Below, piece after piece: positions 1 through 53,777 of a stretch of DNA of 53,777 nucleotides. Source of the DNA: Nitrospira sp. (lineage in GTDB: Bacteria; Nitrospirota; Nitrospiria; Nitrospirales; Nitrospiraceae); assembly GCA_030692565.1 (NCBI GenBank), contig JAUYAO010000051.1, forward strand, positions 1 through 53,777, read 5' to 3'. Position 1 is the first letter of the stretch; each line of letters begins with the position of its first letter. Below the pieces are notes generated by a model. That model was not told the DNA's origin. It was given only the letters and a program-made list of their open reading frames with translations, and made no database searches. A program made the translations under genes and the position numbers.

Positions 1-281
1 TCCCCCCAAACCGATCACAATTCCACTCATTGGCACACGTATCGGCCACACCCTTCGGCGGCGGACCGAATCGCTGCTGGTCCTGCCGTGAATCTACGTC
101 TTGTCACGCATGGTCAGCCATTACTCGGACAGGCTCCTAGGTGCGTATTTGGTGACAGGCTCTGCATCAGGCCGCGCCGGGCGCTTCCCTGGGCGTATCT
201 CCATTTTCAGCCACCTCAGTATGAAATGGGAGGGGGTGACTGGATCAGAAGTAAGTCCCTCGCCTGCTCAAGCCGTTCGCC

Positions 282-857
282 CTATCGCCCCATCGGAATT
301 TCGATCACGAGGCCTCCCATGGCCTCATTCAGCTTGAAGTCCTTCTTGGCGCTCTGGGGGTGGGTGTTATGGCACCCCACGCAAGACTGACTCACGGCCC
401 GGTCGGCATAGATGGCTTGAAAGTACGTCTCGCTCCCTTGCGTGACCGTGCCGGTCACGACCCATTCCGGGTGCGTGCGCAACGACTCCAGGCCGGCCTT
501 CTCTGCGGCACTTCGTGGCACATTGAGTGGATTGATCGGCCAGAGACTAATGAGCCGGTAACGGACCGATGTGCCGGTCATCGCTGAAAGTGCGCTGGAT
601 TCCATGAGGAACTGGGCCGGCAGAGGGAGGGTATTCTTCGTGGCCCGCCAGTTTTCGGCTGCCGCAACGGCTCCACTTTTCTGCAGTCGTTCGACCACGT
701 GGATGGTGTAGAACGTCCGATCCGCTTCGATTACCGCATGGAGGTAGTTCGCGACGGTCTCCGGCGGGATACCGGTCTGTTCGCCGGCTAGCGCGAGGTT
801 TTGCAGGGACAGGCTCAGGGACAGAATCACGAGGGCGAGGGATCGGATGCCTCTCAT
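282..857 (-). CDS. DUF3365 (Tll0287-like) exported c-type haem protein
   Basis: 191-residue exported protein. An N-terminal hydrophobic signal sequence (about residues 1-24, ending ALA) is followed by a DUF3365-like sensor fold and one CVGCH haem c attachment motif at residues 159-163. Family members are periplasmic haem proteins or input domains of chemosensory and histidine kinase proteins; this one stands alone with no transmitter domain. It probably binds a single covalent haem in the periplasm and could serve in redox sensing or electron transfer. An in-frame ATG is preceded on the minus strand by a GGAGG-type ribosome site. No clear operon partner is seen: the next gene rightwards is on the opposite strand. 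The family call rests on the CxxCH position near the C-terminus and the overall pattern. Confidence 0.8.
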   Translation of the reverse strand: MRGIRSLALVILSLSLSLQNLALAGEQTGIPPETVANYLHAVIEADRTFYTIHVVERLQKSGAVAAAENWRATKNTLPLPAQFLMESSALSAMTGTSVRYRLISLWPINPLNVPRSAAEKAGLESLRTHPEWVVTGTVTQGSETYFQAIYADRAVSQSCVGCHNTHPQSAKKDFKLNEAMGGLVIEIPMGR

Positions 858-1001
858 GACGGAACCTCCTTCATGAAGGTTGGGACCGGCCGTACAGTGC
901 CAGCATAGTCCTCTGCAAGGCTCGACACAAACTCAGAGTCCTGGCGATGGCCTTGAGCCGGAGAACACGGACCTTCTCATTTTCGGATCGCTTCACCCGC
1001 G

Positions 1002-1030
1002 TTGACAGGCCTTCTCCTGGATCGTACTCT
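1002..1030 (+). promoter_or_regulatory. Candidate sigma-70 promoter for the 66-residue membrane protein
   Basis: A perfect TTGACA -35 hexamer at 1002-1007 is followed after 17 bases by a weak -10 (TACTCT, 1025-1030). The predicted transcript start near 1037 leaves a leader of about 35 bases before the ATG at 1071. The -10 is poor, so this is tentative. Confidence 0.35.
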
Positions 1031-1070
1031 TTCGTGCTGCAATATCAACTCGTGGAGGCTCGGTCCGTCT

Positions 1071-1271
1071 ATGGCCACATTCGGAAAACTGCTGGTCTCG
1101 GCGTTCGGCGGCTATGTCGGGGGATTTCTCCTCGGCATGGCAGTGGTCTCCTCCTTCTCTTCGAACCGGCATGATAAGTCGACAGAGGCGGCGATGACGG
1201 GGGCCTTCGTTTTCGGTCCGCTCGGGGCGGTGCTTGCGATGATCGCCGCATGGATCTGGTGGGTATCGTAG
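1071..1271 (+). CDS. Small two-helix inner-membrane protein
   Basis: 66 residues. The ATG at 1071 is preceded by GGAGG at 1054-1058, which favours it over an in-frame upstream start at 1002 that lies on the candidate promoter. The protein has two hydrophobic segments, about residues 5-25 and 43-65, separated by a short polar loop containing NRHDKSTE. It has glycine-rich helices and no catalytic motif. I do not recognise the family. It is monocistronic and faces a convergent minus-strand pair, and a function cannot be assigned. Confidence 0.6.
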   Translation: MATFGKLLVSAFGGYVGGFLLGMAVVSSFSSNRHDKSTEAAMTGAFVFGPLGAVLAMIAAWIWWVS

Positions 1272-1290
1272 CTTCTGCGAGGACCGTCGT

Positions 1291-1806
1291 TCAGTCGCCT
1301 TGCTGATGCCACCGATAGGTTGTCCCGTCCCAGTAGAGCAGGGCGCTGGCAGATTCGAGCTTCTGTACGAGGAGGGCGTCGCCGCGTAGCGCAGGCGGTT
1401 TCTTTCCCGTGGCGCTCTGCTGAGCCGCCTGTTTAACGAAGACGCTCCAGGCATCCAGCCACCCGAAGTCTGTCCCGCCGTTTCCGATGGCGCGCCCTGC
1501 TCCCAACACAATCAGGGTCTGTGCGCCTGCATGGAGGACCGCGATCCCCTGTTGTCCGCTCCTCTTGTGCACGATAAGCACGGCTACGTCGAGCCGTCCA
1601 TCCCCGTTGAAGTCTCCGTGCAAAAAGAAAGGGTTGAGCCGTGTGGACAGGGCATAGGTGGAGGCGAAGGCCTTCTCCGTCAGGACCGGCGCGGTCCATT
1701 CTGGAAGATTTTGCTGCTCTTGCCAGGTCGGTTCGCCGCCCGACACGAGGCTTTCGGTCAGGAGGACGAGACCGACGACGAGCCCAAGTTCGCGAGCCAT
1801 CTTCAT
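1291..1806 (-). CDS. Exported FG-GAP/VCBS-type calcium-loop protein
   Basis: About 171 residues from the ATG at 1806, with a signal-like N-terminus (hydrophobic VVGLVLLTESLVSG). The middle carries HGDFNGDGRLDVAVLI, a single DxNxDGxxD loop typical of FG-GAP/VCBS repeats that bind calcium and build beta-propellers. Only one such loop is present, so it is not a full propeller. The start lies four bases beyond the stop of the gene at 1811-2029, suggesting translational coupling. An upstream in-frame start at 1857 would overlap that gene and is less likely. Substrate and role are unknown. Confidence 0.6.
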   Translation of the reverse strand: MKMARELGLVVGLVLLTESLVSGGEPTWQEQQNLPEWTAPVLTEKAFASTYALSTRLNPFFLHGDFNGDGRLDVAVLIVHKRSGQQGIAVLHAGAQTLIVLGAGRAIGNGGTDFGWLDAWSVFVKQAAQQSATGKKPPALRGDALLVQKLESASALLYWDGTTYRWHQQGD

Positions 1807-1810
1807 CAGG

Positions 1811-2029
1811 TCACCGCACCTCATCCATCGTATCTTCCTGTTCAAACCACCACTCATAGCGACTCAGTTCCATATTCGGCAGATGGGCGGCGAGTTGATT
1901 GGCCGCGTTCGCGCGGCTGCCCGGCGCAATGCCGGTCGCGCTTCTCACGCGGCGCCAGGCATAGGGGGCAGTCAGATTGTCGTGTATGACGATGATCAGA
2001 GCGATCTGAGTCGGGTCGGTCGGTTTCAT
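1811..2029 (-). CDS. Small hypothetical protein, coupled to the VCBS protein
   Basis: 72 residues from the ATG at 2029 (an upstream in-frame start at 2068 is possible). It has no signal peptide or membrane helix. The sequence is mixed and soluble, with an aromatic, acidic tail (YEWWFEQEDTMDEVR). Its TGA is followed four bases later by the ATG of the exported protein at 1291-1806, so the two read as a cistron pair. The family is not recognised. Support is the compact operon arrangement and protein-like composition; a spurious frame is still possible. Confidence 0.4.
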   Translation of the reverse strand: MKPTDPTQIALIIVIHDNLTAPYAWRRVRSATGIAPGSRANAANQLAAHLPNMELSRYEWWFEQEDTMDEVR

Positions 2030-2176
2030 AGCGCCGGTATTGTGCGGCAAGGATCGGCTTGGGAGCAACAGTCCGGCTTCGCCTGCGATCAGCTCTGCGT
2101 CCCCAGTTGCGAGTATATAGGCGGGAACGTATGATATGCCTATCCGTTCAACATCTATCTAGAGGGAGGGTTGGTG

Positions 2177-2500
2177 ATGGCACTTTTTCTCGCACTCTAT
2201 CTGGTCTTTGCTTCAGTCCTTCCTGCCGTAGCGCTAGAGGGTTCCGCGTCGACCGCACCGGCTGCGATCAAGGCGGATGTGATGTATTGGGAAGGCAATG
2301 AGCTCATCGTGAAAGAATTCTCCGGTCACGAGATGCGTCTCGTGGTGACCCCCGACACAAAAATTGAGGGCGTGGTGGCCGGACGACTCAAGACCGGCGA
2401 CAAGATTGTGGCGCAGGTCGGCGAGGATCGACGGGCGCTCTCTATCGTTCTACAAGTCCCTGATGCCGCGAGCAGCGGATCTGCTGGTGGCATGCGCTAG
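2177..2500 (+). CDS. Small exported beta-rich protein
   Basis: 107 residues from the ATG at 2177, which sits seven bases after a strong GGGAGG site at 2164-2169; a TTG at 2171 in the same frame is too close to that site. A signal peptide (MALFLALYLVFASVLPAVA) precedes a short mature domain with repeated beta-strand patterns: DVMYWEGNELIVKEFSG, RLVVTPDTKIEG, RLKTGDKIVAQVGED. This resembles the small OB/DUF5666-like periplasmic proteins that bind to surfaces or nucleic acid, but the family call is only by pattern. It lies upstream of the lipid A deacylase-like gene, which has its own promoter. Confidence 0.65.
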   Translation: MALFLALYLVFASVLPAVALEGSASTAPAAIKADVMYWEGNELIVKEFSGHEMRLVVTPDTKIEGVVAGRLKTGDKIVAQVGEDRRALSIVLQVPDAASSGSAGGMR

Positions 2501-2600
2501 CGCGTGCCTCTTCCTTGCGGGGTGGGACTGTTCTCGCCGCATGAGTTAGACGAGGTCGTCTGTCCTTCGCTCACGGTTGTTTCCGCGTTTCATGCATTGG

Positions 2601-2629
2601 TTGCGAAGGTGTCGTTCGCCTTGTATAGT
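2601..2629 (+). promoter_or_regulatory. Sigma-70 promoter upstream of the PagL-like gene
   Basis: TTGCGA at 2601-2606 and TATAGT at 2624-2629 are separated by exactly 17 bases, matching four and five of six consensus positions. The predicted start near 2636 gives a leader of about 130 bases to the GTG at 2766. The rest of the 2501-2765 interval holds no gene I can support. Confidence 0.55.
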
Positions 2630-2765
2630 AAACAAGAGTGTGTTCTCACGATCTATCGCATGTATAGGTCGAACCCGCTCGCCCCCCTGAGAGACTACGA
2701 CGATTCATTGCGATCTCCACTATTCGGAGCCCAGCGGCCTTGGTCTGCCTGACGGCGCTCGCCTG

Positions 2766-3359
2766 GTGAATTGCATCGTTCAGATCGGCTCCCTTCTGAG
2801 GAGCAGAGTAGGGCTGCGAGTCGCGATGGTCGGACTGCTTGTCTTGCTCGTGACTCCCTGTGTGATTCAGGCAGAAGAAATTCATTTGGAGAGCATTGGG
2901 TTGCGCGGAGGGGCGAGCGGAAGCTCTCCCATCGGAAAGAAGGAGACGCAATTCTTCAATGAATTTGACCTCATGGCCAGCTGGTCGCTTCCCTGGGGAT
3001 GGTACTCTGACTCCGGATGGGGCATCGGCACGAGGCTGATGGGGAGTGTCGGCGCATTGAGGGCCTCGGGTGATACGGCCTTTATCGCCACGATGGTGCC
3101 TGGCGTGGTATTGGGAAAAAAAGATGGCTGGCTGTCCTTAGAGGTCGGGGCAGGAGTCGCCCTTCTCTCCATGCACCAATTCGCTAACCAGGATATGGGA
3201 GGCGCCTTCCAGGTGGTGGGGGATATCGCGCTTCGAGCGAAGGTCTATCGGGGGATCGGCGTGGGCTATTGGTTTCATCATCTGTCCGATGCCTCGCTCT
3301 ATGGAGACAATGGCCGTGGATATGATCTCCATATGATCGAGCTCAGCTATCGGTTTTGA
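2766..3359 (+). CDS. Acyloxyacyl hydrolase / lipid A 3-O-deacylase (PagL-like) outer-membrane barrel
   Basis: 197 residues. An N-terminal signal sequence ends near residue 36 (PCVIQA), followed by an eight-strand beta-barrel pattern and a C-terminal aromatic residue (SYRF). Near the C-terminus HHLSDAS (residues 171-177) matches the PagL catalytic His-x-Ser, with His172 and Ser174 the likely residues; the acidic partner may be Asp187. PagL removes the 3-O-linked acyl chain from lipid A in the outer membrane and so remodels lipopolysaccharide. The GTG at 2766 has no clear ribosome site; an ATG at 2826 would shorten the signal peptide. A promoter lies upstream at 2601-2629. Assignment is by motif, length and topology. 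Confidence 0.75.
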   Translation: MNCIVQIGSLLRSRVGLRVAMVGLLVLLVTPCVIQAEEIHLESIGLRGGASGSSPIGKKETQFFNEFDLMASWSLPWGWYSDSGWGIGTRLMGSVGALRASGDTAFIATMVPGVVLGKKDGWLSLEVGAGVALLSMHQFANQDMGGAFQVVGDIALRAKVYRGIGVGYWFHHLSDASLYGDNGRGYDLHMIELSYRF

Positions 3360-3449
3360 CGCAAGGCGGCATCGGCGTCAGCAGTCTTCCCGCACCGCCT
3401 ATTCTCTTCCTCCATTGCGGCCACGCGCTAAGGCTCGTAGGATGACCGC

Positions 3450-4184
3450 ATGACTGCTGATTCTGTCAGGCGCATTCAGTCGAAGCAGCCGGTGCCGTAT
3501 GAGCTGACGGCGATTCATCTCGATACCCACGACACGAAGACCTTCCACTTTGCCCTTCCGAGCGATACCACGCTGGATATGCTGCCGGGCGACCATCTCT
3601 ATGTCCACGCGACGATCGACGGGAAATCCGTCAAACGTCCCTACACGCCTTCGTCGATGCCCGGCGCCACGGGCTCCTTCGATCTGACTGTGAAGCGATA
3701 CGAGACGGGGGTGATTTCGCGCTATCTCCATGATCGGCAAGTCGGGGAGACGGTGCTGATGAGCGGGCCGAATCCGGGAGGCCATTGGGTAGACGGGATG
3801 GCGAAGAAAGTCGGTTTCGTGGCCGGCGGCTCCGGCATCACGCCGATGATTGCGATTATTCGGTGGATTCTTGCCAGGGGCCTCCCGGTCGAACTGGTCC
3901 TCCTGTATGCGAACAAGACCGAGGCTGACATTATTTTCCGCGCAGAGTGGGACGCGTACGCACGCGCTCACTCGAACTTCCATTGCCATCATGTCTTGAG
4001 CGAGCCGCCTGTTGGCTGGAGTCAAGGAACCGGCCGCATCAGCGAGGTGGCGCTACGCACGCATCTTCCGGCGCCCGGTGCCGACACGGTCATCTTTCTC
4101 TGTGGCCCCCCGCCGATGGTCGATGTGATCGAAACGACGCTCAAGTCGATCGGTCACGCCGAGCAGGCGATCATCCTGCCGTAG
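3450..4184 (+). CDS. FAD/NAD(P)-binding ferredoxin reductase-like oxidoreductase
   Basis: 244 residues, cytosolic, two domains. The N-terminal FAD-binding barrel has RPYTPSS at residues 63-69, the flavin-contacting RxYS/T motif. The C-terminal nucleotide domain has GGSGITPM at 126-133 and CGPPPM at 218-223, both classic for cytochrome b5 reductase and ferredoxin-NADP reductase proteins. There is no 2Fe-2S domain, so electrons must pass to or from a separate partner such as cytochrome b5, ferredoxin or a haem protein. It would transfer electrons between NAD(P)H and a one-electron carrier. No operon partner is visible; the next gene is convergent. Confidence 0.85.
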   Translation: MTADSVRRIQSKQPVPYELTAIHLDTHDTKTFHFALPSDTTLDMLPGDHLYVHATIDGKSVKRPYTPSSMPGATGSFDLTVKRYETGVISRYLHDRQVGETVLMSGPNPGGHWVDGMAKKVGFVAGGSGITPMIAIIRWILARGLPVELVLLYANKTEADIIFRAEWDAYARAHSNFHCHHVLSEPPVGWSQGTGRISEVALRTHLPAPGADTVIFLCGPPPMVDVIETTLKSIGHAEQAIILP

Positions 4185-4304
4185 CGAACGCACGCATCAC
4201 TGGACATAGGCCGGAGACGTGAGGCAGCACTCTCAGCGGTACGGTGTGTGTGCGCGCGCTGATTGCCGGCAGGTCTCTGTTCGGTACGACGTGCGAGACT
4301 GTCC

Positions 4305-6869
4305 TCACCGGCCGAGTAGCCCCTTCAACAGGTCTTTGCCTTGTTGTTGAAGGTCTTTAGGATTGGTCGTGCCTTCCAGCAGCCCTTTGACCGCTTCGTT
4401 CACTTTCTCTTTCACCTGCTCCTGGACTTTTCCCGTCAGCTCCTTGGTATCCAGCCCGTAGGCGGGAGCTTGTATGCTGCCGGTGATCTGGAAGGGGAGT
4501 CTGAGCCGCCCTTCCTTCAGCGCGATTCTGGCAATGGGTGAGGACGATGCCAGTTTCTGGCTGAGAGCGGGGGAGAGGTGCAGATTTACGGCAAGGTTGA
4601 GCGCCTGGTCGAATCCGACGGTGCCGGCGCCTGTGGCTTGGAAGTCGTGGCTATCGATCAGCAGTTTCTGCACAGTGACGAGGCCCTGCTTGATCATGAC
4701 ATCGGTTTCCATCGCCGAGAATGCGGTCGTTTTGAGGCGATCCGGCGAGAGGCCTGCCACCTTCAAGAGCGTGACCGCCTCCTCCATCAGGTTGATCCCT
4801 TCGATCTTCCCGTTCTTGATCCGCAGATGTCCCGGTCCCTCTAACGCCTTGGTCAGGTCCGGCATGGTGAAGCCGCTTCCTGTGACGGCCAGATCCATGG
4901 CGGCCGTTCCGCTCATTGAGACCTTGCTGTCCGGACTGATGGCCGCCAGCGCGGGGCCGAGTTGGAGTCCGTCGATCCTGACCTTGCCGCGAAACGGCGG
5001 AGTCGGCGAGGCTGTCGACATTTCTCCGTCCGCCTTGAACTGGCCGTCGAACAGCTGGAAGGAGGCGTTGGAAAGACGTGCGTTCGGCCCCTTGAGATCG
5101 GCATTTATGAGCAGGTTTTTGAGTTCGACGGATTTCGCGAGCCCGGTTTCGACCGGCAGATCTCCTGTCTGCACCGAGGGCGATGAGAGAATCACGTTCG
5201 CCTGGCCGCCCAGCAGGGTGCCTTTGACCGACAGAACAGATTTTCCCAGGATCACCCCAAGGCGCAGGTCGGAGATATCGGCGATCTCCAACGGAGGTGC
5301 CGTCGGTTTGAACGGCACACGGGTCTTGGCCGTGACGGTGAGATCCTTGATCTCCACTGGCTTGGCTAGCGGAATGGCGATCGGCAGGTCAGCAGTATTG
5401 AGCGAAGGGGATGAGAGCGTCACATTGGCCTGACCGTTGAGGACCGTTCCTTTGAGGTGCAGGAGTGACTGGCCCAGTGCGACGGCGACCCGCAGGTCGG
5501 AGACATCGGCAATTTCCAATGGAGGCGCAGCGGGATTGAAGGGGACACGTGTTTTGGCGGTGACGGACAGATCTTTGAGCGCCACCGGCTTCGCCAGCGG
5601 CAGAGCGATCGGCAGGTCAGCGGTATTCACGGAAGGCGAAGAGAGGGTCATGGCGGCCTGGCCGTTGAGGACGGTACCCTTCACCTGGATCAGCGATTGG
5701 CCCAGTGCGATGGCGACCCGCAGGTCGGAGACATCGGCGATTTCCAGCGGCGGTGCCGTCGGTTTGAACGGCACACGGGTCTTGGCCGTAACGGTGAGAT
5801 CCTTCAACTCTACTGGCTTGGTCATCGGCACGGCGATCGGCAGATCAGCGGTGTTGAGTGAAGCGGATGACACCGTCACATGGGCCTGGCCGTTGAGGAC
5901 GGTCCCTTTGAGGTGTACGGAGGAGCGTCCCATGATGAGCGCCAGGCTCAGATTCGAGATGTCTGCCAGCTCCAGGGGCGACACTCCTTGCTTGAACGGG
6001 TATGGCGCTTTGGCGGTCACCAGCAGATCCTTGATCAGCACCGGCTTCTGCAGCGGCAAGGCCACGGGAAGATCGGCCGTATTGATGGCGGGAGCAGACA
6101 GGGTCGCATCCAACCTGCCTCCGACGAGTGCCCCCTTCACAGCGAGCGCGATCTTGCCGAATCCCAAGGCGAAGTTGTACTGCTGCACTTCGAGTGTTTC
6201 GACCAGCGGGCCGAACTCACCGTCCAACGTGACCGGAAGATCATAGGGCAGCACTGTGGCCTTGAGGTGGACCGAAGGCGTGTGCCCGAGACGGACGGAC
6301 TTCAGCAGCAGTTCGAGATTCTGCACCTGGTATTCCGTGACCGGGGCCGTCGAAAGATCGCGATAGGTCAGCCTTCCGCCTTTGATCGAGACGCGATCCA
6401 CGGCGAACAAAGCCAGAATTTGCAACGGGTTTCCGTCGGGAGGTGGAACCGTACCTGGCTCTGTGGTAGACGAGGACGCTGTCCTGGCCCCGATGGTCGA
6501 CACATTCATCACGCCGTCTTTGTTAGTGATGACCGTTACGACCGGATCGCGCAGAGAGATCTCTTCGACTTCCACCTGCTTACTGAGGAGTGGCAGGAGC
6601 TTCACCCCCACATCCAATGACGTCAGCGATGCAAAGGGCCCGGCGCTGAAGGCCGGATCGTCGAGGAGGGTCACCCCGCCCACACGGGCGCCGAGGCGCG
6701 GCCAGATGGTCAGGCGGATGTCTTGGAGCTGGACCTTGCGATTCAGCGCCTCTTCGATCAGCGGTTTGTACCGGTCTTGATACTGGTTTAGATCGATGAG
6801 AAACGGCAGCGCGAGGATCACGCCGACGAGGAGCACGAATCCGATAATCAGGCTGACGACAATTTTCAC
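4305..6869 (-). CDS. AsmA-family protein with exact 76-residue internal repeats
   Basis: 854 residues. One N-terminal membrane helix (residues 4-24) is followed by an AsmA N-terminal domain (about 25-260), a block of near-identical repeats beginning at residues 263, 339, 415, 491 and 567 (period exactly 76), and an AsmA C-terminal domain (about 600-800) containing KNGKIEGINLMEEA. AsmA/YhdP/TamB proteins span the periplasm and are thought to move phospholipid between membranes through a long beta-groove; each repeat here would add strands to such a groove. The tail (about 800-854) is charged and helical. The gene is single and convergent with the reductase gene. The repeats are unusual because AsmA repeats are normally diverged. 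Confidence 0.85.
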   Translation of the reverse strand: MKIVVSLIIGFVLLVGVILALPFLIDLNQYQDRYKPLIEEALNRKVQLQDIRLTIWPRLGARVGGVTLLDDPAFSAGPFASLTSLDVGVKLLPLLSKQVEVEEISLRDPVVTVITNKDGVMNVSTIGARTASSSTTEPGTVPPPDGNPLQILALFAVDRVSIKGGRLTYRDLSTAPVTEYQVQNLELLLKSVRLGHTPSVHLKATVLPYDLPVTLDGEFGPLVETLEVQQYNFALGFGKIALAVKGALVGGRLDATLSAPAINTADLPVALPLQKPVLIKDLLVTAKAPYPFKQGVSPLELADISNLSLALIMGRSSVHLKGTVLNGQAHVTVSSASLNTADLPIAVPMTKPVELKDLTVTAKTRVPFKPTAPPLEIADVSDLRVAIALGQSLIQVKGTVLNGQAAMTLSSPSVNTADLPIALPLAKPVALKDLSVTAKTRVPFNPAAPPLEIADVSDLRVAVALGQSLLHLKGTVLNGQANVTLSSPSLNTADLPIAIPLAKPVEIKDLTVTAKTRVPFKPTAPPLEIADISDLRLGVILGKSVLSVKGTLLGGQANVILSSPSVQTGDLPVETGLAKSVELKNLLINADLKGPNARLSNASFQLFDGQFKADGEMSTASPTPPFRGKVRIDGLQLGPALAAISPDSKVSMSGTAAMDLAVTGSGFTMPDLTKALEGPGHLRIKNGKIEGINLMEEAVTLLKVAGLSPDRLKTTAFSAMETDVMIKQGLVTVQKLLIDSHDFQATGAGTVGFDQALNLAVNLHLSPALSQKLASSSPIARIALKEGRLRLPFQITGSIQAPAYGLDTKELTGKVQEQVKEKVNEAVKGLLEGTTNPKDLQQQGKDLLKGLLGR
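5172..6083 (-). repeat. Four tandem 228-bp units inside the AsmA gene, plus a partial fifth
   Basis: Codons 263-566 form four units of 76 codons, each starting with N-T-A-D-L-P and containing KPV-x-x-KDL, TAK, PPLE-[I/L]-AD and a KGT-x-L-x-GQA core. A diverged fifth start (QTGDLP) lies at residue 567. The two middle boundaries are so alike at DNA level that unequal crossing-over could change copy number. No copy is interrupted, and the reading frame is kept because 228 is divisible by three. Confidence 0.85.
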
Positions 6870-7005
6870 AACAGCATCTCCGATCTCTTGGCAGTATAGG
6901 AAGCAACCGGCGGAGGGTCAATGCAGGAGAGTGACCGTCCTGGTGGAGTGGCGATAGTTGGACTTGAGGTGAGCAAGCATGGTGAGGAGCGAACTATCCG
7001 GTCTT

Positions 7006-7887
7006 CTACAGCGCGCCGCTCGATGAGCGGCTGAAGCGATCGGCGAGGAGAATGCCCGTGGTTTTCAGCTTCTGCTCACTGATGGTGGACCGAACGGCCG
7101 AGAGCCGATTGGAAAAATCCGGATGCGTTTTGAAGAAGGCCCGGTCGTCGCCTTTGAGGGCCCGTAACCGGTCCAGAAATGTCTCGTAGGCGGTGGGATC
7201 ATACCCCACGCGCGATGCGAAGATGACTCCCAGGCGGTCGGACTCCAACTCTTTTCCCTGGTCCAGCCCCTCATCCAACAGCTTCTTGACCGCTCCGTCG
7301 ATCACATTCTTGAACGCGTCGGGATTCTTGTTCGCGTAAGCCAGGCCTGCTTCCGCCACGCCGGCGATCTGTTTGGACCGCTGAATGACGTCGAGGATAT
7401 GTTTCTGGGTGACGTGACCGATCTCATGGCCTAACACCGCCGCGAGCTCGGCTTCGTTCTTGATCGTTTTCAACAACCCGCGGGTGACGAAGATGTAGCC
7501 GGCGGGGGCGGCGAAGGCGTTGATCGAGTCATGGTTGAGGATTGCAAAGCGATACTCGATGTCAGCCCGATCACAGGTCAACGCGACGCTACGGCCGACC
7601 AGGTTTACGTATCGCGTCAGGTCGGGTTGGTCATAGACCCCACCATAGCGGGCCACGACCTGCAAGGCGATCGCTTGTCCGATGGTCTGTTCCTCTTCAT
7701 AGCCGATAGGCAGCAGCCCGCCGATGAGCGTTCCGCCGCCATGGATCGTCTTCGCCAGCCGTTCGTTCCCCGAGCTTCGTGCGGCGCCTTCGGCAGCCTT
7801 CTGGACTTCCGCACAGCCGGTCAGACCGGCGGTGGCAAACAGCGCCAGGCCGACAACGAGGAGCCCGCGTGATGATCTATTCTGCAT
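7006..7887 (-). CDS. M48-family metalloprotease lipoprotein (BepA/LoiP-like)
   Basis: 293 residues from the ATG at 7887, which overlaps the upstream SH3b gene by 11 bases. A lipoprotein signal (residues 1-25) ends in LTGC, giving Cys25 as the lipidated residue. The zinc site HEIGH is at 154-158, with the third ligand in ELESD (213-217). M48 lipoproteins such as BepA and LoiP degrade or help assemble outer-membrane proteins in the periplasm. There is no TPR region, so it is nearer LoiP in size. It is the last gene of an operon with an SH3b protein, an adenylate cyclase and a mechanosensitive channel, which points to envelope quality control linked to cAMP or stress sensing. Confidence 0.85.
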   Translation of the reverse strand: MQNRSSRGLLVVGLALFATAGLTGCAEVQKAAEGAARSSGNERLAKTIHGGGTLIGGLLPIGYEEEQTIGQAIALQVVARYGGVYDQPDLTRYVNLVGRSVALTCDRADIEYRFAILNHDSINAFAAPAGYIFVTRGLLKTIKNEAELAAVLGHEIGHVTQKHILDVIQRSKQIAGVAEAGLAYANKNPDAFKNVIDGAVKKLLDEGLDQGKELESDRLGVIFASRVGYDPTAYETFLDRLRALKGDDRAFFKTHPDFSNRLSAVRSTISEQKLKTTGILLADRFSRSSSGAL

Positions 7888-8401
7888 ATTCGCCGAGCCT
7901 CCCGGTTTTGAGGAATGCCTGGATATCTTCATCGGGAATCTTGTTGGCGGTCATCCGATCCACGGCAGCGCGATGCTGCTGGGTAATCCCGGCCCGATTG
8001 GCATAACTCTCCGATGCTTTATCAAGTCCGCGAGCGCCGGCCGAGGCGGTGACATTCGAGGCCTCGGTTTGTCTGAACCCCTTCCCCAGGGCGGCCAGCT
8101 CGTTGTCTCCTCCCGCCGGTTTCGATTCGGACACATGATTGGCATAGATCCACCCTTGGACCCCCTTGGCGGTTCGTACTTGCAGCCAGCGCTCCTCGCG
8201 TTTCACCACTTCCAGACTCTCGCCGAGCTTGAGGCTGGCGACGACCGGGTCCAGGGACGTCTTTCCTGAGCGCAACTGCGCGCTCTTGGCCGCGACGTAT
8301 AGAGTTTCGCCCAAGGCGGCAGCGGTCATGGTCATAGCCGTCACCATGAAGACTATGATGGCAAGGAAGGCATGTTGGTGATTCACGGGAGCCTCGCTCA
8401 C
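7877..8401 (-). CDS. Exported bacterial SH3 (SH3b) domain protein
   Basis: 174 residues. It has an N-terminal hydrophobic export signal (about 10-31, ending ALG), then an SH3b domain (about 33-92) with the typical AKSAQLRSGKTS start, the LKLGESLEVV turn and the VQGWIYANHV end. The remaining 80 residues are polar and helical. SH3b domains in periplasmic proteins usually bind peptidoglycan or peptide stems. It starts with GTG, whose GTGA overlaps the stop of the cyclase gene by four bases, so it is translationally coupled to it. It overlaps the M48 protease gene by 11 bases at its other end. Confidence 0.8.
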   Translation of the reverse strand: MSEAPVNHQHAFLAIIVFMVTAMTMTAAALGETLYVAAKSAQLRSGKTSLDPVVASLKLGESLEVVKREERWLQVRTAKGVQGWIYANHVSESKPAGGDNELAALGKGFRQTEASNVTASAGARGLDKASESYANRAGITQQHRAAVDRMTANKIPDEDIQAFLKTGRLGEYAE

Positions 8402-10575
8402 TTTGAGGTGAGTTCATACACGCCATCCCACTGTTCGGGAGGCGGAGCTATAAGGTACTCTTTGGCTCTTTCCAAGTAAACCCGTGCCGGGCCGTCCTTC
8501 GGGTCGAGTGCCAGAGCCGCCTCAAAGTGCGTGGCCGCTGTTTTAAAATCGCGCTGTTTGTAGGCCTCGAGCCCCGCTCGATAGGCCTCAATGTGACGGT
8601 GTCGTTCGTCAGGCAGCTCTCCCTTGCGGGCGAGCAATTCGAAGACTACCACGGGTTCCCGTTTACCTTTGACCCGCATGCGGTCGACTTCCCGCGCTTC
8701 GATGTCCCCGGCGGCGAGTTCGTAGGTACGGGGACCCAACAGGATCAGCGTGTCGTAAAACTTGTTCGCGCCCTCCAGGCGGGAAGCCAGGTTCACGGCA
8801 TCGCCCATCACCGTGTATTCCATCCGGGCCTGGGACCCCATATTGCCGACCACGAGCCAGCCGGAATTGATCCCGATGCGTGCGCGGATCTCCGGCTGTC
8901 CCTCGGCTTTCCACCGCTCGCGCAGCCTCGCGAGCTCCCGCTGCGAATCCAGGGCGGCAAAGCAGGCCAGGCTGGCATGGTTGGGCTCTCCGCGCGGCGC
9001 CCCGAAGATCGCCATGATGCCGTCCCCCAGGTACTTATTCACGTTGCCCCGGTGGCGGAGAATGATCTCCGTCATGGCCGAGAGATACTGGTTCAGGAGC
9101 TCGACGAGCCTCTCCGGATCCATCTGTTCCGAGATGGAGGTGAATCCGGCGATATCAGAAAAGAGCACCGACAGTTCTTTTTTCTCGCCGCCGAGCCGGA
9201 TGGCTTCCGGATTCCGCATGATCTCATCGACCACCTCAGCCGCCATGTATTTGTCGAAAACCGTCCGCAGTTGCCGGCGCTGTCTTCCTTCCGTCAGGTA
9301 CTCCACGGTCGCGGAGGTTGCAAACGAGGCGGCCAGCGCGCCTTCGGGTATGGCGAGATCGAGCCAGAGTCCGTGCGAGGTAAAGGCGTGGACGGCGAGT
9401 CCGTAGTAAGCGGTGGCCAGGCCGGCGATGGTGGCGGCCTTGATCCACTGGGATTGCATCAACATGAAGGCCCACGCGGTAGCCAGCGCAAGGACGAGCG
9501 TGGAGGCCGCGAAGACCGCCCACGAGGCCGGTTGGAGATGGCGATGTCTCAGCATATTATCGAGCGCCGACATGTGGATGAGGACGCCCGGTGCGAAGGG
9601 GGACAGCGGGGTCACCCGCAGATCGTACGTCCCGGCGGCGGTGGTGGCAATGAACACGATTTTGTCGCGAAACAGCGCCGGGTCGAGCAGGGGCGGCTTC
9701 CCGCCCTGCCTGTCGATATAGGAGCGGAGGACGGCTCCGATGGGATAGACGGGGTAGACGTGATTCTCCAGCGATCCGTGCCAGTCGATGACCATGTCCT
9801 GTTCCGCGGTTAAAGGAATCGTCACCGGTCCAAGGCGAAGTTCCCGAGGATGCAGGGAGGCTCGATCCGCTTGCAGGAGGTCCCGCGCGACAGCCGTGCT
9901 GATGTGCAGGAATGCCTGCTGCTGCGCGTATGCCAGTGGAGGGAGTCGGCGGGTGGTTCCGTCGATGTCCGGGGTCAGGTTGATATATCCGAGACCGTGA
10001 GCGGCCTGCGCGAACAGCGGCAAGGGCAATTTAGCCCCGGCGTAGGTCGGGACTGTTTCGGGTGGCAGAGCCCTCTGATCGTCGAGCGGGATCGTCGCTT
10101 TTTTCAAGATCTCGAGCGGGTACCCTTGCCCACCGTCAGGGGAAGCGTTCGAGCCGCCGGAGGGCTGTTGCTCGTTCTGCATCAGGAACGGCAGATAAAC
10201 GTTTCCGGCGGCCCGCATCTCTTCGGCGAATACCGCATCAAACTCTTCCCCCGACCGATCCGGTTCGAGAAACAGGAGATCGAAGATTACGGCTTTGGCG
10301 CCGGCCTCTTTCAGATAGTGGACGACGTACCCGTGCCGGTCACGGGACCAGGGCCACTGGCCGTAGGCTTCCAGGCTGGCCTCATCCACCGCGACCAGTA
10401 CGATGTCGCTTCCGGCCTTGGTGGCATCTGCGTATCGATGGAATCGATGGTCGAGTGTCTTGAGTTCGGTGACGGTGAGCCATCCGGACCAGTGCAGAGC
10501 TAAGGCGAGGAGCCACACCGCGCCTCCCACTACCGCTCCGGAGATGACCTTGTTGAATCGCGTGGCGGCTTGCAT
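8398..10575 (-). CDS. CHASE2 class III adenylate cyclase with C-terminal TPR
   Basis: 725 residues. One N-terminal membrane helix (about 13-32) precedes an extracytoplasmic CHASE2 sensor domain (about 38-345) and further helices (about 350-425). The cytoplasmic class III cyclase domain (about 463-650) has metal aspartates in LFSDIAGFTS (Asp474) and LGDG (Asp518). Lys514 just before the second aspartate favours ATP over GTP. TPR-like helices follow (about 661-712). It makes cAMP from ATP in response to an unknown periplasmic signal. It sits 39 bases downstream of a mechanosensitive channel carrying a cyclic-nucleotide-binding domain and is coupled to the following SH3b gene. This is the only cyclase in the window. 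Substrate choice is inferred. Confidence 0.9.
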   Translation of the reverse strand: MQAATRFNKVISGAVVGGAVWLLALALHWSGWLTVTELKTLDHRFHRYADATKAGSDIVLVAVDEASLEAYGQWPWSRDRHGYVVHYLKEAGAKAVIFDLLFLEPDRSGEEFDAVFAEEMRAAGNVYLPFLMQNEQQPSGGSNASPDGGQGYPLEILKKATIPLDDQRALPPETVPTYAGAKLPLPLFAQAAHGLGYINLTPDIDGTTRRLPPLAYAQQQAFLHISTAVARDLLQADRASLHPRELRLGPVTIPLTAEQDMVIDWHGSLENHVYPVYPIGAVLRSYIDRQGGKPPLLDPALFRDKIVFIATTAAGTYDLRVTPLSPFAPGVLIHMSALDNMLRHRHLQPASWAVFAASTLVLALATAWAFMLMQSQWIKAATIAGLATAYYGLAVHAFTSHGLWLDLAIPEGALAASFATSATVEYLTEGRQRRQLRTVFDKYMAAEVVDEIMRNPEAIRLGGEKKELSVLFSDIAGFTSISEQMDPERLVELLNQYLSAMTEIILRHRGNVNKYLGDGIMAIFGAPRGEPNHASLACFAALDSQRELARLRERWKAEGQPEIRARIGINSGWLVVGNMGSQARMEYTVMGDAVNLASRLEGANKFYDTLILLGPRTYELAAGDIEAREVDRMRVKGKREPVVVFELLARKGELPDERHRHIEAYRAGLEAYKQRDFKTAATHFEAALALDPKDGPARVYLERAKEYLIAPPPEQWDGVYELTSK

Positions 10576-10614
10576 GTTACGGCTCCACCGTCGATGACCG
10601 GAGCCGGTCGGGGA

Positions 10615-12162
10615 TCAGTTCCCGGACCGACGGAAGAATTGGAGAATCTTCGCGGTGAGCGATTGTCCATCCTCTGCGACAGACCTCAGCTTTGACGCGC
10701 GATCGGCGGTTTCGCGCGTGGCCGCCAGCGCCGACTGCCGGGTCGCGAGGATTGTGCCGAATTGTTCTGCCAGGCCGGGGGTCTTGGATATCACCTGGCT
10801 CATGGCGCTCTTACCGATGACCGTGACGGTCAGTTGGGATTTTGCCTGGACCGTGGCGGAGCGTGGGGCTCCGGTGAGCAGGGACATTTCGCCGAAGAAC
10901 TGCCCTTTCTTGAGCGCGGCGACCGGCGTAGTTTGATCACCCGTCTTGATCACGACGTCGGCTTCGCCCTCCATGACCACGAAGAGTTCCTCTCCCGGTT
11001 CGCCCTCCCGCACGACCTGCTCGCCGGGCAGGTAGACGCGTTTCTGCGCATGTTCGGCCAGCGAATGCAGCCCCTCTGCGTCGAGTATGGCTAAGAAATC
11101 GATCGCACGAAATTGCTCCTTCATGCCGGCCAGTTCGATGGCCCGCAGCGCCGTCAGGTCGGGGGGCTGGGTGGTGTGCACGACACGTTGGGGATAAGGG
11201 ATCTCGATACCATTCCGCTGGAAGGCATACCAGACGTAGGCCATCACCTCGCCCTCAAGGCGTTCTCGGCCTCCGTAGTCATGGAAAAAGAACTTGAGCT
11301 TGTAGGAGATGCCGGACTCTTTGAATTCCTCAACGAAGCTGATCGGCGCCGGAGAGGCGACGACGCCTGGGACCGCCAACGCAGATTGCACGAGGATTTC
11401 TTTTACCTGCATCGGGGGATGGGCATAGTTCGCTTCGACGTGAATGGCTCGGGCGCACAGGCTTTCCGGCCGGCTATGGTTGGTGATGGCGGATTGGGAG
11501 ACCGCATCGTTGGGGAGCATGATGTAATCGTAGGCGCGCGTTCTGATCGTGATGTAATCGAAGGCGATGTCGGTAACGATCCCCTCTTTGTCCATCAAGG
11601 TGACCCAGTCGCCGACGTGGATCATGCGGCCGAGCTGGATGCCCGAGGCCAGGCGCGCGATGACGTCTTTAAGCGCAAACCCCACCACGGCGGTGGCGAT
11701 GGTCGGGAGCGCGATCAAGGTCAGCGGATCCATTTCGAGCACCGCCCGTAGCAGGACGAGGCCCGCGAGTGTGACCCCGACGAGCAGGAAGATCAGGCGG
11801 AGCATCCGGGGGATGTATTTCCCCCGCTTCTCGACGAGGTAATCTTCGATGAACAGCAGATCCAGGGTTTTCAGGATGACGAAGGACATCGCCAGGTAGG
11901 CGATGAAGGCCAGCCAGGGCTGCGCCCACTGGGGCACATGTGAGATCAAGCCCTGTGTCGTGAGCTCCAGCAGGAGCACGAGCAGGATCGTGGAGAGGCA
12001 TCCCGCGTAGAATTCAAGCCCGGCAGGTTTTTTACGGACGGCGCCGAGGTAGGCAAGCAGTCCGATGATGATCAGGCCAAGAATCGACGCTACGCCCATA
12101 TCGTTCGCCGGGTTCCGATGAATGGACTGTACCGGCGTTCGAAGCCGGCGGTCGGCGCTCAT
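10615..12162 (-). CDS. MscS-family mechanosensitive channel with cyclic-nucleotide-binding domain
   Basis: 515 residues. Four or five membrane helices lie in residues 23-170, with the MscS pore and beta domain at about 145-330 (GFALKDVIARLASGIQL; VGDWVTL). A cyclic-nucleotide-binding domain follows (about 355-465) with an intact phosphate-binding cassette: FGEMSLL at 423-429 and PRSAT at 433-437, with Glu425 and Arg434 the expected cAMP contacts. This layout matches the bCNG subfamily of MscS-like channels, which are ligand-gated rather than strongly tension-gated. It is the first gene of an operon with the cyclase, so product and receptor are co-transcribed. The start at 12162 lacks a clear ribosome site; an ATG at 12099 is an alternative. 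Confidence 0.88.
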   Translation of the reverse strand: MSADRRLRTPVQSIHRNPANDMGVASILGLIIIGLLAYLGAVRKKPAGLEFYAGCLSTILLVLLLELTTQGLISHVPQWAQPWLAFIAYLAMSFVILKTLDLLFIEDYLVEKRGKYIPRMLRLIFLLVGVTLAGLVLLRAVLEMDPLTLIALPTIATAVVGFALKDVIARLASGIQLGRMIHVGDWVTLMDKEGIVTDIAFDYITIRTRAYDYIMLPNDAVSQSAITNHSRPESLCARAIHVEANYAHPPMQVKEILVQSALAVPGVVASPAPISFVEEFKESGISYKLKFFFHDYGGRERLEGEVMAYVWYAFQRNGIEIPYPQRVVHTTQPPDLTALRAIELAGMKEQFRAIDFLAILDAEGLHSLAEHAQKRVYLPGEQVVREGEPGEELFVVMEGEADVVIKTGDQTTPVAALKKGQFFGEMSLLTGAPRSATVQAKSQLTVTVIGKSAMSQVISKTPGLAEQFGTILATRQSALAATRETADRASKLRSVAEDGQSLTAKILQFFRRSGN

Positions 12163-12421
12163 CCAGACGGATGCCCGACGAGCAGAAGATAGACCGGATG
12201 AGCATGGGATGCAAGATGGTGGGATGAGTGGACGGTCATGTATTCAGACGGGGCGGGGCGGCCTCGTGGGAATGCGGCGGGATCGTGGCCAGATCAAGCC
12301 CGTCACACAGTTTCTTGCCGTCTGCCTAGTGGGGGGCAATTGCACAAGGCCGGTGTTAGAATCTCGCTCTGTCTCAGGGAGCGGGCTTGTGTGAATACAA
12401 TTTCGTTTGTATGATCTCAAC

Positions 12422-12841
12422 ATGAATCTTCGTCTCTGCATTGCGTCGTTGTGGTTCGCGTTGCTGGCTGTTCCCGTTGGGGGCCATGCAGCGGATGACC
12501 TTCAAGTAGCCGACTCTCCCGCCTTGCAGTCGCTGAATCAGCAGTTTTCTCGGGGAGGCGTGGCGTCCGAGGTGCCGTTCTACGCGCCGGACTCGTTACC
12601 GTTGTCCTCTCCGGCATCGTCGATCTTTCGGGATATTCCGTCGATCAGCGGCCGCTATCCCGTCGGGGGGCGCACCATCATGCCGTATCTCGGGGCGGGA
12701 TTCGGCGGCGGGTATACGTCGGAGTTAAATCGTTCGTTGACCGGTCCTGCTCCCGTGCAAAGCGATGTCGGGCTACGCAGTCAGCTCGGGCAGGGGCTTT
12801 CGCCGAATGAGTTTCATCTGGGCCTCCGCATTCCTTTCTAA
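12422..12841 (+). CDS. Exported hypothetical protein, possible small outer-membrane protein
   Basis: 139 residues from the ATG at 12422. The signal peptide is residues 1-22 (MNLRLCIASLW...GGHA). The mature part is glycine- and serine-rich with short alternating hydrophobic stretches (TIMPYLGAGFGGGYTS; NEFHLGLRIPF) and ends in Phe, as outer-membrane strands do. It is too short for a standalone barrel of known type. An inverted repeat ATACAA/TTGTAT overlaps the region just before the start and might be an operator. It diverges from the channel operon across about 260 bases that show no other gene. The family is not recognised. Confidence 0.65.
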   Translation: MNLRLCIASLWFALLAVPVGGHAADDLQVADSPALQSLNQQFSRGGVASEVPFYAPDSLPLSSPASSIFRDIPSISGRYPVGGRTIMPYLGAGFGGGYTSELNRSLTGPAPVQSDVGLRSQLGQGLSPNEFHLGLRIPF

Positions 12842-13057
12842 TGAGCGTTGTCTCCGATCGTGCGCGTTCGCTCAACGCCCGACTTCTTCTCCCTCCATTG
12901 AGCGTGCCGGTCTGAAGGGGTATCGTTCGGTACAACGCGTAGAGATCTCCGTGAATTGAGTCAAAGATGCGTGCAACGTAATCTGTTGATCAAACGGCTT
13001 CTTACGGACAAAGCGGGGCGTGATCGTCAACCTGACGAGGCGTGAGGAGGAGCGACG

Positions 13058-13417
13058 ATGGCATCAGGATGGCGGGTCGGGATCTCAACGGCGGTCTGCA
13101 TAAGCGGGCTGCTTTATGGAGGGATCGTCCAGGGAGAACCTGAGTCCAAGGTTCCGCGCGGCGATTCGGCGCGCGGCAAGACCCTTTTTATCAGAAATTG
13201 CGCCGGTTGCCACGGGGCTGCGGGTGGGGGAGATGGCTATCGGCTCCTGGGGCCGGATCCGGCGAATCTCACGTCACCGTCGACCAGCAGAAAATCCGAT
13301 GCCGACCTGCTGAAGACGATCCACCATGGCAAACCGAATATGCCGGCCTGGAAGGGAAATCTTTCGGAGAGCCAGAGCCGGGATGTGCTGGCCTACGTGC
13401 GAACGTTTGCCAAATGA
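13058..13417 (+). CDS. Periplasmic monohaem cytochrome c (class I, cbb3-type fold)
   Basis: 119 residues. The signal peptide is residues 1-26. Haem attachment is at CAGCH (48-52), within RNCAGCHGAAGGGDG. Met95 in NMPAW is the likely sixth iron ligand. The C-terminal helix has DVLAYVRTF, the usual class I ending. It would carry electrons in the periplasm. A good GAGGAG ribosome site precedes the ATG. It is monocistronic and followed by two hairpins. A second cytochrome of the same build lies at 46968-47333 but is not a close copy. Confidence 0.9.
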   Translation: MASGWRVGISTAVCISGLLYGGIVQGEPESKVPRGDSARGKTLFIRNCAGCHGAAGGGDGYRLLGPDPANLTSPSTSRKSDADLLKTIHHGKPNMPAWKGNLSESQSRDVLAYVRTFAK

Positions 13418-13641
13418 CGAGCCTGGGATCACGGTTGATTTGTAAACAGCGGGCAGGCGATCGGATGAAGGTGCTCCGCTTTGTGCAGTGCCGTCGTGGC
13501 CATGCCCGCATTCCTGCGCACGTTCGAAGGCGGTGATCGCCGGTCGATCGGGCGGTCTAACGCTGTCGTCGGGGACGTGCTTGCCGGTCCGGCGCAGTTC
13601 GGCGAGATTTCTGCGGGGGGCCCGGTGGTGTAGGCGCGAGG

Positions 13642-13680
13642 TGGGCAGTTGCTTGCCCAGCTCTCATCGAGGCTGAGAGC
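13642..13680. terminator. Two adjacent hairpins between convergent genes
   Basis: TGGGCA/TGCCCA (13642-13659, six-base loop) is followed directly by GCTCTCA/TGAGAGC (13660-13680, seven-base loop). They lie between the cytochrome c gene and the convergent SDR gene, in a 298-base interval with no supported gene. Neither strand has a T-run after the stem, so termination is only inferred from position. Confidence 0.35.
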
Positions 13681-13715
13681 CGGGTGTTGGAATTGCACTG
13701 CCGGCCTGTGCGGAT

Positions 13716-14324
13716 TTATCTAGCGGGGAAGGTGCGCGGATCGAGCGTCTGTCCGGTGGCGGTGCCTTGGACGCCGGCGAGATAGGCTTGCGCGACGGTG
13801 GCGGCGGGGAGACCGATCGACGGATCCATTTTTCTGGCGATCAACGTTTCGGTCACCCAGGGCGGGCTCACGACGTTGATGCGGATGCCGCGCGGGAGCT
13901 CCAGGGCGGCGGCGCGGGCGAAGCCTTCGAGTCCCGCATTGACCATGCTGATCGATGCACTGCCCTTCATGGGCTCGCGGCTCAGGACGCCGCTGGTGAG
14001 GGTGAAAGAGCCGTTGTCGCGCATTTGCTTCCGGCCGATGCGGACGAGGTTGACCTGCCCCATCAGTTTGTTGGACAGCCCGAGCTGAAAATCAGCATCT
14101 TTCAGGTCGTCCAAACTGGCGAACGCGGCTCGGCCTGCCGCGCAGACGAGCGCGTCGAACGTGCCGACGGCGTCGAACATCCGTTCGATGGATTCGGTTG
14201 AGGCGAGGTCCACGCGGATTGCGCCGCGCTTGTTTCCCACGGCCACGACTTCATGACGCGCGGATAGGGCCGCGACAATTGCGGACCCGATCGTTCCTGT
14301 AGCACCGACGACGACAACTCGCAT
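13716..14324 (-). CDS. SDR-fold protein lacking the catalytic Tyr/Lys (Lin1944-like)
   Basis: 202 residues from the ATG at 14324, which begins the beta-strand of a Rossmann fold. The NAD(P)-binding motif GATGTIGSA is at residues 7-15. The usual YxxxK active site is absent: where YSASKAALEGF would stand, the protein reads ISMVNAGLEGF, losing both Tyr and Lys. This is the pattern of the Lin1944-like SDR subgroup, whose function is undetermined. It may be a redox sensor, a regulator or an enzyme of different chemistry. It is divergent from the frameshifted gene at 14535. It is not a paralogue of the complete SDR at 18511. Confidence 0.75.
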   Translation of the reverse strand: MRVVVVGATGTIGSAIVAALSARHEVVAVGNKRGAIRVDLASTESIERMFDAVGTFDALVCAAGRAAFASLDDLKDADFQLGLSNKLMGQVNLVRIGRKQMRDNGSFTLTSGVLSREPMKGSASISMVNAGLEGFARAAALELPRGIRINVVSPPWVTETLIARKMDPSIGLPAATVAQAYLAGVQGTATGQTLDPRTFPAR

Positions 14325-14534
14325 GGTCCCTCCTGGATAGAATCCGATCACGCACTCTTCCCGATGAATCGCGAGAGAGTAGCGCTGGCCCGGTCTTGGC
14401 GCAAGAGGGGCTCTGTTTCGTCAGGGAGTCTCTGTGCGATGGACGCCGGGTAGTCTGATTCTTTATTTTGAGGGAGCGGGGCCCGTCGGTGATCTGCGCG
14501 GGGCCTGCAAGCATCCGGAATACGAGAATTTGTC

Positions 14535-15771
14535 ATGATGCGGCACACGTCCATCCGTCTCGGAGCACTCATCTGTATGGCCACAGTTGCCCTGGCACTG
14601 GCCGGGTGCAGACAATTCGAACCCCGCGATAAGCGGTTCTACTACCGTGCGCTGTGGAACTTCGCGCTGCGCGAAGATCTGGCCGAGCTCGACAGCGAGT
14701 TCAACGGCGTCGATTTCGGCCATTCCAACCTCTATGAGAACTTACTCCTGACCGGCGGGAAAGACGTCCAGGCCATCGACGACCGGGCGCGCAAGGAACC
14801 CCTCGCCTTCATCGCCACCAAGCGCGGCTGAACCCGAACGAAGAGGCCATCGCGCCGACCTACATGAAGCTGGCCTGGCGCGCGCAGAATACGTTCGATG
14901 AAGCGCATGCCCTGCATCGCGCCACCTACGACATCATGGCTTCCGACGAGGCTGACAAAGCGCGCGCGCTCCGTGACGTGCTGGCCTATTATCAAGAAAG
15001 CGCCTATGCCATTACGGCCAAGCGGCTGGACCATCATCGGCTGGATCAGTTTCCCTATTCCAAGACCTTCCGCAACCGGTTTCCGTTGTTCAATGCGACG
15101 ATCTGGTCGTATCACTACCTGCAAGTCGCTGTGTATGATCCCTTGCAGGCGGCGTGCGCTTCAACGACCGGCGGGAGGGTCGCACCCGCGTGACGTTCCA
15201 GCCGCAAATCATCTACGGGGCGTTCGACAACACGCAGGTCGAGATCCAGGGCGATCTGATGTCCGATCCCAACACCCTCGTCGGGGCGGCGAAGTCGGGC
15301 GACCTGCATCTGGGCCTGCTCTACAACTTCAACACCGAAACGATCAGTCTGCCGGCGTTCGCGGCGCGGGTGGAGGTGGATCTGCCCACGGGCGTGAACT
15401 CGAAGGGCGTGGACACGCAGATGACCGGCATTCTCACCCGTTCGTTCGGGCGGCTGCGCGCGCACCTCAATGCGGGCTACACCGTCCTCGGTTCCCCGCA
15501 GGGACAGGAACGGCCCGGCGCCTATCGCGCCGTCGCCGCGGTGAGTTATCCCTTGGGCTATCCGACGAGCTTCAGCGACACGTTGATTGCCAGTGTGTAC
15601 ACGCGCGAGTCGGATCTCCGCGGGCAGCGCAATCACACCGGGTTTGAGATCGGTCTGCGGCATCAACTGTCGTCGCGGCTCGTGTTGGACGGAGGCCTCG
15701 GCACTGAATTCGTCGGACCGGCGGATCGGGCCGCCCTGTTGGGTACGATCGGACTGTCGGTGGGGTTCTGA
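14535..15771 (+). pseudogene. Lipoprotein plus beta-barrel protein broken by two -1 frameshifts
   Basis: Three consecutive frames read as one protein of about 410 residues. Segment 1 (14535-14830) starts with a lipoprotein signal (ALAGC) and runs to IATKRG before a TGA. Segment 2 (about 14831-15140) continues LNPNEEAIAP through ATIWSYHYLQ to VAVYDPL. Segment 3 (about 15145-15771) gives GGVRFNDRREG and a beta-barrel region like the phenol-degradation MetA/transporter barrels, with LGLLYNFNTE, VEVDLPTGV and a terminal VGF. One extra G near 14827 and one near 15142 would restore a single frame (KRGLNPNEE; YDPLAGGVRFN). Coding character is maintained throughout, so decay is very recent or these are sequence errors. 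It would be an outer-membrane-associated lipoprotein of unknown substrate. Confidence 0.75.
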
Positions 15772-15841
15772 CCAGGTTCTATTCGAATGTGCCGCCAGGG
15801 ACAGTGTCTACTCATGCAGCGGCCTGCTAGAATGCCCCGCC

Positions 15842-17071
15842 ATGCCCGACACAACGAAAACCAGTCAGCCGCGTAAGGCGGCGGCCCTCTTCATCCTCTT
15901 CACCGTGCTGCTCGACATGCTGTCCTTCGGGATCGTGATCCCGGTGTTGCCGAAGCTCGTCGAAGAGTTTCTGTCGGGCGACACGGCCCGCGCGGCGGAG
16001 ATCTTCGGCTACATGGGAACGGCCTGGGCGCTGATGCAGTTTATCTGCTCGCCTATTCAAGGCGCTTTGTCCGACCGGTTCGGCCGGCGGCCGGTCGTCC
16101 TGCTGTCGAACTTCGGATTAGGACTCGACTACATCCTCATGGCGCTGGCGCCGAATCTGGCCTGGCTGTTCGCGGGGCGCGTGATCGCCGGGATCGCGTC
16201 GTCGAGCTTCAGTACCGCCGGGGCCTACATTGCGGATGTGACGCCGCCGGAGCAGCGGGCGGCGGCGTTCGGCAAGATCGGGATGGTCTTCGGTCTCGGG
16301 TTCATTCTGGGCCCGGCGTTGGGCGGATGGCTGGGGGCGATCGATCCGCGATTGCCGTTCTGGGGCGCCGCGCTCCTCAGTCTCTTGAATGCCTGTTACG
16401 GATTTTTCGTCTTGCCGGAATCGTTGCCGCGCGAAAAGCGGGCGGCCTTTGCCTGGAAGCGGGCGAATCCGGTCGGTTCGCTGGTGTTGCTGCGGTCGCA
16501 TCATGAATTGTTCGGGCTCGCAACCGTCGCGTTCCTCGGTTATCTCGCCCACGCGGTGCTGCCAAGCGTCGCCGTGCTCTACATGGGCTATCGCTATGGA
16601 TGGGACACGGCCAGCGTCGGTCTGATGCTCGCCGGTGTGGGGGTGGCCGCCATGATCGTGCAGGGGGTGCTGATCCGGCCGCTCACGGCGCGATTCGGCG
16701 AACGTACGACGTTGCTCGCGGGATTACTCTGCGGCGCGGTCGGCTTTGCGATCTACGGAGTCGCGTCGGAGGGGTGGATCTTCTGCCTGGGCATTCCGAT
16801 CATGGCGTTCTGGGGACTGGCCGGCCCGGCGACCCAGGCCTTGATGTCGCGCCGCGTGAGCGGCTCGGAGCAAGGCCGGCTCCAAGGGGCGACGGCGAGT
16901 ATCAACGGGGTTACCGGTCTGATCGGCCCGACGCTCTTCACGCAGATCTTTGCACACTTCATCGGGGCGCAGGCCGGGTGGCAGGTGCCCGGCGCGCCGT
17001 TTCTCCTCGCGTCCTGCCTGCTTCTGACCGGGGCCGGCCTCGCCTGGCGAGTGACTCGATCGCGCGACTAA
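15842..17071 (+). CDS. MFS drug-efflux-type transporter (TetA-like, 12 TM)
   Basis: 409 residues from the ATG at 15842; the frame is open further upstream but that part overlaps the preceding barrel gene. Twelve membrane helices are predicted. Motif A between helices 2 and 3 is GALSDRFGRRPVVLLS, and a motif C-like GMVFGLGFILGPALGG lies in helix 5, both marks of the DHA1 drug:H+ antiporters that include TetA. It would export a small hydrophobic compound using the proton gradient; the substrate is unknown and resistance should not be assumed. It is 70 bases downstream of the frameshifted barrel gene on the same strand. Confidence 0.88.
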   Translation: MPDTTKTSQPRKAAALFILFTVLLDMLSFGIVIPVLPKLVEEFLSGDTARAAEIFGYMGTAWALMQFICSPIQGALSDRFGRRPVVLLSNFGLGLDYILMALAPNLAWLFAGRVIAGIASSSFSTAGAYIADVTPPEQRAAAFGKIGMVFGLGFILGPALGGWLGAIDPRLPFWGAALLSLLNACYGFFVLPESLPREKRAAFAWKRANPVGSLVLLRSHHELFGLATVAFLGYLAHAVLPSVAVLYMGYRYGWDTASVGLMLAGVGVAAMIVQGVLIRPLTARFGERTTLLAGLLCGAVGFAIYGVASEGWIFCLGIPIMAFWGLAGPATQALMSRRVSGSEQGRLQGATASINGVTGLIGPTLFTQIFAHFIGAQAGWQVPGAPFLLASCLLLTGAGLAWRVTRSRD

Positions 17072-17198
17072 GCGCTTTGTTGTCAGGCTCCGGCCTTTGA
17101 TCCTGTTCGCTTGCCACGCGGCAGCCCGGTCTCGTCCAAGCTCCTACTCTCATCGCTCTCACGGTTGTTCGCGGATCTCACCGGCAGAAGAAGGTTGC

Positions 17199-17228
17199 TT
17201 GCCTCGTTTATTCGGCAAGGCGTATGAT
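17199..17228 (+). promoter_or_regulatory. Candidate sigma-70 promoter for the CBS gene
   Basis: TTGCCT at 17199-17204 and TATGAT at 17223-17228 are 18 bases apart. TATGAT matches five of six -10 positions. The spacer contains GGCAA, which together with TTGCC forms an inverted repeat over the -35 and spacer and could be an operator. The start would fall near 17235, 30 bases before the ATG. Confidence 0.45.
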
Positions 17229-17264
17229 CGATCATCTCACCGCGTTTATCTATAAGGAGGTGCT

Positions 17265-18032
17265 ATGACCGTCCTTACCAATTCCAAAAAGCCGCGAGTG
17301 TCCTTTGACCGCAGTATAGAACGTATGCGGGAACAGCTGGCCGAACTTGCCCCGTTTCTAGGCAAAGGGAAGCCCACCCGCAGCCTGGACGAGTTCGATT
17401 TCGAAGCGGAGCAGTTGATCGGCGACCTGCTGGGGCAGACATCCGATCTGTTGCATGCGTATGAATATGCCGAGCTGGGCGAGGCGGCCGGCCTGGTGAA
17501 TATGACGGATGAGGCGCCGGAAGGCACCGGCATGGACAGTCAGCGGCAGAGTCTCTTGCAACGCAGCCGGGTGTTGGAGAGTTGCATCTCTGAATTGGAA
17601 GCGCGCCGGTCTGCCGAACCGAAGAAGCCCAAAGTGGGGCGGACCCTCATCGGTCCGCAAGTGGCCGAACACATGTCCCCTGAAATACGGAGCCTGTCCC
17701 AGGACGCCACCCTCCAGGAGGCGGGGCAGCTTATGCAGAAATGGAAAACGGGCTCGTTGCTCCTGACGGATAAGCAATCCTATGTCGGATTCATCACGGA
17801 TTCCATACTCGCGCGCGAGGTGGTGGCCAACGGCCTGAATCACGCCGCCACGGCCGTCAAAACCTGCATGCGAACGCCGGTTGTGGCGATCGCCGGCGAC
17901 CGTCCGATTATCGAGGCGGTGCGTCTGATGAAAGAGCAGGCCACCCGGCACCTGGCCGTGACGCAAGACGGCCAGATCATCGGCGTGATCTCGGTATCCA
18001 ATATTTTGCGCTATTACTCCGGTGTCGTCTGA
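17265..18032 (+). CDS. CBS-pair protein with helical N-terminal domain
   Basis: 255 residues, cytosolic. The N-terminal half (about 1-125) is helical and charged and looks like a partner-binding or dimerisation region. The C-terminal half (about 133-255) is a tandem CBS pair, each repeat with the VAEHMSPEIRSLSQDATLQEA or CMRTPVVAIAGDRPIIEA opening and a G-F/V-I-[T/S] turn (YVGFITD; IIGVISV). CBS pairs usually bind adenine nucleotides and report cell energy state. An AGGAGG ribosome site lies six bases before the ATG, one of the strongest in the window. It is the first gene of a possible run with the zinc-ribbon protein (41-base gap) and SDR (77-base gap). Confidence 0.85.
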   Translation: MTVLTNSKKPRVSFDRSIERMREQLAELAPFLGKGKPTRSLDEFDFEAEQLIGDLLGQTSDLLHAYEYAELGEAAGLVNMTDEAPEGTGMDSQRQSLLQRSRVLESCISELEARRSAEPKKPKVGRTLIGPQVAEHMSPEIRSLSQDATLQEAGQLMQKWKTGSLLLTDKQSYVGFITDSILAREVVANGLNHAATAVKTCMRTPVVAIAGDRPIIEAVRLMKEQATRHLAVTQDGQIIGVISVSNILRYYSGVV

Positions 18033-18073
18033 ACCCTGGTGTGACCGCATTCGTCCAAGCAACGGAGGTACAT

Positions 18074-18433
18074 ATGGGACCGACCAAAGCGATCGTTAAA
18101 GAGCACGCGCTCTATGAGGCGGTGAGCGGAAAAATCATCAAGGACGGCTTTGCGAACCGCGCCGACATTGAAGATTATGTGAACCATCACTATCTTGTCC
18201 TGCCGGTCCTCGACAATGCGGGCCAGCCGTGGCTGCTGGACGGGAAACCCGTCTACTGTCTTCGCGGCAGCCAGTACGAGACGCTCGGCGGACAGAAAAT
18301 CCAGCTGGCCCGCTGCCCGGATTGCGGCGGCATGGGGATCAGAACGGACGAATTCACGGTCGAGTCGGATTGCATCCACTGCACGGCCTGTGGGCACGAG
18401 TTCGATGCAAGACTCGAAATGATGGAGACGTAG
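18074..18433 (+). CDS. Small zinc-ribbon protein
   Basis: 119 residues from the ATG at 18074, placed after a GGAGG site at 18064-18068; an upstream in-frame start would overlap the preceding intergenic site. The N-terminal 75 residues are mixed alpha/beta. The C-terminal part holds CPDCGG and CIHCTACGHEF, four or five cysteines arranged as a treble-clef or zinc ribbon. It probably binds one zinc ion and interacts with protein or nucleic acid. It follows the CBS protein by 41 bases and is likely co-transcribed. The family is not recognised. Confidence 0.7.
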   Translation: MGPTKAIVKEHALYEAVSGKIIKDGFANRADIEDYVNHHYLVLPVLDNAGQPWLLDGKPVYCLRGSQYETLGGQKIQLARCPDCGGMGIRTDEFTVESDCIHCTACGHEFDARLEMMET

Positions 18434-18510
18434 CGGCGGCGGTTCTCTTCGCTGCCACGATCCCGTGGCGGTGATTGGTTGTCATCTTTCAGGAGGCATG
18501 AGGTCACCGG

Positions 18511-19233
18511 ATGGGACGATTAACCGGCAAAGTCGCGATTGTCACAGGCAGCAGCAGCGGCATCGGGAAAGCCATTGCCCTGCGGTATGGCGCAGAAGGG
18601 GCGAGGGTTGTCGTGACGGCGCGGCGGCTGGCACTGTGCGAGCAGACGGTAGACCAGATCAAGGCCAAAGGCGGGGAGGCCTGGGCAATTCAAACCGACG
18701 TGGCCGATGAGCAGCAGGTCGAACGGCTGATCGCGGAGACGGTGAAGCGCTATGGACGGCTGGATGTACTGGTGAATAATGCCGGCATCATTGCCGGCGG
18801 ACGGCGACTGGCCGAGACGAGCACGAAGGATTTCGATGCGGTCATGAATGTGAATCTGCGCGGGACGTTTTTCTGCTGCCGGGCCGGATTCAACCAGATG
18901 AAGCAACAGGGCGGGGGCACCATCATCAATATGTCGAGCGTCGCGGGTGTGCAGGCCTGGGCCGGTACCGGCATCTATAGCGCCTCGAAGCACGGCATCA
19001 TGGCCTTGACCAAGTCGCTGGCCGACGAAGGCCGCGCGCATCATATCAAGGTGGCCGCTATCTGTCCGGGCGGCGTGGCGGACGAGCTCGTCGATGCGTC
19101 AGCAGAGGAGATCCTGCGCAGCGAAAAGATCGATCCGTTCGACATCGCCGAAGCGGCGGTCTATCTGGCGACGTTGAGTAGGCACACTGTCGTACACCAG
19201 ATCGTGATCGATCGGCTCGGCGCGGATTGGTAA
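18511..19233 (+). CDS. Classical short-chain dehydrogenase/reductase
   Basis: 240 residues. It is a complete SDR: cofactor motif TGSSSGIG (13-20), NNAG structural motif (about 89-92), catalytic Ser in NMSSVAG, and YSASK with Tyr and Lys. It is an NAD(P)H-dependent oxidoreductase of the FabG-like branch; substrate unknown. Arg38-Arg39 after the second strand hints at NADP preference. The ATG at 18511 has AGGAGG some 14 bases upstream; another ATG lies nearer that site in another frame. It follows the zinc-ribbon gene by 77 bases. Confidence 0.88.
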   Translation: MGRLTGKVAIVTGSSSGIGKAIALRYGAEGARVVVTARRLALCEQTVDQIKAKGGEAWAIQTDVADEQQVERLIAETVKRYGRLDVLVNNAGIIAGGRRLAETSTKDFDAVMNVNLRGTFFCCRAGFNQMKQQGGGTIINMSSVAGVQAWAGTGIYSASKHGIMALTKSLADEGRAHHIKVAAICPGGVADELVDASAEEILRSEKIDPFDIAEAAVYLATLSRHTVVHQIVIDRLGADW

Positions 19234-19393
19234 GGAGGCGATCAAGGCAGGGGCGAGGGGGCCCCAACGTACTACGGAAACCGTCGTGGTCTTTGTGCTA
19301 GCATAAAAACGTCTTCTTCTGATCGCCTGTCTGGCCGGACCCGGCGAGTGAGAGTCCTACAGGCCGTCGTATGTTCATCGCTGGGTAACCATC

Positions 19394-20575
19394 ATGCCGT
19401 TAATTCCCGAACCGCTGCACCATCGTCTCATCCAGCTGCGCCGTGTGCTTCATGAGTATCCTGAACTCAGCGGGCAGGAGGCCAACACGGCGGCAGTGAT
19501 TTGTAAATTTCTCGACGGACTCGCCATCAAGTATCGAGCGCACGTCGGCGGCCACGGGGTGATTGCTGAGATTCCCGGACGCGCCGGAGTGCCCTGTGTC
19601 GTGTTGCGCGCCGACATGGATGCGCTGCCGATTCAGGAAGACACCGGCCTGGAATTCGCGTCGGTCCATGACGGCATCATGCACGCCTGCGGGCATGACG
19701 GGCACACGACGATGCTGCTCGGCGCTGCCGCGCTACTCTCGGAGGAGAACGAGCTGCCCGCTCCGGTGCGGTTGATTTTTCAGCCGGCCGAGGAAAAAGG
19801 CACCGGCGCGTTGGCCATGATTCACGCCGGCGCGTTGGAGGGGGCGGGCATGATATTCGGCGGGCATCTCGACCGTCACTATCATCCGGGAGGCATTGCC
19901 GTGGCCGAGGGCGCCGTCAACGCGTCGTCGGATAATTTCACGATCGAGATCATCGGACAGGGTGCGCACGGCGCGCGTCCCCACGAGAGCATCGACGCGG
20001 TCGTGGTCGGGAGCCTCATGATCATGGCGCTGCAGACGATCGTGTCGCGTGAAGTCGACCCCGCACGGCCGTCGGTCGTCTCCGTGGGGCAGTTCCATGC
20101 GGGGACCGCGCCGAACGTGATCGCGGGCCAGGCCAAGTTGGAGGGGACGGTCCGCGCTCAGGATCCTATGGTGAGGCAACAACTCCTCGCCTCCATCCGC
20201 CGCATCGCCGAATCCATTGCCCAGCTGCATGGAGCGAAAATTCAGGTCGCCGTGACAGAAGGCACGCCGCCGCTGATCAACACGCCGGACATGGCCAGCC
20301 TCGCGCGTCGTGCGGCGGTGACGGCCGTGGGGGAGGCCAACGTATTGCCGCTCAAGACGGCCAACATGGGGGCCGAGGATTTCAGTTACTACATGGAAAA
20401 GATTCCGGGCGCCTATGTCCGGTTCGGGGGGCAAGTGCCCGGCAAGGAGGGGTATCCCGCGCATTCCAGCAAGTTCGATTTCGATGAAGCAGCTTTGGCC
20501 GTCGGTGCGGCCTATTATCAGGCCATTGCCAGGCTCGCCGGCCAGCGGTTGCGCGATCAGACCACCGGTTTCTGA
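19394..20575 (+). CDS. M20D-family amidohydrolase / aminoacylase-like peptidase
   Basis: 393 residues, cytosolic. Metal-binding residues are visible in HACGHDGH (97-104), PAEEKGTGA (131-139), GGHLD (156-160) and a C-terminal His in PAHSSKFDF. ADMDALPI (73-80) is the typical M20D start of the catalytic domain. The family hydrolyses N-acyl amino acids, amino-acid conjugates such as IAA-amino acids, or acyl-peptides using a metal pair. The middle lid domain (about 175-290) is present, so it is full length. It precedes a GNAT acetyltransferase by 19 bases, so a cycle of acylation and deacylation is possible. Confidence 0.88.
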   Translation: MPLIPEPLHHRLIQLRRVLHEYPELSGQEANTAAVICKFLDGLAIKYRAHVGGHGVIAEIPGRAGVPCVVLRADMDALPIQEDTGLEFASVHDGIMHACGHDGHTTMLLGAAALLSEENELPAPVRLIFQPAEEKGTGALAMIHAGALEGAGMIFGGHLDRHYHPGGIAVAEGAVNASSDNFTIEIIGQGAHGARPHESIDAVVVGSLMIMALQTIVSREVDPARPSVVSVGQFHAGTAPNVIAGQAKLEGTVRAQDPMVRQQLLASIRRIAESIAQLHGAKIQVAVTEGTPPLINTPDMASLARRAAVTAVGEANVLPLKTANMGAEDFSYYMEKIPGAYVRFGGQVPGKEGYPAHSSKFDFDEAALAVGAAYYQAIARLAGQRLRDQTTGF

Positions 20576-20594
20576 CCTAGCTTACGGGACGGCC

Positions 20595-22223
20595 ATGATT
20601 CGGATCAGAGAAGCCCGCGAAGAAGATGTCGGCCAGATCCGCGAGATTTTTCTCGCGGTCTACGGCGCCGACTACCCGCATCGCGAACTCTACGATGAAT
20701 TGTGGCTGAAGCGCTCGGTCTTCACGGACGATGCGCTGATTCTCGTCGCCGAAGATACGGAGGACAACCGGGTGATCGGCACGGCTTCCGTGCTGTTTGA
20801 TTTCGGAGCCCATTCCGATCTCGTGGGCGAGTTCGGCCGGCTCGCGGTCCATCCGGACTATCGCCGGTTGCAGGTCGGTAAGCTGCTGATGGAGAAGCGC
20901 CTGGAGGTGATTCAGAACCGCCTCCACGTCGGCCTTGTCGTCGCCCGTACCGTCCACCCCTATGCCCAGCAGATCAGCCTCGCGCACGGGTTCACCCCCA
21001 CCGGGTTTCTGCCGCTGAAGCATTTCTTTCGCCACCGCGAGAGCTTTGCTTTGCTGGTCCGGTATTTCGGCGATGCACTCGCCTTGCGCCGCAACAATCC
21101 GCGGATCATTCCCGAGGTCTATGCCCTGGCGAATCTCGTGATGAGCCACCCGCCGCTGACCCCGGATTTCATCGTCGACGAAGACTCCGCTCCGTATCCG
21201 GCCGGGGGCGACTACACCATTGAGCAACTGCAGTCCGAAGGCTATCCGGCCTTACTGCGTATTGAGCGGGGGCGGGTGCGCAACCGGGAAATCTTCGGCC
21301 CCATGCGGCTGGACTACGGTTTCTTCAAACTTCAGGCTCGGCAAACGCGCTACTTCCTGGCCCGCTCCGGCGGCCACATCGTCGGGGCTGTCGGTTACAC
21401 GCTGGATCCGGTCGAGCATACCGTCCGTGTCTTCGAGTTGATCGCTCTTGCAGATGACGTTGTGCGCTTTCTCCTCGCCGAGCTGGAGAGAAAGTGTCGG
21501 GAGGAGTTGGCCGTCGAATATATCGAGATCGATGTCAGCGCCTATGCGCCGCGGATGCAGCGCACATTGTTGGAGCTGAACTTTCTGCCCGTCGCCTATG
21601 TGCCGGCCATGGTGTTCTATCAGGTGGAGCGGCTCGATATCGTGAAGATGGTGCGGCTGAACAAGCTGCAAGATCTGGGGCCGCTCGCACTGACGGAACA
21701 GGTCAGGGTCGTCGCCGATGTGGTGATGCGCGGGTTCTCCACCTGCGTCATTGCCCCGCGCATGGCGCAAGCCATCAAGGAGATTCCATTGTTCCACGGC
21801 ATGAACAGTGAGCAGGCAATCCGGCTGGCGGGAATCTGTACGGTGCGGGAATGGCAGCCAAGGGATTGTCTTTTTATCGAGCGCGATCCAACAGACCGGC
21901 TGTATCTGGTGCTGCAGGGGCGAGTCGTCATCAGCGGCGGCAGCCCGCCGGTGACAATCGGAACCGTCCGCACCGGAGAGACCTGCGGGGAAGTGTCACT
22001 GCTCTCGGCCCGACCGCACTCCGCGACGGCTACGGCGGAGGGCCCTGTCGAAGCGGCCGAACTGCTCCAGCGCGATCTGGCCGATCTCATCCGCCGGCGT
22101 CCCGACATCGGGGTCATTATCTACCGCAACCTGGCCGTCGGCCTCGGCGAGAAACTCCTGCGCTCCGGCCATTCCATGCGGGGCCATGAACCTGTCCATT
22201 CGGAAGTGCTTCATTTCACCTGA
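20595..22223 (+). CDS. GNAT acetyltransferase fused to a C-terminal cyclic-nucleotide-binding domain
   Basis: 542 residues from the ATG at 20595, 19 bases after the M20 gene. The N-terminal GNAT domain (about 1-155) has GRLAVHPDYRRLQVGKLLM, where acetyl-CoA binds. A second, weaker GNAT-like region lies at about 225-345. A cyclic-nucleotide-binding domain (about 395-520) ends the protein. Its phosphate cassette reads CGEVSLLSARPHSATA (464-479): the cAMP-binding Glu466 is kept, but the Arg that contacts the phosphate is His475. Mycobacterial cAMP-regulated protein acetyltransferases join the same domains in the opposite order. Acetyl transfer to an amino group controlled by a nucleotide or another ligand is inferred. 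Confidence 0.85.
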   Translation: MIRIREAREEDVGQIREIFLAVYGADYPHRELYDELWLKRSVFTDDALILVAEDTEDNRVIGTASVLFDFGAHSDLVGEFGRLAVHPDYRRLQVGKLLMEKRLEVIQNRLHVGLVVARTVHPYAQQISLAHGFTPTGFLPLKHFFRHRESFALLVRYFGDALALRRNNPRIIPEVYALANLVMSHPPLTPDFIVDEDSAPYPAGGDYTIEQLQSEGYPALLRIERGRVRNREIFGPMRLDYGFFKLQARQTRYFLARSGGHIVGAVGYTLDPVEHTVRVFELIALADDVVRFLLAELERKCREELAVEYIEIDVSAYAPRMQRTLLELNFLPVAYVPAMVFYQVERLDIVKMVRLNKLQDLGPLALTEQVRVVADVVMRGFSTCVIAPRMAQAIKEIPLFHGMNSEQAIRLAGICTVREWQPRDCLFIERDPTDRLYLVLQGRVVISGGSPPVTIGTVRTGETCGEVSLLSARPHSATATAEGPVEAAELLQRDLADLIRRRPDIGVIIYRNLAVGLGEKLLRSGHSMRGHEPVHSEVLHFT

Positions 22224-22256
22224 GACGGTATTTCAGGTCGCACACTCATCGTGTGT

Positions 22257-23153
22257 TCACCGAGTCTGCCGGAGCGCTCTATTCCCCGCTGCCAGATGCG
22301 CGAATTGCTGCTTCAATCCATTGATGCGCGCCAGGTAGGTGTTCACATCGTGGTCGCCGCAGCGCTGGTGGGGAAGGAGCCGGAAACCGCGCCTCGCGTA
22401 ATCCTGGCCCGCTCCCGCTCCGCAGAGGTGGATGATGGCGGCGAGATCCTGCTTTTTCTGGAGCGTCGCCGATGCCGCCCGCCGGTGGCCCATCGCGGCG
22501 GCGACATTGCGGTCGAGCAGCGCGGCCGTCATCTCGATCGCATGACTCGGCACGACGCGGGAATAGAAGCGGTTGAACCAGCAGGAGTTGAAATTGTTCC
22601 AGGGGCCGTCTTCGACGACCTCGTGATCGTGAACGCAGTAGCGCTTCGCCAGCTGAAACGTTCCGTCGGTGAGCTGGTACATACCCACCGCGCTTGACGC
22701 CGGCTGATACCACTCCAAGGGATTCCACGAAGCCCGCCATCGCCAGTAGGTCCGCGCCACGGGGTTGCCCGCTCCTTCGCTCTGGGCCAGTGCGGCGAGC
22801 AGTTCCGGCGCGATGACGGCGGTCGAATGTTCACGGAAGAGCGCGCCGTATTCCTGCCAGGTTTTCGCCGGGCTCTTGTCGAATGCGTTGTCGAGGGGGA
22901 ACAGGACTTCGGTGGGTTTGTGGAACGCATGGTACATCCAGTTCACCGCCAGCCAGAGCACGAGAATCAGCGCAACGCTGACGACGATTCGCACCGCCGG
23001 CGTCGTTTTTCCCAGTGCCCGAAAGAATGTGCGACACTCCTGCCAGCGGGACCGCACGAAGCGGCGGGATCCGGCAAAGCTGCGTCGATGGCGCGAGCGT
23101 CCCGCTCTGCGGCGAGGGGAACGGGCGTTGCGGCGATGGGATCGGGGCGGCAT
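22257..23153 (-). CDS. Membrane-anchored lytic transglycosylase (SLT domain)
   Basis: 298 residues from the ATG at 23153; the frame extends further upstream without a better ribosome site. A very basic cytosolic N-terminus (about 1-48, rich in Arg) is followed by one helix (about 56-74) and a periplasmic SLT-type domain. The catalytic Glu is in ALAQSEGAGNPVA, and SSAVGMYQLTDGTFQLA carries the typical GxxQxxxxT pattern of goose-type lysozymes. It would cleave the glycan strand of peptidoglycan to make 1,6-anhydro ends. It is convergent with the GNAT gene across 33 bases. Confidence 0.8.
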   Translation of the reverse strand: MPPRSHRRNARSPRRRAGRSRHRRSFAGSRRFVRSRWQECRTFFRALGKTTPAVRIVVSVALILVLWLAVNWMYHAFHKPTEVLFPLDNAFDKSPAKTWQEYGALFREHSTAVIAPELLAALAQSEGAGNPVARTYWRWRASWNPLEWYQPASSAVGMYQLTDGTFQLAKRYCVHDHEVVEDGPWNNFNSCWFNRFYSRVVPSHAIEMTAALLDRNVAAAMGHRRAASATLQKKQDLAAIIHLCGAGAGQDYARRGFRLLPHQRCGDHDVNTYLARINGLKQQFAHLAAGNRALRQTR

Positions 23154-23368
23154 GCCTGTACTATAACTCAAAAATGGAGGCATGCCTGCATGTTGTGCGC
23201 AGGGAAGGATTGATATCGGCCTCATAACGGTCGACAAATGCGTTTCTGGGGAAGGAGATGACGGTCTTCCCATCTTCAGATGGTTCAGTCTAAAGCGGAT
23301 TGTGTTGAGGATGCCTCTAGCGGGGCGGGCTGTCCGTTCGTTTCCGCACAGCTCCTCACGGGCTGGAT

Positions 23369-24091
23369 CTAGGAGAGACCGAAGTTGGTCTCATCTGTTT
23401 CTTCGGCGGCGTGAAGGTTCTCGTCGGATAGCGCGACATAATGGCGAGCCCACGTCAGATACATATATCCGCTGTCGCGCATCACGCCGGCACCCTTAAG
23501 CAGTGTGTCGGTCAACTCGGCATCTCTGCCACCGGCCTCAAGTGTTGCCGCGCGCCGCTCCAGTGCCGGGGAGAATGCCGTCATCAACGCCGACATCTCA
23601 CCGATGAGCTGTTGGAGATGCGCTTGTTGACTGTCCATCGAGACGTTTCCCTTTCTGAAGGAGGGCAGAGTATCAGTGACGCTTCCTACCTTGGTCACCG
23701 GCCGGTGGGCGGGCGTCTCGGACGGAAGCGGATAGAGTTGCTCGAGTCGCTGGATCAACGGCAGTGCTTCCGGAGTACTGGCCCAGGTCGGTTCACTGGG
23801 TGAGTGGTCCCAGCTCAATGTTTGAATACCCGCGTCCGTCAGGACGGTGCGGATTGTCTCGACCATCGCATCCAGCGTCGTTTCACTCCAGGGACGGAGA
23901 TCGATGACGCGCTTCTCCCGCTCATCGGGTGGAGGACTTTCATGGATGAGCATCCAGCATCGGTCGAAGAGTGCCGTACGCACGTCATCGGGCACATTGA
24001 GTGAAGTCAGCCGGGAGGTGCACAGCGCCGTGATGAGCAGGACGAACTGAAGGTCCGGCATCCCGGGGCGATCGATATCAAGCGTCTGCAT
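23369..24091 (-). CDS. Conserved-looking soluble protein at the end of the oxidoreductase cluster
   Basis: 240 residues from the ATG at 24091, with GGAAAGG about five bases upstream. There is no signal or membrane helix. The N-terminal 90 residues are helical; a proline- and serine-rich linker (about 100-140) leads to a helical C-terminus containing MDSQQAHLQQLIGEMSALMTAFSPALERR. The two halves could be separate functional units. It lies 68 bases after the 78-residue protein in the cluster with two 2-oxoacid:ferredoxin oxidoreductase beta subunits, so it may be an accessory subunit. No sequence motif confirms this and I do not recognise the family. Confidence 0.6.
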   Translation of the reverse strand: MQTLDIDRPGMPDLQFVLLITALCTSRLTSLNVPDDVRTALFDRCWMLIHESPPPDEREKRVIDLRPWSETTLDAMVETIRTVLTDAGIQTLSWDHSPSEPTWASTPEALPLIQRLEQLYPLPSETPAHRPVTKVGSVTDTLPSFRKGNVSMDSQQAHLQQLIGEMSALMTAFSPALERRAATLEAGGRDAELTDTLLKGAGVMRDSGYMYLTWARHYVALSDENLHAAEETDETNFGLS

Positions 24092-24159
24092 GATGGCCTT
24101 TCCAGACGGCCGCAGAATCCTTTTCGGCGGTTCCAGGCTCCGGTCATGAATCGCGGTGC

Positions 24160-24396
24160 TTACGTTTCGGCATGGATCTCGAAAAATGCGTCGACGCACT
24201 CCAGTAACCGCGCTTTGATTTCTTCCGGCGTGCCGTTGATCACGTGCAAGGTGATGTTGCCGGTCGATCCGTCGGGCAGGACGATCGGCATGTGCGGATG
24301 CGCCTCTTCTGCACCGGTCCCTGGATCCAGCCGCATGCCGTAGGTCAGTGTAAAAGGAGTCTGTGTGTTCCCGGTGCGTGTTGTGGAGTCCGTCAT
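24160..24396 (-). CDS. 78-residue protein in the oxidoreductase cluster
   Basis: 78 residues from the ATG at 24396, with GAGGT just upstream; the frame is open further upstream but lacks a site. It is soluble, with alternating strands (PFTLTYGMRL; PIVLPDGSTGNITLHVING) and a C-terminal helix (PEEIKARLLECVDAFFEI). It may be a small delta- or epsilon-type subunit of the adjacent 2-oxoacid:ferredoxin oxidoreductase, since five-subunit enzymes of this group carry extra small subunits. That is inference from position only. Confidence 0.6.
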   Translation of the reverse strand: MTDSTTRTGNTQTPFTLTYGMRLDPGTGAEEAHPHMPIVLPDGSTGNITLHVINGTPEEIKARLLECVDAFFEIHAET

Positions 24397-24495
24397 GGTG
24401 TACCTCGGTCGCATTATCGGCAAGGCGTGCCGGGTGAAGGGTGGAAGACCCGGGCGGTGCATCGTGCCCGGCTCCCGAATCTTCCACCTATCCTG

Positions 24496-25386
24496 TCACG
24501 CCTGTACGACGGCAGCAACCGGCTTCGGCAGGAATTCCTTGTAGCCGTACCGCTCGGCCAGATAGGCCTTGGCCTCGTCGCTGACATACTCGGTGAATTT
24601 GTAACGATCGTCCTCGACGTTCTTGGCGTCTTCCATGACCTTGTCCGTCGGGATCGCATACTCGATATTGCAAGACGTATAGGCTTGAATATACGTCGGT
24701 CCGACTTCCCGCGCGATCAGGACGGCCTTCTTGATGCAACTTTCCACCCGCCGAGGATTGTTCGGCACCACGGTGGCGATATAGGCGCAGCCGGCGATTT
24801 TGGCCATGCTGACCATATCCATCTTTTCGAACTTCTTGCCGAGCGGCGCCATTTTGAGGACCGCGCCTCTGGTCGTCATTCCGCTCTCCTGCCCGCCGGT
24901 ATTGCCGTAGACCTCGTTGTCCAGCATGATCGTCGTGAACCGTTCTTTTCTGAACCAGGAATGGAGCACTTGCTGGAATCCGATATCGGCGGTTCCTCCG
25001 TCCCCCGCGATCACTACGACATCCTTAGGCTTATCGCCGAAGCGGATCCTCAACCCGCGCGACAACCCGCTGGCGACGCCGTTCTGGTCGCCGTAGTTGC
25101 CGTACACGAAGGGAATCGCCGCCTGAGAAATGGCCAACCGGCCGCATCCGGCCGTTCCAACCGTGATGGTATCTTCGGGATTGGGAAACGCGATGATCGC
25201 CAAGCGGATAAACAAGGTCATGGCGCAGCCGGCGCACATGGGGTGTTCTTCGAGGATTTCCTTGAAGCTGCCCATCTGCGAGACGGTCGTTTTCTTTCCG
25301 AAGGGACCGTGCTCCACCATATCCTTATATTCTTTCGGCATGAAGGCATCGAACCCTGGGGTGAATTTCACATAATCGAGACTCAT
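24496..25386 (-). CDS. 2-oxoacid:ferredoxin oxidoreductase, beta (TPP-binding) subunit, copy 2
   Basis: 296 residues, cytosolic. The thiamine diphosphate site has GDGGTADIG (128-136) and Asn157 in LDNEVYGNTGGQ. Cysteines at 51 and 54 (CAGC), 81 and in TSCNIEY are placed to hold a 4Fe-4S cluster. With alpha and gamma subunits it would interconvert acyl-CoA, CO2 and a 2-oxoacid (pyruvate or 2-oxoglutarate) using ferredoxin, as in the reductive TCA cycle. It is paralogous to the gene 46 bases upstream (25433-26338). No alpha or gamma gene is next to it, so the enzyme must draw them from elsewhere or this beta is spare. Which 2-oxoacid it serves cannot be read from sequence. Confidence 0.88.
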   Translation of the reverse strand: MSLDYVKFTPGFDAFMPKEYKDMVEHGPFGKKTTVSQMGSFKEILEEHPMCAGCAMTLFIRLAIIAFPNPEDTITVGTAGCGRLAISQAAIPFVYGNYGDQNGVASGLSRGLRIRFGDKPKDVVVIAGDGGTADIGFQQVLHSWFRKERFTTIMLDNEVYGNTGGQESGMTTRGAVLKMAPLGKKFEKMDMVSMAKIAGCAYIATVVPNNPRRVESCIKKAVLIAREVGPTYIQAYTSCNIEYAIPTDKVMEDAKNVEDDRYKFTEYVSDEAKAYLAERYGYKEFLPKPVAAVVQA

Positions 25387-25432
25387 CTGGCACCTCCGCT
25401 CTTTGTGTAGGCCGCAGCTGCGGCGATCCTTG

Positions 25433-26338
25433 TTATGCCTGGGATGACGCCAACTGCTTCGCGGCGTCTTTCTTTTCTTTTGCCTTCGCAGCGAGTTCGG
25501 CGATGAGTTCCTTGGCCGGTTCGCTCATGTATTCCTTGTAGGCGAAGCGCTCGCTCGGCTTCTCCGCGTCGCGCATTTCTTGTAGTCCCTCCTGGCTGTC
25601 CTTGCCGATTTCGAGAATGCAGGGCGTATACAGTTGCACGTAGGTGGGACCGATCTCGCGCGCCACGAGTACGGCGTTCCGGATCACTTTCTCTACCAAG
25701 GAGGGTTTGCTCACCGTACAGTTCACGACGTAGTGGCACCCGGCCTCCCGCGCAATTTCAGGGAGCCGGACCTTGTCGAAGCTCTTGCCCATCGGAGCCA
25801 TTTTGGCCACGAAGCCTTTTTGCATGAGCCCGCTTTCCTGGCCGCCGGTATTGGCATACAACTCATTGTCGAAACAGATCGTGGTGAATTTCTCCTGGCG
25901 GAACCATGCCTGCAAGGTCATGTCGAGTCCGATGTCCACCGTGGCGCCATCCCCGGCCAGCACGACCACATCCTTGATTCGTCCTGGAAAACGGACGGTC
26001 AACGCCCGCTTCAGGCCTGAGGCCACGGCATTTTGATTGCCGAACAGCGAATGAATGTTGTGGAGCGCGACATGAGGAAAGACGAGACTGGTGCAGCCGG
26101 TCGAGCCGACCATGACGGTATCTTCGGGATTGGGGAGCGAGGCTAAAATGTAACGAAACGCCATGGACTCAGGACAACCGGCGCAGAGCGAGTGCTGCTC
26201 AATGAGTTCCTTGGCCGTGCCGATATCCTTCCATCCCCGGTCTTCCTTGCCGTAGGTGGCCTTGGCGACAAGGTCCTGATACTCGGGCGGCATGATGTCG
26301 TAGAGGTCGGGTGAAATGGTGATGCGTTCTTTGCTCAT
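25433..26338 (-). CDS. 2-oxoacid:ferredoxin oxidoreductase, beta (TPP-binding) subunit, copy 1
   Basis: 301 residues. It is built like its neighbour: CAGC at 52-55, Cys82 (STGCTSL), GDGATVDIG (129-137), Asn158 in FDNELYANTGGQ, and a conserved Cys in TPCILEIG. The order, spacing and motifs match the copy at 24496-25386, but the two proteins differ widely in the C-terminal 60 residues, so the duplication is old. It follows an IscA-type Fe-S carrier by 57 bases, which suits a cluster-containing product. The pair plausibly serves two different 2-oxoacids or two complexes. Confidence 0.88.
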   Translation of the reverse strand: MSKERITISPDLYDIMPPEYQDLVAKATYGKEDRGWKDIGTAKELIEQHSLCAGCPESMAFRYILASLPNPEDTVMVGSTGCTSLVFPHVALHNIHSLFGNQNAVASGLKRALTVRFPGRIKDVVVLAGDGATVDIGLDMTLQAWFRQEKFTTICFDNELYANTGGQESGLMQKGFVAKMAPMGKSFDKVRLPEIAREAGCHYVVNCTVSKPSLVEKVIRNAVLVAREIGPTYVQLYTPCILEIGKDSQEGLQEMRDAEKPSERFAYKEYMSEPAKELIAELAAKAKEKKDAAKQLASSQA

Positions 26339-26395
26339 GTATATCTCCTCTCAGCCTAGCTGAGTGTCAATGTTTGACGTTGAGGCACACTGCCG

Positions 26396-26716
26396 CTATG
26401 CGCTGAATGAACTGCCGCATCCGCACGTCGTTTTCGCTTGCGGATTCTTGATCGCAAACCCTGAGCCCTGCACGCTATCCGTATAATCGACTTCGCAACC
26501 GTTCAGCAGCGGGGCGCTTTGGGAATCCATGATGACTTTCACATCGCCCATTTCCACGACGGTGTCGTCCTCGCTCATCTTGGACTCGAACGCCATCCCG
26601 TACTGATAGCCGTGGCAACCTCCGCCTTTCACGTAGACGCGCAGGCCGATCGTATCCTGCTCTTCCCGCATCAGTTCACGAATCTTTTCTTCAGCCGTTG
26701 AGGTCACTGTAATCAT
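26396..26716 (-). CDS. IscA/ErpA-type iron-sulfur carrier (HesB family)
   Basis: 106 residues from the ATG at 26716, with GAGGAGAT upstream. The three family cysteines are present: Cys34 in KGGGCHGYQYG and Cys98/Cys100 in TTCGCGSSF. Such proteins carry and deliver Fe-S clusters to client enzymes. It is the first gene of a minus-strand run into two 2-oxoacid oxidoreductase beta subunits that need 4Fe-4S clusters, so dedicated cluster delivery is a reasonable reading. The frame is open well upstream, but the start chosen matches the family N-terminus. Confidence 0.9.
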   Translation of the reverse strand: MITVTSTAEEKIRELMREEQDTIGLRVYVKGGGCHGYQYGMAFESKMSEDDTVVEMGDVKVIMDSQSAPLLNGCEVDYTDSVQGSGFAIKNPQAKTTCGCGSSFSA

Positions 26717-27120
26717 GGCGGTATCTCCTCTACTGATGTGTGAAGCCTGCGCAATGCCTCTTACGAAGCGCGCGTAGAAGTCCCGTTCAACGCCGGACGC
26801 CGAAGCGCGCTTCCGGTTACGGAGAAACTCGACAAAAGGGAGTGAAAGAACCGCTGGCGTAGGAAGCGGCGGAGACCGGAGAATCAGTCGCGCAGAGCAG
26901 AGTGCGGGAGCGCGAGGGATGGGACAGTCAGCGGGGCTTGAGACGTCACTGACTTCACCCTGGGCGCAAATGAAGTCGTAGTCAAGCGCTATTAAGGGTA
27001 AGGTCACGCCGGTGATTCAGCGATTGTCCTGAGGTATTGGCCGGGGAATCCGGTGGGGCCGTTGTGTAAGCGTTCTGGTTTGCCGGGGGAGGCTGGTTTT
27101 CGGTGAAGGTGGCCTGCCGA
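26717..27120. other. Gene-free interval of about 400 bases
   Basis: This stretch lies upstream of the IscA-type gene and downstream of the PilZ gene, both on the minus strand. It is GC-rich, with no convincing ribosome site plus frame and no clear hairpin-plus-T terminator. It probably contains the promoter of the Fe-S/oxidoreductase cluster, but I see no confident -35/-10 pair. Confidence 0.4.
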
Positions 27121-27447
27121 TCAGCTACGACCGGGTTGGCCTGCGAGCTGTTGGAGAGTGCCGTCCAGTCGTTCTCGATGAGGAGAGGCGAGCGACGGGA
27201 ACTCGATTCCAATTCCATGGGCCCCGGCCCAGCGGATGGTGGCGTGCTGGATTAGTACGGGAACTGGTTCGTCGCTGAGGTAGAGGAGTAGATCCACTCG
27301 TGTGCCGGCAACGACCTGTACGGAACTTTCGAGCCGGCACCCTTTGCGTGAGAGATCAACCGAGTTTGTAATCGTATGGGGATGGTTCCGATAGACCAGC
27401 GTGCCGGAGAATGACGCATGGTAGCGGGGGTGTTGTCGTAGCACCAT
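27121..27447 (-). CDS. Single-domain PilZ (c-di-GMP-binding) protein
   Basis: 108 residues, cytosolic. It is a PilZ domain from end to end: the N-terminal RxxxR-like element is QHPRYHA, and the second motif is DLSRKGCRLES, matching (D/N)xSxxG. The central barrel runs ASFSGTLVYRN to ATIRWAGAHGIGIEF. Binding of cyclic di-GMP is expected, though the first motif has only one clear arginine. Stand-alone PilZ proteins act as adaptors for motility or polysaccharide synthesis; a NodC/HAS-type glycosyltransferase about 9 kb away is a possible but unsupported partner. Confidence 0.82.
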   Translation of the reverse strand: MVLRQHPRYHASFSGTLVYRNHPHTITNSVDLSRKGCRLESSVQVVAGTRVDLLLYLSDEPVPVLIQHATIRWAGAHGIGIEFPSLASPHRERLDGTLQQLAGQPGRS

Positions 27448-27691
27448 AGGTCACCTCGTACCCGGTCGTGGTTCGATGCGGTGGATCTTTTGACCAGGAT
27501 AGTGCAGGTGCGATGCCTGAGCTGAATCCTGCGAGGTCGCGTATTTCCCGTCTTTTGCGCTGAAAGGCTCTGTAGAGGACGAGATTCGCCGTTCTTTGCT
27601 GTGCGTCAGTGAAGGGGCGGGGCCACACTGAGAGGGCCTACGGCGATCAGGAGACTGGTAGTGTTGTTCGTTGGCGATCACGAGGCCTGAG

Positions 27692-28054
27692 ATGATGGAT
27701 GAGAAGTTTGTCCGAGCTTTTGCCGCGGAGTGGATCGATGCCTGGAACGCTCACGATTTGGATCGGGTGCTGGTACATTATGCGGACGACTTTGAGATGC
27801 GGTCTCCGCTCATTGTTACGATTGCCGGTGAGCCGAGCGGGCGTCTCAAAGGGAAAGCGGCGGTGCGGGCGTACTGGAGGAAGGGACTGCAGCTCCTCCC
27901 GGACTTGCATTTTGAGTTGGTCGCAATTCTGGCCGGGGTGGAGGGGCTCACGCTGATGTATCGTGGCCATCGTGGTCTGGTGGCCGAGGTGTTTCGATTC
28001 AGCCCGGATCGAACAGTGGTCGAGGTGAGTGCGCACTATCTTTTGCCAGACTGA
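27692..28054 (+). CDS. SnoaL/NTF2-like protein
   Basis: 120 residues from the ATG at 27692, with GAGG upstream; a TTG at 27671 is also open. The N-terminal FAAEWIDAWNAHDLDRVLVHYADDF element and the later GKAAVRAYWRKGLQLLPDL element are typical of SnoaL-like cone-shaped NTF2 folds. Family members are small-molecule isomerases, cyclases or binding proteins; nothing here indicates the ligand. It ends before a strong hairpin shared with the convergent gene. Confidence 0.75.
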   Translation: MMDEKFVRAFAAEWIDAWNAHDLDRVLVHYADDFEMRSPLIVTIAGEPSGRLKGKAAVRAYWRKGLQLLPDLHFELVAILAGVEGLTLMYRGHRGLVAEVFRFSPDRTVVEVSAHYLLPD

Positions 28055-28092
28055 CTTGCGGAGGCTGGAAGAGGGGCTGAGTTCACAATGCA

Positions 28093-28122
28093 AGCGGGCT
28101 GATCCTTCCGGACCAGCCCGCT
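28093..28122. terminator. Bidirectional hairpin terminator between convergent genes
   Basis: AGCGGGCTG at 28093-28101 pairs with CAGCCCGCT at 28114-28122, and after one mismatch three further pairs close on a TTCC tetraloop: a 13-position stem with one mismatch. It lies midway between the stops of the SnoaL-like gene and the exported protein gene on the opposite strand. T-runs after the stem are weak on both strands. Confidence 0.6.
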
Positions 28123-28157
28123 GTAAGGTTGACGGATATGTGGGAAGCGGCGGGGCG

Positions 28158-28523
28158 CTATTGGATGGAATTGGCGAAGCCGCCCTGCGTCAGCTCCGCG
28201 CGAATCTTATCTCCCACTCTTTTGTCCCCGCTGATCTTCTTGGTGTCTTTGCCGACAAAGACGCGGATTTCGTTGGAGTTGGCTCCTCCCCCGATCGCAT
28301 TGTAGGCAGGACCTTCGACCACGTAGATGTTGCCTTCAATTTTGCTGACCTTCCCGTCGATGGTCGTAAATGCCGGACCGGGTTTAGTATCCAACTCCTG
28401 GGTCTTCGGGTTGGATGAGGGAGCGTACTCGGCTTCCGCCCATGCCAGGCCGGCGCTCACGGCTCCGGTAATTCCTACTGCCAGAGCCAGTGCCATTGTA
28501 GATTTCGTGCCAATCTTTTTCAT
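28158..28523 (-). CDS. Small exported protein of unknown function
   Basis: 121 residues. The signal peptide is residues 1-29 (KKIGTKSTMALALAVGI... to LAWAEA). The mature part is beta-strand-like: FTTIDGKVSKIEGNIYVVEG, NEIRVFVGKDTKKISG, VGDKIRAEL. It resembles small OB-like periplasmic proteins of DUF5666 type and is similar in plan to the protein at 2177-2500. A strong AGGAGG lies before the ATG. It is probably periplasmic; function not known. Confidence 0.75.
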   Translation of the reverse strand: MKKIGTKSTMALALAVGITGAVSAGLAWAEAEYAPSSNPKTQELDTKPGPAFTTIDGKVSKIEGNIYVVEGPAYNAIGGGANSNEIRVFVGKDTKKISGDKRVGDKIRAELTQGGFANSIQ

Positions 28524-28555
28524 CTGATCTCCTCCTTAGGTGTCGCCAGGGGCAC

Positions 28556-28828
28556 GTGAAAGACTCGTCTGTTTTTCAGTTGTTCCCGGCCTTCGATGAG
28601 TTTTTCAGCAAGCATTATGCCGAGGCCTACGGCAGGAGATTTCAGATGTTTTGGAGGGGATTTTACGACAACCCGGCTCTTGAACGGCTAGGTATCTCCA
28701 CGCAGACTGACAAAACATTGTCTCTCCGTGCAATTGTGGGCGGATTGTTCTGGGCTCAGGCCATGTTTGCCGTGATGCCCGATCTGGTCCATTCGATTCT
28801 CCTGGCGGAATGGGATGCCTTCTTTTGA
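28556..28828 (+). CDS. Possible small protein upstream of the SulP gene
   Basis: 90 residues from a GTG at 28556 with AGGGG close upstream. It is aromatic-rich and helical (FDEFFSKHYAEAYGRRFQMFWRGFY) with a hydrophobic C-terminal helix (IVGGLFWAQAMFAVM). Only 32 bases separate it from the divergent gene start at 28523, leaving little room for promoters, so its reality is uncertain. If real it is co-transcribed with the SulP transporter that starts 62 bases later. Confidence 0.35.
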   Translation: MKDSSVFQLFPAFDEFFSKHYAEAYGRRFQMFWRGFYDNPALERLGISTQTDKTLSLRAIVGGLFWAQAMFAVMPDLVHSILLAEWDAFF

Positions 28829-28890
28829 TAGACTCCCGGCCGCAGGTTTGTTACGACTGTCCTGGGGGTTGTGTCCGGAAGGGGTTGTTC

Positions 28891-30537
28891 GTGCCCATCA
28901 TTCACGGTTTGTCGTTTTCCCATCTTCGCGGCGATCTCGCCGGCGGGGTCGTTGCTGCCGTTGTCGCGTTGCCGCTGGCGCTCGCCTTTGGTGTGGCGTC
29001 AGGCGCCGGGGCGATTGCCGGCCTCTACGGAGCGATCTTCGTGGGATTGTTTGCCGCGTTGTTCGGCGGCACTCCTGCGCAGGTGTCGGGTCCCACCGGC
29101 CCGATGACGGTCGTCATGGCGGGTCTTATCGTCCAGTTCGGTCAAGAGCCGGCACTGGCGTTTACGGCCGTCATCCTGGGGGGCGGGCTGCAGATTCTGC
29201 TCGGATTGAGCGGCGTCGGACGCTATATCACCTTGATGCCGTATCCTGTGATTTCCGGCTTCATGAGCGGGATCGGCGCGATCATCATTATTCTCCAAGC
29301 CGCTCCACTCGTAGGCCACGCTGCCCAGTCCGGGAGCGTCCTTGCGACGATGTCCATGCTGCCGTCGTTCTTTATGAATCCCGTGCTCGACGCGTTGATG
29401 CTCGGAGTCGTGTCGCTGACGATTGTGTATGGAACGCCGGAACCTGTGGGGAAAATCATCCCGCCGCCGTTGCTTGCGTTGGTTGTTGGCACGGTATTGG
29501 GAGCGTTCGTGTCCCCCGGCGCACCGGTGATCGGCGCGATTCCGACGACGATCCCCATGCCGGCGCTTCCTGCTTTCCATCTCGATGCCATGAAGATCAT
29601 CATTGGACAGGCGATCGTACTGGCCGTGCTGGGCAGCATCGACAGCCTGCTCACATCGCTGGTCTGCGACAACATGACGCGGACGCACCATGATTCCAAC
29701 CGCGAGTTGATCGGGCAGGGGATCGGCAATGCTGTGGCCGGCCTGTTTGGAGGACTGCCTGGCGCGGGTGCCACGATGCGTTCGGTCATCAATATCCGTA
29801 CAGGCGGGAGAACGCCTATTTCCGGTGCGCTCCATGCGCTAGTCTTGCTGGCGGTGCTCCTGGGATTGGGGCCGCTGGCGGAGCGGATTCCGCTCGCCGT
29901 GCTGGCTGGGATTCTCGTGAAGGTGGGCGTCGATATTATTGATTGGCGCTTGCTCAGGCATGTGATGCAGGCGCCGCGCGCAGACGTCACGATCATGGCG
30001 GTCGTCTGTGCGATGACGGTGTTGGCAGACCTCATCATGGCGGTGGCCGTGGGGCTGGTATTGGCGAGCGTGTTGTTCGTCAAACGGATGGCTGATCTCG
30101 AGTTGATGAATCTGCGGATCATTACCGCGCAGACTCCGGAATCTCCACTCACGAATGAAGAGGCGGCGGTGCTTGGCCGTCACGAGGGCCGGATCATTTT
30201 GATTCATATCGACGGTCCGATGAGCTTTGGTTCGGCTAAGGACATGGTCCGTCGCTTAGAGGGTGTTTCGCGATGGAGCAGTTTTTCAGTCGTTGTACTG
30301 GACTTGTCGGCGGTGCCGATGATCGATGGGACCGCCGCGCTGGCGGTCGAAGATATGATTCACATGGCGGAGTCCCATCACCAGCATCTTGTACTCGTGG
30401 GGATGCAAGCGGTTGTGAGGGAGGTGCTGGAGGGGTTGGGAGTGTTGCGGCTGATACCATTGGGCAACCAGCATGCCTCCAGGCTCGATGCGCTTCACCA
30501 TGCGGCCCGTCTCGCTACATCGCCTGTCGCCTCATAG
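28891..30537 (+). CDS. SulP-family anion transporter with STAS domain
   Basis: 548 residues from a GTG at 28891 with GGAAGGGG a few bases upstream. The SulP membrane domain (about 15-400, 12-14 helices) includes the signature GGTPAQVSGPTGPMTVVMAG in the first third. A C-terminal cytosolic STAS domain (about 430-545) carries DLSAVPMIDGTAALAVEDM. The family moves sulfate, bicarbonate, molybdate or other anions, some with Na+. For a CO2-fixing cell, bicarbonate uptake (BicA type) is attractive, but substrate cannot be told from sequence. Confidence 0.88.
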   Translation: MPIIHGLSFSHLRGDLAGGVVAAVVALPLALAFGVASGAGAIAGLYGAIFVGLFAALFGGTPAQVSGPTGPMTVVMAGLIVQFGQEPALAFTAVILGGGLQILLGLSGVGRYITLMPYPVISGFMSGIGAIIIILQAAPLVGHAAQSGSVLATMSMLPSFFMNPVLDALMLGVVSLTIVYGTPEPVGKIIPPPLLALVVGTVLGAFVSPGAPVIGAIPTTIPMPALPAFHLDAMKIIIGQAIVLAVLGSIDSLLTSLVCDNMTRTHHDSNRELIGQGIGNAVAGLFGGLPGAGATMRSVINIRTGGRTPISGALHALVLLAVLLGLGPLAERIPLAVLAGILVKVGVDIIDWRLLRHVMQAPRADVTIMAVVCAMTVLADLIMAVAVGLVLASVLFVKRMADLELMNLRIITAQTPESPLTNEEAAVLGRHEGRIILIHIDGPMSFGSAKDMVRRLEGVSRWSSFSVVVLDLSAVPMIDGTAALAVEDMIHMAESHHQHLVLVGMQAVVREVLEGLGVLRLIPLGNQHASRLDALHHAARLATSPVAS

Positions 30538-30664
30538 TCCCAGCGTCCTTTCGTTCCCCGCTTGAACCAGGTCCCCTGTTTTTGACGCCTTCCCGGTCAC
30601 GGCGTAGGGTTCTCCCACGTCACTGCTTTCAACGACAGGATTCGGTCCGAGCCGGGAGGATTGC

Positions 30665-30937
30665 ATGCCAACCACCATTTTAGAGATTGCCACCAGGATT
30701 GCCGAGCTCGAGCAGCAGCTGGAGCGAGCGGTGGCGGAAGAAGTGGAGGCAAAACGTCGCGAGTTTCTCGATTTCGGCGACGTGCTGCCCTCAAATCCTG
30801 AGCCTGGGTGTGTTGGTCTGATCCCTCACTCGCTGATCTGTACCTGGCTGAGGGGGGAAAGGGAGCTTCTGCCCACAGCTGATCGGATGACACGAAGAGT
30901 CTCTTCAGCGGTATTCGTTCTGGTGGCTCTCCGTTGA
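30665..30937 (+). CDS. Short coiled-coil protein, possibly a remnant
   Basis: 90 residues. The start is preceded by GGAGGATT. Residues 1-36 form a heptad-like helix (IATRIAELEQQLERAVAEEV), as in H-NS-like or other small DNA-associated proteins. From about residue 38 onward the sequence loses any pattern, so the C-terminal half may be out-of-frame or decayed. No partner nearby. I would treat this as a candidate only. Confidence 0.35.
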   Translation: MPTTILEIATRIAELEQQLERAVAEEVEAKRREFLDFGDVLPSNPEPGCVGLIPHSLICTWLRGERELLPTADRMTRRVSSAVFVLVALR

Positions 30938-31204
30938 TTGAGAATCGGTCCTCCACCGTGCAGGTCCTCGTTTCCGACATCCGCATTGCGCCGAGTGTGT
31001 GGAATGGGCGTTGCCTTCGCGAGAGGTGGTGATGAACTGCCCAGTTCGAGGCACGGTTTTACCTGAATTGTACAACGCTGCTGTGTCGCAGAGTCTTATG
31101 ATTTCTTACTGAGGCCATTGTGCTGAATGGATATCTACTGAACAGGCTTGCTGTTCATGTCATTGCGGATGTCCGGATCGCCAAAGCCATTACAGTGGAA
31201 AGAG
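30938..31204 (+). other. Leader and regulatory interval before the sigma-54 site
   Basis: No gene is supported here. The interval lies between a doubtful short gene and the sigma-54 promoter and would be the place for enhancer-binding-protein sites. A short inverted element CTGCTGTGTCGCAG is present around 31079-31092, too short to assign. Confidence 0.3.
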
Positions 31205-31220
31205 TGGCACCTCCCTTGCA
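31205..31220 (+). promoter_or_regulatory. Consensus sigma-54 (-24/-12) promoter
   Basis: TGGCAC at 31205-31210, five bases, then TTGCA at 31216-31220 reproduce the RpoN consensus, with GG and GC exactly ten bases apart. The expected start is about 31231, giving a leader of about 80 bases to the ATG at 31313. No other candidate of this quality was noticed in the window. Confidence 0.65.
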
Positions 31221-31254
31221 GTCTTGAGCCTCCGCCAGAACGCCGGGGCAATGG

Positions 31255-31266
31255 TTGCCTAGGCAA
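31255..31266 (+). promoter_or_regulatory. Perfect 12-bp palindrome in the leader (TTGCCTAGGCAA)
   Basis: The palindrome lies about 25 bases after the predicted sigma-54 start and 46 bases before the ATG at 31313. It could be an operator for a dimeric repressor or part of an RNA element. Length alone does not prove function. Confidence 0.3.
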
Positions 31267-31312
31267 ACAATACATTGGGGCTCAGTTCATTCGAAGGGAG
31301 ATCGAGTTGCAT

Positions 31313-31480
31313 ATGGTTACGTTAATTGGGATTGTGACGATGAGTTCGTTGGTGTGGGTTCTGACGTTCTGCCTGGCAAGGGAAAGTGATGCCGAGAGGC
31401 GTCGCATGAGCACCCTTTCCGCAAAAGATTTCTCGCCGAGCTTCGCCGTGAGCCGTGAGGATCTGAAGCTGGCTGCTTAG
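31313..31480 (+). CDS. 55-residue single-pass membrane microprotein
   Basis: 55 residues from the ATG at 31313, with AAGGGAGA upstream. One membrane helix (residues 2-22, VTLIGIVTMSSLVWVLTFCLA) is followed by a charged cytosolic tail (RESDAERRRMSTLSAKDF). It lies between a consensus sigma-54 promoter and a strong hairpin, so it forms a complete small transcription unit. The frame is open further upstream, but that part crosses the promoter. The family is not recognised; such proteins often regulate a membrane partner. Confidence 0.6.
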   Translation: MVTLIGIVTMSSLVWVLTFCLARESDAERRRMSTLSAKDFSPSFAVSREDLKLAA

Positions 31481-31511
31481 CCTCTCGTATCTATCAAAGA
31501 GCAGCGTCTGA

Positions 31512-31539
31512 CTCTGGATGCGGCGTGCCGCATCCAGAG
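31512..31539. terminator. Strong 12-bp hairpin between convergent genes
   Basis: CTCTGGATGCGG pairs perfectly with CCGCATCCAGAG around a four-base loop (31524-31527). It sits 32 bases after the microprotein stop and 70 bases before the convergent stop at 31612. There is no T-run. A second, shorter GC stem (CCCGG/CCGGG, 31585-31601) followed by CTTTATT reads as a plus-strand terminator. Confidence 0.6.
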
Positions 31540-31611
31540 CAAACACCGGTCTTTCATCAGCCGAGAAGTCTCACCAGATTGAGTCCCGGTGATAGTCCGG
31601 GCTTTATTGAG

Positions 31612-32616
31612 CTATTCTGACCAGGCCTTCATTCGCCCGTACACCAGTTCCGGAACATCGTTCGTGCGTAACTCTCGGTGACCGATGTCAGCCGGAAGCG
31701 CACGTGCTCGCGCGACGGGTACTTCCAGGCAGGGCAACGCGGTTGGTTCAAAGTGTTCACGCCGCAGTTCGTTCCCGGTTCTGCTTCGATAGACGAGTTC
31801 GTCGGTCTCTAGATCGTATTCAGGGATCTCGGGATTTCCCCATCGCTGCTCAAAGTAATGTGAGTAGAGCGTGTAGAGCCCGTGGGTCTTTCGATTGTGC
31901 CGCAGCACATATTCCGGCATGGTCTCGATATCAAGGTCTGCGTGGTAGTGCTGGAGCCACAAATAGTCGCCCAGAACAACCATTTTGACCAGAGGCGGAT
32001 CGGCATATAGCTTGAGCTTCACAGCTTTGCCCATCGCCTTCAGGCGTTTGAGCAGCGTGATGCTTTGCCGGACTTCCTCGCGGAATCCGTCCAGGGTAAA
32101 TTCAGGATGGCCGATAGCCTGGATGCGAGCACTGGCCTCCTCGCTGTATGGATTGACCAGGAGGATTTGTGCGCCCAGGCACTTGTCGAGCACCGAAGAG
32201 AGGTCACCTACCTGGTCGACCAGAGTGCTATACCCGCTTGACCCGATCACTTTGATGGTGCGGCCCGTCCCCTGATCTTCTTTGAGTTGTCTGATACGTC
32301 GTTCCGCGCCTCGGGCGCGCCGGGGGAAGAAGGAGACGAGCCCGGCTCCGGTCGCGTACGCCGCCAGGGTTCGGTCGCGAAGGCTCCGATGGAGAAAGTT
32401 CAGTCCTGCGATCAGGAGCACGGCGACCGACATTTCTACGGCGATCAGCGAGAGCTTGTTGTGCTCGACCTGAGACCAGAAGGAGAGAAACTGTTTGGCT
32501 CCCGCTGGCAGCAGGAGGGCGATGCCTCCGCTCAGCGCAACAATCGTGATGTGGTAAGCGCTCCCCGCGGCATTGCGGAGGAGAGCTCGAAACGTGGACG
32601 AGAATTCATGAAACAA
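31612..32616 (-). CDS. Membrane-anchored protein with PLD-like or nucleotide-sensing cytosolic domain
   Basis: 334 residues from a TTG at 32616, chosen because AAGAGGTG lies about five bases upstream and the further frame has no site. Two membrane helices (about 19-40 and 54-72) precede a cytosolic domain (about 110-300). Patterns such as IKVIGSSGYSTLVDQ, AQILLVNPYSEEASARI and KLYADPPLVKMVVLGDYLWLQHY recall degenerate phospholipase D-like domains found beside signalling modules, where an effector acts on ligand or DNA. The HxK motif is not clear, so activity is uncertain. It is single, between two hairpins. Confidence 0.55.
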   Translation of the reverse strand: MFHEFSSTFRALLRNAAGSAYHITIVALSGGIALLLPAGAKQFLSFWSQVEHNKLSLIAVEMSVAVLLIAGLNFLHRSLRDRTLAAYATGAGLVSFFPRRARGAERRIRQLKEDQGTGRTIKVIGSSGYSTLVDQVGDLSSVLDKCLGAQILLVNPYSEEASARIQAIGHPEFTLDGFREEVRQSITLLKRLKAMGKAVKLKLYADPPLVKMVVLGDYLWLQHYHADLDIETMPEYVLRHNRKTHGLYTLYSHYFEQRWGNPEIPEYDLETDELVYRSRTGNELRREHFEPTALPCLEVPVARARALPADIGHRELRTNDVPELVYGRMKAWSE

Positions 32617-32732
32617 AATGCACCTCTTGAAAATGTGACAACAAACCACGCGACGGTGTCGGACTGGTCTTGCGAGCGATGGGTGTAAGGCCAACGGGGA
32701 CTGCTCAGCAGATGCAGGACGGTCTTGTGCGG

Positions 32733-32807
32733 GCAAACAAAAATCGCGTCAGACTTCGGTGTGCCGGGGGATACTGCGGCCCCTAAACTCCGGAGGTCTT
32801 ACGCGAT
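32733..32807 (-). terminator. Large imperfect hairpin with T-run after the lysine-catabolism operon
   Basis: On the minus strand an arm at 32807-32790 pairs with 32759-32743 over about 15 base pairs with two mismatches and a bulge, enclosing an inner GGGG/CCCC stem. It is followed at once by TTTTTGTTT. It lies 134 bases after the stop of the VOC gene, fitting an intrinsic terminator for the saccharopine operon. The stem is longer and more structured than usual, and it also stands upstream of the gene starting at 32616. The rest of the 32617-32940 interval holds no gene I can support. Confidence 0.6.
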
Positions 32808-32940
32808 CAAGTGTCACCCTAACAGGATGTTGGCGGTAACACAAGGTGTATCGTGATGCTGGGCGGGATCTTGTGCGTGGGGCCGGCGGCGTCGAATGAA
32901 CGCTGATGCGGTTACCGAGACATCGCCGGAAGACGATGAG

Positions 32941-33552
32941 TCATTTGCGCGAAGTCTCACGCGGCGCAGTCGACTTCATGAGACTGTCGGCTTGTGGCGG
33001 AAGAAAGCCTTGGTATCCCTCGTGTCGTTCGGCCAGTTCCAGCACCGAGAAGGGATGGCCATCGACCATTTCAGGCGAAGAGAAAACCTGCCGGAGTGAG
33101 TCTCCGCGTGCCCCGACGATGTGTCCGGCAAATAGGATGCCTCTTTTGTTGAGTTGCCGGACGGCTTTCTCGATATCCTCCACGCGAACCGCGATATGGT
33201 GAAAGACCTGGTCGCCGAAGTTCTGAACCCATCCGGGAATAATGCTGGTTCGTCCGCGGTCGCCCGCATAGGCTTGATCCACAAAGAGCGCAGGGTAGCC
33301 GGATTTCCGATAGACTTTGGCGTACCAGTCGTCGTACTCCAGCGTTTCGTCGTAGGCATATCCGAGGGCGATGAATGGCTCGGCCCGGCGATCGATATCG
33401 AGCGTCCGCAAGGTCACATGATCGATCACGGGCGTGAGGCCGACTCCCGCCTCGTCGAGCATGGCTTGCAGCGTTTGTCCGGCCTGATTGTGCAGGACGA
33501 ATTCCCCCACCATGCGCACCATGAGTCCATCGAGTTCCCGATTCTGATCCAT
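32941..33552 (-). CDS. VOC-family non-haem metal enzyme, candidate 2-oxoadipate-processing enzyme
   Basis: 203 residues, cytosolic, a single VOC (glyoxalase/HPPD-like) module. Likely metal ligands are His45 in IDHVTLRTLD, His118 or His119 in FHHIAVRV and Glu172 in SVLELAE. Long insertions around 60-110 distinguish it from glyoxalase I. It is 41 bases downstream of an antiquitin-type aldehyde dehydrogenase and a saccharopine dehydrogenase. In the saccharopine route the next unsolved step is 2-oxoadipate, which in Pseudomonas is converted to 2-hydroxyglutarate by HglS, a VOC-fold iron enzyme. A shorter functional analogue is inferred from position and fold, not proven. Confidence 0.7.
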   Translation of the reverse strand: MDQNRELDGLMVRMVGEFVLHNQAGQTLQAMLDEAGVGLTPVIDHVTLRTLDIDRRAEPFIALGYAYDETLEYDDWYAKVYRKSGYPALFVDQAYAGDRGRTSIIPGWVQNFGDQVFHHIAVRVEDIEKAVRQLNKRGILFAGHIVGARGDSLRQVFSSPEMVDGHPFSVLELAERHEGYQGFLPPQADSLMKSTAPRETSRK

Positions 33553-33593
33553 GATGGCCTCCCTTCTCTCCTGGAGTTGCAGCCGTCAGCTAT

Positions 33594-35120
33594 TCAGCCG
33601 AACGTGATGCCCTGTGCGAGCGGCAGGTCCGCGCCCCAATTCACCGTGTTGGTCTGACGGCGCATGTAGGCTTTCCAAGCGTCTGAACCGGCTTCCCGTC
33701 CGCCTCCCGTTTCCTTCTCGCCGCCGAATGCCCCGCCGATTTCCGCACCGGATGTGCCGATGTTGACGTTGGCAATTCCGCAGTCGCTGCCCGCCGAGGA
33801 CAGAAACCGCTCACTGTGCTGCAGTCTTGTGGTGAACAGGGCCGATGAGAGGCCCTGCGGCACATCGTTCTGGAGGCGGATAGCTTCGTCGATGGTCCGG
33901 AAGGGCATGACAGAGAGGATCGGGGCGAAGGTCTCACGCTGGACCACGGGCCAGTGGTTCTGTGCGAGTACGATCGTCGGTTCGACGAAATGTCCGGGCC
34001 GCTGGAGCACCTGTCCGCCGTAGAGAATCTTGCCGCCTTCCTTTTTAATCTCGTCGATGGCGGCACGGAAGGTGTCGACTGCGGCCTGATCGATCAGCGG
34101 GCCCATCAGGACGTCAGGCTCCAGGGGGTTGCCTATGTGGATGTGCGCATAGGCGTTTACGAGTGCGGCCGTTACCTCCTCATAGCGAGATTCGTGGACG
34201 AGCAGGCGTCTGGTTGTTGTGCAGCGCTGGCCGGCGGTGCCTACGGCTCCGAAGAGAATGGCGCGCACGGCGATATTAAGGTCTGCGGTCTCATCGATGA
34301 TGATGGCGTTGTTGCCGCTGAGTTCGAGCAGCGCCCGCCCCAATCGGCTGCCGACGGTTGATGCGATCCGGCGGCCGACCGCCGCCGATCCTGTGAACGA
34401 GATGAGAGGCAGGCGCGGGTCCTGGACCATGGTCTCGGCCAGGCTGGATTGATCCGTGACGAAGAGCGAGAACACGCCGTGACAGCCCTGCTGCTGCATC
34501 GCACGATTGCAGATCTGTTGAACCGCGATTGCACAGAGCGGAGCCTTGGGGGATGGTTTCCAGATGACGGTATCTCCGGCGATCGCGGCCAGGAAGGCGT
34601 TCCATGCCCAGACGGCCACGGGGAAATTGAAAGCGGTAATCACCCCAACGGGGCCGAGAGGGTGCCACTGTTCGGACATGCGATGCGCCGGCCGTTCGGA
34701 GTGCATCATCGTCCCATAGAGCATGCGCGATTGCCCGACTGCGAAATCGGCCATGTCGATCATCTCCTGAACTTCGCCGTCTCCTTCAGCTTTGATCTTG
34801 CCGACTTCCAGAGCGATCAAGGTGCCGAGGTCATCCTTCTTCTCTCTAAGTGCCTGGCCGATGAGTCTCACGAGTTCCCCGCGTTTCGGTGCCGGGACCA
34901 TTCTCCATGATTTGAATACATCAACCGAATTTTTCGCTATGCTGCTGTAATCATCTGATGAACATGGCACTACTCTGGATATCGTTTCTCCTGTTGCCGG
35001 GTCAATCGATGGCAATAAAGGCCTGTTGGATTGACCTGACCACCACCCTGAACCAGTGCTTCCGCCTGGGTTGACCGCTTGAATACCAAGCTCCTTGAGG
35101 GCGGTTTTGATTGTGCTCAT
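33594..35120 (-). CDS. Antiquitin-type aldehyde dehydrogenase (2-aminoadipate semialdehyde dehydrogenase)
   Basis: 508 residues from the ATG at 35120, whose ATGA overlaps the stop of the saccharopine dehydrogenase gene by four bases. Catalytic Cys300 is in GQRCTTT, Glu266 in LLELSGNN and Asn165 in FNFPVA. The C-terminal block with [20 protein letters not shown] is a hallmark of the ALDH7/antiquitin family. These enzymes oxidise 2-aminoadipate 6-semialdehyde (or its cyclic form) to 2-aminoadipate with NAD+. Its neighbour makes exactly that substrate, so the pair is coherent. Full length, no defects seen. Confidence 0.92.
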
Positions 35121-36205
35121 CGGAAGCATGCTCCAAAGTCGTTGGCGAGGAAGTTCTTCAGCGAAATGGATTCCTGTGTGACAAAGCCATGGTAATGGGT
35201 TGGATCGCGCAGGACGAGGTCCAGCACCGTGCAGAGGCTGGAAGCGGTCGTGACTTGAATCGCCGACCAGAGCCTGCCCTTGATGCATTGAGGGTAAACC
35301 TTCTTGACGTAGTTCTCTTCAAAGAATCCCCCCTCTTTGGTCCCGGTGACCGAGGCGTAGATCAGGACGACATCCTGGAGGGTTTGCGGAACGGCGTGCT
35401 CCAGTACTCGCTTGAGCGTGTCCCGGTCTTCGTTTAGCTTCAGGTCCTTCATCAGGAGATGGATCTTTTCGCAATGCCCCGGATAGCGCAACGTCTTGTA
35501 ATTCATCGTCTGCACTTGCCCGGCATAGGTATCTGCCAGCGTGCCCAATCCTCCGGATGTGTTGAAGGCCTCGTAGAGTAGACCGTCCAGCTCGATGGTC
35601 TCATAACCCTCCAGCGGCTGGAGCGGTACTTTCTCGCCCTCTTCGATGCCGTAGCACAGGTTGCCGTATTCATTGATCAAGCCATCGGTCGACCAGGTCA
35701 GCGAGTATTTCAGCGCATTGCTGGGATGGACCGGCAGCGCGCCGACGCGCATCTTCACGGTGTCCAGCTTCTGGAAATGCGTCATGAGGTCGTGCGTCAC
35801 AATGCTGATGAACCCCGGCGCCAGGCCGCACTGCGGCAGGAAGGCTTGGGAGGCGCCGGCGCTCAACACGCGAATCTGACTGGTCACCTCGATGTCTTCG
35901 GTCAGATCGAAGTAATGGACGCCGTGAGTCAGGGCCAGCCCCGCCACGGTGGGGTTACAGAAATAGGGGAGACTGGAGACGATCGCATCGACGGGATGCG
36001 TCGAGAGGTACGTGCTGACCATGTCCGGGTGGCGGACGTCGAGGAGGCAGGGAGTCACTCGCTCAAGTTTGAGATCCGCGACGAGGCGGCTCGCTCCGTC
36101 CAGATTCACATCGCCGAGATGCACCTCGTAACGGCCGTGTTGAGAGAGCAGGCCTACAATGAGCGAACCGATCTTTCCTCCACCGAGGACCAGTACTCGA
36201 TACAT
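35117..36205 (-). CDS. Saccharopine dehydrogenase family (glutamate-forming) oxidoreductase
   Basis: 362 residues. The N-terminal Rossmann motif GGGKIG (8-13) binds NAD(P)+. The C-terminal catalytic domain has the saccharopine dehydrogenase pattern ([10 protein letters not shown] at about 122-131; [15 protein letters not shown] at about 168-182). It would oxidise saccharopine to glutamate and 2-aminoadipate semialdehyde, which the next gene oxidises. The lysine-ketoglutarate reductase that would feed it is not in the window, so lysine supply to it is unexplained. It is the first gene of the SDH-ALDH-VOC operon. Confidence 0.88.
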
Positions 36206-36264
36206 AATGCGCCTCTCGTATTCTCAGTATACTCCTCTCCGGGACATTCATCAGCCGTCCAGTC

Positions 36265-36294
36265 TTGACAGGTGAAGGGTGGCCCTAGTACCGT
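36265..36294 (+). promoter_or_regulatory. Weak sigma-70 promoter candidate for the glycosyltransferase
   Basis: A perfect TTGACA at 36265-36270 is followed after 18 bases by TACCGT, a poor -10. It lies 46 bases before the ATG at 36341, in the short interval to the divergent saccharopine operon. Confidence 0.3.
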
Positions 36295-36340
36295 TTCGCG
36301 TTTTTTGAGGTGTTCATGACGATTGCTCAAGGAACTATTC

Positions 36341-37717
36341 ATGGAATCATTCTCGGTCGAGCCCACGTCGCCTTCTGCTCCGTTTTCCCATTCTGTCGAG
36401 GATCGGCCCGCCTGGCTGAGTGTTGACCTTCGATTCGTCATTGCGACAGTCATCGTCTTCAGTGCGGTGGTGGCGACCACGATTCGATTCAGCCACGAGG
36501 TGTTTGACCCGCTGGCCGATGCGCTGAAGATTCAAGGGTGGGCCGCGATTATCGCGCGTCCCAGTCTTCTCTGGTTTACGATGGGCATGGCGCTCATCGT
36601 CATTCGGACGTTGCTCTGGGTGCGGTATCATCCGGTGGCCGCGGTCTCTCATGATGAGGCGCCGCGGATGTCGATTATTATTCCCGCGTATAACGAAGGG
36701 GCGATGGTGCGGAAGGCGGTGGACGCCTGCGCGCGGGCCGAATATCCAAGAGGGCGTCTAGAGATCATCGTGATCGATGACGGCAGCACAGATGACACCT
36801 GGAGGCACGTGGACGCGGCGCAGCGGGAGCGCCCTGACCTTGTGCAGACGATCCGGCTTCCGGTGAATGCCGGGAAACGGGCCGCGCTCGCGGCCGGGTT
36901 TGCCAAGGCGACAGGGGAGATTCTCGTAACGGTCGATTCCGACAGTCTGGTCGAACGAGGCGCACTGCTGGCGATCGCCGGCCCGTTCCGGAATGAACGT
37001 GTCGGTGCGGTGGCGGGCAAGGTCTGTGTGCTGAACCGGTTTCAGTCGGTTCTGCCGCGTATGTTGCACGTTCGGTTTGTGCTCTCGTTCAATTTTCTGC
37101 GCAGCGTGCAGTCGACGTACGGTACCGTCTATTGCTGCCCGGGGGCCTTGTCAGCCTATCGTGCGTCGGTCGTGCAGGCGCTGGTTCCGGCCTGGTTGCA
37201 GCAGCGGTTTCTCGGCGAGGTGTGTACGATCGGGGAGGATCGGGCGTTGACGAACGACGTGCTGGCCGCCGGCTATCGGGCGGTGTACCAGCGTACTGCC
37301 GTGGTGCAGACGCTGGCGCCGGAGACCTATCGGAAACTGTGTCGAATGTTCCTGCGGTGGGACCGCAGCTATATTCGGGAAGAAATACGGCTCTGGAAGA
37401 TTATGTGGACACTGCCGTTCCCGGCGATGGCCTTGACGTTGATCGAGACGACGGTCACAAATCTCCGGTATCCGGTCGCCTATAGTTCGCTGGGATTGAT
37501 GCTCTATTTAAGTGTGCAGGATCCGCTGACCGTCGTCCGTTTGTTGATCTCCATCGGCATCGTATCCATTTTTTATTCGCTCTATTTCCTCCATAGCGAA
37601 CGTTCCCGCGAATTCTTCTATGGCGTTCTCTATGCCTATTTTCATTTCGTGAGCCTTCTGTGGATTTTCCCCTATGCGCTGGCGACGGTGCGAAATCGTT
37701 CCTGGATGACCCGCTAG
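36341..37717 (+). CDS. Processive family 2 glycosyltransferase (NodC/hyaluronan synthase-like)
   Basis: 458 residues from the ATG at 36341 with AAGGAA upstream. Two N-terminal helices (about 32-50, 74-94) precede a GT2 domain: IIIPAYNEG (112-120), IDDGST (145-150), metal site DSD (199-201), acceptor-region GED (298-300) and an RW motif (339-340, of the Q/RxxRW type). C-terminal helices (about 360-450) would form the pore of a processive synthase. It would polymerise a UDP-sugar (GlcNAc, Glc or similar) and export the chain. PgaC/NodC-like use is possible; no accessory genes adjoin. Confidence 0.85.
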   Translation: MESFSVEPTSPSAPFSHSVEDRPAWLSVDLRFVIATVIVFSAVVATTIRFSHEVFDPLADALKIQGWAAIIARPSLLWFTMGMALIVIRTLLWVRYHPVAAVSHDEAPRMSIIIPAYNEGAMVRKAVDACARAEYPRGRLEIIVIDDGSTDDTWRHVDAAQRERPDLVQTIRLPVNAGKRAALAAGFAKATGEILVTVDSDSLVERGALLAIAGPFRNERVGAVAGKVCVLNRFQSVLPRMLHVRFVLSFNFLRSVQSTYGTVYCCPGALSAYRASVVQALVPAWLQQRFLGEVCTIGEDRALTNDVLAAGYRAVYQRTAVVQTLAPETYRKLCRMFLRWDRSYIREEIRLWKIMWTLPFPAMALTLIETTVTNLRYPVAYSSLGLMLYLSVQDPLTVVRLLISIGIVSIFYSLYFLHSERSREFFYGVLYAYFHFVSLLWIFPYALATVRNRSWMTR

Positions 37718-37747
37718 GTCTGACGCAGGTCAGCCTGTCTTGTTGGC
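37716..37747 (+). terminator. Intrinsic terminator of the glycosyltransferase gene
   Basis: The stem arms run 37716-37724 and 37728-37735 (eight pairs and one bulge), starting in the stop codon, followed by a T-rich GTCTTGTT. There is a small loop of about four bases. It fits an intrinsic terminator, though the T-run is interrupted. Confidence 0.45.
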
Positions 37748-37863
37748 CGGTGAGTCGAATGCGCGACTTCCGCCAGTTGTTCATTCCCATCAGCAAGGGG
37801 GACCGGTATACTAGCCGCCAGTGTTGTCGCGCACAGGGCCAATAAGAAACGGGGAGGGAAAGA

Positions 37864-38193
37864 ATGGACTATCGAAAAGGTTGGGTCAGTGTCGGCATGA
37901 TGGTGCTGCTGCTCTGTGTGTTGGGTGGGGTTGGTGGAGCCGTGTCGTCCGTTTGTGCCGACGAACCGGTTGTCGACCTGAATAGTCCCGAGGCGATCCG
38001 CCATACGCTCGAGCAGCAGGCGGGCAAGCGAGTAAAGCTGAAACTTCAATCCGGACAGGAGTTGGAAGGCAAAATCTCCAAGGTCGGATCCCATGTCGTT
38101 GTCGTCAGCGAGCTCAGCGGGATGGAGTTTTTCGATGCGACGGTGCGGGTCGATCAAGTCGCCGCGGTCATCGTCCGGGTTCGCACGAAGTAG
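37864..38193 (+). CDS. Small exported protein with Sm-like beta domain
   Basis: 109 residues, with GGGAGGGAAAG before the ATG. Its N-terminal hydrophobic signal is residues 7-32. The mature part (about 45-105) reads as a compact barrel: KRVKLKLQSGQELEGKISKV, HVVVVSELSGMEF, ATVRVDQVAAVIVRV, which resembles an Sm/LSm fold, here in the periplasm. Function unknown. It is convergent with the glutathionyl-hydroquinone reductase gene. Confidence 0.7.
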   Translation: MDYRKGWVSVGMMVLLLCVLGGVGGAVSSVCADEPVVDLNSPEAIRHTLEQQAGKRVKLKLQSGQELEGKISKVGSHVVVVSELSGMEFFDATVRVDQVAAVIVRVRTK

Positions 38194-38273
38194 GCGTGCT
38201 GTCCAGAAGTCTGCTGGGCGGTTTGCCGGCTCTCGAATGTCCTGATGATGGAGGCTGAGTCTTGCGGCTTAGC

Positions 38274-39218
38274 CTAGCCGAGCCGAGCCCGACCATGGGG
38301 GGTGGTGAGATCCTGATCGGGACCGACCGGGACGATGCGGGTAGGGTTGATGTCGTCATGCGTGACGTAGTAGTGCCGCTTGATATGGTCGAAATTGACG
38401 GTCTCGGCGATGCCGTCAGTTTGGTAGAGATCCTTGAGATAGCCGAAGAGGTTCGGATAGTCGATGATGCGGCGAATGTTGCATTTGAAGTGGCCGTGAT
38501 AGACCGCATCGAACCGGACCAGGGTGACGAACAGCCGCCAGTCGGATTCGACGAATTCCGAGCCGAAGAGATAACGTTGATGCGCCAGCCGCGCATCGAG
38601 GCTATCCAGCGCATCGAATAGCCGATGCACCGCTTTCTCATAAGCCTGCTGTGACGTCGCGAATCCTGCCCGGTAGACTCCATCGTTGACGTTTTCGTAC
38701 AGAAAGGAATTGAGATCGTCGATCTCTTTGCGAAGACCTTCCGGATAGAGATCGATCGGGCTCTCGGTGAAGCGATTGAACTCGCTATTGAAGATACGCA
38801 TGAGATCGTCGTCGGAGTTGGTGACGATGCGGGTGGTCGCCCGGTCCCACAGGGCCGGCACGGTAATGCGTCCGATATAGTGCGGATCGGTGGCCTTGTA
38901 GGCCTCACTCAGAAAGTGGAATCCATTGACGGGGTCGGGTGAATGTCCCGGGCCTTCGCGAAAGGCCCATCCCCTCTCGTCGCGAATCGGGTCGACGGCG
39001 GTCAGTCCGATAATCCCCTCCAGTCGTTTGAGCTTCCGCACGATAATGGTGCGATGCGCCCAGGGACAGGCCCAAGACACATAGAGATGATAGCGGCCGG
39101 CTTCGGCTGGATAGCCGGAACTTCCGGTGGAGGTCACGTAGTGGCGAAAGGCATCAGCCTGACGTGTGAACTCGCCTTCGCCGGATTGCTCATCGGGAAA
39201 CTGCGCCTGGATTGTCAC
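38274..39218 (-). CDS. Glutathionyl-hydroquinone reductase-like GST (YqjG/PcpF type)
   Basis: 314 residues from a GTG at 39218, preferred because AGGAG lies about ten bases upstream; an ATG at 39260 has no site. The thioredoxin-like domain has catalytic Cys51 in SWACPWAHR, the mark of xi-class glutathione transferases that reduce glutathionyl-hydroquinones. The C-terminal helical domain is complete. The family needs glutathione or a similar thiol. It probably detoxifies quinone adducts in the cytosol. It is single and convergent with the exported-protein gene. Confidence 0.88.
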   Translation of the reverse strand: MTIQAQFPDEQSGEGEFTRQADAFRHYVTSTGSSGYPAEAGRYHLYVSWACPWAHRTIIVRKLKRLEGIIGLTAVDPIRDERGWAFREGPGHSPDPVNGFHFLSEAYKATDPHYIGRITVPALWDRATTRIVTNSDDDLMRIFNSEFNRFTESPIDLYPEGLRKEIDDLNSFLYENVNDGVYRAGFATSQQAYEKAVHRLFDALDSLDARLAHQRYLFGSEFVESDWRLFVTLVRFDAVYHGHFKCNIRRIIDYPNLFGYLKDLYQTDGIAETVNFDHIKRHYYVTHDDINPTRIVPVGPDQDLTTPHGRARLG

Positions 39219-39432
39219 GTTGCATCCGCTCCTGGTCGGTCGAAAAGTTACTGGTCGCATTATCGCATAGGTCTGTCTTCCTGGGGCAGGTTTCTAAGCT
39301 GTTGCCTGCTGGTTGGAGAGCGGTTGCAGCCAAGGGCGGCGTTCAGTAAAGTAACAAAATATGAGGGCTGAACCAAATCGTTCAGCGAGCTCCGGTTTGA
39401 GGACGGGATAAGCGGATAGCAGGGAGATGCAC

Positions 39433-40065
39433 ATGGATCGCAGGAAGCTTGTGACGGCGGGACTCTTAGTCTGGTACGTTGCGGTGTCCGTATGGATGGC
39501 GCAGGCGCCGGCCGACCCCCAGTTCTGGTTGATCGCGAGTATTCTGCCGGCGCTGTTCGTCGTCGTGCTGATCGCGACCTACCGGCACTTGCCCATGTCA
39601 CCGGCTTCCTATGGCCTCATCACAGCGTTTCTCACGCTGCATACCATCGGTGTTCACTATACCTACGCGGAAGTGCCGGTCGGCTTGTGGATGGATCAAG
39701 TCCTGCACCTCGGACGCAATCATTTCGATCGGATCGTGCATTTCAGTTTCGGATTTCTGCTCGCCTATCCCATGGAAGAGTTGTTTCGCCTCAGTGCGAC
39801 TGTCCAGGGGTGGGTGGTGTACTATCTTCCGGTTATGACCGTTCTTGGACTGAGCGGACTCTGGGAAATTATTGAATCATGGGTAGCCAGCGCCGTGCAT
39901 CCCGAGTTGGGCGCGACCTACTTGGGTTCGCAGGGGGACATCTGGGACGCCCAGAAGGACATGGCCGCGGCGCTCTACGGAGCCCTGCTCTGCGTGTCGA
40001 TCCTTATGGTGGTTCGGGCGTTGAGAGGAGCCCGGTCCGAGCTTCAAACCGAGCTAGCTGAATAA
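39433..40065 (+). CDS. DUF2238 multi-pass membrane protein, copy 1
   Basis: 210 residues from the ATG at 39433, six bases after AGGGAG; an ATG at 39427 sits too close to that site. Six membrane helices are predicted. Conserved polar residues lie in GVHYTYAEVP, FDRIVHFSFG and LGLSGLWEIIESW, with a C-terminal SQGDIWDAQKDM. This pattern fits the DUF2238 (YjdF-like) family, function unknown. His, Asp and Glu in the membrane suggest a buried metal or proton site. The next gene is a paralogue seven bases away. Confidence 0.8.
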   Translation: MDRRKLVTAGLLVWYVAVSVWMAQAPADPQFWLIASILPALFVVVLIATYRHLPMSPASYGLITAFLTLHTIGVHYTYAEVPVGLWMDQVLHLGRNHFDRIVHFSFGFLLAYPMEELFRLSATVQGWVVYYLPVMTVLGLSGLWEIIESWVASAVHPELGATYLGSQGDIWDAQKDMAAALYGALLCVSILMVVRALRGARSELQTELAE

Positions 40066-40072
40066 TCTCCAT

Positions 40073-40729
40073 ATGAACGCCGGGGTGACAGGGCCGCACG
40101 GCGCGGAATCAAGAAACCGCCATTTCCTTCTTGGGTTGGTGCTTGCCTACGGTGTGTTCTGGATTTGGTTGGCGATCGATCCCCTGAACCGCAGGGACTG
40201 GCTGCTGGAAAATCTGCTGGTGCTCACCCTAATTCCTCTGCTGCTCCTCACGTATCGCCGCTTCGAGTTCTCCCTCACGTCCTACTGTCTGATCGGTTTG
40301 TTCTTGGTGCTCCACGCCTTCGGCGCCCACTACACCTACGCCGAAGTGCCGCTGGGGTTCTGGCTCAAAGATCTCTGGGCTTTGAGTCGCAATCCATTCG
40401 ATCGCATCGCACATTTTGCGTACGGCGCGTTGCTGGTGTTTCCCATTCGTGAATTGCTCGTGCGTCAGACCGGCCTGCGGGGTCGGTGGGCCTATGCATT
40501 GCCTGTCTGTATCGTGCTGGCGCAGAGCGGTTTCTTCGAAGTGCTGGAAGCGATCGTGGCGATGATCGTCAGTCCCGAATTGGGAAATATCTATCTCGGA
40601 ACTCAGGGAGATGAGTGGGATGCCCAACATGACATGGCGGCGGCCCTGGGTGGCTCGGTCCTGGCCATGGGTATCGTGTTCGCGTTGCGCGTGGCTCTCA
40701 AGCCCAAGGCAAATTCCTCACCCCAGTGA
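40073..40729 (+). CDS. DUF2238 multi-pass membrane protein, copy 2
   Basis: 218 residues, seven bases downstream of copy 1, so translation is likely coupled. It shows the same motif set: GAHYTYAEVP, FDRIAHFAYG, LAQSGFFEVLEAI and TQGDEWDAQHDM. The shared polar residues are the same in both, while the N-terminal 30 residues and helices 2 and 5 differ. The pair may form a heterodimer. The first 20 residues (NAGVTGPHGAESRNR) are a soluble extension. Confidence 0.8.
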   Translation: MNAGVTGPHGAESRNRHFLLGLVLAYGVFWIWLAIDPLNRRDWLLENLLVLTLIPLLLLTYRRFEFSLTSYCLIGLFLVLHAFGAHYTYAEVPLGFWLKDLWALSRNPFDRIAHFAYGALLVFPIRELLVRQTGLRGRWAYALPVCIVLAQSGFFEVLEAIVAMIVSPELGNIYLGTQGDEWDAQHDMAAALGGSVLAMGIVFALRVALKPKANSSPQ

Positions 40730-40879
40730 TCCGCTTCAGTTATTTTACAGGCGCTGGTGCATTTCACCACGGTCCGTATTTCTTTCCCGTAGCATAATGC
40801 CTCGGGATTTTCTTTGATTGCCGCAAAAACCAGGCTTTTGTCAGGCACGTGTCATGCTGATTCCAGAGAGGGGAGATCT

Positions 40880-42118
40880 ATGAGAAAGCGTCCGTCGATG
40901 GTAGCTGGCGCAGAAAGAGGGGGAGCGCGTGCGAACCGCGGCAGAGTCTGTCGAGGGTTGTCTACGTTCGGACTGATGGTGGTGTTGAGCGCTGCCGCTG
41001 TGGCTTGCGAGAAGCCGTCCGATCGGACGGTTGAGGTCAAGACAGCGGCAGATGCCCTTCCTGGCGTGCTCCATCTCACACAAGAAGAACTTGCGAGGAG
41101 CGTCATCGAGGTGTCCCCTGTCGGCCGGGGGCAGTTGCGCGTGCCGCGGGAGTTCACCGCGACCGTTCAATCCAATGAAAACGAACTGGCCGAGGTCACC
41201 ACGCTGATTCGTGGGCGGGTCGTGAAAGTGTATGTGGATGTCGGACAGGATGTGAAGAAAGATACGCTGTTGGCGCTGCTTCACAGCACCGATCTCGGTG
41301 TGACTGAGGGGGCCTATCTGAAAGCGGTGGCGCAGCTGCACGAGGCGGAGCTGGCCTATGAGCGTGCCAGGGATTTGCATGAGCATAAGGCGGTGAGTCT
41401 GGCCGAATTGCAACGCCGCGAGGCCGAGATGAAAACGGCGCGGGCCGAGGCCCGTGAAACGCAGAACCGCCTGGAGCTGCTCGGTGTGCCACGGCAGGAA
41501 GTCGAGCGCCTGCATCGCGAACATACGATCAAAGCGGATGTGCCGTTGCGGGCGCCGTTCGACGGCCGGGTCATCATGCGCAATATCACCAGAGGCGAGG
41601 TCGTCGAGACGAATCAGAAGTTCTTCACCGTCGCCGATCTTTCGGATGTGTGGGTGGTCGGCAATGTGCCGGAGAAGGACGTGCAATTCATCCGCAAGGA
41701 TCAGAAGGTCGACGTCATCGTGCCCGCGTATCTCCACGCCATCTTTCCCGGCACGATCACCTATATCAGCGATGTGCTTGACCCGGCGACCAGGACGATG
41801 CGCCTGCGGGTGACGGTGCCGAATCCCGACCATATGTTAAAGCCGGAAATGTTTGCCACGGTCCGTGTCTATGCCGCGCCCAATCCCGATGCCTTGACCA
41901 TCCCGTTGGCCGCCGTCCAAAACGGCCCGAACGGCAAGATGGCATTCGTCCGGCGAGGAGCGAACGACTTTGACGTGCGGACCGTCAAGTTGGGGCTGGA
42001 GCGGGGGGATCTCGTGACGGTGCTAGAAGGGCTGTCGGAGGGCGAGCCCGTGGTGACGAGAGGATCGTTCATGCTCAAGTCAGAAATGGAACGGCATAAG
42101 ATCGAGCCTGTGCCATGA
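40880..42118 (+). CDS. RND metal-efflux membrane-fusion lipoprotein (CusB/CzcB-like)
   Basis: 412 residues from the ATG at 40880 with GAGGGGAG upstream. The lipobox AVAC follows the signal helix. The barrel-sandwich (lipoyl) halves are near RGRVVKVYVDVGQDVKKDTLLAL and PLRAPFDGRVIM, separated by a helical hairpin (about 150-215). It would bridge the inner-membrane RND pump and an outer-membrane factor. Its stop overlaps the pump start by ATGA. Substrate is a heavy metal cation by partner. No N-terminal metal-binding His/Met run is evident. Confidence 0.9.
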   Translation: MRKRPSMVAGAERGGARANRGRVCRGLSTFGLMVVLSAAAVACEKPSDRTVEVKTAADALPGVLHLTQEELARSVIEVSPVGRGQLRVPREFTATVQSNENELAEVTTLIRGRVVKVYVDVGQDVKKDTLLALLHSTDLGVTEGAYLKAVAQLHEAELAYERARDLHEHKAVSLAELQRREAEMKTARAEARETQNRLELLGVPRQEVERLHREHTIKADVPLRAPFDGRVIMRNITRGEVVETNQKFFTVADLSDVWVVGNVPEKDVQFIRKDQKVDVIVPAYLHAIFPGTITYISDVLDPATRTMRLRVTVPNPDHMLKPEMFATVRVYAAPNPDALTIPLAAVQNGPNGKMAFVRRGANDFDVRTVKLGLERGDLVTVLEGLSEGEPVVTRGSFMLKSEMERHKIEPVP

Positions 42119-45100
42119 TTGCCTCGCTACTCGAGTTTTCCCTTCGCCAGCGGATCCTCATTTTGGGGCTGGCCTGTCTCTTGTCTGTCGCGGGCCTCTG
42201 GGCCTTCCAATCGATTCCGATCGACGCCTATCCCGATGTGACCAATATCCAGGTGCAGGTGCTGACCGATGCGCCGGGACTGTCTCCGGTCGAAGTGGAA
42301 CGGTTCATTACCTATCCCCTCGAATTGCAGATGACCGGTCTACCGGGCTTGGCGGAGATCCGGTCCCTTTCAAAATTCGCCCTATCGCAGGTCACGGTCG
42401 TCTTCAACGACGATGTAGATATCTATTTCGCGCGCCAGTTGGTGCTTGAACGGATGATCGCGGCAAAAGAGCGGTTGCCCGAAGGGCTTGATCCGGTGAT
42501 GGCGCCTGTCAGCACCGGGTTGGGCGAGGTGTATCAATATTACGTCGAAGGGCCGGGTGCGGGCGCGACCGATCCCGCGATGGCCGAGGCGGAGTTGACC
42601 GATCAACGGACGCTCCAGGACTGGGTCTTGCGGCCGCTCCTCAAGAGCGTGCCCGGCGTCATCGATGTGAACGGCATGGGCGGGTTCGTCAAACAGTATC
42701 AGATCGTCGTGGAGCCGGCGAAGCTGCGAAAATACGATCTGACGCTGCACGATATTTATGATGCCGTGGCCAAGAACAACGCCAACGCCGGAGGCAATGT
42801 GCTGGAGCGCCATGCGGAGCGCGCGATCGTTCGCGGCCTTGGCCTCATCAAGACGGTGAGCGATATCGAATCCATCATCGTGAAGGAGGCCGGCGGTACA
42901 CCGGTGTTCGTGCGCGACGTCGCGGAAGTCCGCATCGGACACGCCGTGCGTCACGGCGCCGTGGTGCTCAACGGCGAGCGCGAGATCGTCACCGGGACGG
43001 TGCTCATGATCCGGGGCGGCAACGCCCGCCGGGTGGTCGAAGCCGTCAAGGCGAAGGTGGAGAACCTGCAGCAGGACCATGTTCTTCCGGCGGGTATGAA
43101 GATTCTTCCGTTTTACGACCGCATCGAGCTCGTGACGGCTGCGATCAATACAGTGCGGGACGCGTTGATCGAGGGGATTGTGCTGGTCGTCTTCGTGTTC
43201 TTCTTCTTTCTGGGCCATGTGCGCAGCGCTATCGTGGTCACGGCGGCGTTGATCGTCACCCCGCTGGCGACGTTCATCGTGATGGAACGGTTCGGACTCT
43301 CCGCCAATCTCATGACACTCGGCGGACTGGCCATCGCCATCGGCGAAATCGCGGACGGATCGCTGGTCGTGGTCGAGAACGTCTATCGCCACCTGGCCGA
43401 GAATCATGGGGCAGTGAAGAAGAGTAAGCTGGACGTCATTCTGCACGCCACGAAAGAGGTGGGCCGGCCGATTCTCTTCGGGATTCTGATCATTAGCGTG
43501 GTGTTCCTGCCGCTCCTGTCGCTCCAGGGGATGGAGGGAAAGATGTTTGCGCCGCTGGCGTATACCCTCGTGATCGCGCTGCTCGCGTCGGTGATCGTTA
43601 CGCTGACATTGTCGCCGGTGCTCGCCTCGATCATGCTGCGCGGGGATCATCCGGAAGAAACGCGCCTGACGAGCTGGATGAAGCAGCGCTATCGCCCGGT
43701 GTTGCAGTGGACGCTGGGTCATCGGAGTGCCGTGCTGGCTGGTTCCACGGCCATCGTGCTGGGCAGCCTTGCGCTGCTTCCGTTCGTCGGGCGCGAATTT
43801 ATCCCGCTGCTGGAAGAGGGCGCCCTGACGCCGCAGATCGTGCGGTTGCCGAGTGTGTCCCTGCCCGAATCCATCGAGATGGAGAAGCAGGCCCATAAGG
43901 CGATGCTGGAATTTCCTGAAGTGCGGATGGCCGTGAGCAAGATCGGACGGCCTGACATCGCGTTCGGGCCGGAAGAACCGAACGAAAGCGATCCGATCGT
44001 CTCGCTTCGTGACCGGAGCACGTGGACGACCGCGACCACTCAGCCGAAATTGACCGACGCGATCAGAAACAAGCTGGCGGAGATTCCTGGGATTTCCGTG
44101 CTGATGAGCCAGCCCATCCAGGAACGGGTGGACGAGCTCATTTCTGGAATCAGGACGATGTGCGCGATCAAGCTCTACGGAGCGGATCTCGATGTGCTGC
44201 ACGATAAGGCGGAGGAGATCGCAGCCTTGATGCAGCAGATCAAAGGCGTAAAAGACATCAAGGTCGAGCAGATTGCCGGCCAGCCCTATCTGACGATCGA
44301 CATCGACCGCCAGAAGATCGCCCGTTTCGGCATCAATGTGGCCGATGTGCAGGAGATCATTGCCACCGCCATCGGCGGCAGGGCCGCGACTCAAGTGTAC
44401 GAAGGCGAGCGGCGATTCCAATTGACCCTCCGGTTTCCCGAAGCGCAGCGCAACAGTGTGGCGACGATCGGTGAGATTCGGGTGAAAGCCGCTTCCGGCG
44501 CGCTCATTCCCATGAGCGAGTTGGGGACCATCGAGATGCGGGAGGGGCCGCTCCGGATCAGCCGCGAACAGGTCACCCGTCGTATCTTCATTGGATTCAA
44601 TGTCGTGGGGCGCGACATCGGCAGTGTGGTGGATGAAGGGCGTAAAACACTGGCGTCGCAGCTTCGCCTGCCGGAAGGGTACCGGGTGACGTGGGGCGGC
44701 GCGTTCGAGAACATGGAACGGGCCAATGCGCGGCTGCTGATCGTCGTGCCGGTCACGCTCGGACTCGTGTTTTTTCTGCTCTTCTGGGCCTTCCATTCCC
44801 TGCGGTACGCGACATTGATCATTATGAATCTCCCGTTTGCCTTGATCGGGGGCGTCGTGTCCCTGTGGCTCTCCGGGCAATACTTGAGTGTGCCGGCGTC
44901 GATCGGCTTCATTGAGCTGTTCGGCCTGGCGGTGGGGAACGGGATCGTACTGGTGTCCTATATCAATCAGTTGCGCAATGAGGGGGCGCCGCTGGAGGAT
45001 GCGATCATCACCGGTTGCAGCCTGCGGTTTCGTCCCGTGGTGATGACGATGATGACCACATTGCTCGGGCTTCTCCCGCTCGCTCTCGCGCAAGGTATCG

Positions 45101-45246
45101 GTGCGGAGGTGCAACGGCCGCTCGCTACCGTCGTCATTGGCGGGCTTTTCACCTCGACCGCGCTCACGCTGGTGGTGTTGCCTGCTCTCTATCGAAGGTT
45201 TGCAGAAAAAGAAGTGGGGAAGGAGCATGCGCCGGAGTGGGTGTGA
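42115..45246 (+). CDS. Heavy-metal-efflux RND pump (CusA/CzcA family)
   Basis: 1043 residues, the usual length. Twelve helices are expected, with two large periplasmic loops. The fourth-helix proton relay reads IGEIADGSLVVVEN, with Asp414 and Glu421 kept but the first Asp of zinc/cobalt-type pumps replaced by Ala, as in copper/silver and other groups. It is coupled to the membrane-fusion protein by ATGA overlap. The pump takes metal from periplasm or cytosol and drives it through an outer-membrane channel using protons. The channel gene is not adjacent; a TolC-family start lies 8 kb downstream. Metal specificity is not assigned. Confidence 0.92.
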   Translation: MIASLLEFSLRQRILILGLACLLSVAGLWAFQSIPIDAYPDVTNIQVQVLTDAPGLSPVEVERFITYPLELQMTGLPGLAEIRSLSKFALSQVTVVFNDDVDIYFARQLVLERMIAAKERLPEGLDPVMAPVSTGLGEVYQYYVEGPGAGATDPAMAEAELTDQRTLQDWVLRPLLKSVPGVIDVNGMGGFVKQYQIVVEPAKLRKYDLTLHDIYDAVAKNNANAGGNVLERHAERAIVRGLGLIKTVSDIESIIVKEAGGTPVFVRDVAEVRIGHAVRHGAVVLNGEREIVTGTVLMIRGGNARRVVEAVKAKVENLQQDHVLPAGMKILPFYDRIELVTAAINTVRDALIEGIVLVVFVFFFFLGHVRSAIVVTAALIVTPLATFIVMERFGLSANLMTLGGLAIAIGEIADGSLVVVENVYRHLAENHGAVKKSKLDVILHATKEVGRPILFGILIISVVFLPLLSLQGMEGKMFAPLAYTLVIALLASVIVTLTLSPVLASIMLRGDHPEETRLTSWMKQRYRPVLQWTLGHRSAVLAGSTAIVLGSLALLPFVGREFIPLLEEGALTPQIVRLPSVSLPESIEMEKQAHKAMLEFPEVRMAVSKIGRPDIAFGPEEPNESDPIVSLRDRSTWTTATTQPKLTDAIRNKLAEIPGISVLMSQPIQERVDELISGIRTMCAIKLYGADLDVLHDKAEEIAALMQQIKGVKDIKVEQIAGQPYLTIDIDRQKIARFGINVADVQEIIATAIGGRAATQVYEGERRFQLTLRFPEAQRNSVATIGEIRVKAASGALIPMSELGTIEMREGPLRISREQVTRRIFIGFNVVGRDIGSVVDEGRKTLASQLRLPEGYRVTWGGAFENMERANARLLIVVPVTLGLVFFLLFWAFHSLRYATLIIMNLPFALIGGVVSLWLSGQYLSVPASIGFIELFGLAVGNGIVLVSYINQLRNEGAPLEDAIITGCSLRFRPVVMTMMTTLLGLLPLALAQGIGAEVQRPLATVVIGGLFTSTALTLVVLPALYRRFAEKEVGKEHAPEWV

Positions 45247-45257
45247 ACGGGGTGGCA

Positions 45258-45415
45258 ATGATCTGGCTGACCTTTGTGTGTGGTGCGGTCGTGATTGTCC
45301 CTGCCGGGACGAGGCTCTCGCGGTATGGAGATGAGATTGCCGAGTTGACGGGATTTGGGGCGGTCATGGATCGGCGTCGTGTTGGTCGCCGGTGCCACCT
45401 CGCTGCCTCCCTTCT
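45258..45415 (+). pseudogene. Truncated, frameshifted Na+/Ca2+ exchanger copy
   Basis: An ATG at 45258 opens with MIWLTFVCGAVVIVPAGTRLSRYGDEIAELTG, matching the N-terminus of the exchanger at 51407 almost codon for codon; about 70 bases are near identical. An extra T near 45350 shifts the frame, after which WIGVVLVAGATSLP continues the match in the next frame. Similarity stops near 45415, about 50 codons in. It sits 11 bases after the efflux pump stop. A remnant of duplication or recombination with the downstream gene. Confidence 0.75.
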
Positions 45416-45773
45416 TTTCAGAATTGCCAAAATGGTTTTTCAACAGCCTGCCAGAATCTCGCGGTTGGACACGCTGCTGTAGCGATCTCTTCGAGGAACA
45501 GCGCCAAGAGTGCGGTGTTCTGCCCCCGTATAGCTTGCCTACTGTGGCTAAATGTCCCCCTCGTCTCACAGTGAGCATGGCGAGTGGTGTGAAACATTAG
45601 GAAGTCTCAAGCCGGTTGTGTCGCAGCGAGCAAGGCATTGCTCTTGCTGGCCTTGAACTGTGCGATATTGCCGTGTCTCGCTCACATGACGGATTCAGGC
45701 CGGAGTCAATCAGGCTGCAGGGGTGGAGTGGCGTGTCGTAATGCGCGATCACACGTAAGGAGGGGCAAGAGAG
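45416..45773. other. Non-coding debris after the exchanger remnant
   Basis: No supported gene. A short stem GAGCAA/TTGCTC near 45628-45643 is the only structure noticed. The codon pattern of the former exchanger is lost. Confidence 0.35.
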
Positions 45774-46034
45774 ATGGAACAGCCCAAGAAAAGCGACGGC
45801 TGGCTCGTTTCATTTTTCCGCGAGGTGATTAGCATGCCTCGTCGGCATGTGCTCGTGTTTCTTGTCGCGACCCTGCTGCTCGTCGTCGTAGAAGTCGAGT
45901 TGGTCGAGGGGTGGCACCTTGTCCATCTCGTGGAACTTGTGGGCGTGATGGTCTTTCTCTACCTCCTGTGGGCCGCTTGGCGAGTGCGGCGTGAAAGGAC
46001 CAAGCCCCGCCATCTGTCGACCAAGAGCGAGTAG
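45774..46034 (+). CDS. Small inner-membrane protein
   Basis: 86 residues with a good AAGGAGG site upstream. It has two hydrophobic helices (about 25-44 and 50-69, rich in Val/Leu), a basic N-terminus and a positively charged tail (RVRRERTKPRHLSTKSE). It lies within a group of stress and metal genes. The family is not recognised. Likely inner membrane, with both ends cytosolic. Confidence 0.65.
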   Translation: MEQPKKSDGWLVSFFREVISMPRRHVLVFLVATLLLVVVEVELVEGWHLVHLVELVGVMVFLYLLWAAWRVRRERTKPRHLSTKSE

Positions 46035-46100
46035 GAAACTGAACACCCCTATTCGTAGGTAAGAATCACCATTTAATTCTTAGGGAGGGATAACAACGCC

Positions 46101-46388
46101 ATGACAGCTATTCAGAAAACAACAGGAACGACAGGGGCAAAGCAGTTGCGCCAGACACAGCATGATCGAGAAAAAGAGGGGAAGGGGCGTACGCAAGACA
46201 AGTCGGGAACCGCTCGTGGAGTTGCTAGCGGGAATCCCATCGAGCTACCCAATGGCATGTGGGAACGGATCGCGATGAAAAGCTACGAGTTTTGGGAACA
46301 ACGCGGGTGCCGCGAGGGCCATGACCTCCAGGATTGGTTCGACGCGGAGGCCATCGTGATGGATGAGATCCATGAAGCCCGCGAGTGA
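46101..46388 (+). CDS. DUF2934 small protein
   Basis: 95 residues. The C-terminal 45 residues carry the DUF2934 pattern: IAMKSYEFWEQRG, then GHDLQDWFDAEAIV. The N-terminal half is polar and low-complexity (Gln/Lys/Gly), probably disordered. DUF2934 proteins are small soluble proteins often near stress genes; function unknown. A GGGAGGGA ribosome site is preceded by a small inverted repeat (TAAGAAT/ATTCTTA, 46060-46082) that could mask it. Confidence 0.75.
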   Translation: MTAIQKTTGTTGAKQLRQTQHDREKEGKGRTQDKSGTARGVASGNPIELPNGMWERIAMKSYEFWEQRGCREGHDLQDWFDAEAIVMDEIHEARE

Positions 46389-46560
46389 TACGCCCGCAGT
46401 ATGGACGATGCTCTTGCTGCAATTATTCGGACGAGCGGCCAGGGGCGAGGGGTGACGAGAAGGAGTTTCTTCTCTCTCGCCTCGTGCCACGTGCCCCTCG
46501 CCCGGCGTCGATGCGAGGTCGTCACGAACCGTTAGGAATTATGCAGGTGAGGCGAACACC

Positions 46561-46773
46561 ATGCTTCGTAATGCGGAAGTCGTGGAACGATGGAGCAGGG
46601 TCATCGGCGGACTCATCCTGATGGTCCTCGGGATCACGCTGCCCATTCCGTTCTGGGTTGAAGAAATCGCGGAGACCATCGGGTTGCTTTCAGCGGTCTC
46701 CGGGGCCGTGGGGTATTGTCCGGTGAAGCGCCTGTATTCGCGGAGAGGGCAAAAGCCTGGGTCATCAAGTTAG
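46561..46773 (+). CDS. DUF2892 family inner-membrane protein
   Basis: 70 residues. Two hydrophobic segments span about 14-30 and 38-55, and the ending VSGAVGYCPVKRLYSRRG is the DUF2892 signature. The family (the membrane part of YgaP-like proteins) is often near sulfur transfer or stress functions. It is full length for a stand-alone DUF2892. Role here not known; it lies in the metal/stress gene cluster. Confidence 0.75.
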   Translation: MLRNAEVVERWSRVIGGLILMVLGITLPIPFWVEEIAETIGLLSAVSGAVGYCPVKRLYSRRGQKPGSSS

Positions 46774-46843
46774 GGTGTCGGCGCAGCGTGCAGCGATGAC
46801 CGTATCTTCCACCAGGCCCCTGTGTTGGATCCGGCAGAGGTGA

Positions 46844-46933
46844 ATGTCCATGAAACAGTTACCGATTAAGCGGATCTTGCTGGCCACCGATTTTTCAGGA
46901 TGCGCGGAGCAGGCGCTCGAGTACGCCGCTAAT
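46844..46933 (+). pseudogene. Universal stress protein (UspA) N-terminal stub
   Basis: From the ATG at 46844 the first 29 codons, including IKRILLATDFSGCAEQALEYAA, are a perfect UspA opening (nucleotide-binding strand and first helix). After that the sequence is unrelated and the next real gene begins at 46968. There is no remaining UspA body. It differs from the intact UspA-type gene at 50452. A truncated gene rather than a functional short form. Confidence 0.7.
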
Positions 46934-46967
46934 ACCGGGCATCAAACCGATATCCGGAAAGGACATT

Positions 46968-47333
46968 ATGCTCAGGAATCTTGGCATCACCATAGCCGTG
47001 CTTACCATCGTCCTGTCGAGTTCCTGGACCGTGGCCCAAATCAGGCCGGGACATCCCGATCGAGGAGAGGTGGTCTACAAAGAACAGTGCGTCCGGTGCC
47101 ACGGGCGGACGGGCGACGGCAATGGGCCTGACGCGCAGAACCTCATCGTGCGGCCGACCGATTTTCATACGGAGCGGTCGCGCGCGAAGACCGATTTTGA
47201 ACTCCTGATCGCGATCTCGAACGGCGTGCTGTTCAGCCCGATGCATGCCTGGCGTGGCCGGCTGAAAGACGAGGAGATGATGGACGTGATTCAGTACGTG
47301 CGGGCCTTGGCGCCCGCCGGGCCGCATCTGTGA
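46968..47333 (+). CDS. Periplasmic monohaem cytochrome c
   Basis: 121 residues with GGAAAGGA seven bases before the ATG. The signal peptide is residues 1-23. Haem attachment CVRCH is at 41-45. The sixth ligand is probably Met92 in SPMHAW. The C-terminal helix is DVIQYVRALAP. It has the class I plan of the protein at 13058 but only about a third similar by eye, so separate in origin. It carries electrons in the periplasm; partner not known. It starts in the former UspA gene's space. Confidence 0.9.
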   Translation: MLRNLGITIAVLTIVLSSSWTVAQIRPGHPDRGEVVYKEQCVRCHGRTGDGNGPDAQNLIVRPTDFHTERSRAKTDFELLIAISNGVLFSPMHAWRGRLKDEEMMDVIQYVRALAPAGPHL

Positions 47334-47467
47334 GAGCGAAGGCGGTCATCCGGACGATGCGTGTCGTGTGTATGACCGTGCGGATGGGCCGTTTCAGGCT
47401 TGCATAGGAGACGGAGATGCAGTTGCGGCGCATCCGTGATGAGGGGAGGGGAGAAAGGAAACCTGCA

Positions 47468-48865
47468 ATGAACGCACGTTTGCTCCGTCCTGGGCTTCGA
47501 GCGACCCATCTCGCTATCATCGGGCTCTTGAGCCTGTTGACGCTGGGTGTTGCGCCGAGCGCCTCACGCGCTGGATCCGTGGTCTATGTGATTCCGGTCG
47601 AGGGCGTCATCGACCTAGGCCTGGCGCCGTTTGTGGAGCGCGTGCTGGATGAAGCGACCGCAGCCGGCGCCTCAGCGGTGATTCTCGAGATTGACACGTT
47701 CGGCGGGCGTGTGGATGGCGCCGTCCTTATCCGCGATGCCCTGCTCCGATCGAAGGTCCGGACCGTCGCGTTCGTGAATAAGCGGGCCATCTCGGCGGGC
47801 GCGCTGATTAGTCTGGCTGCTGAAACCATCGTCATGGCCGAGGGCGGCACGATCGGCGCCGCCACGCCGGTTCAGATCGGTTTGCCTGGCGCGCCGGCGC
47901 AGCCGGTCGAGGAGAAAACCGTCTCGTATATGCGGAAGGAGTTCCGCGCCACGGCGGAGAGCCGCAAACGGCCGCCGGACTTGGCTGAAGCGATGGTGGA
48001 TGCGGATGTGGAGATTCCAGGGGTCATCGCGAAGGGCAAACTGTTGACGTTGACGACGGAGGAAGCGTTGCAGCAGAAGCTGGCGGACTTTCGCGCCGAC
48101 AGCCTGGATGCCGTGCTCAAGACGCTTAATCTCTCCGATGCGGAGATTCGCCGCGCGTCGGAAACCTGGGCGGAATCGCTGGTGCGGGTCCTCACGCACC
48201 CGGTCGTCAGTTCGATTTTGATTGCCGTCGGGATGCTCGGCATCATCGTGGAAATTCAGAGCCCCGGGTTCGGGGTGCCGGGCGTTATCGGGCTAACGAG
48301 CCTCGCGCTGTTCTTGTGGGGGCATTGGTTGGTCCGTTTAGCGGGCTGGGAAGAAGTGCTGCTCATCGGGATCGGGCTCATTCTGTTGGTGATCGAAATA
48401 TTTCTGCTGCCGGGCTTCGGACTATTCGGGGCGCTTGGCATTGCGGCGCTTCTCGGGGGACTTGGCCTGAGCCTCGTCGGGACGGGCGCGACCTGGGCCG
48501 TCGTCCTCTATGCGCTGGGACAGGTGATCGCCGCCGTACTGTTGGCCGCCGTGCTGGCTCTCGCGTTGCTGCGGGTTGTGCCGCGCCTGCCCTTTGGCCG
48601 GAAGCTCATTTTAGACACCGCGTTGCCGGCCGCGGTGGGGTATGCCTCCCAGCCGGAATCGGACAGCCGATGGCTCGGCACGCGCGGGACCGCCGCTTCG
48701 ACATTGCGACCGGCGGGGGTTGCCCATTTCGACCACGAGCGCGTGGACGTCGTCACCGAAGGCGAATACATCGAAGCCGGCGGCGCCATTGAAGTCATTC
48801 GAGTGGAGGGCAATCGGATTGTGGTGCGGCGCCTGGCGCCGGATGGTGAAAGGAGCGAGTCATGA
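47468..48865 (+). CDS. nfeD: NfeD-type membrane protease (long form with ClpP-like domain)
   Basis: 465 residues from the ATG at 47468 with AAAGGAAA upstream. A signal-like helix (about 13-33) leads to a periplasmic ClpP/SppA-like serine protease domain (about 38-230), with nucleophile Ser109 in AISAGAL and a candidate base Lys150. Four or five membrane helices (about 240-380) follow, then a cytosolic OB (NfeD) domain (about 390-460). Long NfeD proteins cleave membrane-associated substrates and work with flotillin or stomatin partners. The next gene encodes such a flotillin and overlaps by four bases. Confidence 0.9.
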
Positions 48866-49854
48866 GCGAACTAGAAACCGGCCTGTTGGGGATTCTGACG
48901 ACCTTTATAGTGATCGTGGCGGGAACGGCGCTGCTGTTGTACCTGATTCCGCTCCGCCTGTGGATCGCCGCCTGGGCCTCCGGCGCCTATGTTGGGCTGT
49001 TGACCCTCATTGGGATGCGTCTCCGGCGGGTGCCGCCCGGGACAGTGGTGACCGCGCGTATCAGCGCGGTGAAGGCCGGCCTGACCATTCCGCTGAACGA
49101 TCTGGAAGCCCACTATCTGGCCGGCGGCAACGTGGTGAACGTCGTCCTCGCGATGATCTCCGCCGACAAGGCGAATATCTCGATGCCGTTCAAGCGGGCG
49201 GCGGCCATCGACTTGGCCGGGCGCGACGTGCTGGGAGCGGTCAAGATGTCGGTCCTCCCCAAGGTGATCGAAACGCCGCGCATCGCCGCGGTTGCGAAAG
49301 ACGGCATTCAGCTCCACGCGATCTGCCGCGTGACGGTCCGGACGAATCTCGACCGGCTGGTGGGCGGAGCGGGCGAGGAGACGGTGCTCGCCCGGGTGGG
49401 CGAAGGGATCGTGAGCACGATCGGCTCGGCGGAGACTCACAAAAATGTGCTGGAGAATCCCGATCACATCTCCAAGCATGTCTTGGCGAAAGGGCTGGAC
49501 GCGGGGACGGCCTTCGAGATTCTGTCGATCGATATCGCGGACATCGACGTCGGCGAGAACATCGGCGCAAAGTTGCAGATCGATCAGGCCGACGCCGACA
49601 AGCAAATCGCCCAGGCGAGAGCCGAGCAACGGCGCGCCATGGCCGTCGCGCTGGAGCAGGAAATGCGCGCGAAGGTGGTGGAAGCTGAGGCCGAAGTGCC
49701 GAAGGCTATGGCCGAGGCCTTTCGTCAGGGGAATCTGGGCATCATGGACTATTACCGGATGAAGAACGTGCAAGCGGACACCTCCATGCGCGAGGCCATT
49801 GCAGGGACGGGCGAAGAGTCGCCCGGAGGAACCGAGAAGGGGGACCGCCCATGA
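48862..49854 (+). CDS. floA: Flotillin-like protein FloA
   Basis: 330 residues; the start overlaps the NfeD stop in ATGA. N-terminal membrane segments (about 10-52) precede an SPFH domain (about 55-240) with [12 protein letters not shown] and a heptad-rich C-terminal helix with repeated EA/AE pairs (about 255-305). FloA organises membrane microdomains with NfeD-type partners. Its length and start match the FloA family, not band-7 stomatins. It couples translationally to the following short gene. Confidence 0.92.
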
Positions 49855-50201
49855 GCCTCGATCAGCTATTCATCACGTTCTTGATCGCCCTGGTGGTCTT
49901 CATCAATATCGTCCTGCCGATGCTCAGGCGGGCGGCGCCAGAGGCGCAACAAGACGAGGGAGCCGAGGATGCGGAGCCGATCGTGCCTGCCGCTTCGGTG
50001 GAGAGACAGATCGTACCGGTCGAGAAGGCCCGGATCCGGCCGTCTCAAGATCGGCACCATCGTCCCTTGCGGGCATCGGTGATCACGCGAAAACAGGACG
50101 TTCGACCAATGATGCTTCGCGAAGCGCGCCGCGGCATGGTGCTGATGGCGGTACTCGGTCCCTGCCGGGGGGTGGAGCGGTCAGCCTTACCGGGTGAGTA
50201 G
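49851..50201 (+). CDS. Small membrane protein, third gene of the NfeD/FloA operon
   Basis: 116 residues, ATGA overlap with floA. One N-terminal helix (about 5-24, [20 protein letters not shown]) and an acidic then basic tail. No domain is recognised. Coupling to NfeD and FloA suggests a helper of the microdomain complex. The C-terminal 50 residues look less structured and might be exchangeable. Confidence 0.65.
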
Positions 50202-50291
50202 GATGAGCGCCTGAGTCCGGCCTTGCCCTTCATTCGGTGCGGGGCCTGTCACGAGGATTGAGAAGGGAGGTGGACGGGTGTCTGTTGCGCT

Positions 50292-50316
50292 AGGCCGCAA
50301 TGCGGACCGCCTTTTT
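50292..50316 (+). terminator. Weak terminator after the NfeD/FloA operon
   Basis: AGGC and CGC arms pair with GCG and GCCT around an AAT loop with a four-base bulge, followed by TTTTTG. It is 90 bases after the operon's last stop. The structure is modest. The remaining 50202-50451 interval shows no gene. Confidence 0.35.
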
Positions 50317-50451
50317 GATCAGTCTTTGTTGCCAGATCAGTCGCAGGTGAGGGGCGAGGGAGGAGGATTAGGATGAAGCTGGATAGGCTTATGGGACGGC
50401 CGGCCGTGATGGGGAGATGAGCGGAGTCTGCTTTACACGGGAGAATAGGCG

Positions 50452-51372
50452 ATGAAAGTTGTGATTGCGCTGGACCGGTCTCGGCATGCTCGTGCGGCGA
50501 TGCAGTTGCTCCAGCAGCTGCGCTGGCCGGCCGGATCGGTTGTGACTCTGCTTCATGTATTAGAAATCGTCACCATCTCCGGTGGCTGGCAGCTCCACTA
50601 CCATCCTGAGTTATGGAAGCAGTTTGTGGGGGAACGGAAAAAAGTGTTCGGAAACGCTCAACGTTTTCTGGAGAGAATGGAAGCGCTGGTGCGTCCCGGC
50701 AGCGTCCGATTGGATGCGATGGTTAAATGGGGTCTGCCGCTGACAGGGATCATCGATGTCCTGAAAAAACAGCAGGCAGACCTGGTCGTCGTGGGCTCTC
50801 GCGGGCTCTCCGGTGTGCGACGATTCCTGCTTGGAAGCGTGAGCGAGGGTGTGCTCCATTCGGCGCCTTGCTCGGTCCTGATCAGCCGAGGATCACGGAA
50901 GCGAGGCGCACAGCCGTCAGTCAAAGGCCTCAGGATCCTGTTGGCGGTCGATGAATCCGATCACGCGTTGGCGGCCGCACGATGGCTTCGAGCGCTGCGT
51001 CTATCGGCGGCGGAGGTGACCATTCTGCACGTCGTTGGGCCACCAGGCGATGGGACATCCCAGCTGCTGACTCTGACGGCACCGAAATTTCGTGAGGCCG
51101 CACAGGCCATGATTCGTGTGACAAAGGAGCGGGGGAGGCAGGTGTTGGGGCGGATGCGAAAGCTCGTGGCGCATCGCGGGCTGACCGTTCATCCAGCATT
51201 GGTCGAAGGCCATCCAGCCGAAGAAATCATTCGAGCCGCCCAGCGGACCCATGCTGATCTGGTAATCCTCGGATCACGGGGTATGACGGGGTTGAAGGGC
51301 GCGTTCCTCGGCAGTGTGTCACGGAAGGTGGTGCGGCATGCACCCTGTTCGGTGCTGGTGGTGAAAAGCTGA
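50452..51372 (+). CDS. Tandem universal stress protein (two UspA domains)
   Basis: 306 residues, two UspA units (about 1-148 and 158-306). Each has an ATP-binding G-x2-G-x9-G-S: GSRGLSGVRRFLLGSVS in the first and GSRGMTGLKGAFLGSVS in the second. Both also have an AxD start strand (VIALDRS; LAVDESD). Tandem Usp proteins bind ATP and respond to stress or starvation. The first domain keeps more insertions. It is 34 bases upstream of the exchanger gene and may be co-transcribed with it. Confidence 0.9.
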   Translation: MKVVIALDRSRHARAAMQLLQQLRWPAGSVVTLLHVLEIVTISGGWQLHYHPELWKQFVGERKKVFGNAQRFLERMEALVRPGSVRLDAMVKWGLPLTGIIDVLKKQQADLVVVGSRGLSGVRRFLLGSVSEGVLHSAPCSVLISRGSRKRGAQPSVKGLRILLAVDESDHALAAARWLRALRLSAAEVTILHVVGPPGDGTSQLLTLTAPKFREAAQAMIRVTKERGRQVLGRMRKLVAHRGLTVHPALVEGHPAEEIIRAAQRTHADLVILGSRGMTGLKGAFLGSVSRKVVRHAPCSVLVVKS

Positions 51373-51406
51373 GGCTGATGAGCATTGATTTGGCAGGAGA
51401 TACGCG

Positions 51407-52419
51407 GTGCTGACGCTGTGCGGGGTATTTCTTATCAGCGCAGTCGTGATTGTCCTGGCCGGGACGAGGCTCTCGCGGTACGGAAATGAGATTGCCGAGT
51501 TAACGGGATTGGGACGATTGTGGATTGGGGTGGTCTTGATGTCCACCGCCACGTCGCTCCCGGAGGTTTTTGCCGATGTCAGCGCGGCCCTGATAGATTC
51601 GCCCGACCTTGCTGCGGGTGATCTGTTCGGCAGCAACATGGCGAACATGCTCATCCTGGGCATCATCGATCTGATGCATCGCCAGAAACGGGTCCGGCAT
51701 CAAGCCGCGCTGGAACATACGCTCACCGCGGCGCTCGCGATGCTGCTGACAGGCCTTGCCGCATTCTTCGTGCTGGCGCAGATCGATAGCACGCATCTAG
51801 GCGTGGGGATCGGGAGTCTGACTCTCGTGGTGATTTATGTGCTGGGGATGCGGCTGATCTTTCGGCAGGAGGATATGAAGCGGCGCCAGCGCGAACAGGA
51901 GACGCTCGTGGAAGGGATTGCGGAGAAAGCCGATGCCGGGACCGCCCAACGCGGCGATGTGCGGCGCGCGGTCGCTGGGTTTTCAGCTGCCGCGCTCGTT
52001 CTGCTTGTGACCGCTCCGTTTCTGGCTGGTTCAGCAAAGGAGATCGCCGAGCATTCAGGCATTAGCGCCACGTTCATCGGCGCCTCTTTGGGAGGTATCG
52101 CCACGTCGCTGCCGGAATTGGTGACCTCAATCGCGGCAGTCCGCTTAGGCGCGTTCGATCTCGCCGTGGGAAATCTCTTTGGCAGCACGCGTTCAATATG
52201 GCCGCCTTCTTCTTTGTCGATGTGGCCTATCCCGGAGGAGCGTTGCTCGGTACTGTGACGTCGGCGCATGCGTTGACGGCGCTGTGGTCTATCCTGATGA
52301 TGAACATTGGTCTCATGGGGATCATCTATCGTGCTGAGAAACGGTTTATGTTGATCGAACCGGGCAGCCTGTTGATGATCGTCAGTTATGTGCTGGGTTT
52401 GTGGCTGCTGTTTCGGTGA
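51407..52419 (+). pseudogene. Na+/Ca2+ exchanger (CaCA family) with one frameshift near 52187
   Basis: The first 259 codons give helices 1 to about 7: alpha-1 repeat region GDLFGSNMANMLIL, cytosolic loop, and the start of alpha-2 (GNLFGS). There a missing A turns SNAFNMAAFFF into a short frameshifted tail ending at 52258. The C-terminal 73 residues (MAAFFFVDVAYPGG to LGLWLLFR) follow in the next frame to 52419. Adding one A near 52187 restores the alpha-2 motif GNLFGSNAFN. The intact product, about 337 residues, would exchange Ca2+ for Na+ or H+ across the inner membrane. Either recent inactivation or a base error. Confidence 0.8.
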
Positions 52420-52433
52420 AGTTCTGAGGGGGA

Positions 52434-52577
52434 ATGGAATTGCCGAAGGATGCGCCGGCTGTGAAGTTGTGGCACTCAATGCCGGCCAATGCGCTGGCGC
52501 TGGATCTGCGCACGAACCTCGAAGTCGGACTCAGTGCCGACGAAGCAAGCCGCCGACAAGAGCGCGAGGAGTTCTGA
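52434..52577 (+). pseudogene. P-type cation ATPase N-terminal stub
   Basis: 47 codons from the ATG at 52434 (GAGGGGGA before it): KLWHSMPANALALDLRTNLE, then GLSADEASRRQ. This is the N-terminal actuator-side domain (cation ATPase N) found at the start of P2-type ATPases. A stop follows at 52575, exactly where ERYGPN-type sequence would normally continue. No other P-type ATPase sequence remains. It follows the exchanger by 14 bases. A truncated gene. Confidence 0.75.
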
Positions 52578-52798
52578 TCGGAGGGATAGGCAATAGGATG
52601 TATTTCGCCACGGTGGTCATATGGGAGGATGACCCGAAATGCCTCAACTCAAATGGGAAGAGAGATTCCTGTTCTTGCGGGCATTCTTGCGGACAGGTGT
52701 GTGTAAGCTCTCAGAATCGCATGTGGCTCGAAGCAGTTTCGTTCCAGTTCTTTCTGGCATCGCTGATGCCTGTCAAATATAGGTGAGGCGGTGGCGGC

Positions 52799-52826
52799 TT
52801 GACGTGATCGCTATGGTTGGTAGAAA
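52799..52826 (+). promoter_or_regulatory. Candidate promoter before the Cys/Met-rich exported protein
   Basis: TTGACG at 52799-52804 and TAGAAA at 52821-52826 are 16 bases apart. The predicted start near 52833 leaves about 45 bases to the ATG at 52879. The 52578-52798 stretch shows no gene. Confidence 0.35.
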
Positions 52827-52878
52827 CTACTTGTATTGAAATCAGCGGCGCTGGTCGGTGAGGAGTGTCGTCGATCCC

Positions 52879-53235
52879 ATGATTCCACGAATCCACATAC
52901 AGTACGTTACACTGGTGCTGTTTTTCGCCTTCTGTCAGGTGATCGGAGCGACATGTGTCTTGCCTGATCTGTCGTTGGCAGGGGAAGCCACGATCTTGGT
53001 GGAAGAGCACATGGCCTGTCCGATGGAGGGAGCCACCATGTGCCCACCGTCACTCATCGCATCTCCCGAGCGTCACACGAAGGATAGCATGGTTCCGGAT
53101 GGTGATCATGCGCCGATCTCGCTCAGCTCAGCTGCCAGGCTCACCGTTCACTCAGCCCCAACGTTGTGGTCCTGGAGCAGCGTGTTGTGTATTGTCCCCA
53201 TCTCCATCGGTTCTTCCTCGGTCCTCCGAATCTGA
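52879..53235 (+). CDS. Small exported Cys/Met/His-containing protein near the outer-membrane factor
   Basis: 118 residues from the ATG at 52879 with GAGGAG 13 bases upstream; a GTG at 52858 is also possible. The signal helix is about residues 8-32. The mature part contains EHMACPMEGATMCPP (about 43-57), with His, two Cys and three Met placed to bind a soft metal, then ASPERHTKDSM. The C-terminal 40 residues are hydrophobic. It is 95 bases upstream of a TolC-family gene. A copper- or silver-responsive helper is a reasonable guess, but unproven. Confidence 0.6.
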   Translation: MIPRIHIQYVTLVLFFAFCQVIGATCVLPDLSLAGEATILVEEHMACPMEGATMCPPSLIASPERHTKDSMVPDGDHAPISLSSAARLTVHSAPTLWSWSSVLCIVPISIGSSSVLRI

Positions 53236-53330
53236 TTCCACACCTCCAGTCCTTTCGCTCGCTGTTCGACTGCTTGGGTTGAGCGAGTGATGCCCCCTTT
53301 CGTTCTTCAATGCCATCTGGAGGTGCTGCC

Positions 53331-53777
53331 ATGAAACGATCATTTGTTCATATCCCGTCGTGGATTTTCGCTGCCCTCACCCTCTGTGTTTTGGGCCTCA
53401 CCCCACTGAGTGCCAGCGGCGCGCAAGAGATGGGTGGTGCCATGCGCCAGGAGAGCGCTGTCCACACGGGACCCGGTGATGATCGAATTAATCTCCAGAG
53501 TCTCATCGAAGAACTGGTCGCCCGGAGCCCGGAAATGAAGGCGGCCCGCGAACGATGGGAGGCGGCCAAGGCCGTCGTACCGCAAGCGCAAACGCTCCCC
53601 GATCCGAAACTCCAGTTCGGCTATCAGCGGATGCCCATGATCGAGCCGTTGCAGGGGGCCATGTATGGAATCGGGCAGGAGATTCCCTTTCCCGGCAAAC
53701 TCCGCCTCAAAGGGGAAGTGGCCCAGCGCGAGGCCGACCGGATCGAGCAAGACTATCTGGCCATACGGCTGCGCCTG
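53331..53777 (+). CDS. TolC/CzcC-type outer-membrane efflux factor, 5' part only
   Basis: 149 codons in frame up to the window edge, no stop seen. The ATG at 53331 follows GGAGGTG. The signal peptide is about residues 1-31. The mature start has LIEELVARSPEMKAARE and GQEIPFPGKLRLKGEVAQ, the repeats and proline turn typical of outer-membrane factors such as CzcC/CusC. Combined with the RND pair at 40880-45246 it could complete a tripartite pump, but it is 8 kb away and could have its own partner downstream of the window. Confidence 0.85.
   Translation, partial: MKRSFVHIPSWIFAALTLCVLGLTPLSASGAQEMGGAMRQESAVHTGPGDDRINLQSLIEELVARSPEMKAARERWEAAKAVVPQAQTLPDPKLQFGYQRMPMIEPLQGAMYGIGQEIPFPGKLRLKGEVAQREADRIEQDYLAIRLRL

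Follow-up and report, generated by a model that had tools for sequence, protein, structure and literature searches.

Two described systems come closest to the locus presented here. One is Psp, in which PspB and PspG are small inner-membrane proteins whose genes need sigma-54 together with an enhancer-binding protein, in this case PspF (PMC3068692). The other is that of small accessory subunits of membrane complexes such as CydX (see also PMC4325964), which are short single-helix proteins usually encoded next to other membrane-protein genes. A third, uncharacterised counterpart is a gene cluster of Nitrospiraceae that encodes membrane proteins of about 317, 59 and 55 amino acids; the 55-aa member and the protein of this locus are paralogues, with 42% identity to the copy in the window's own genome.

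The locus lies in a stretch of 53,777 nucleotides of Nitrospira DNA, here called the window. The original prediction described it as a compact sigma-54-driven unit made of a perfect -24/-12 promoter, a 12-bp palindrome in the leader, a one-helix microprotein of 55 residues and a strong hairpin, and proposed a specific membrane target for the protein; the observation itself is confirmed, and its interpretation is partly supported. The promoter, TGGCACCTCCCTTGCA, is indeed perfect (Table 1) and stands 108 bp upstream (-108) of the ATG of the 55-codon ORF. The exact pattern has seven matches in the 4.17-Mb genome of the window against two for a reversed control, and the TGGYAC variant has 58 matches against 37 for the reversed control, summed over the six genomes that carry a sigma-54-type gene (see below). 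Since the pattern is only moderately above control genome-wide, a lone -24/-12 match is weak evidence, and it is the position upstream of family members that raises the site above chance. One of the other six exact sites in the window's genome lies inside a long ORF, so that some exact matches are chance. The genes at the others were judged by eye, and some of them resemble genes for an outer-membrane-like protein and for BON and Hsp20 proteins, which would fit sigma-54 control of the cell exterior, the case argued in PMC3162934.

Table 1. Features of the locus, with window coordinates and conservation in the syntenic genome G095.
Feature	Position	Strand	Details
Remnant of 197-aa gene (internal deletion), intact in G095	30665..30937	+	5' part 99 bp at 73%, 3' part 24 bp at 92%
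Conserved block, candidate enhancer site	31067..31118	+	87-138 bp upstream of the -24 element; 41/52 identical to G095 vs 44/81 between block and promoter
Sigma-54 type -24/-12 promoter TGGCACCTCCCTTGCA	31205..31220	+	TGGCAC-N5-TTGCA, 11/11 consensus positions
Leader inverted repeat GGCAATGGTTGCC	31247..31259	+	12/13 identical to G095; better conserved of two overlapping palindromes
12-bp palindrome TTGCCTAGGCAA	31255..31266	+	Present; 6/12 aligned bases identical to G095
Ribosome-binding region CATTCGAAGGGAGA	31288..31301	+	13/14 identical to G095
55-aa membrane protein gene, MVTLIGIVTMSSLVWVLTFCLARESDAERRRM...DLKLAA	31313..31480	+	Alignment with members of 52-57 aa; dN/dS 0.21 vs G095 (both branches pooled); predicted helix 2-39
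13-bp hairpin at junction with convergent gene	31512..31539	.	Arms 31512-31524/31527-31539, 100% complementary

The ORF forms the 3' part of a longer frame that starts with TTG (31148-31480). This longer ORF was rejected, as the corresponding frame of G095, the most distant of four syntenic genomes (flanks 77-78% identical), extends just eight codons upstream of the ATG (63 aa). Other relatives appear by inspection to start at this ATG position or at most two codons away, and a TTG at 31307, six bases upstream of the ATG, is a possible alternative start. With a low dN/dS ratio against G095, which pools both branches, the reading frame, 82% identical to that of G095, is under purifying selection. 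The predicted structure has one long helix (2-39), with pLDDT values of 88 and 92 in the first and second ten residues and weaker ones after; another, short helix spans 48-54, with values near 50, and the mean is only 67.5. Together with a Kyte-Doolittle 19-mer value of 2.18, the model bears out, as a prediction, the microprotein with a single membrane helix. The helix is followed by ARESDAERRR, the basic tail of which (ERRR) would be cytoplasmic by the positive-inside rule. A search of solved structures gave no match.

The window and G095 share islands of conservation: besides the upstream block, the -24/-12 region (31203-31220) is identical at 16 of 18 positions and the ORF at 137 of 168, whereas the remaining measured stretches are 46-58% identical. 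As for the leader, the palindrome originally pointed out, TTGCCTAGGCAA, is present in the window, but G095 keeps only its arms, TTGCC and GGCAA, at another spacing (4 bases apart, 2 in the window). The strong hairpin likewise exists, with arms that pair throughout, but it is retained in G033 and G026, both of which lack the gene; in all likelihood it is therefore a feature of the junction towards the convergent gene downstream and not of the unit. A role as the terminator of the unit was rejected, given that the hairpin is absent from the terminator-like features listed for the window and persists where the gene is missing.

The protein belongs to a family of membrane proteins of about 55 residues that occurs in 56 of the 175 genomes of the bacterial family. 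Its members share an M-V/I start, IG and T within the helix, S..A..R afterwards, an Ala-Ala end and a length of about 55 aa, all of which are found in the window protein. A family profile reaches 11 of 79 genomes of the genus and, at E <= 0.01, 46 of 395 genomes of the phylum, the weakest of these matches being doubtful. Fourteen members searched against Pfam and NCBIfam gave no convincing match (best E 0.13 and 0.027, respectively). The paralogue in the window's own genome (G000:C37) adjoins a ~317-aa protein. A mobile origin was considered and rejected, as no relatives of the 55-aa protein were found in viral contigs or plasmids and PHROG matches were weak (best 0.013).

The promoter recurs upstream of other family members. 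Among 58 members scanned, five have, in the 150 bp before the gene, a sigma-54 site that agrees with the consensus at 10 or more of 11 bases, compared to 0.098 expected by chance; when the window copy is set aside, the count is 4 of 57 against about 0.1. The background of these loci, 1.27 million positions, contains not a single 11/11 site. The sites lie at -108 in the window, -105 in G095:C183, -75 in G290b and -83 in G232a (all 11/11), and at -87 in G359b (10/11). Six further members (G441, G462, G460, G455, G434 and G439) carry none, which brings the total to five of 64 members checked. The 58 leave out weak or broken matches (G281, G172, G420, G369, G410 and G216) as well as G054, G075 and the relic in G030:C5, and a family-wide search added 13 genomes, among which G428, G429, G431, G435, G438, G440 and G448 were left unscanned. 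The same promoter-gene pair thus recurs in relatives (G095, G290, G232 and G359), as the original prediction had proposed to check, and is found with the window in five genomes of three genera. A promoter with the correct spacing of the -24 GG and the -12 GC, standing before the gene in relatives as well, is what would be expected of a sigma-54-dependent gene. All five copies are of one sequence type, named the sigma-54 type only after the promoters had been seen, and rare (6 of the 175 genomes of the bacterial family); its sixth member, G265a, has only a weak site, GGGTATTGCCTTTGCA (8/11). In a search with A4, the six members of the type score 84-110 bits and the next match 65, A4 having been built from those same six. 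In a tree on a short alignment (51 rows, seven of the 58 members omitted), the type is not one strict clade (3 changes).

The genes that usually surround the family point to a membrane context. Counted among the 58 members without regard to C-terminal ends, a 59-aa one-helix protein is encoded beside 31 and a ~317-aa protein beside 23; both are present in 15 cases and either in 39. Since these usual neighbours are membrane proteins, the specific membrane target originally put forward becomes plausible as a candidate. Ala-Ala ends are shared by 53 of the 58 members, the other five being short or interrupted frames, by all 31 of the 59-aa proteins and by 16 of the 23 ~317-aa proteins, the remaining seven of which end otherwise. 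The retrieved loci contain 316 long ORFs, of which only 12 have an Ala-Ala end, and every one of these is the ~317-aa protein. LAA-COOH is the ssrA-type degradation signal (PMC7246954); it is found in only four of the 53 members with Ala-Ala ends, 31 having HAA or RAA, ends that may conceivably act as degradation signals too. The ~317-aa protein, whose structural model is poor (mean pLDDT 64), is present in 76 of 395 genomes of the phylum, all within the same order, and lies away from the micro-gene in g12 genomes. In the window's own genome, as in relatives, the ~317-aa and 55-aa membrane proteins, often together with the 59-aa one, are encoded in a cluster (G000:C37 46823-48045, L026); Pfam gave no match to its proteins (two ~317-aa, one 59-aa and fourteen 55-aa sequences searched). 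The 420 bp before the window copy contain no partner frame with AA, AS or IA at its end, and the neighbours on that side are the remnant of the 197-aa gene and then SulP.

Nitrospira are nitrite oxidisers, and a direct literature search for sigma-54 control in this genus brought up little in the portions of text that it reached. In the window's genome, rpoN is matched once and the sigma-54 activator domain (PF00158) 25 times, and the activator motif G[AS][FY]T[GD]A is not found in the window. The nitrogen or envelope-stress control that the original prediction associates with sigma-54 is only a candidate for this gene. In one of the domain-bearing regions, G000:C4 67124-68912, the activator domain is split into two parts with 1.3 kb between them, as an insertion might have left it. 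Additionally, L026 4364-5812 encodes an NtrC-type regulator with a GAYTGA variant; it lies close to the genomic paralogue of the window gene and faces it.

On balance, we consider it probable that the window gene, which encodes a solo paralogue of a small membrane protein with a single pass, is turned on by the sigma-54 promoter; its product would act on the membrane complex of that protein. Some enhancer-binding protein, perhaps bound at the conserved upstream block, would respond to an envelope or nutrient condition and activate transcription, which would start at about 31231. The product would then insert in an N-out orientation, its basic tail on the inner side, and in the complex could either join the 55-aa subunit normally present or displace it; its ssrA-like LAA end could allow its rapid removal. 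The retention of the window copy, even though the adjacent 197-aa gene was deleted, counts in favour of this explanation. Counting against it are the losses of the gene in syntenic genomes (see below), the rarity of the sigma-54 type and its scatter in the tree, the weak site of G265a, the modest genome-wide excess of the pattern, the ~317-aa proteins with other ends, the small number of LAA ends in the family and the lack of either partner beside the window copy.

The history of the locus bears on a rather less likely alternative, namely that a formerly useful sigma-54 gene is being lost, with promoter and frame still preserved in this strain but of no further importance. Of the four syntenic genomes compared (G095, G030, G033 and G026), all but G095 have lost the gene or carry a broken copy. 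G095 has the order SulP, 197-aa gene, sigma-54 micro-gene and convergent gene, which is also that of the window, where the 197-aa gene is reduced by deletion. In G030, whose flanks are 97% identical, other DNA, which contains a 446-aa ORF, takes the place of 28744-31331, and stops interrupt the micro-gene; in G033 and G026 nothing aligns to 30537-31513, and 21 bp stand in its place in G033. This comparison indicates that the micro-gene is probably ancestral at this place and dispensable. A frame that is not conserved, together with absence of the promoter in relatives, had been named in advance as grounds for rejecting the original prediction: this has come about in part, as G030 has its promoter gone and its ORF broken and G033 and G026 have no copy, but G095, G290, G232 and G359 keep both promoter and frame. 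Furthermore, decay would not readily account for a perfect promoter and an intact frame in which family-wide residues are kept and for the low dN/dS against G095, pooled as it is over both branches. Regarding the neighbouring transporter, the SulP-type protein encoded at 28810-30537 of the window has the bicarbonate transporter BicA as its best NCBIfam match, below the model cut-off. In G030 (L029, about 7647-9240 of G030:C5), the SulP gene and the promoter region are replaced, and the 446-aa ORF is transporter-like by eye.

Four relatives suggest a further, unlikely, explanation, in which the micro-gene is a phosphate-starvation gene whose sigma-54 promoter works with a PhoB-type regulator. 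In these relatives (G290, G359, G232 and G265), the -24 element is preceded, at a distance of 18-19 bp, by a triple repeat that is GTTAAC-like, has an 11-bp period and resembles the pstS boxes. These Pho-box-like repeats (L103, L107, L114 and L130) belong to four genomes of two genera and accompany sigma-54 or sigma-54-like promoters. They were scored with a matrix of 11 boxes upstream of pstS in the same genomes, with which the pstS boxes themselves score 9.2 to 38.4 in a leave-one-out test. G265a (18.8), which adjoins phoX, ranks first and G359b (15.9) second among 1.28 million positions scored, a pool that contains both. G232a (8.2) and G290b (3.0) fall below the weakest left-out pstS box, and two of the four repeats are thus weak. 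This explanation is further opposed by the window and G095, which have no box (best scores -1.3 and -5.0), and by the orientation of the repeats, which is opposite to that of both the micro-gene and the pstS boxes. A left-facing gene served by a reverse Pho box was considered and discarded, as no ORF looked common to the four genomes on inspection. Regarding the matrix, 29 PstS-like places were found, of which first 25 and then 19 were carried forward and 11 entered the final version; L180 (which shares the L169 box), L175 (equal to three used boxes) and L177 (one point lower) were left out. An earlier matrix built from the micro-gene promoters themselves was circular, with one site out of register, and was replaced by the pstS matrix. 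A direct literature search for a Pho box combined with sigma-54 and PhoB found no paper, and a second one gave, among the matches listed and as far as their excerpts go, papers on other species; in one of these, passages describe PhoB boxes overlapping sigma-70 -35 elements (PMC3616915).

Two weaker alternatives may be dealt with briefly. The single hydrophobic helix, charged tail and solo gene recall the small toxic membrane peptides of type I toxin-antitoxin pairs, an identity that is very improbable for a family with 39 of 58 members beside a conserved membrane partner and with neither viral nor plasmid relatives found, in a window without Rfam matches at gathering thresholds, a search that novel RNAs would escape. 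A -24/-12 match by chance, with the gene read from another promoter, would be in keeping with the genome-wide control counts given above and is likewise very improbable, as the site recurs before the same gene type in five genomes and falls in an island conserved in G095.

A broader model, speculative and rather doubtful in its entirety, would extend the favoured explanation, that of a sigma-54-activated solo paralogue, to a three-protein membrane complex of Nitrospiraceae. Its proteins would carry degron-like Ala-Ala ends (the 59-aa protein always, the others mostly), some Nitrospiraceae would possess a sigma-54-driven spare of the smallest subunit, and in two genera sigma-54 and a PhoB-type regulator would control this spare together, from sites at a constant distance of 18-19 bp. 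Be that as it may, the recurring pair of sigma-54 promoter and membrane protein provides a handle on the signals that are read by the enhancer-binding proteins of Nitrospira, and with the Ala-Ala ends that small membrane proteins encoded side by side have in common, it can be tested whether a membrane complex is subject to regulated proteolysis.

Compared with the described systems, the locus is like each in part. Unlike the genes of Psp, the window gene is solo, and a PspB match is absent among 14 members at E <= 1. Unlike CydX, the 55-aa family shows no match to a CydX-type family in the 14 members searched and has the unannotated 59-aa and ~317-aa proteins as its neighbours, and the window copy stands apart behind a sigma-54 promoter. 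The uncharacterised cluster of Nitrospiraceae supplies the direct paralogue, and the window copy differs from the 55-aa member of that cluster in being solo, in having its own sigma-54 promoter and in ending with LAA, HAA or RAA being the endings of most others.
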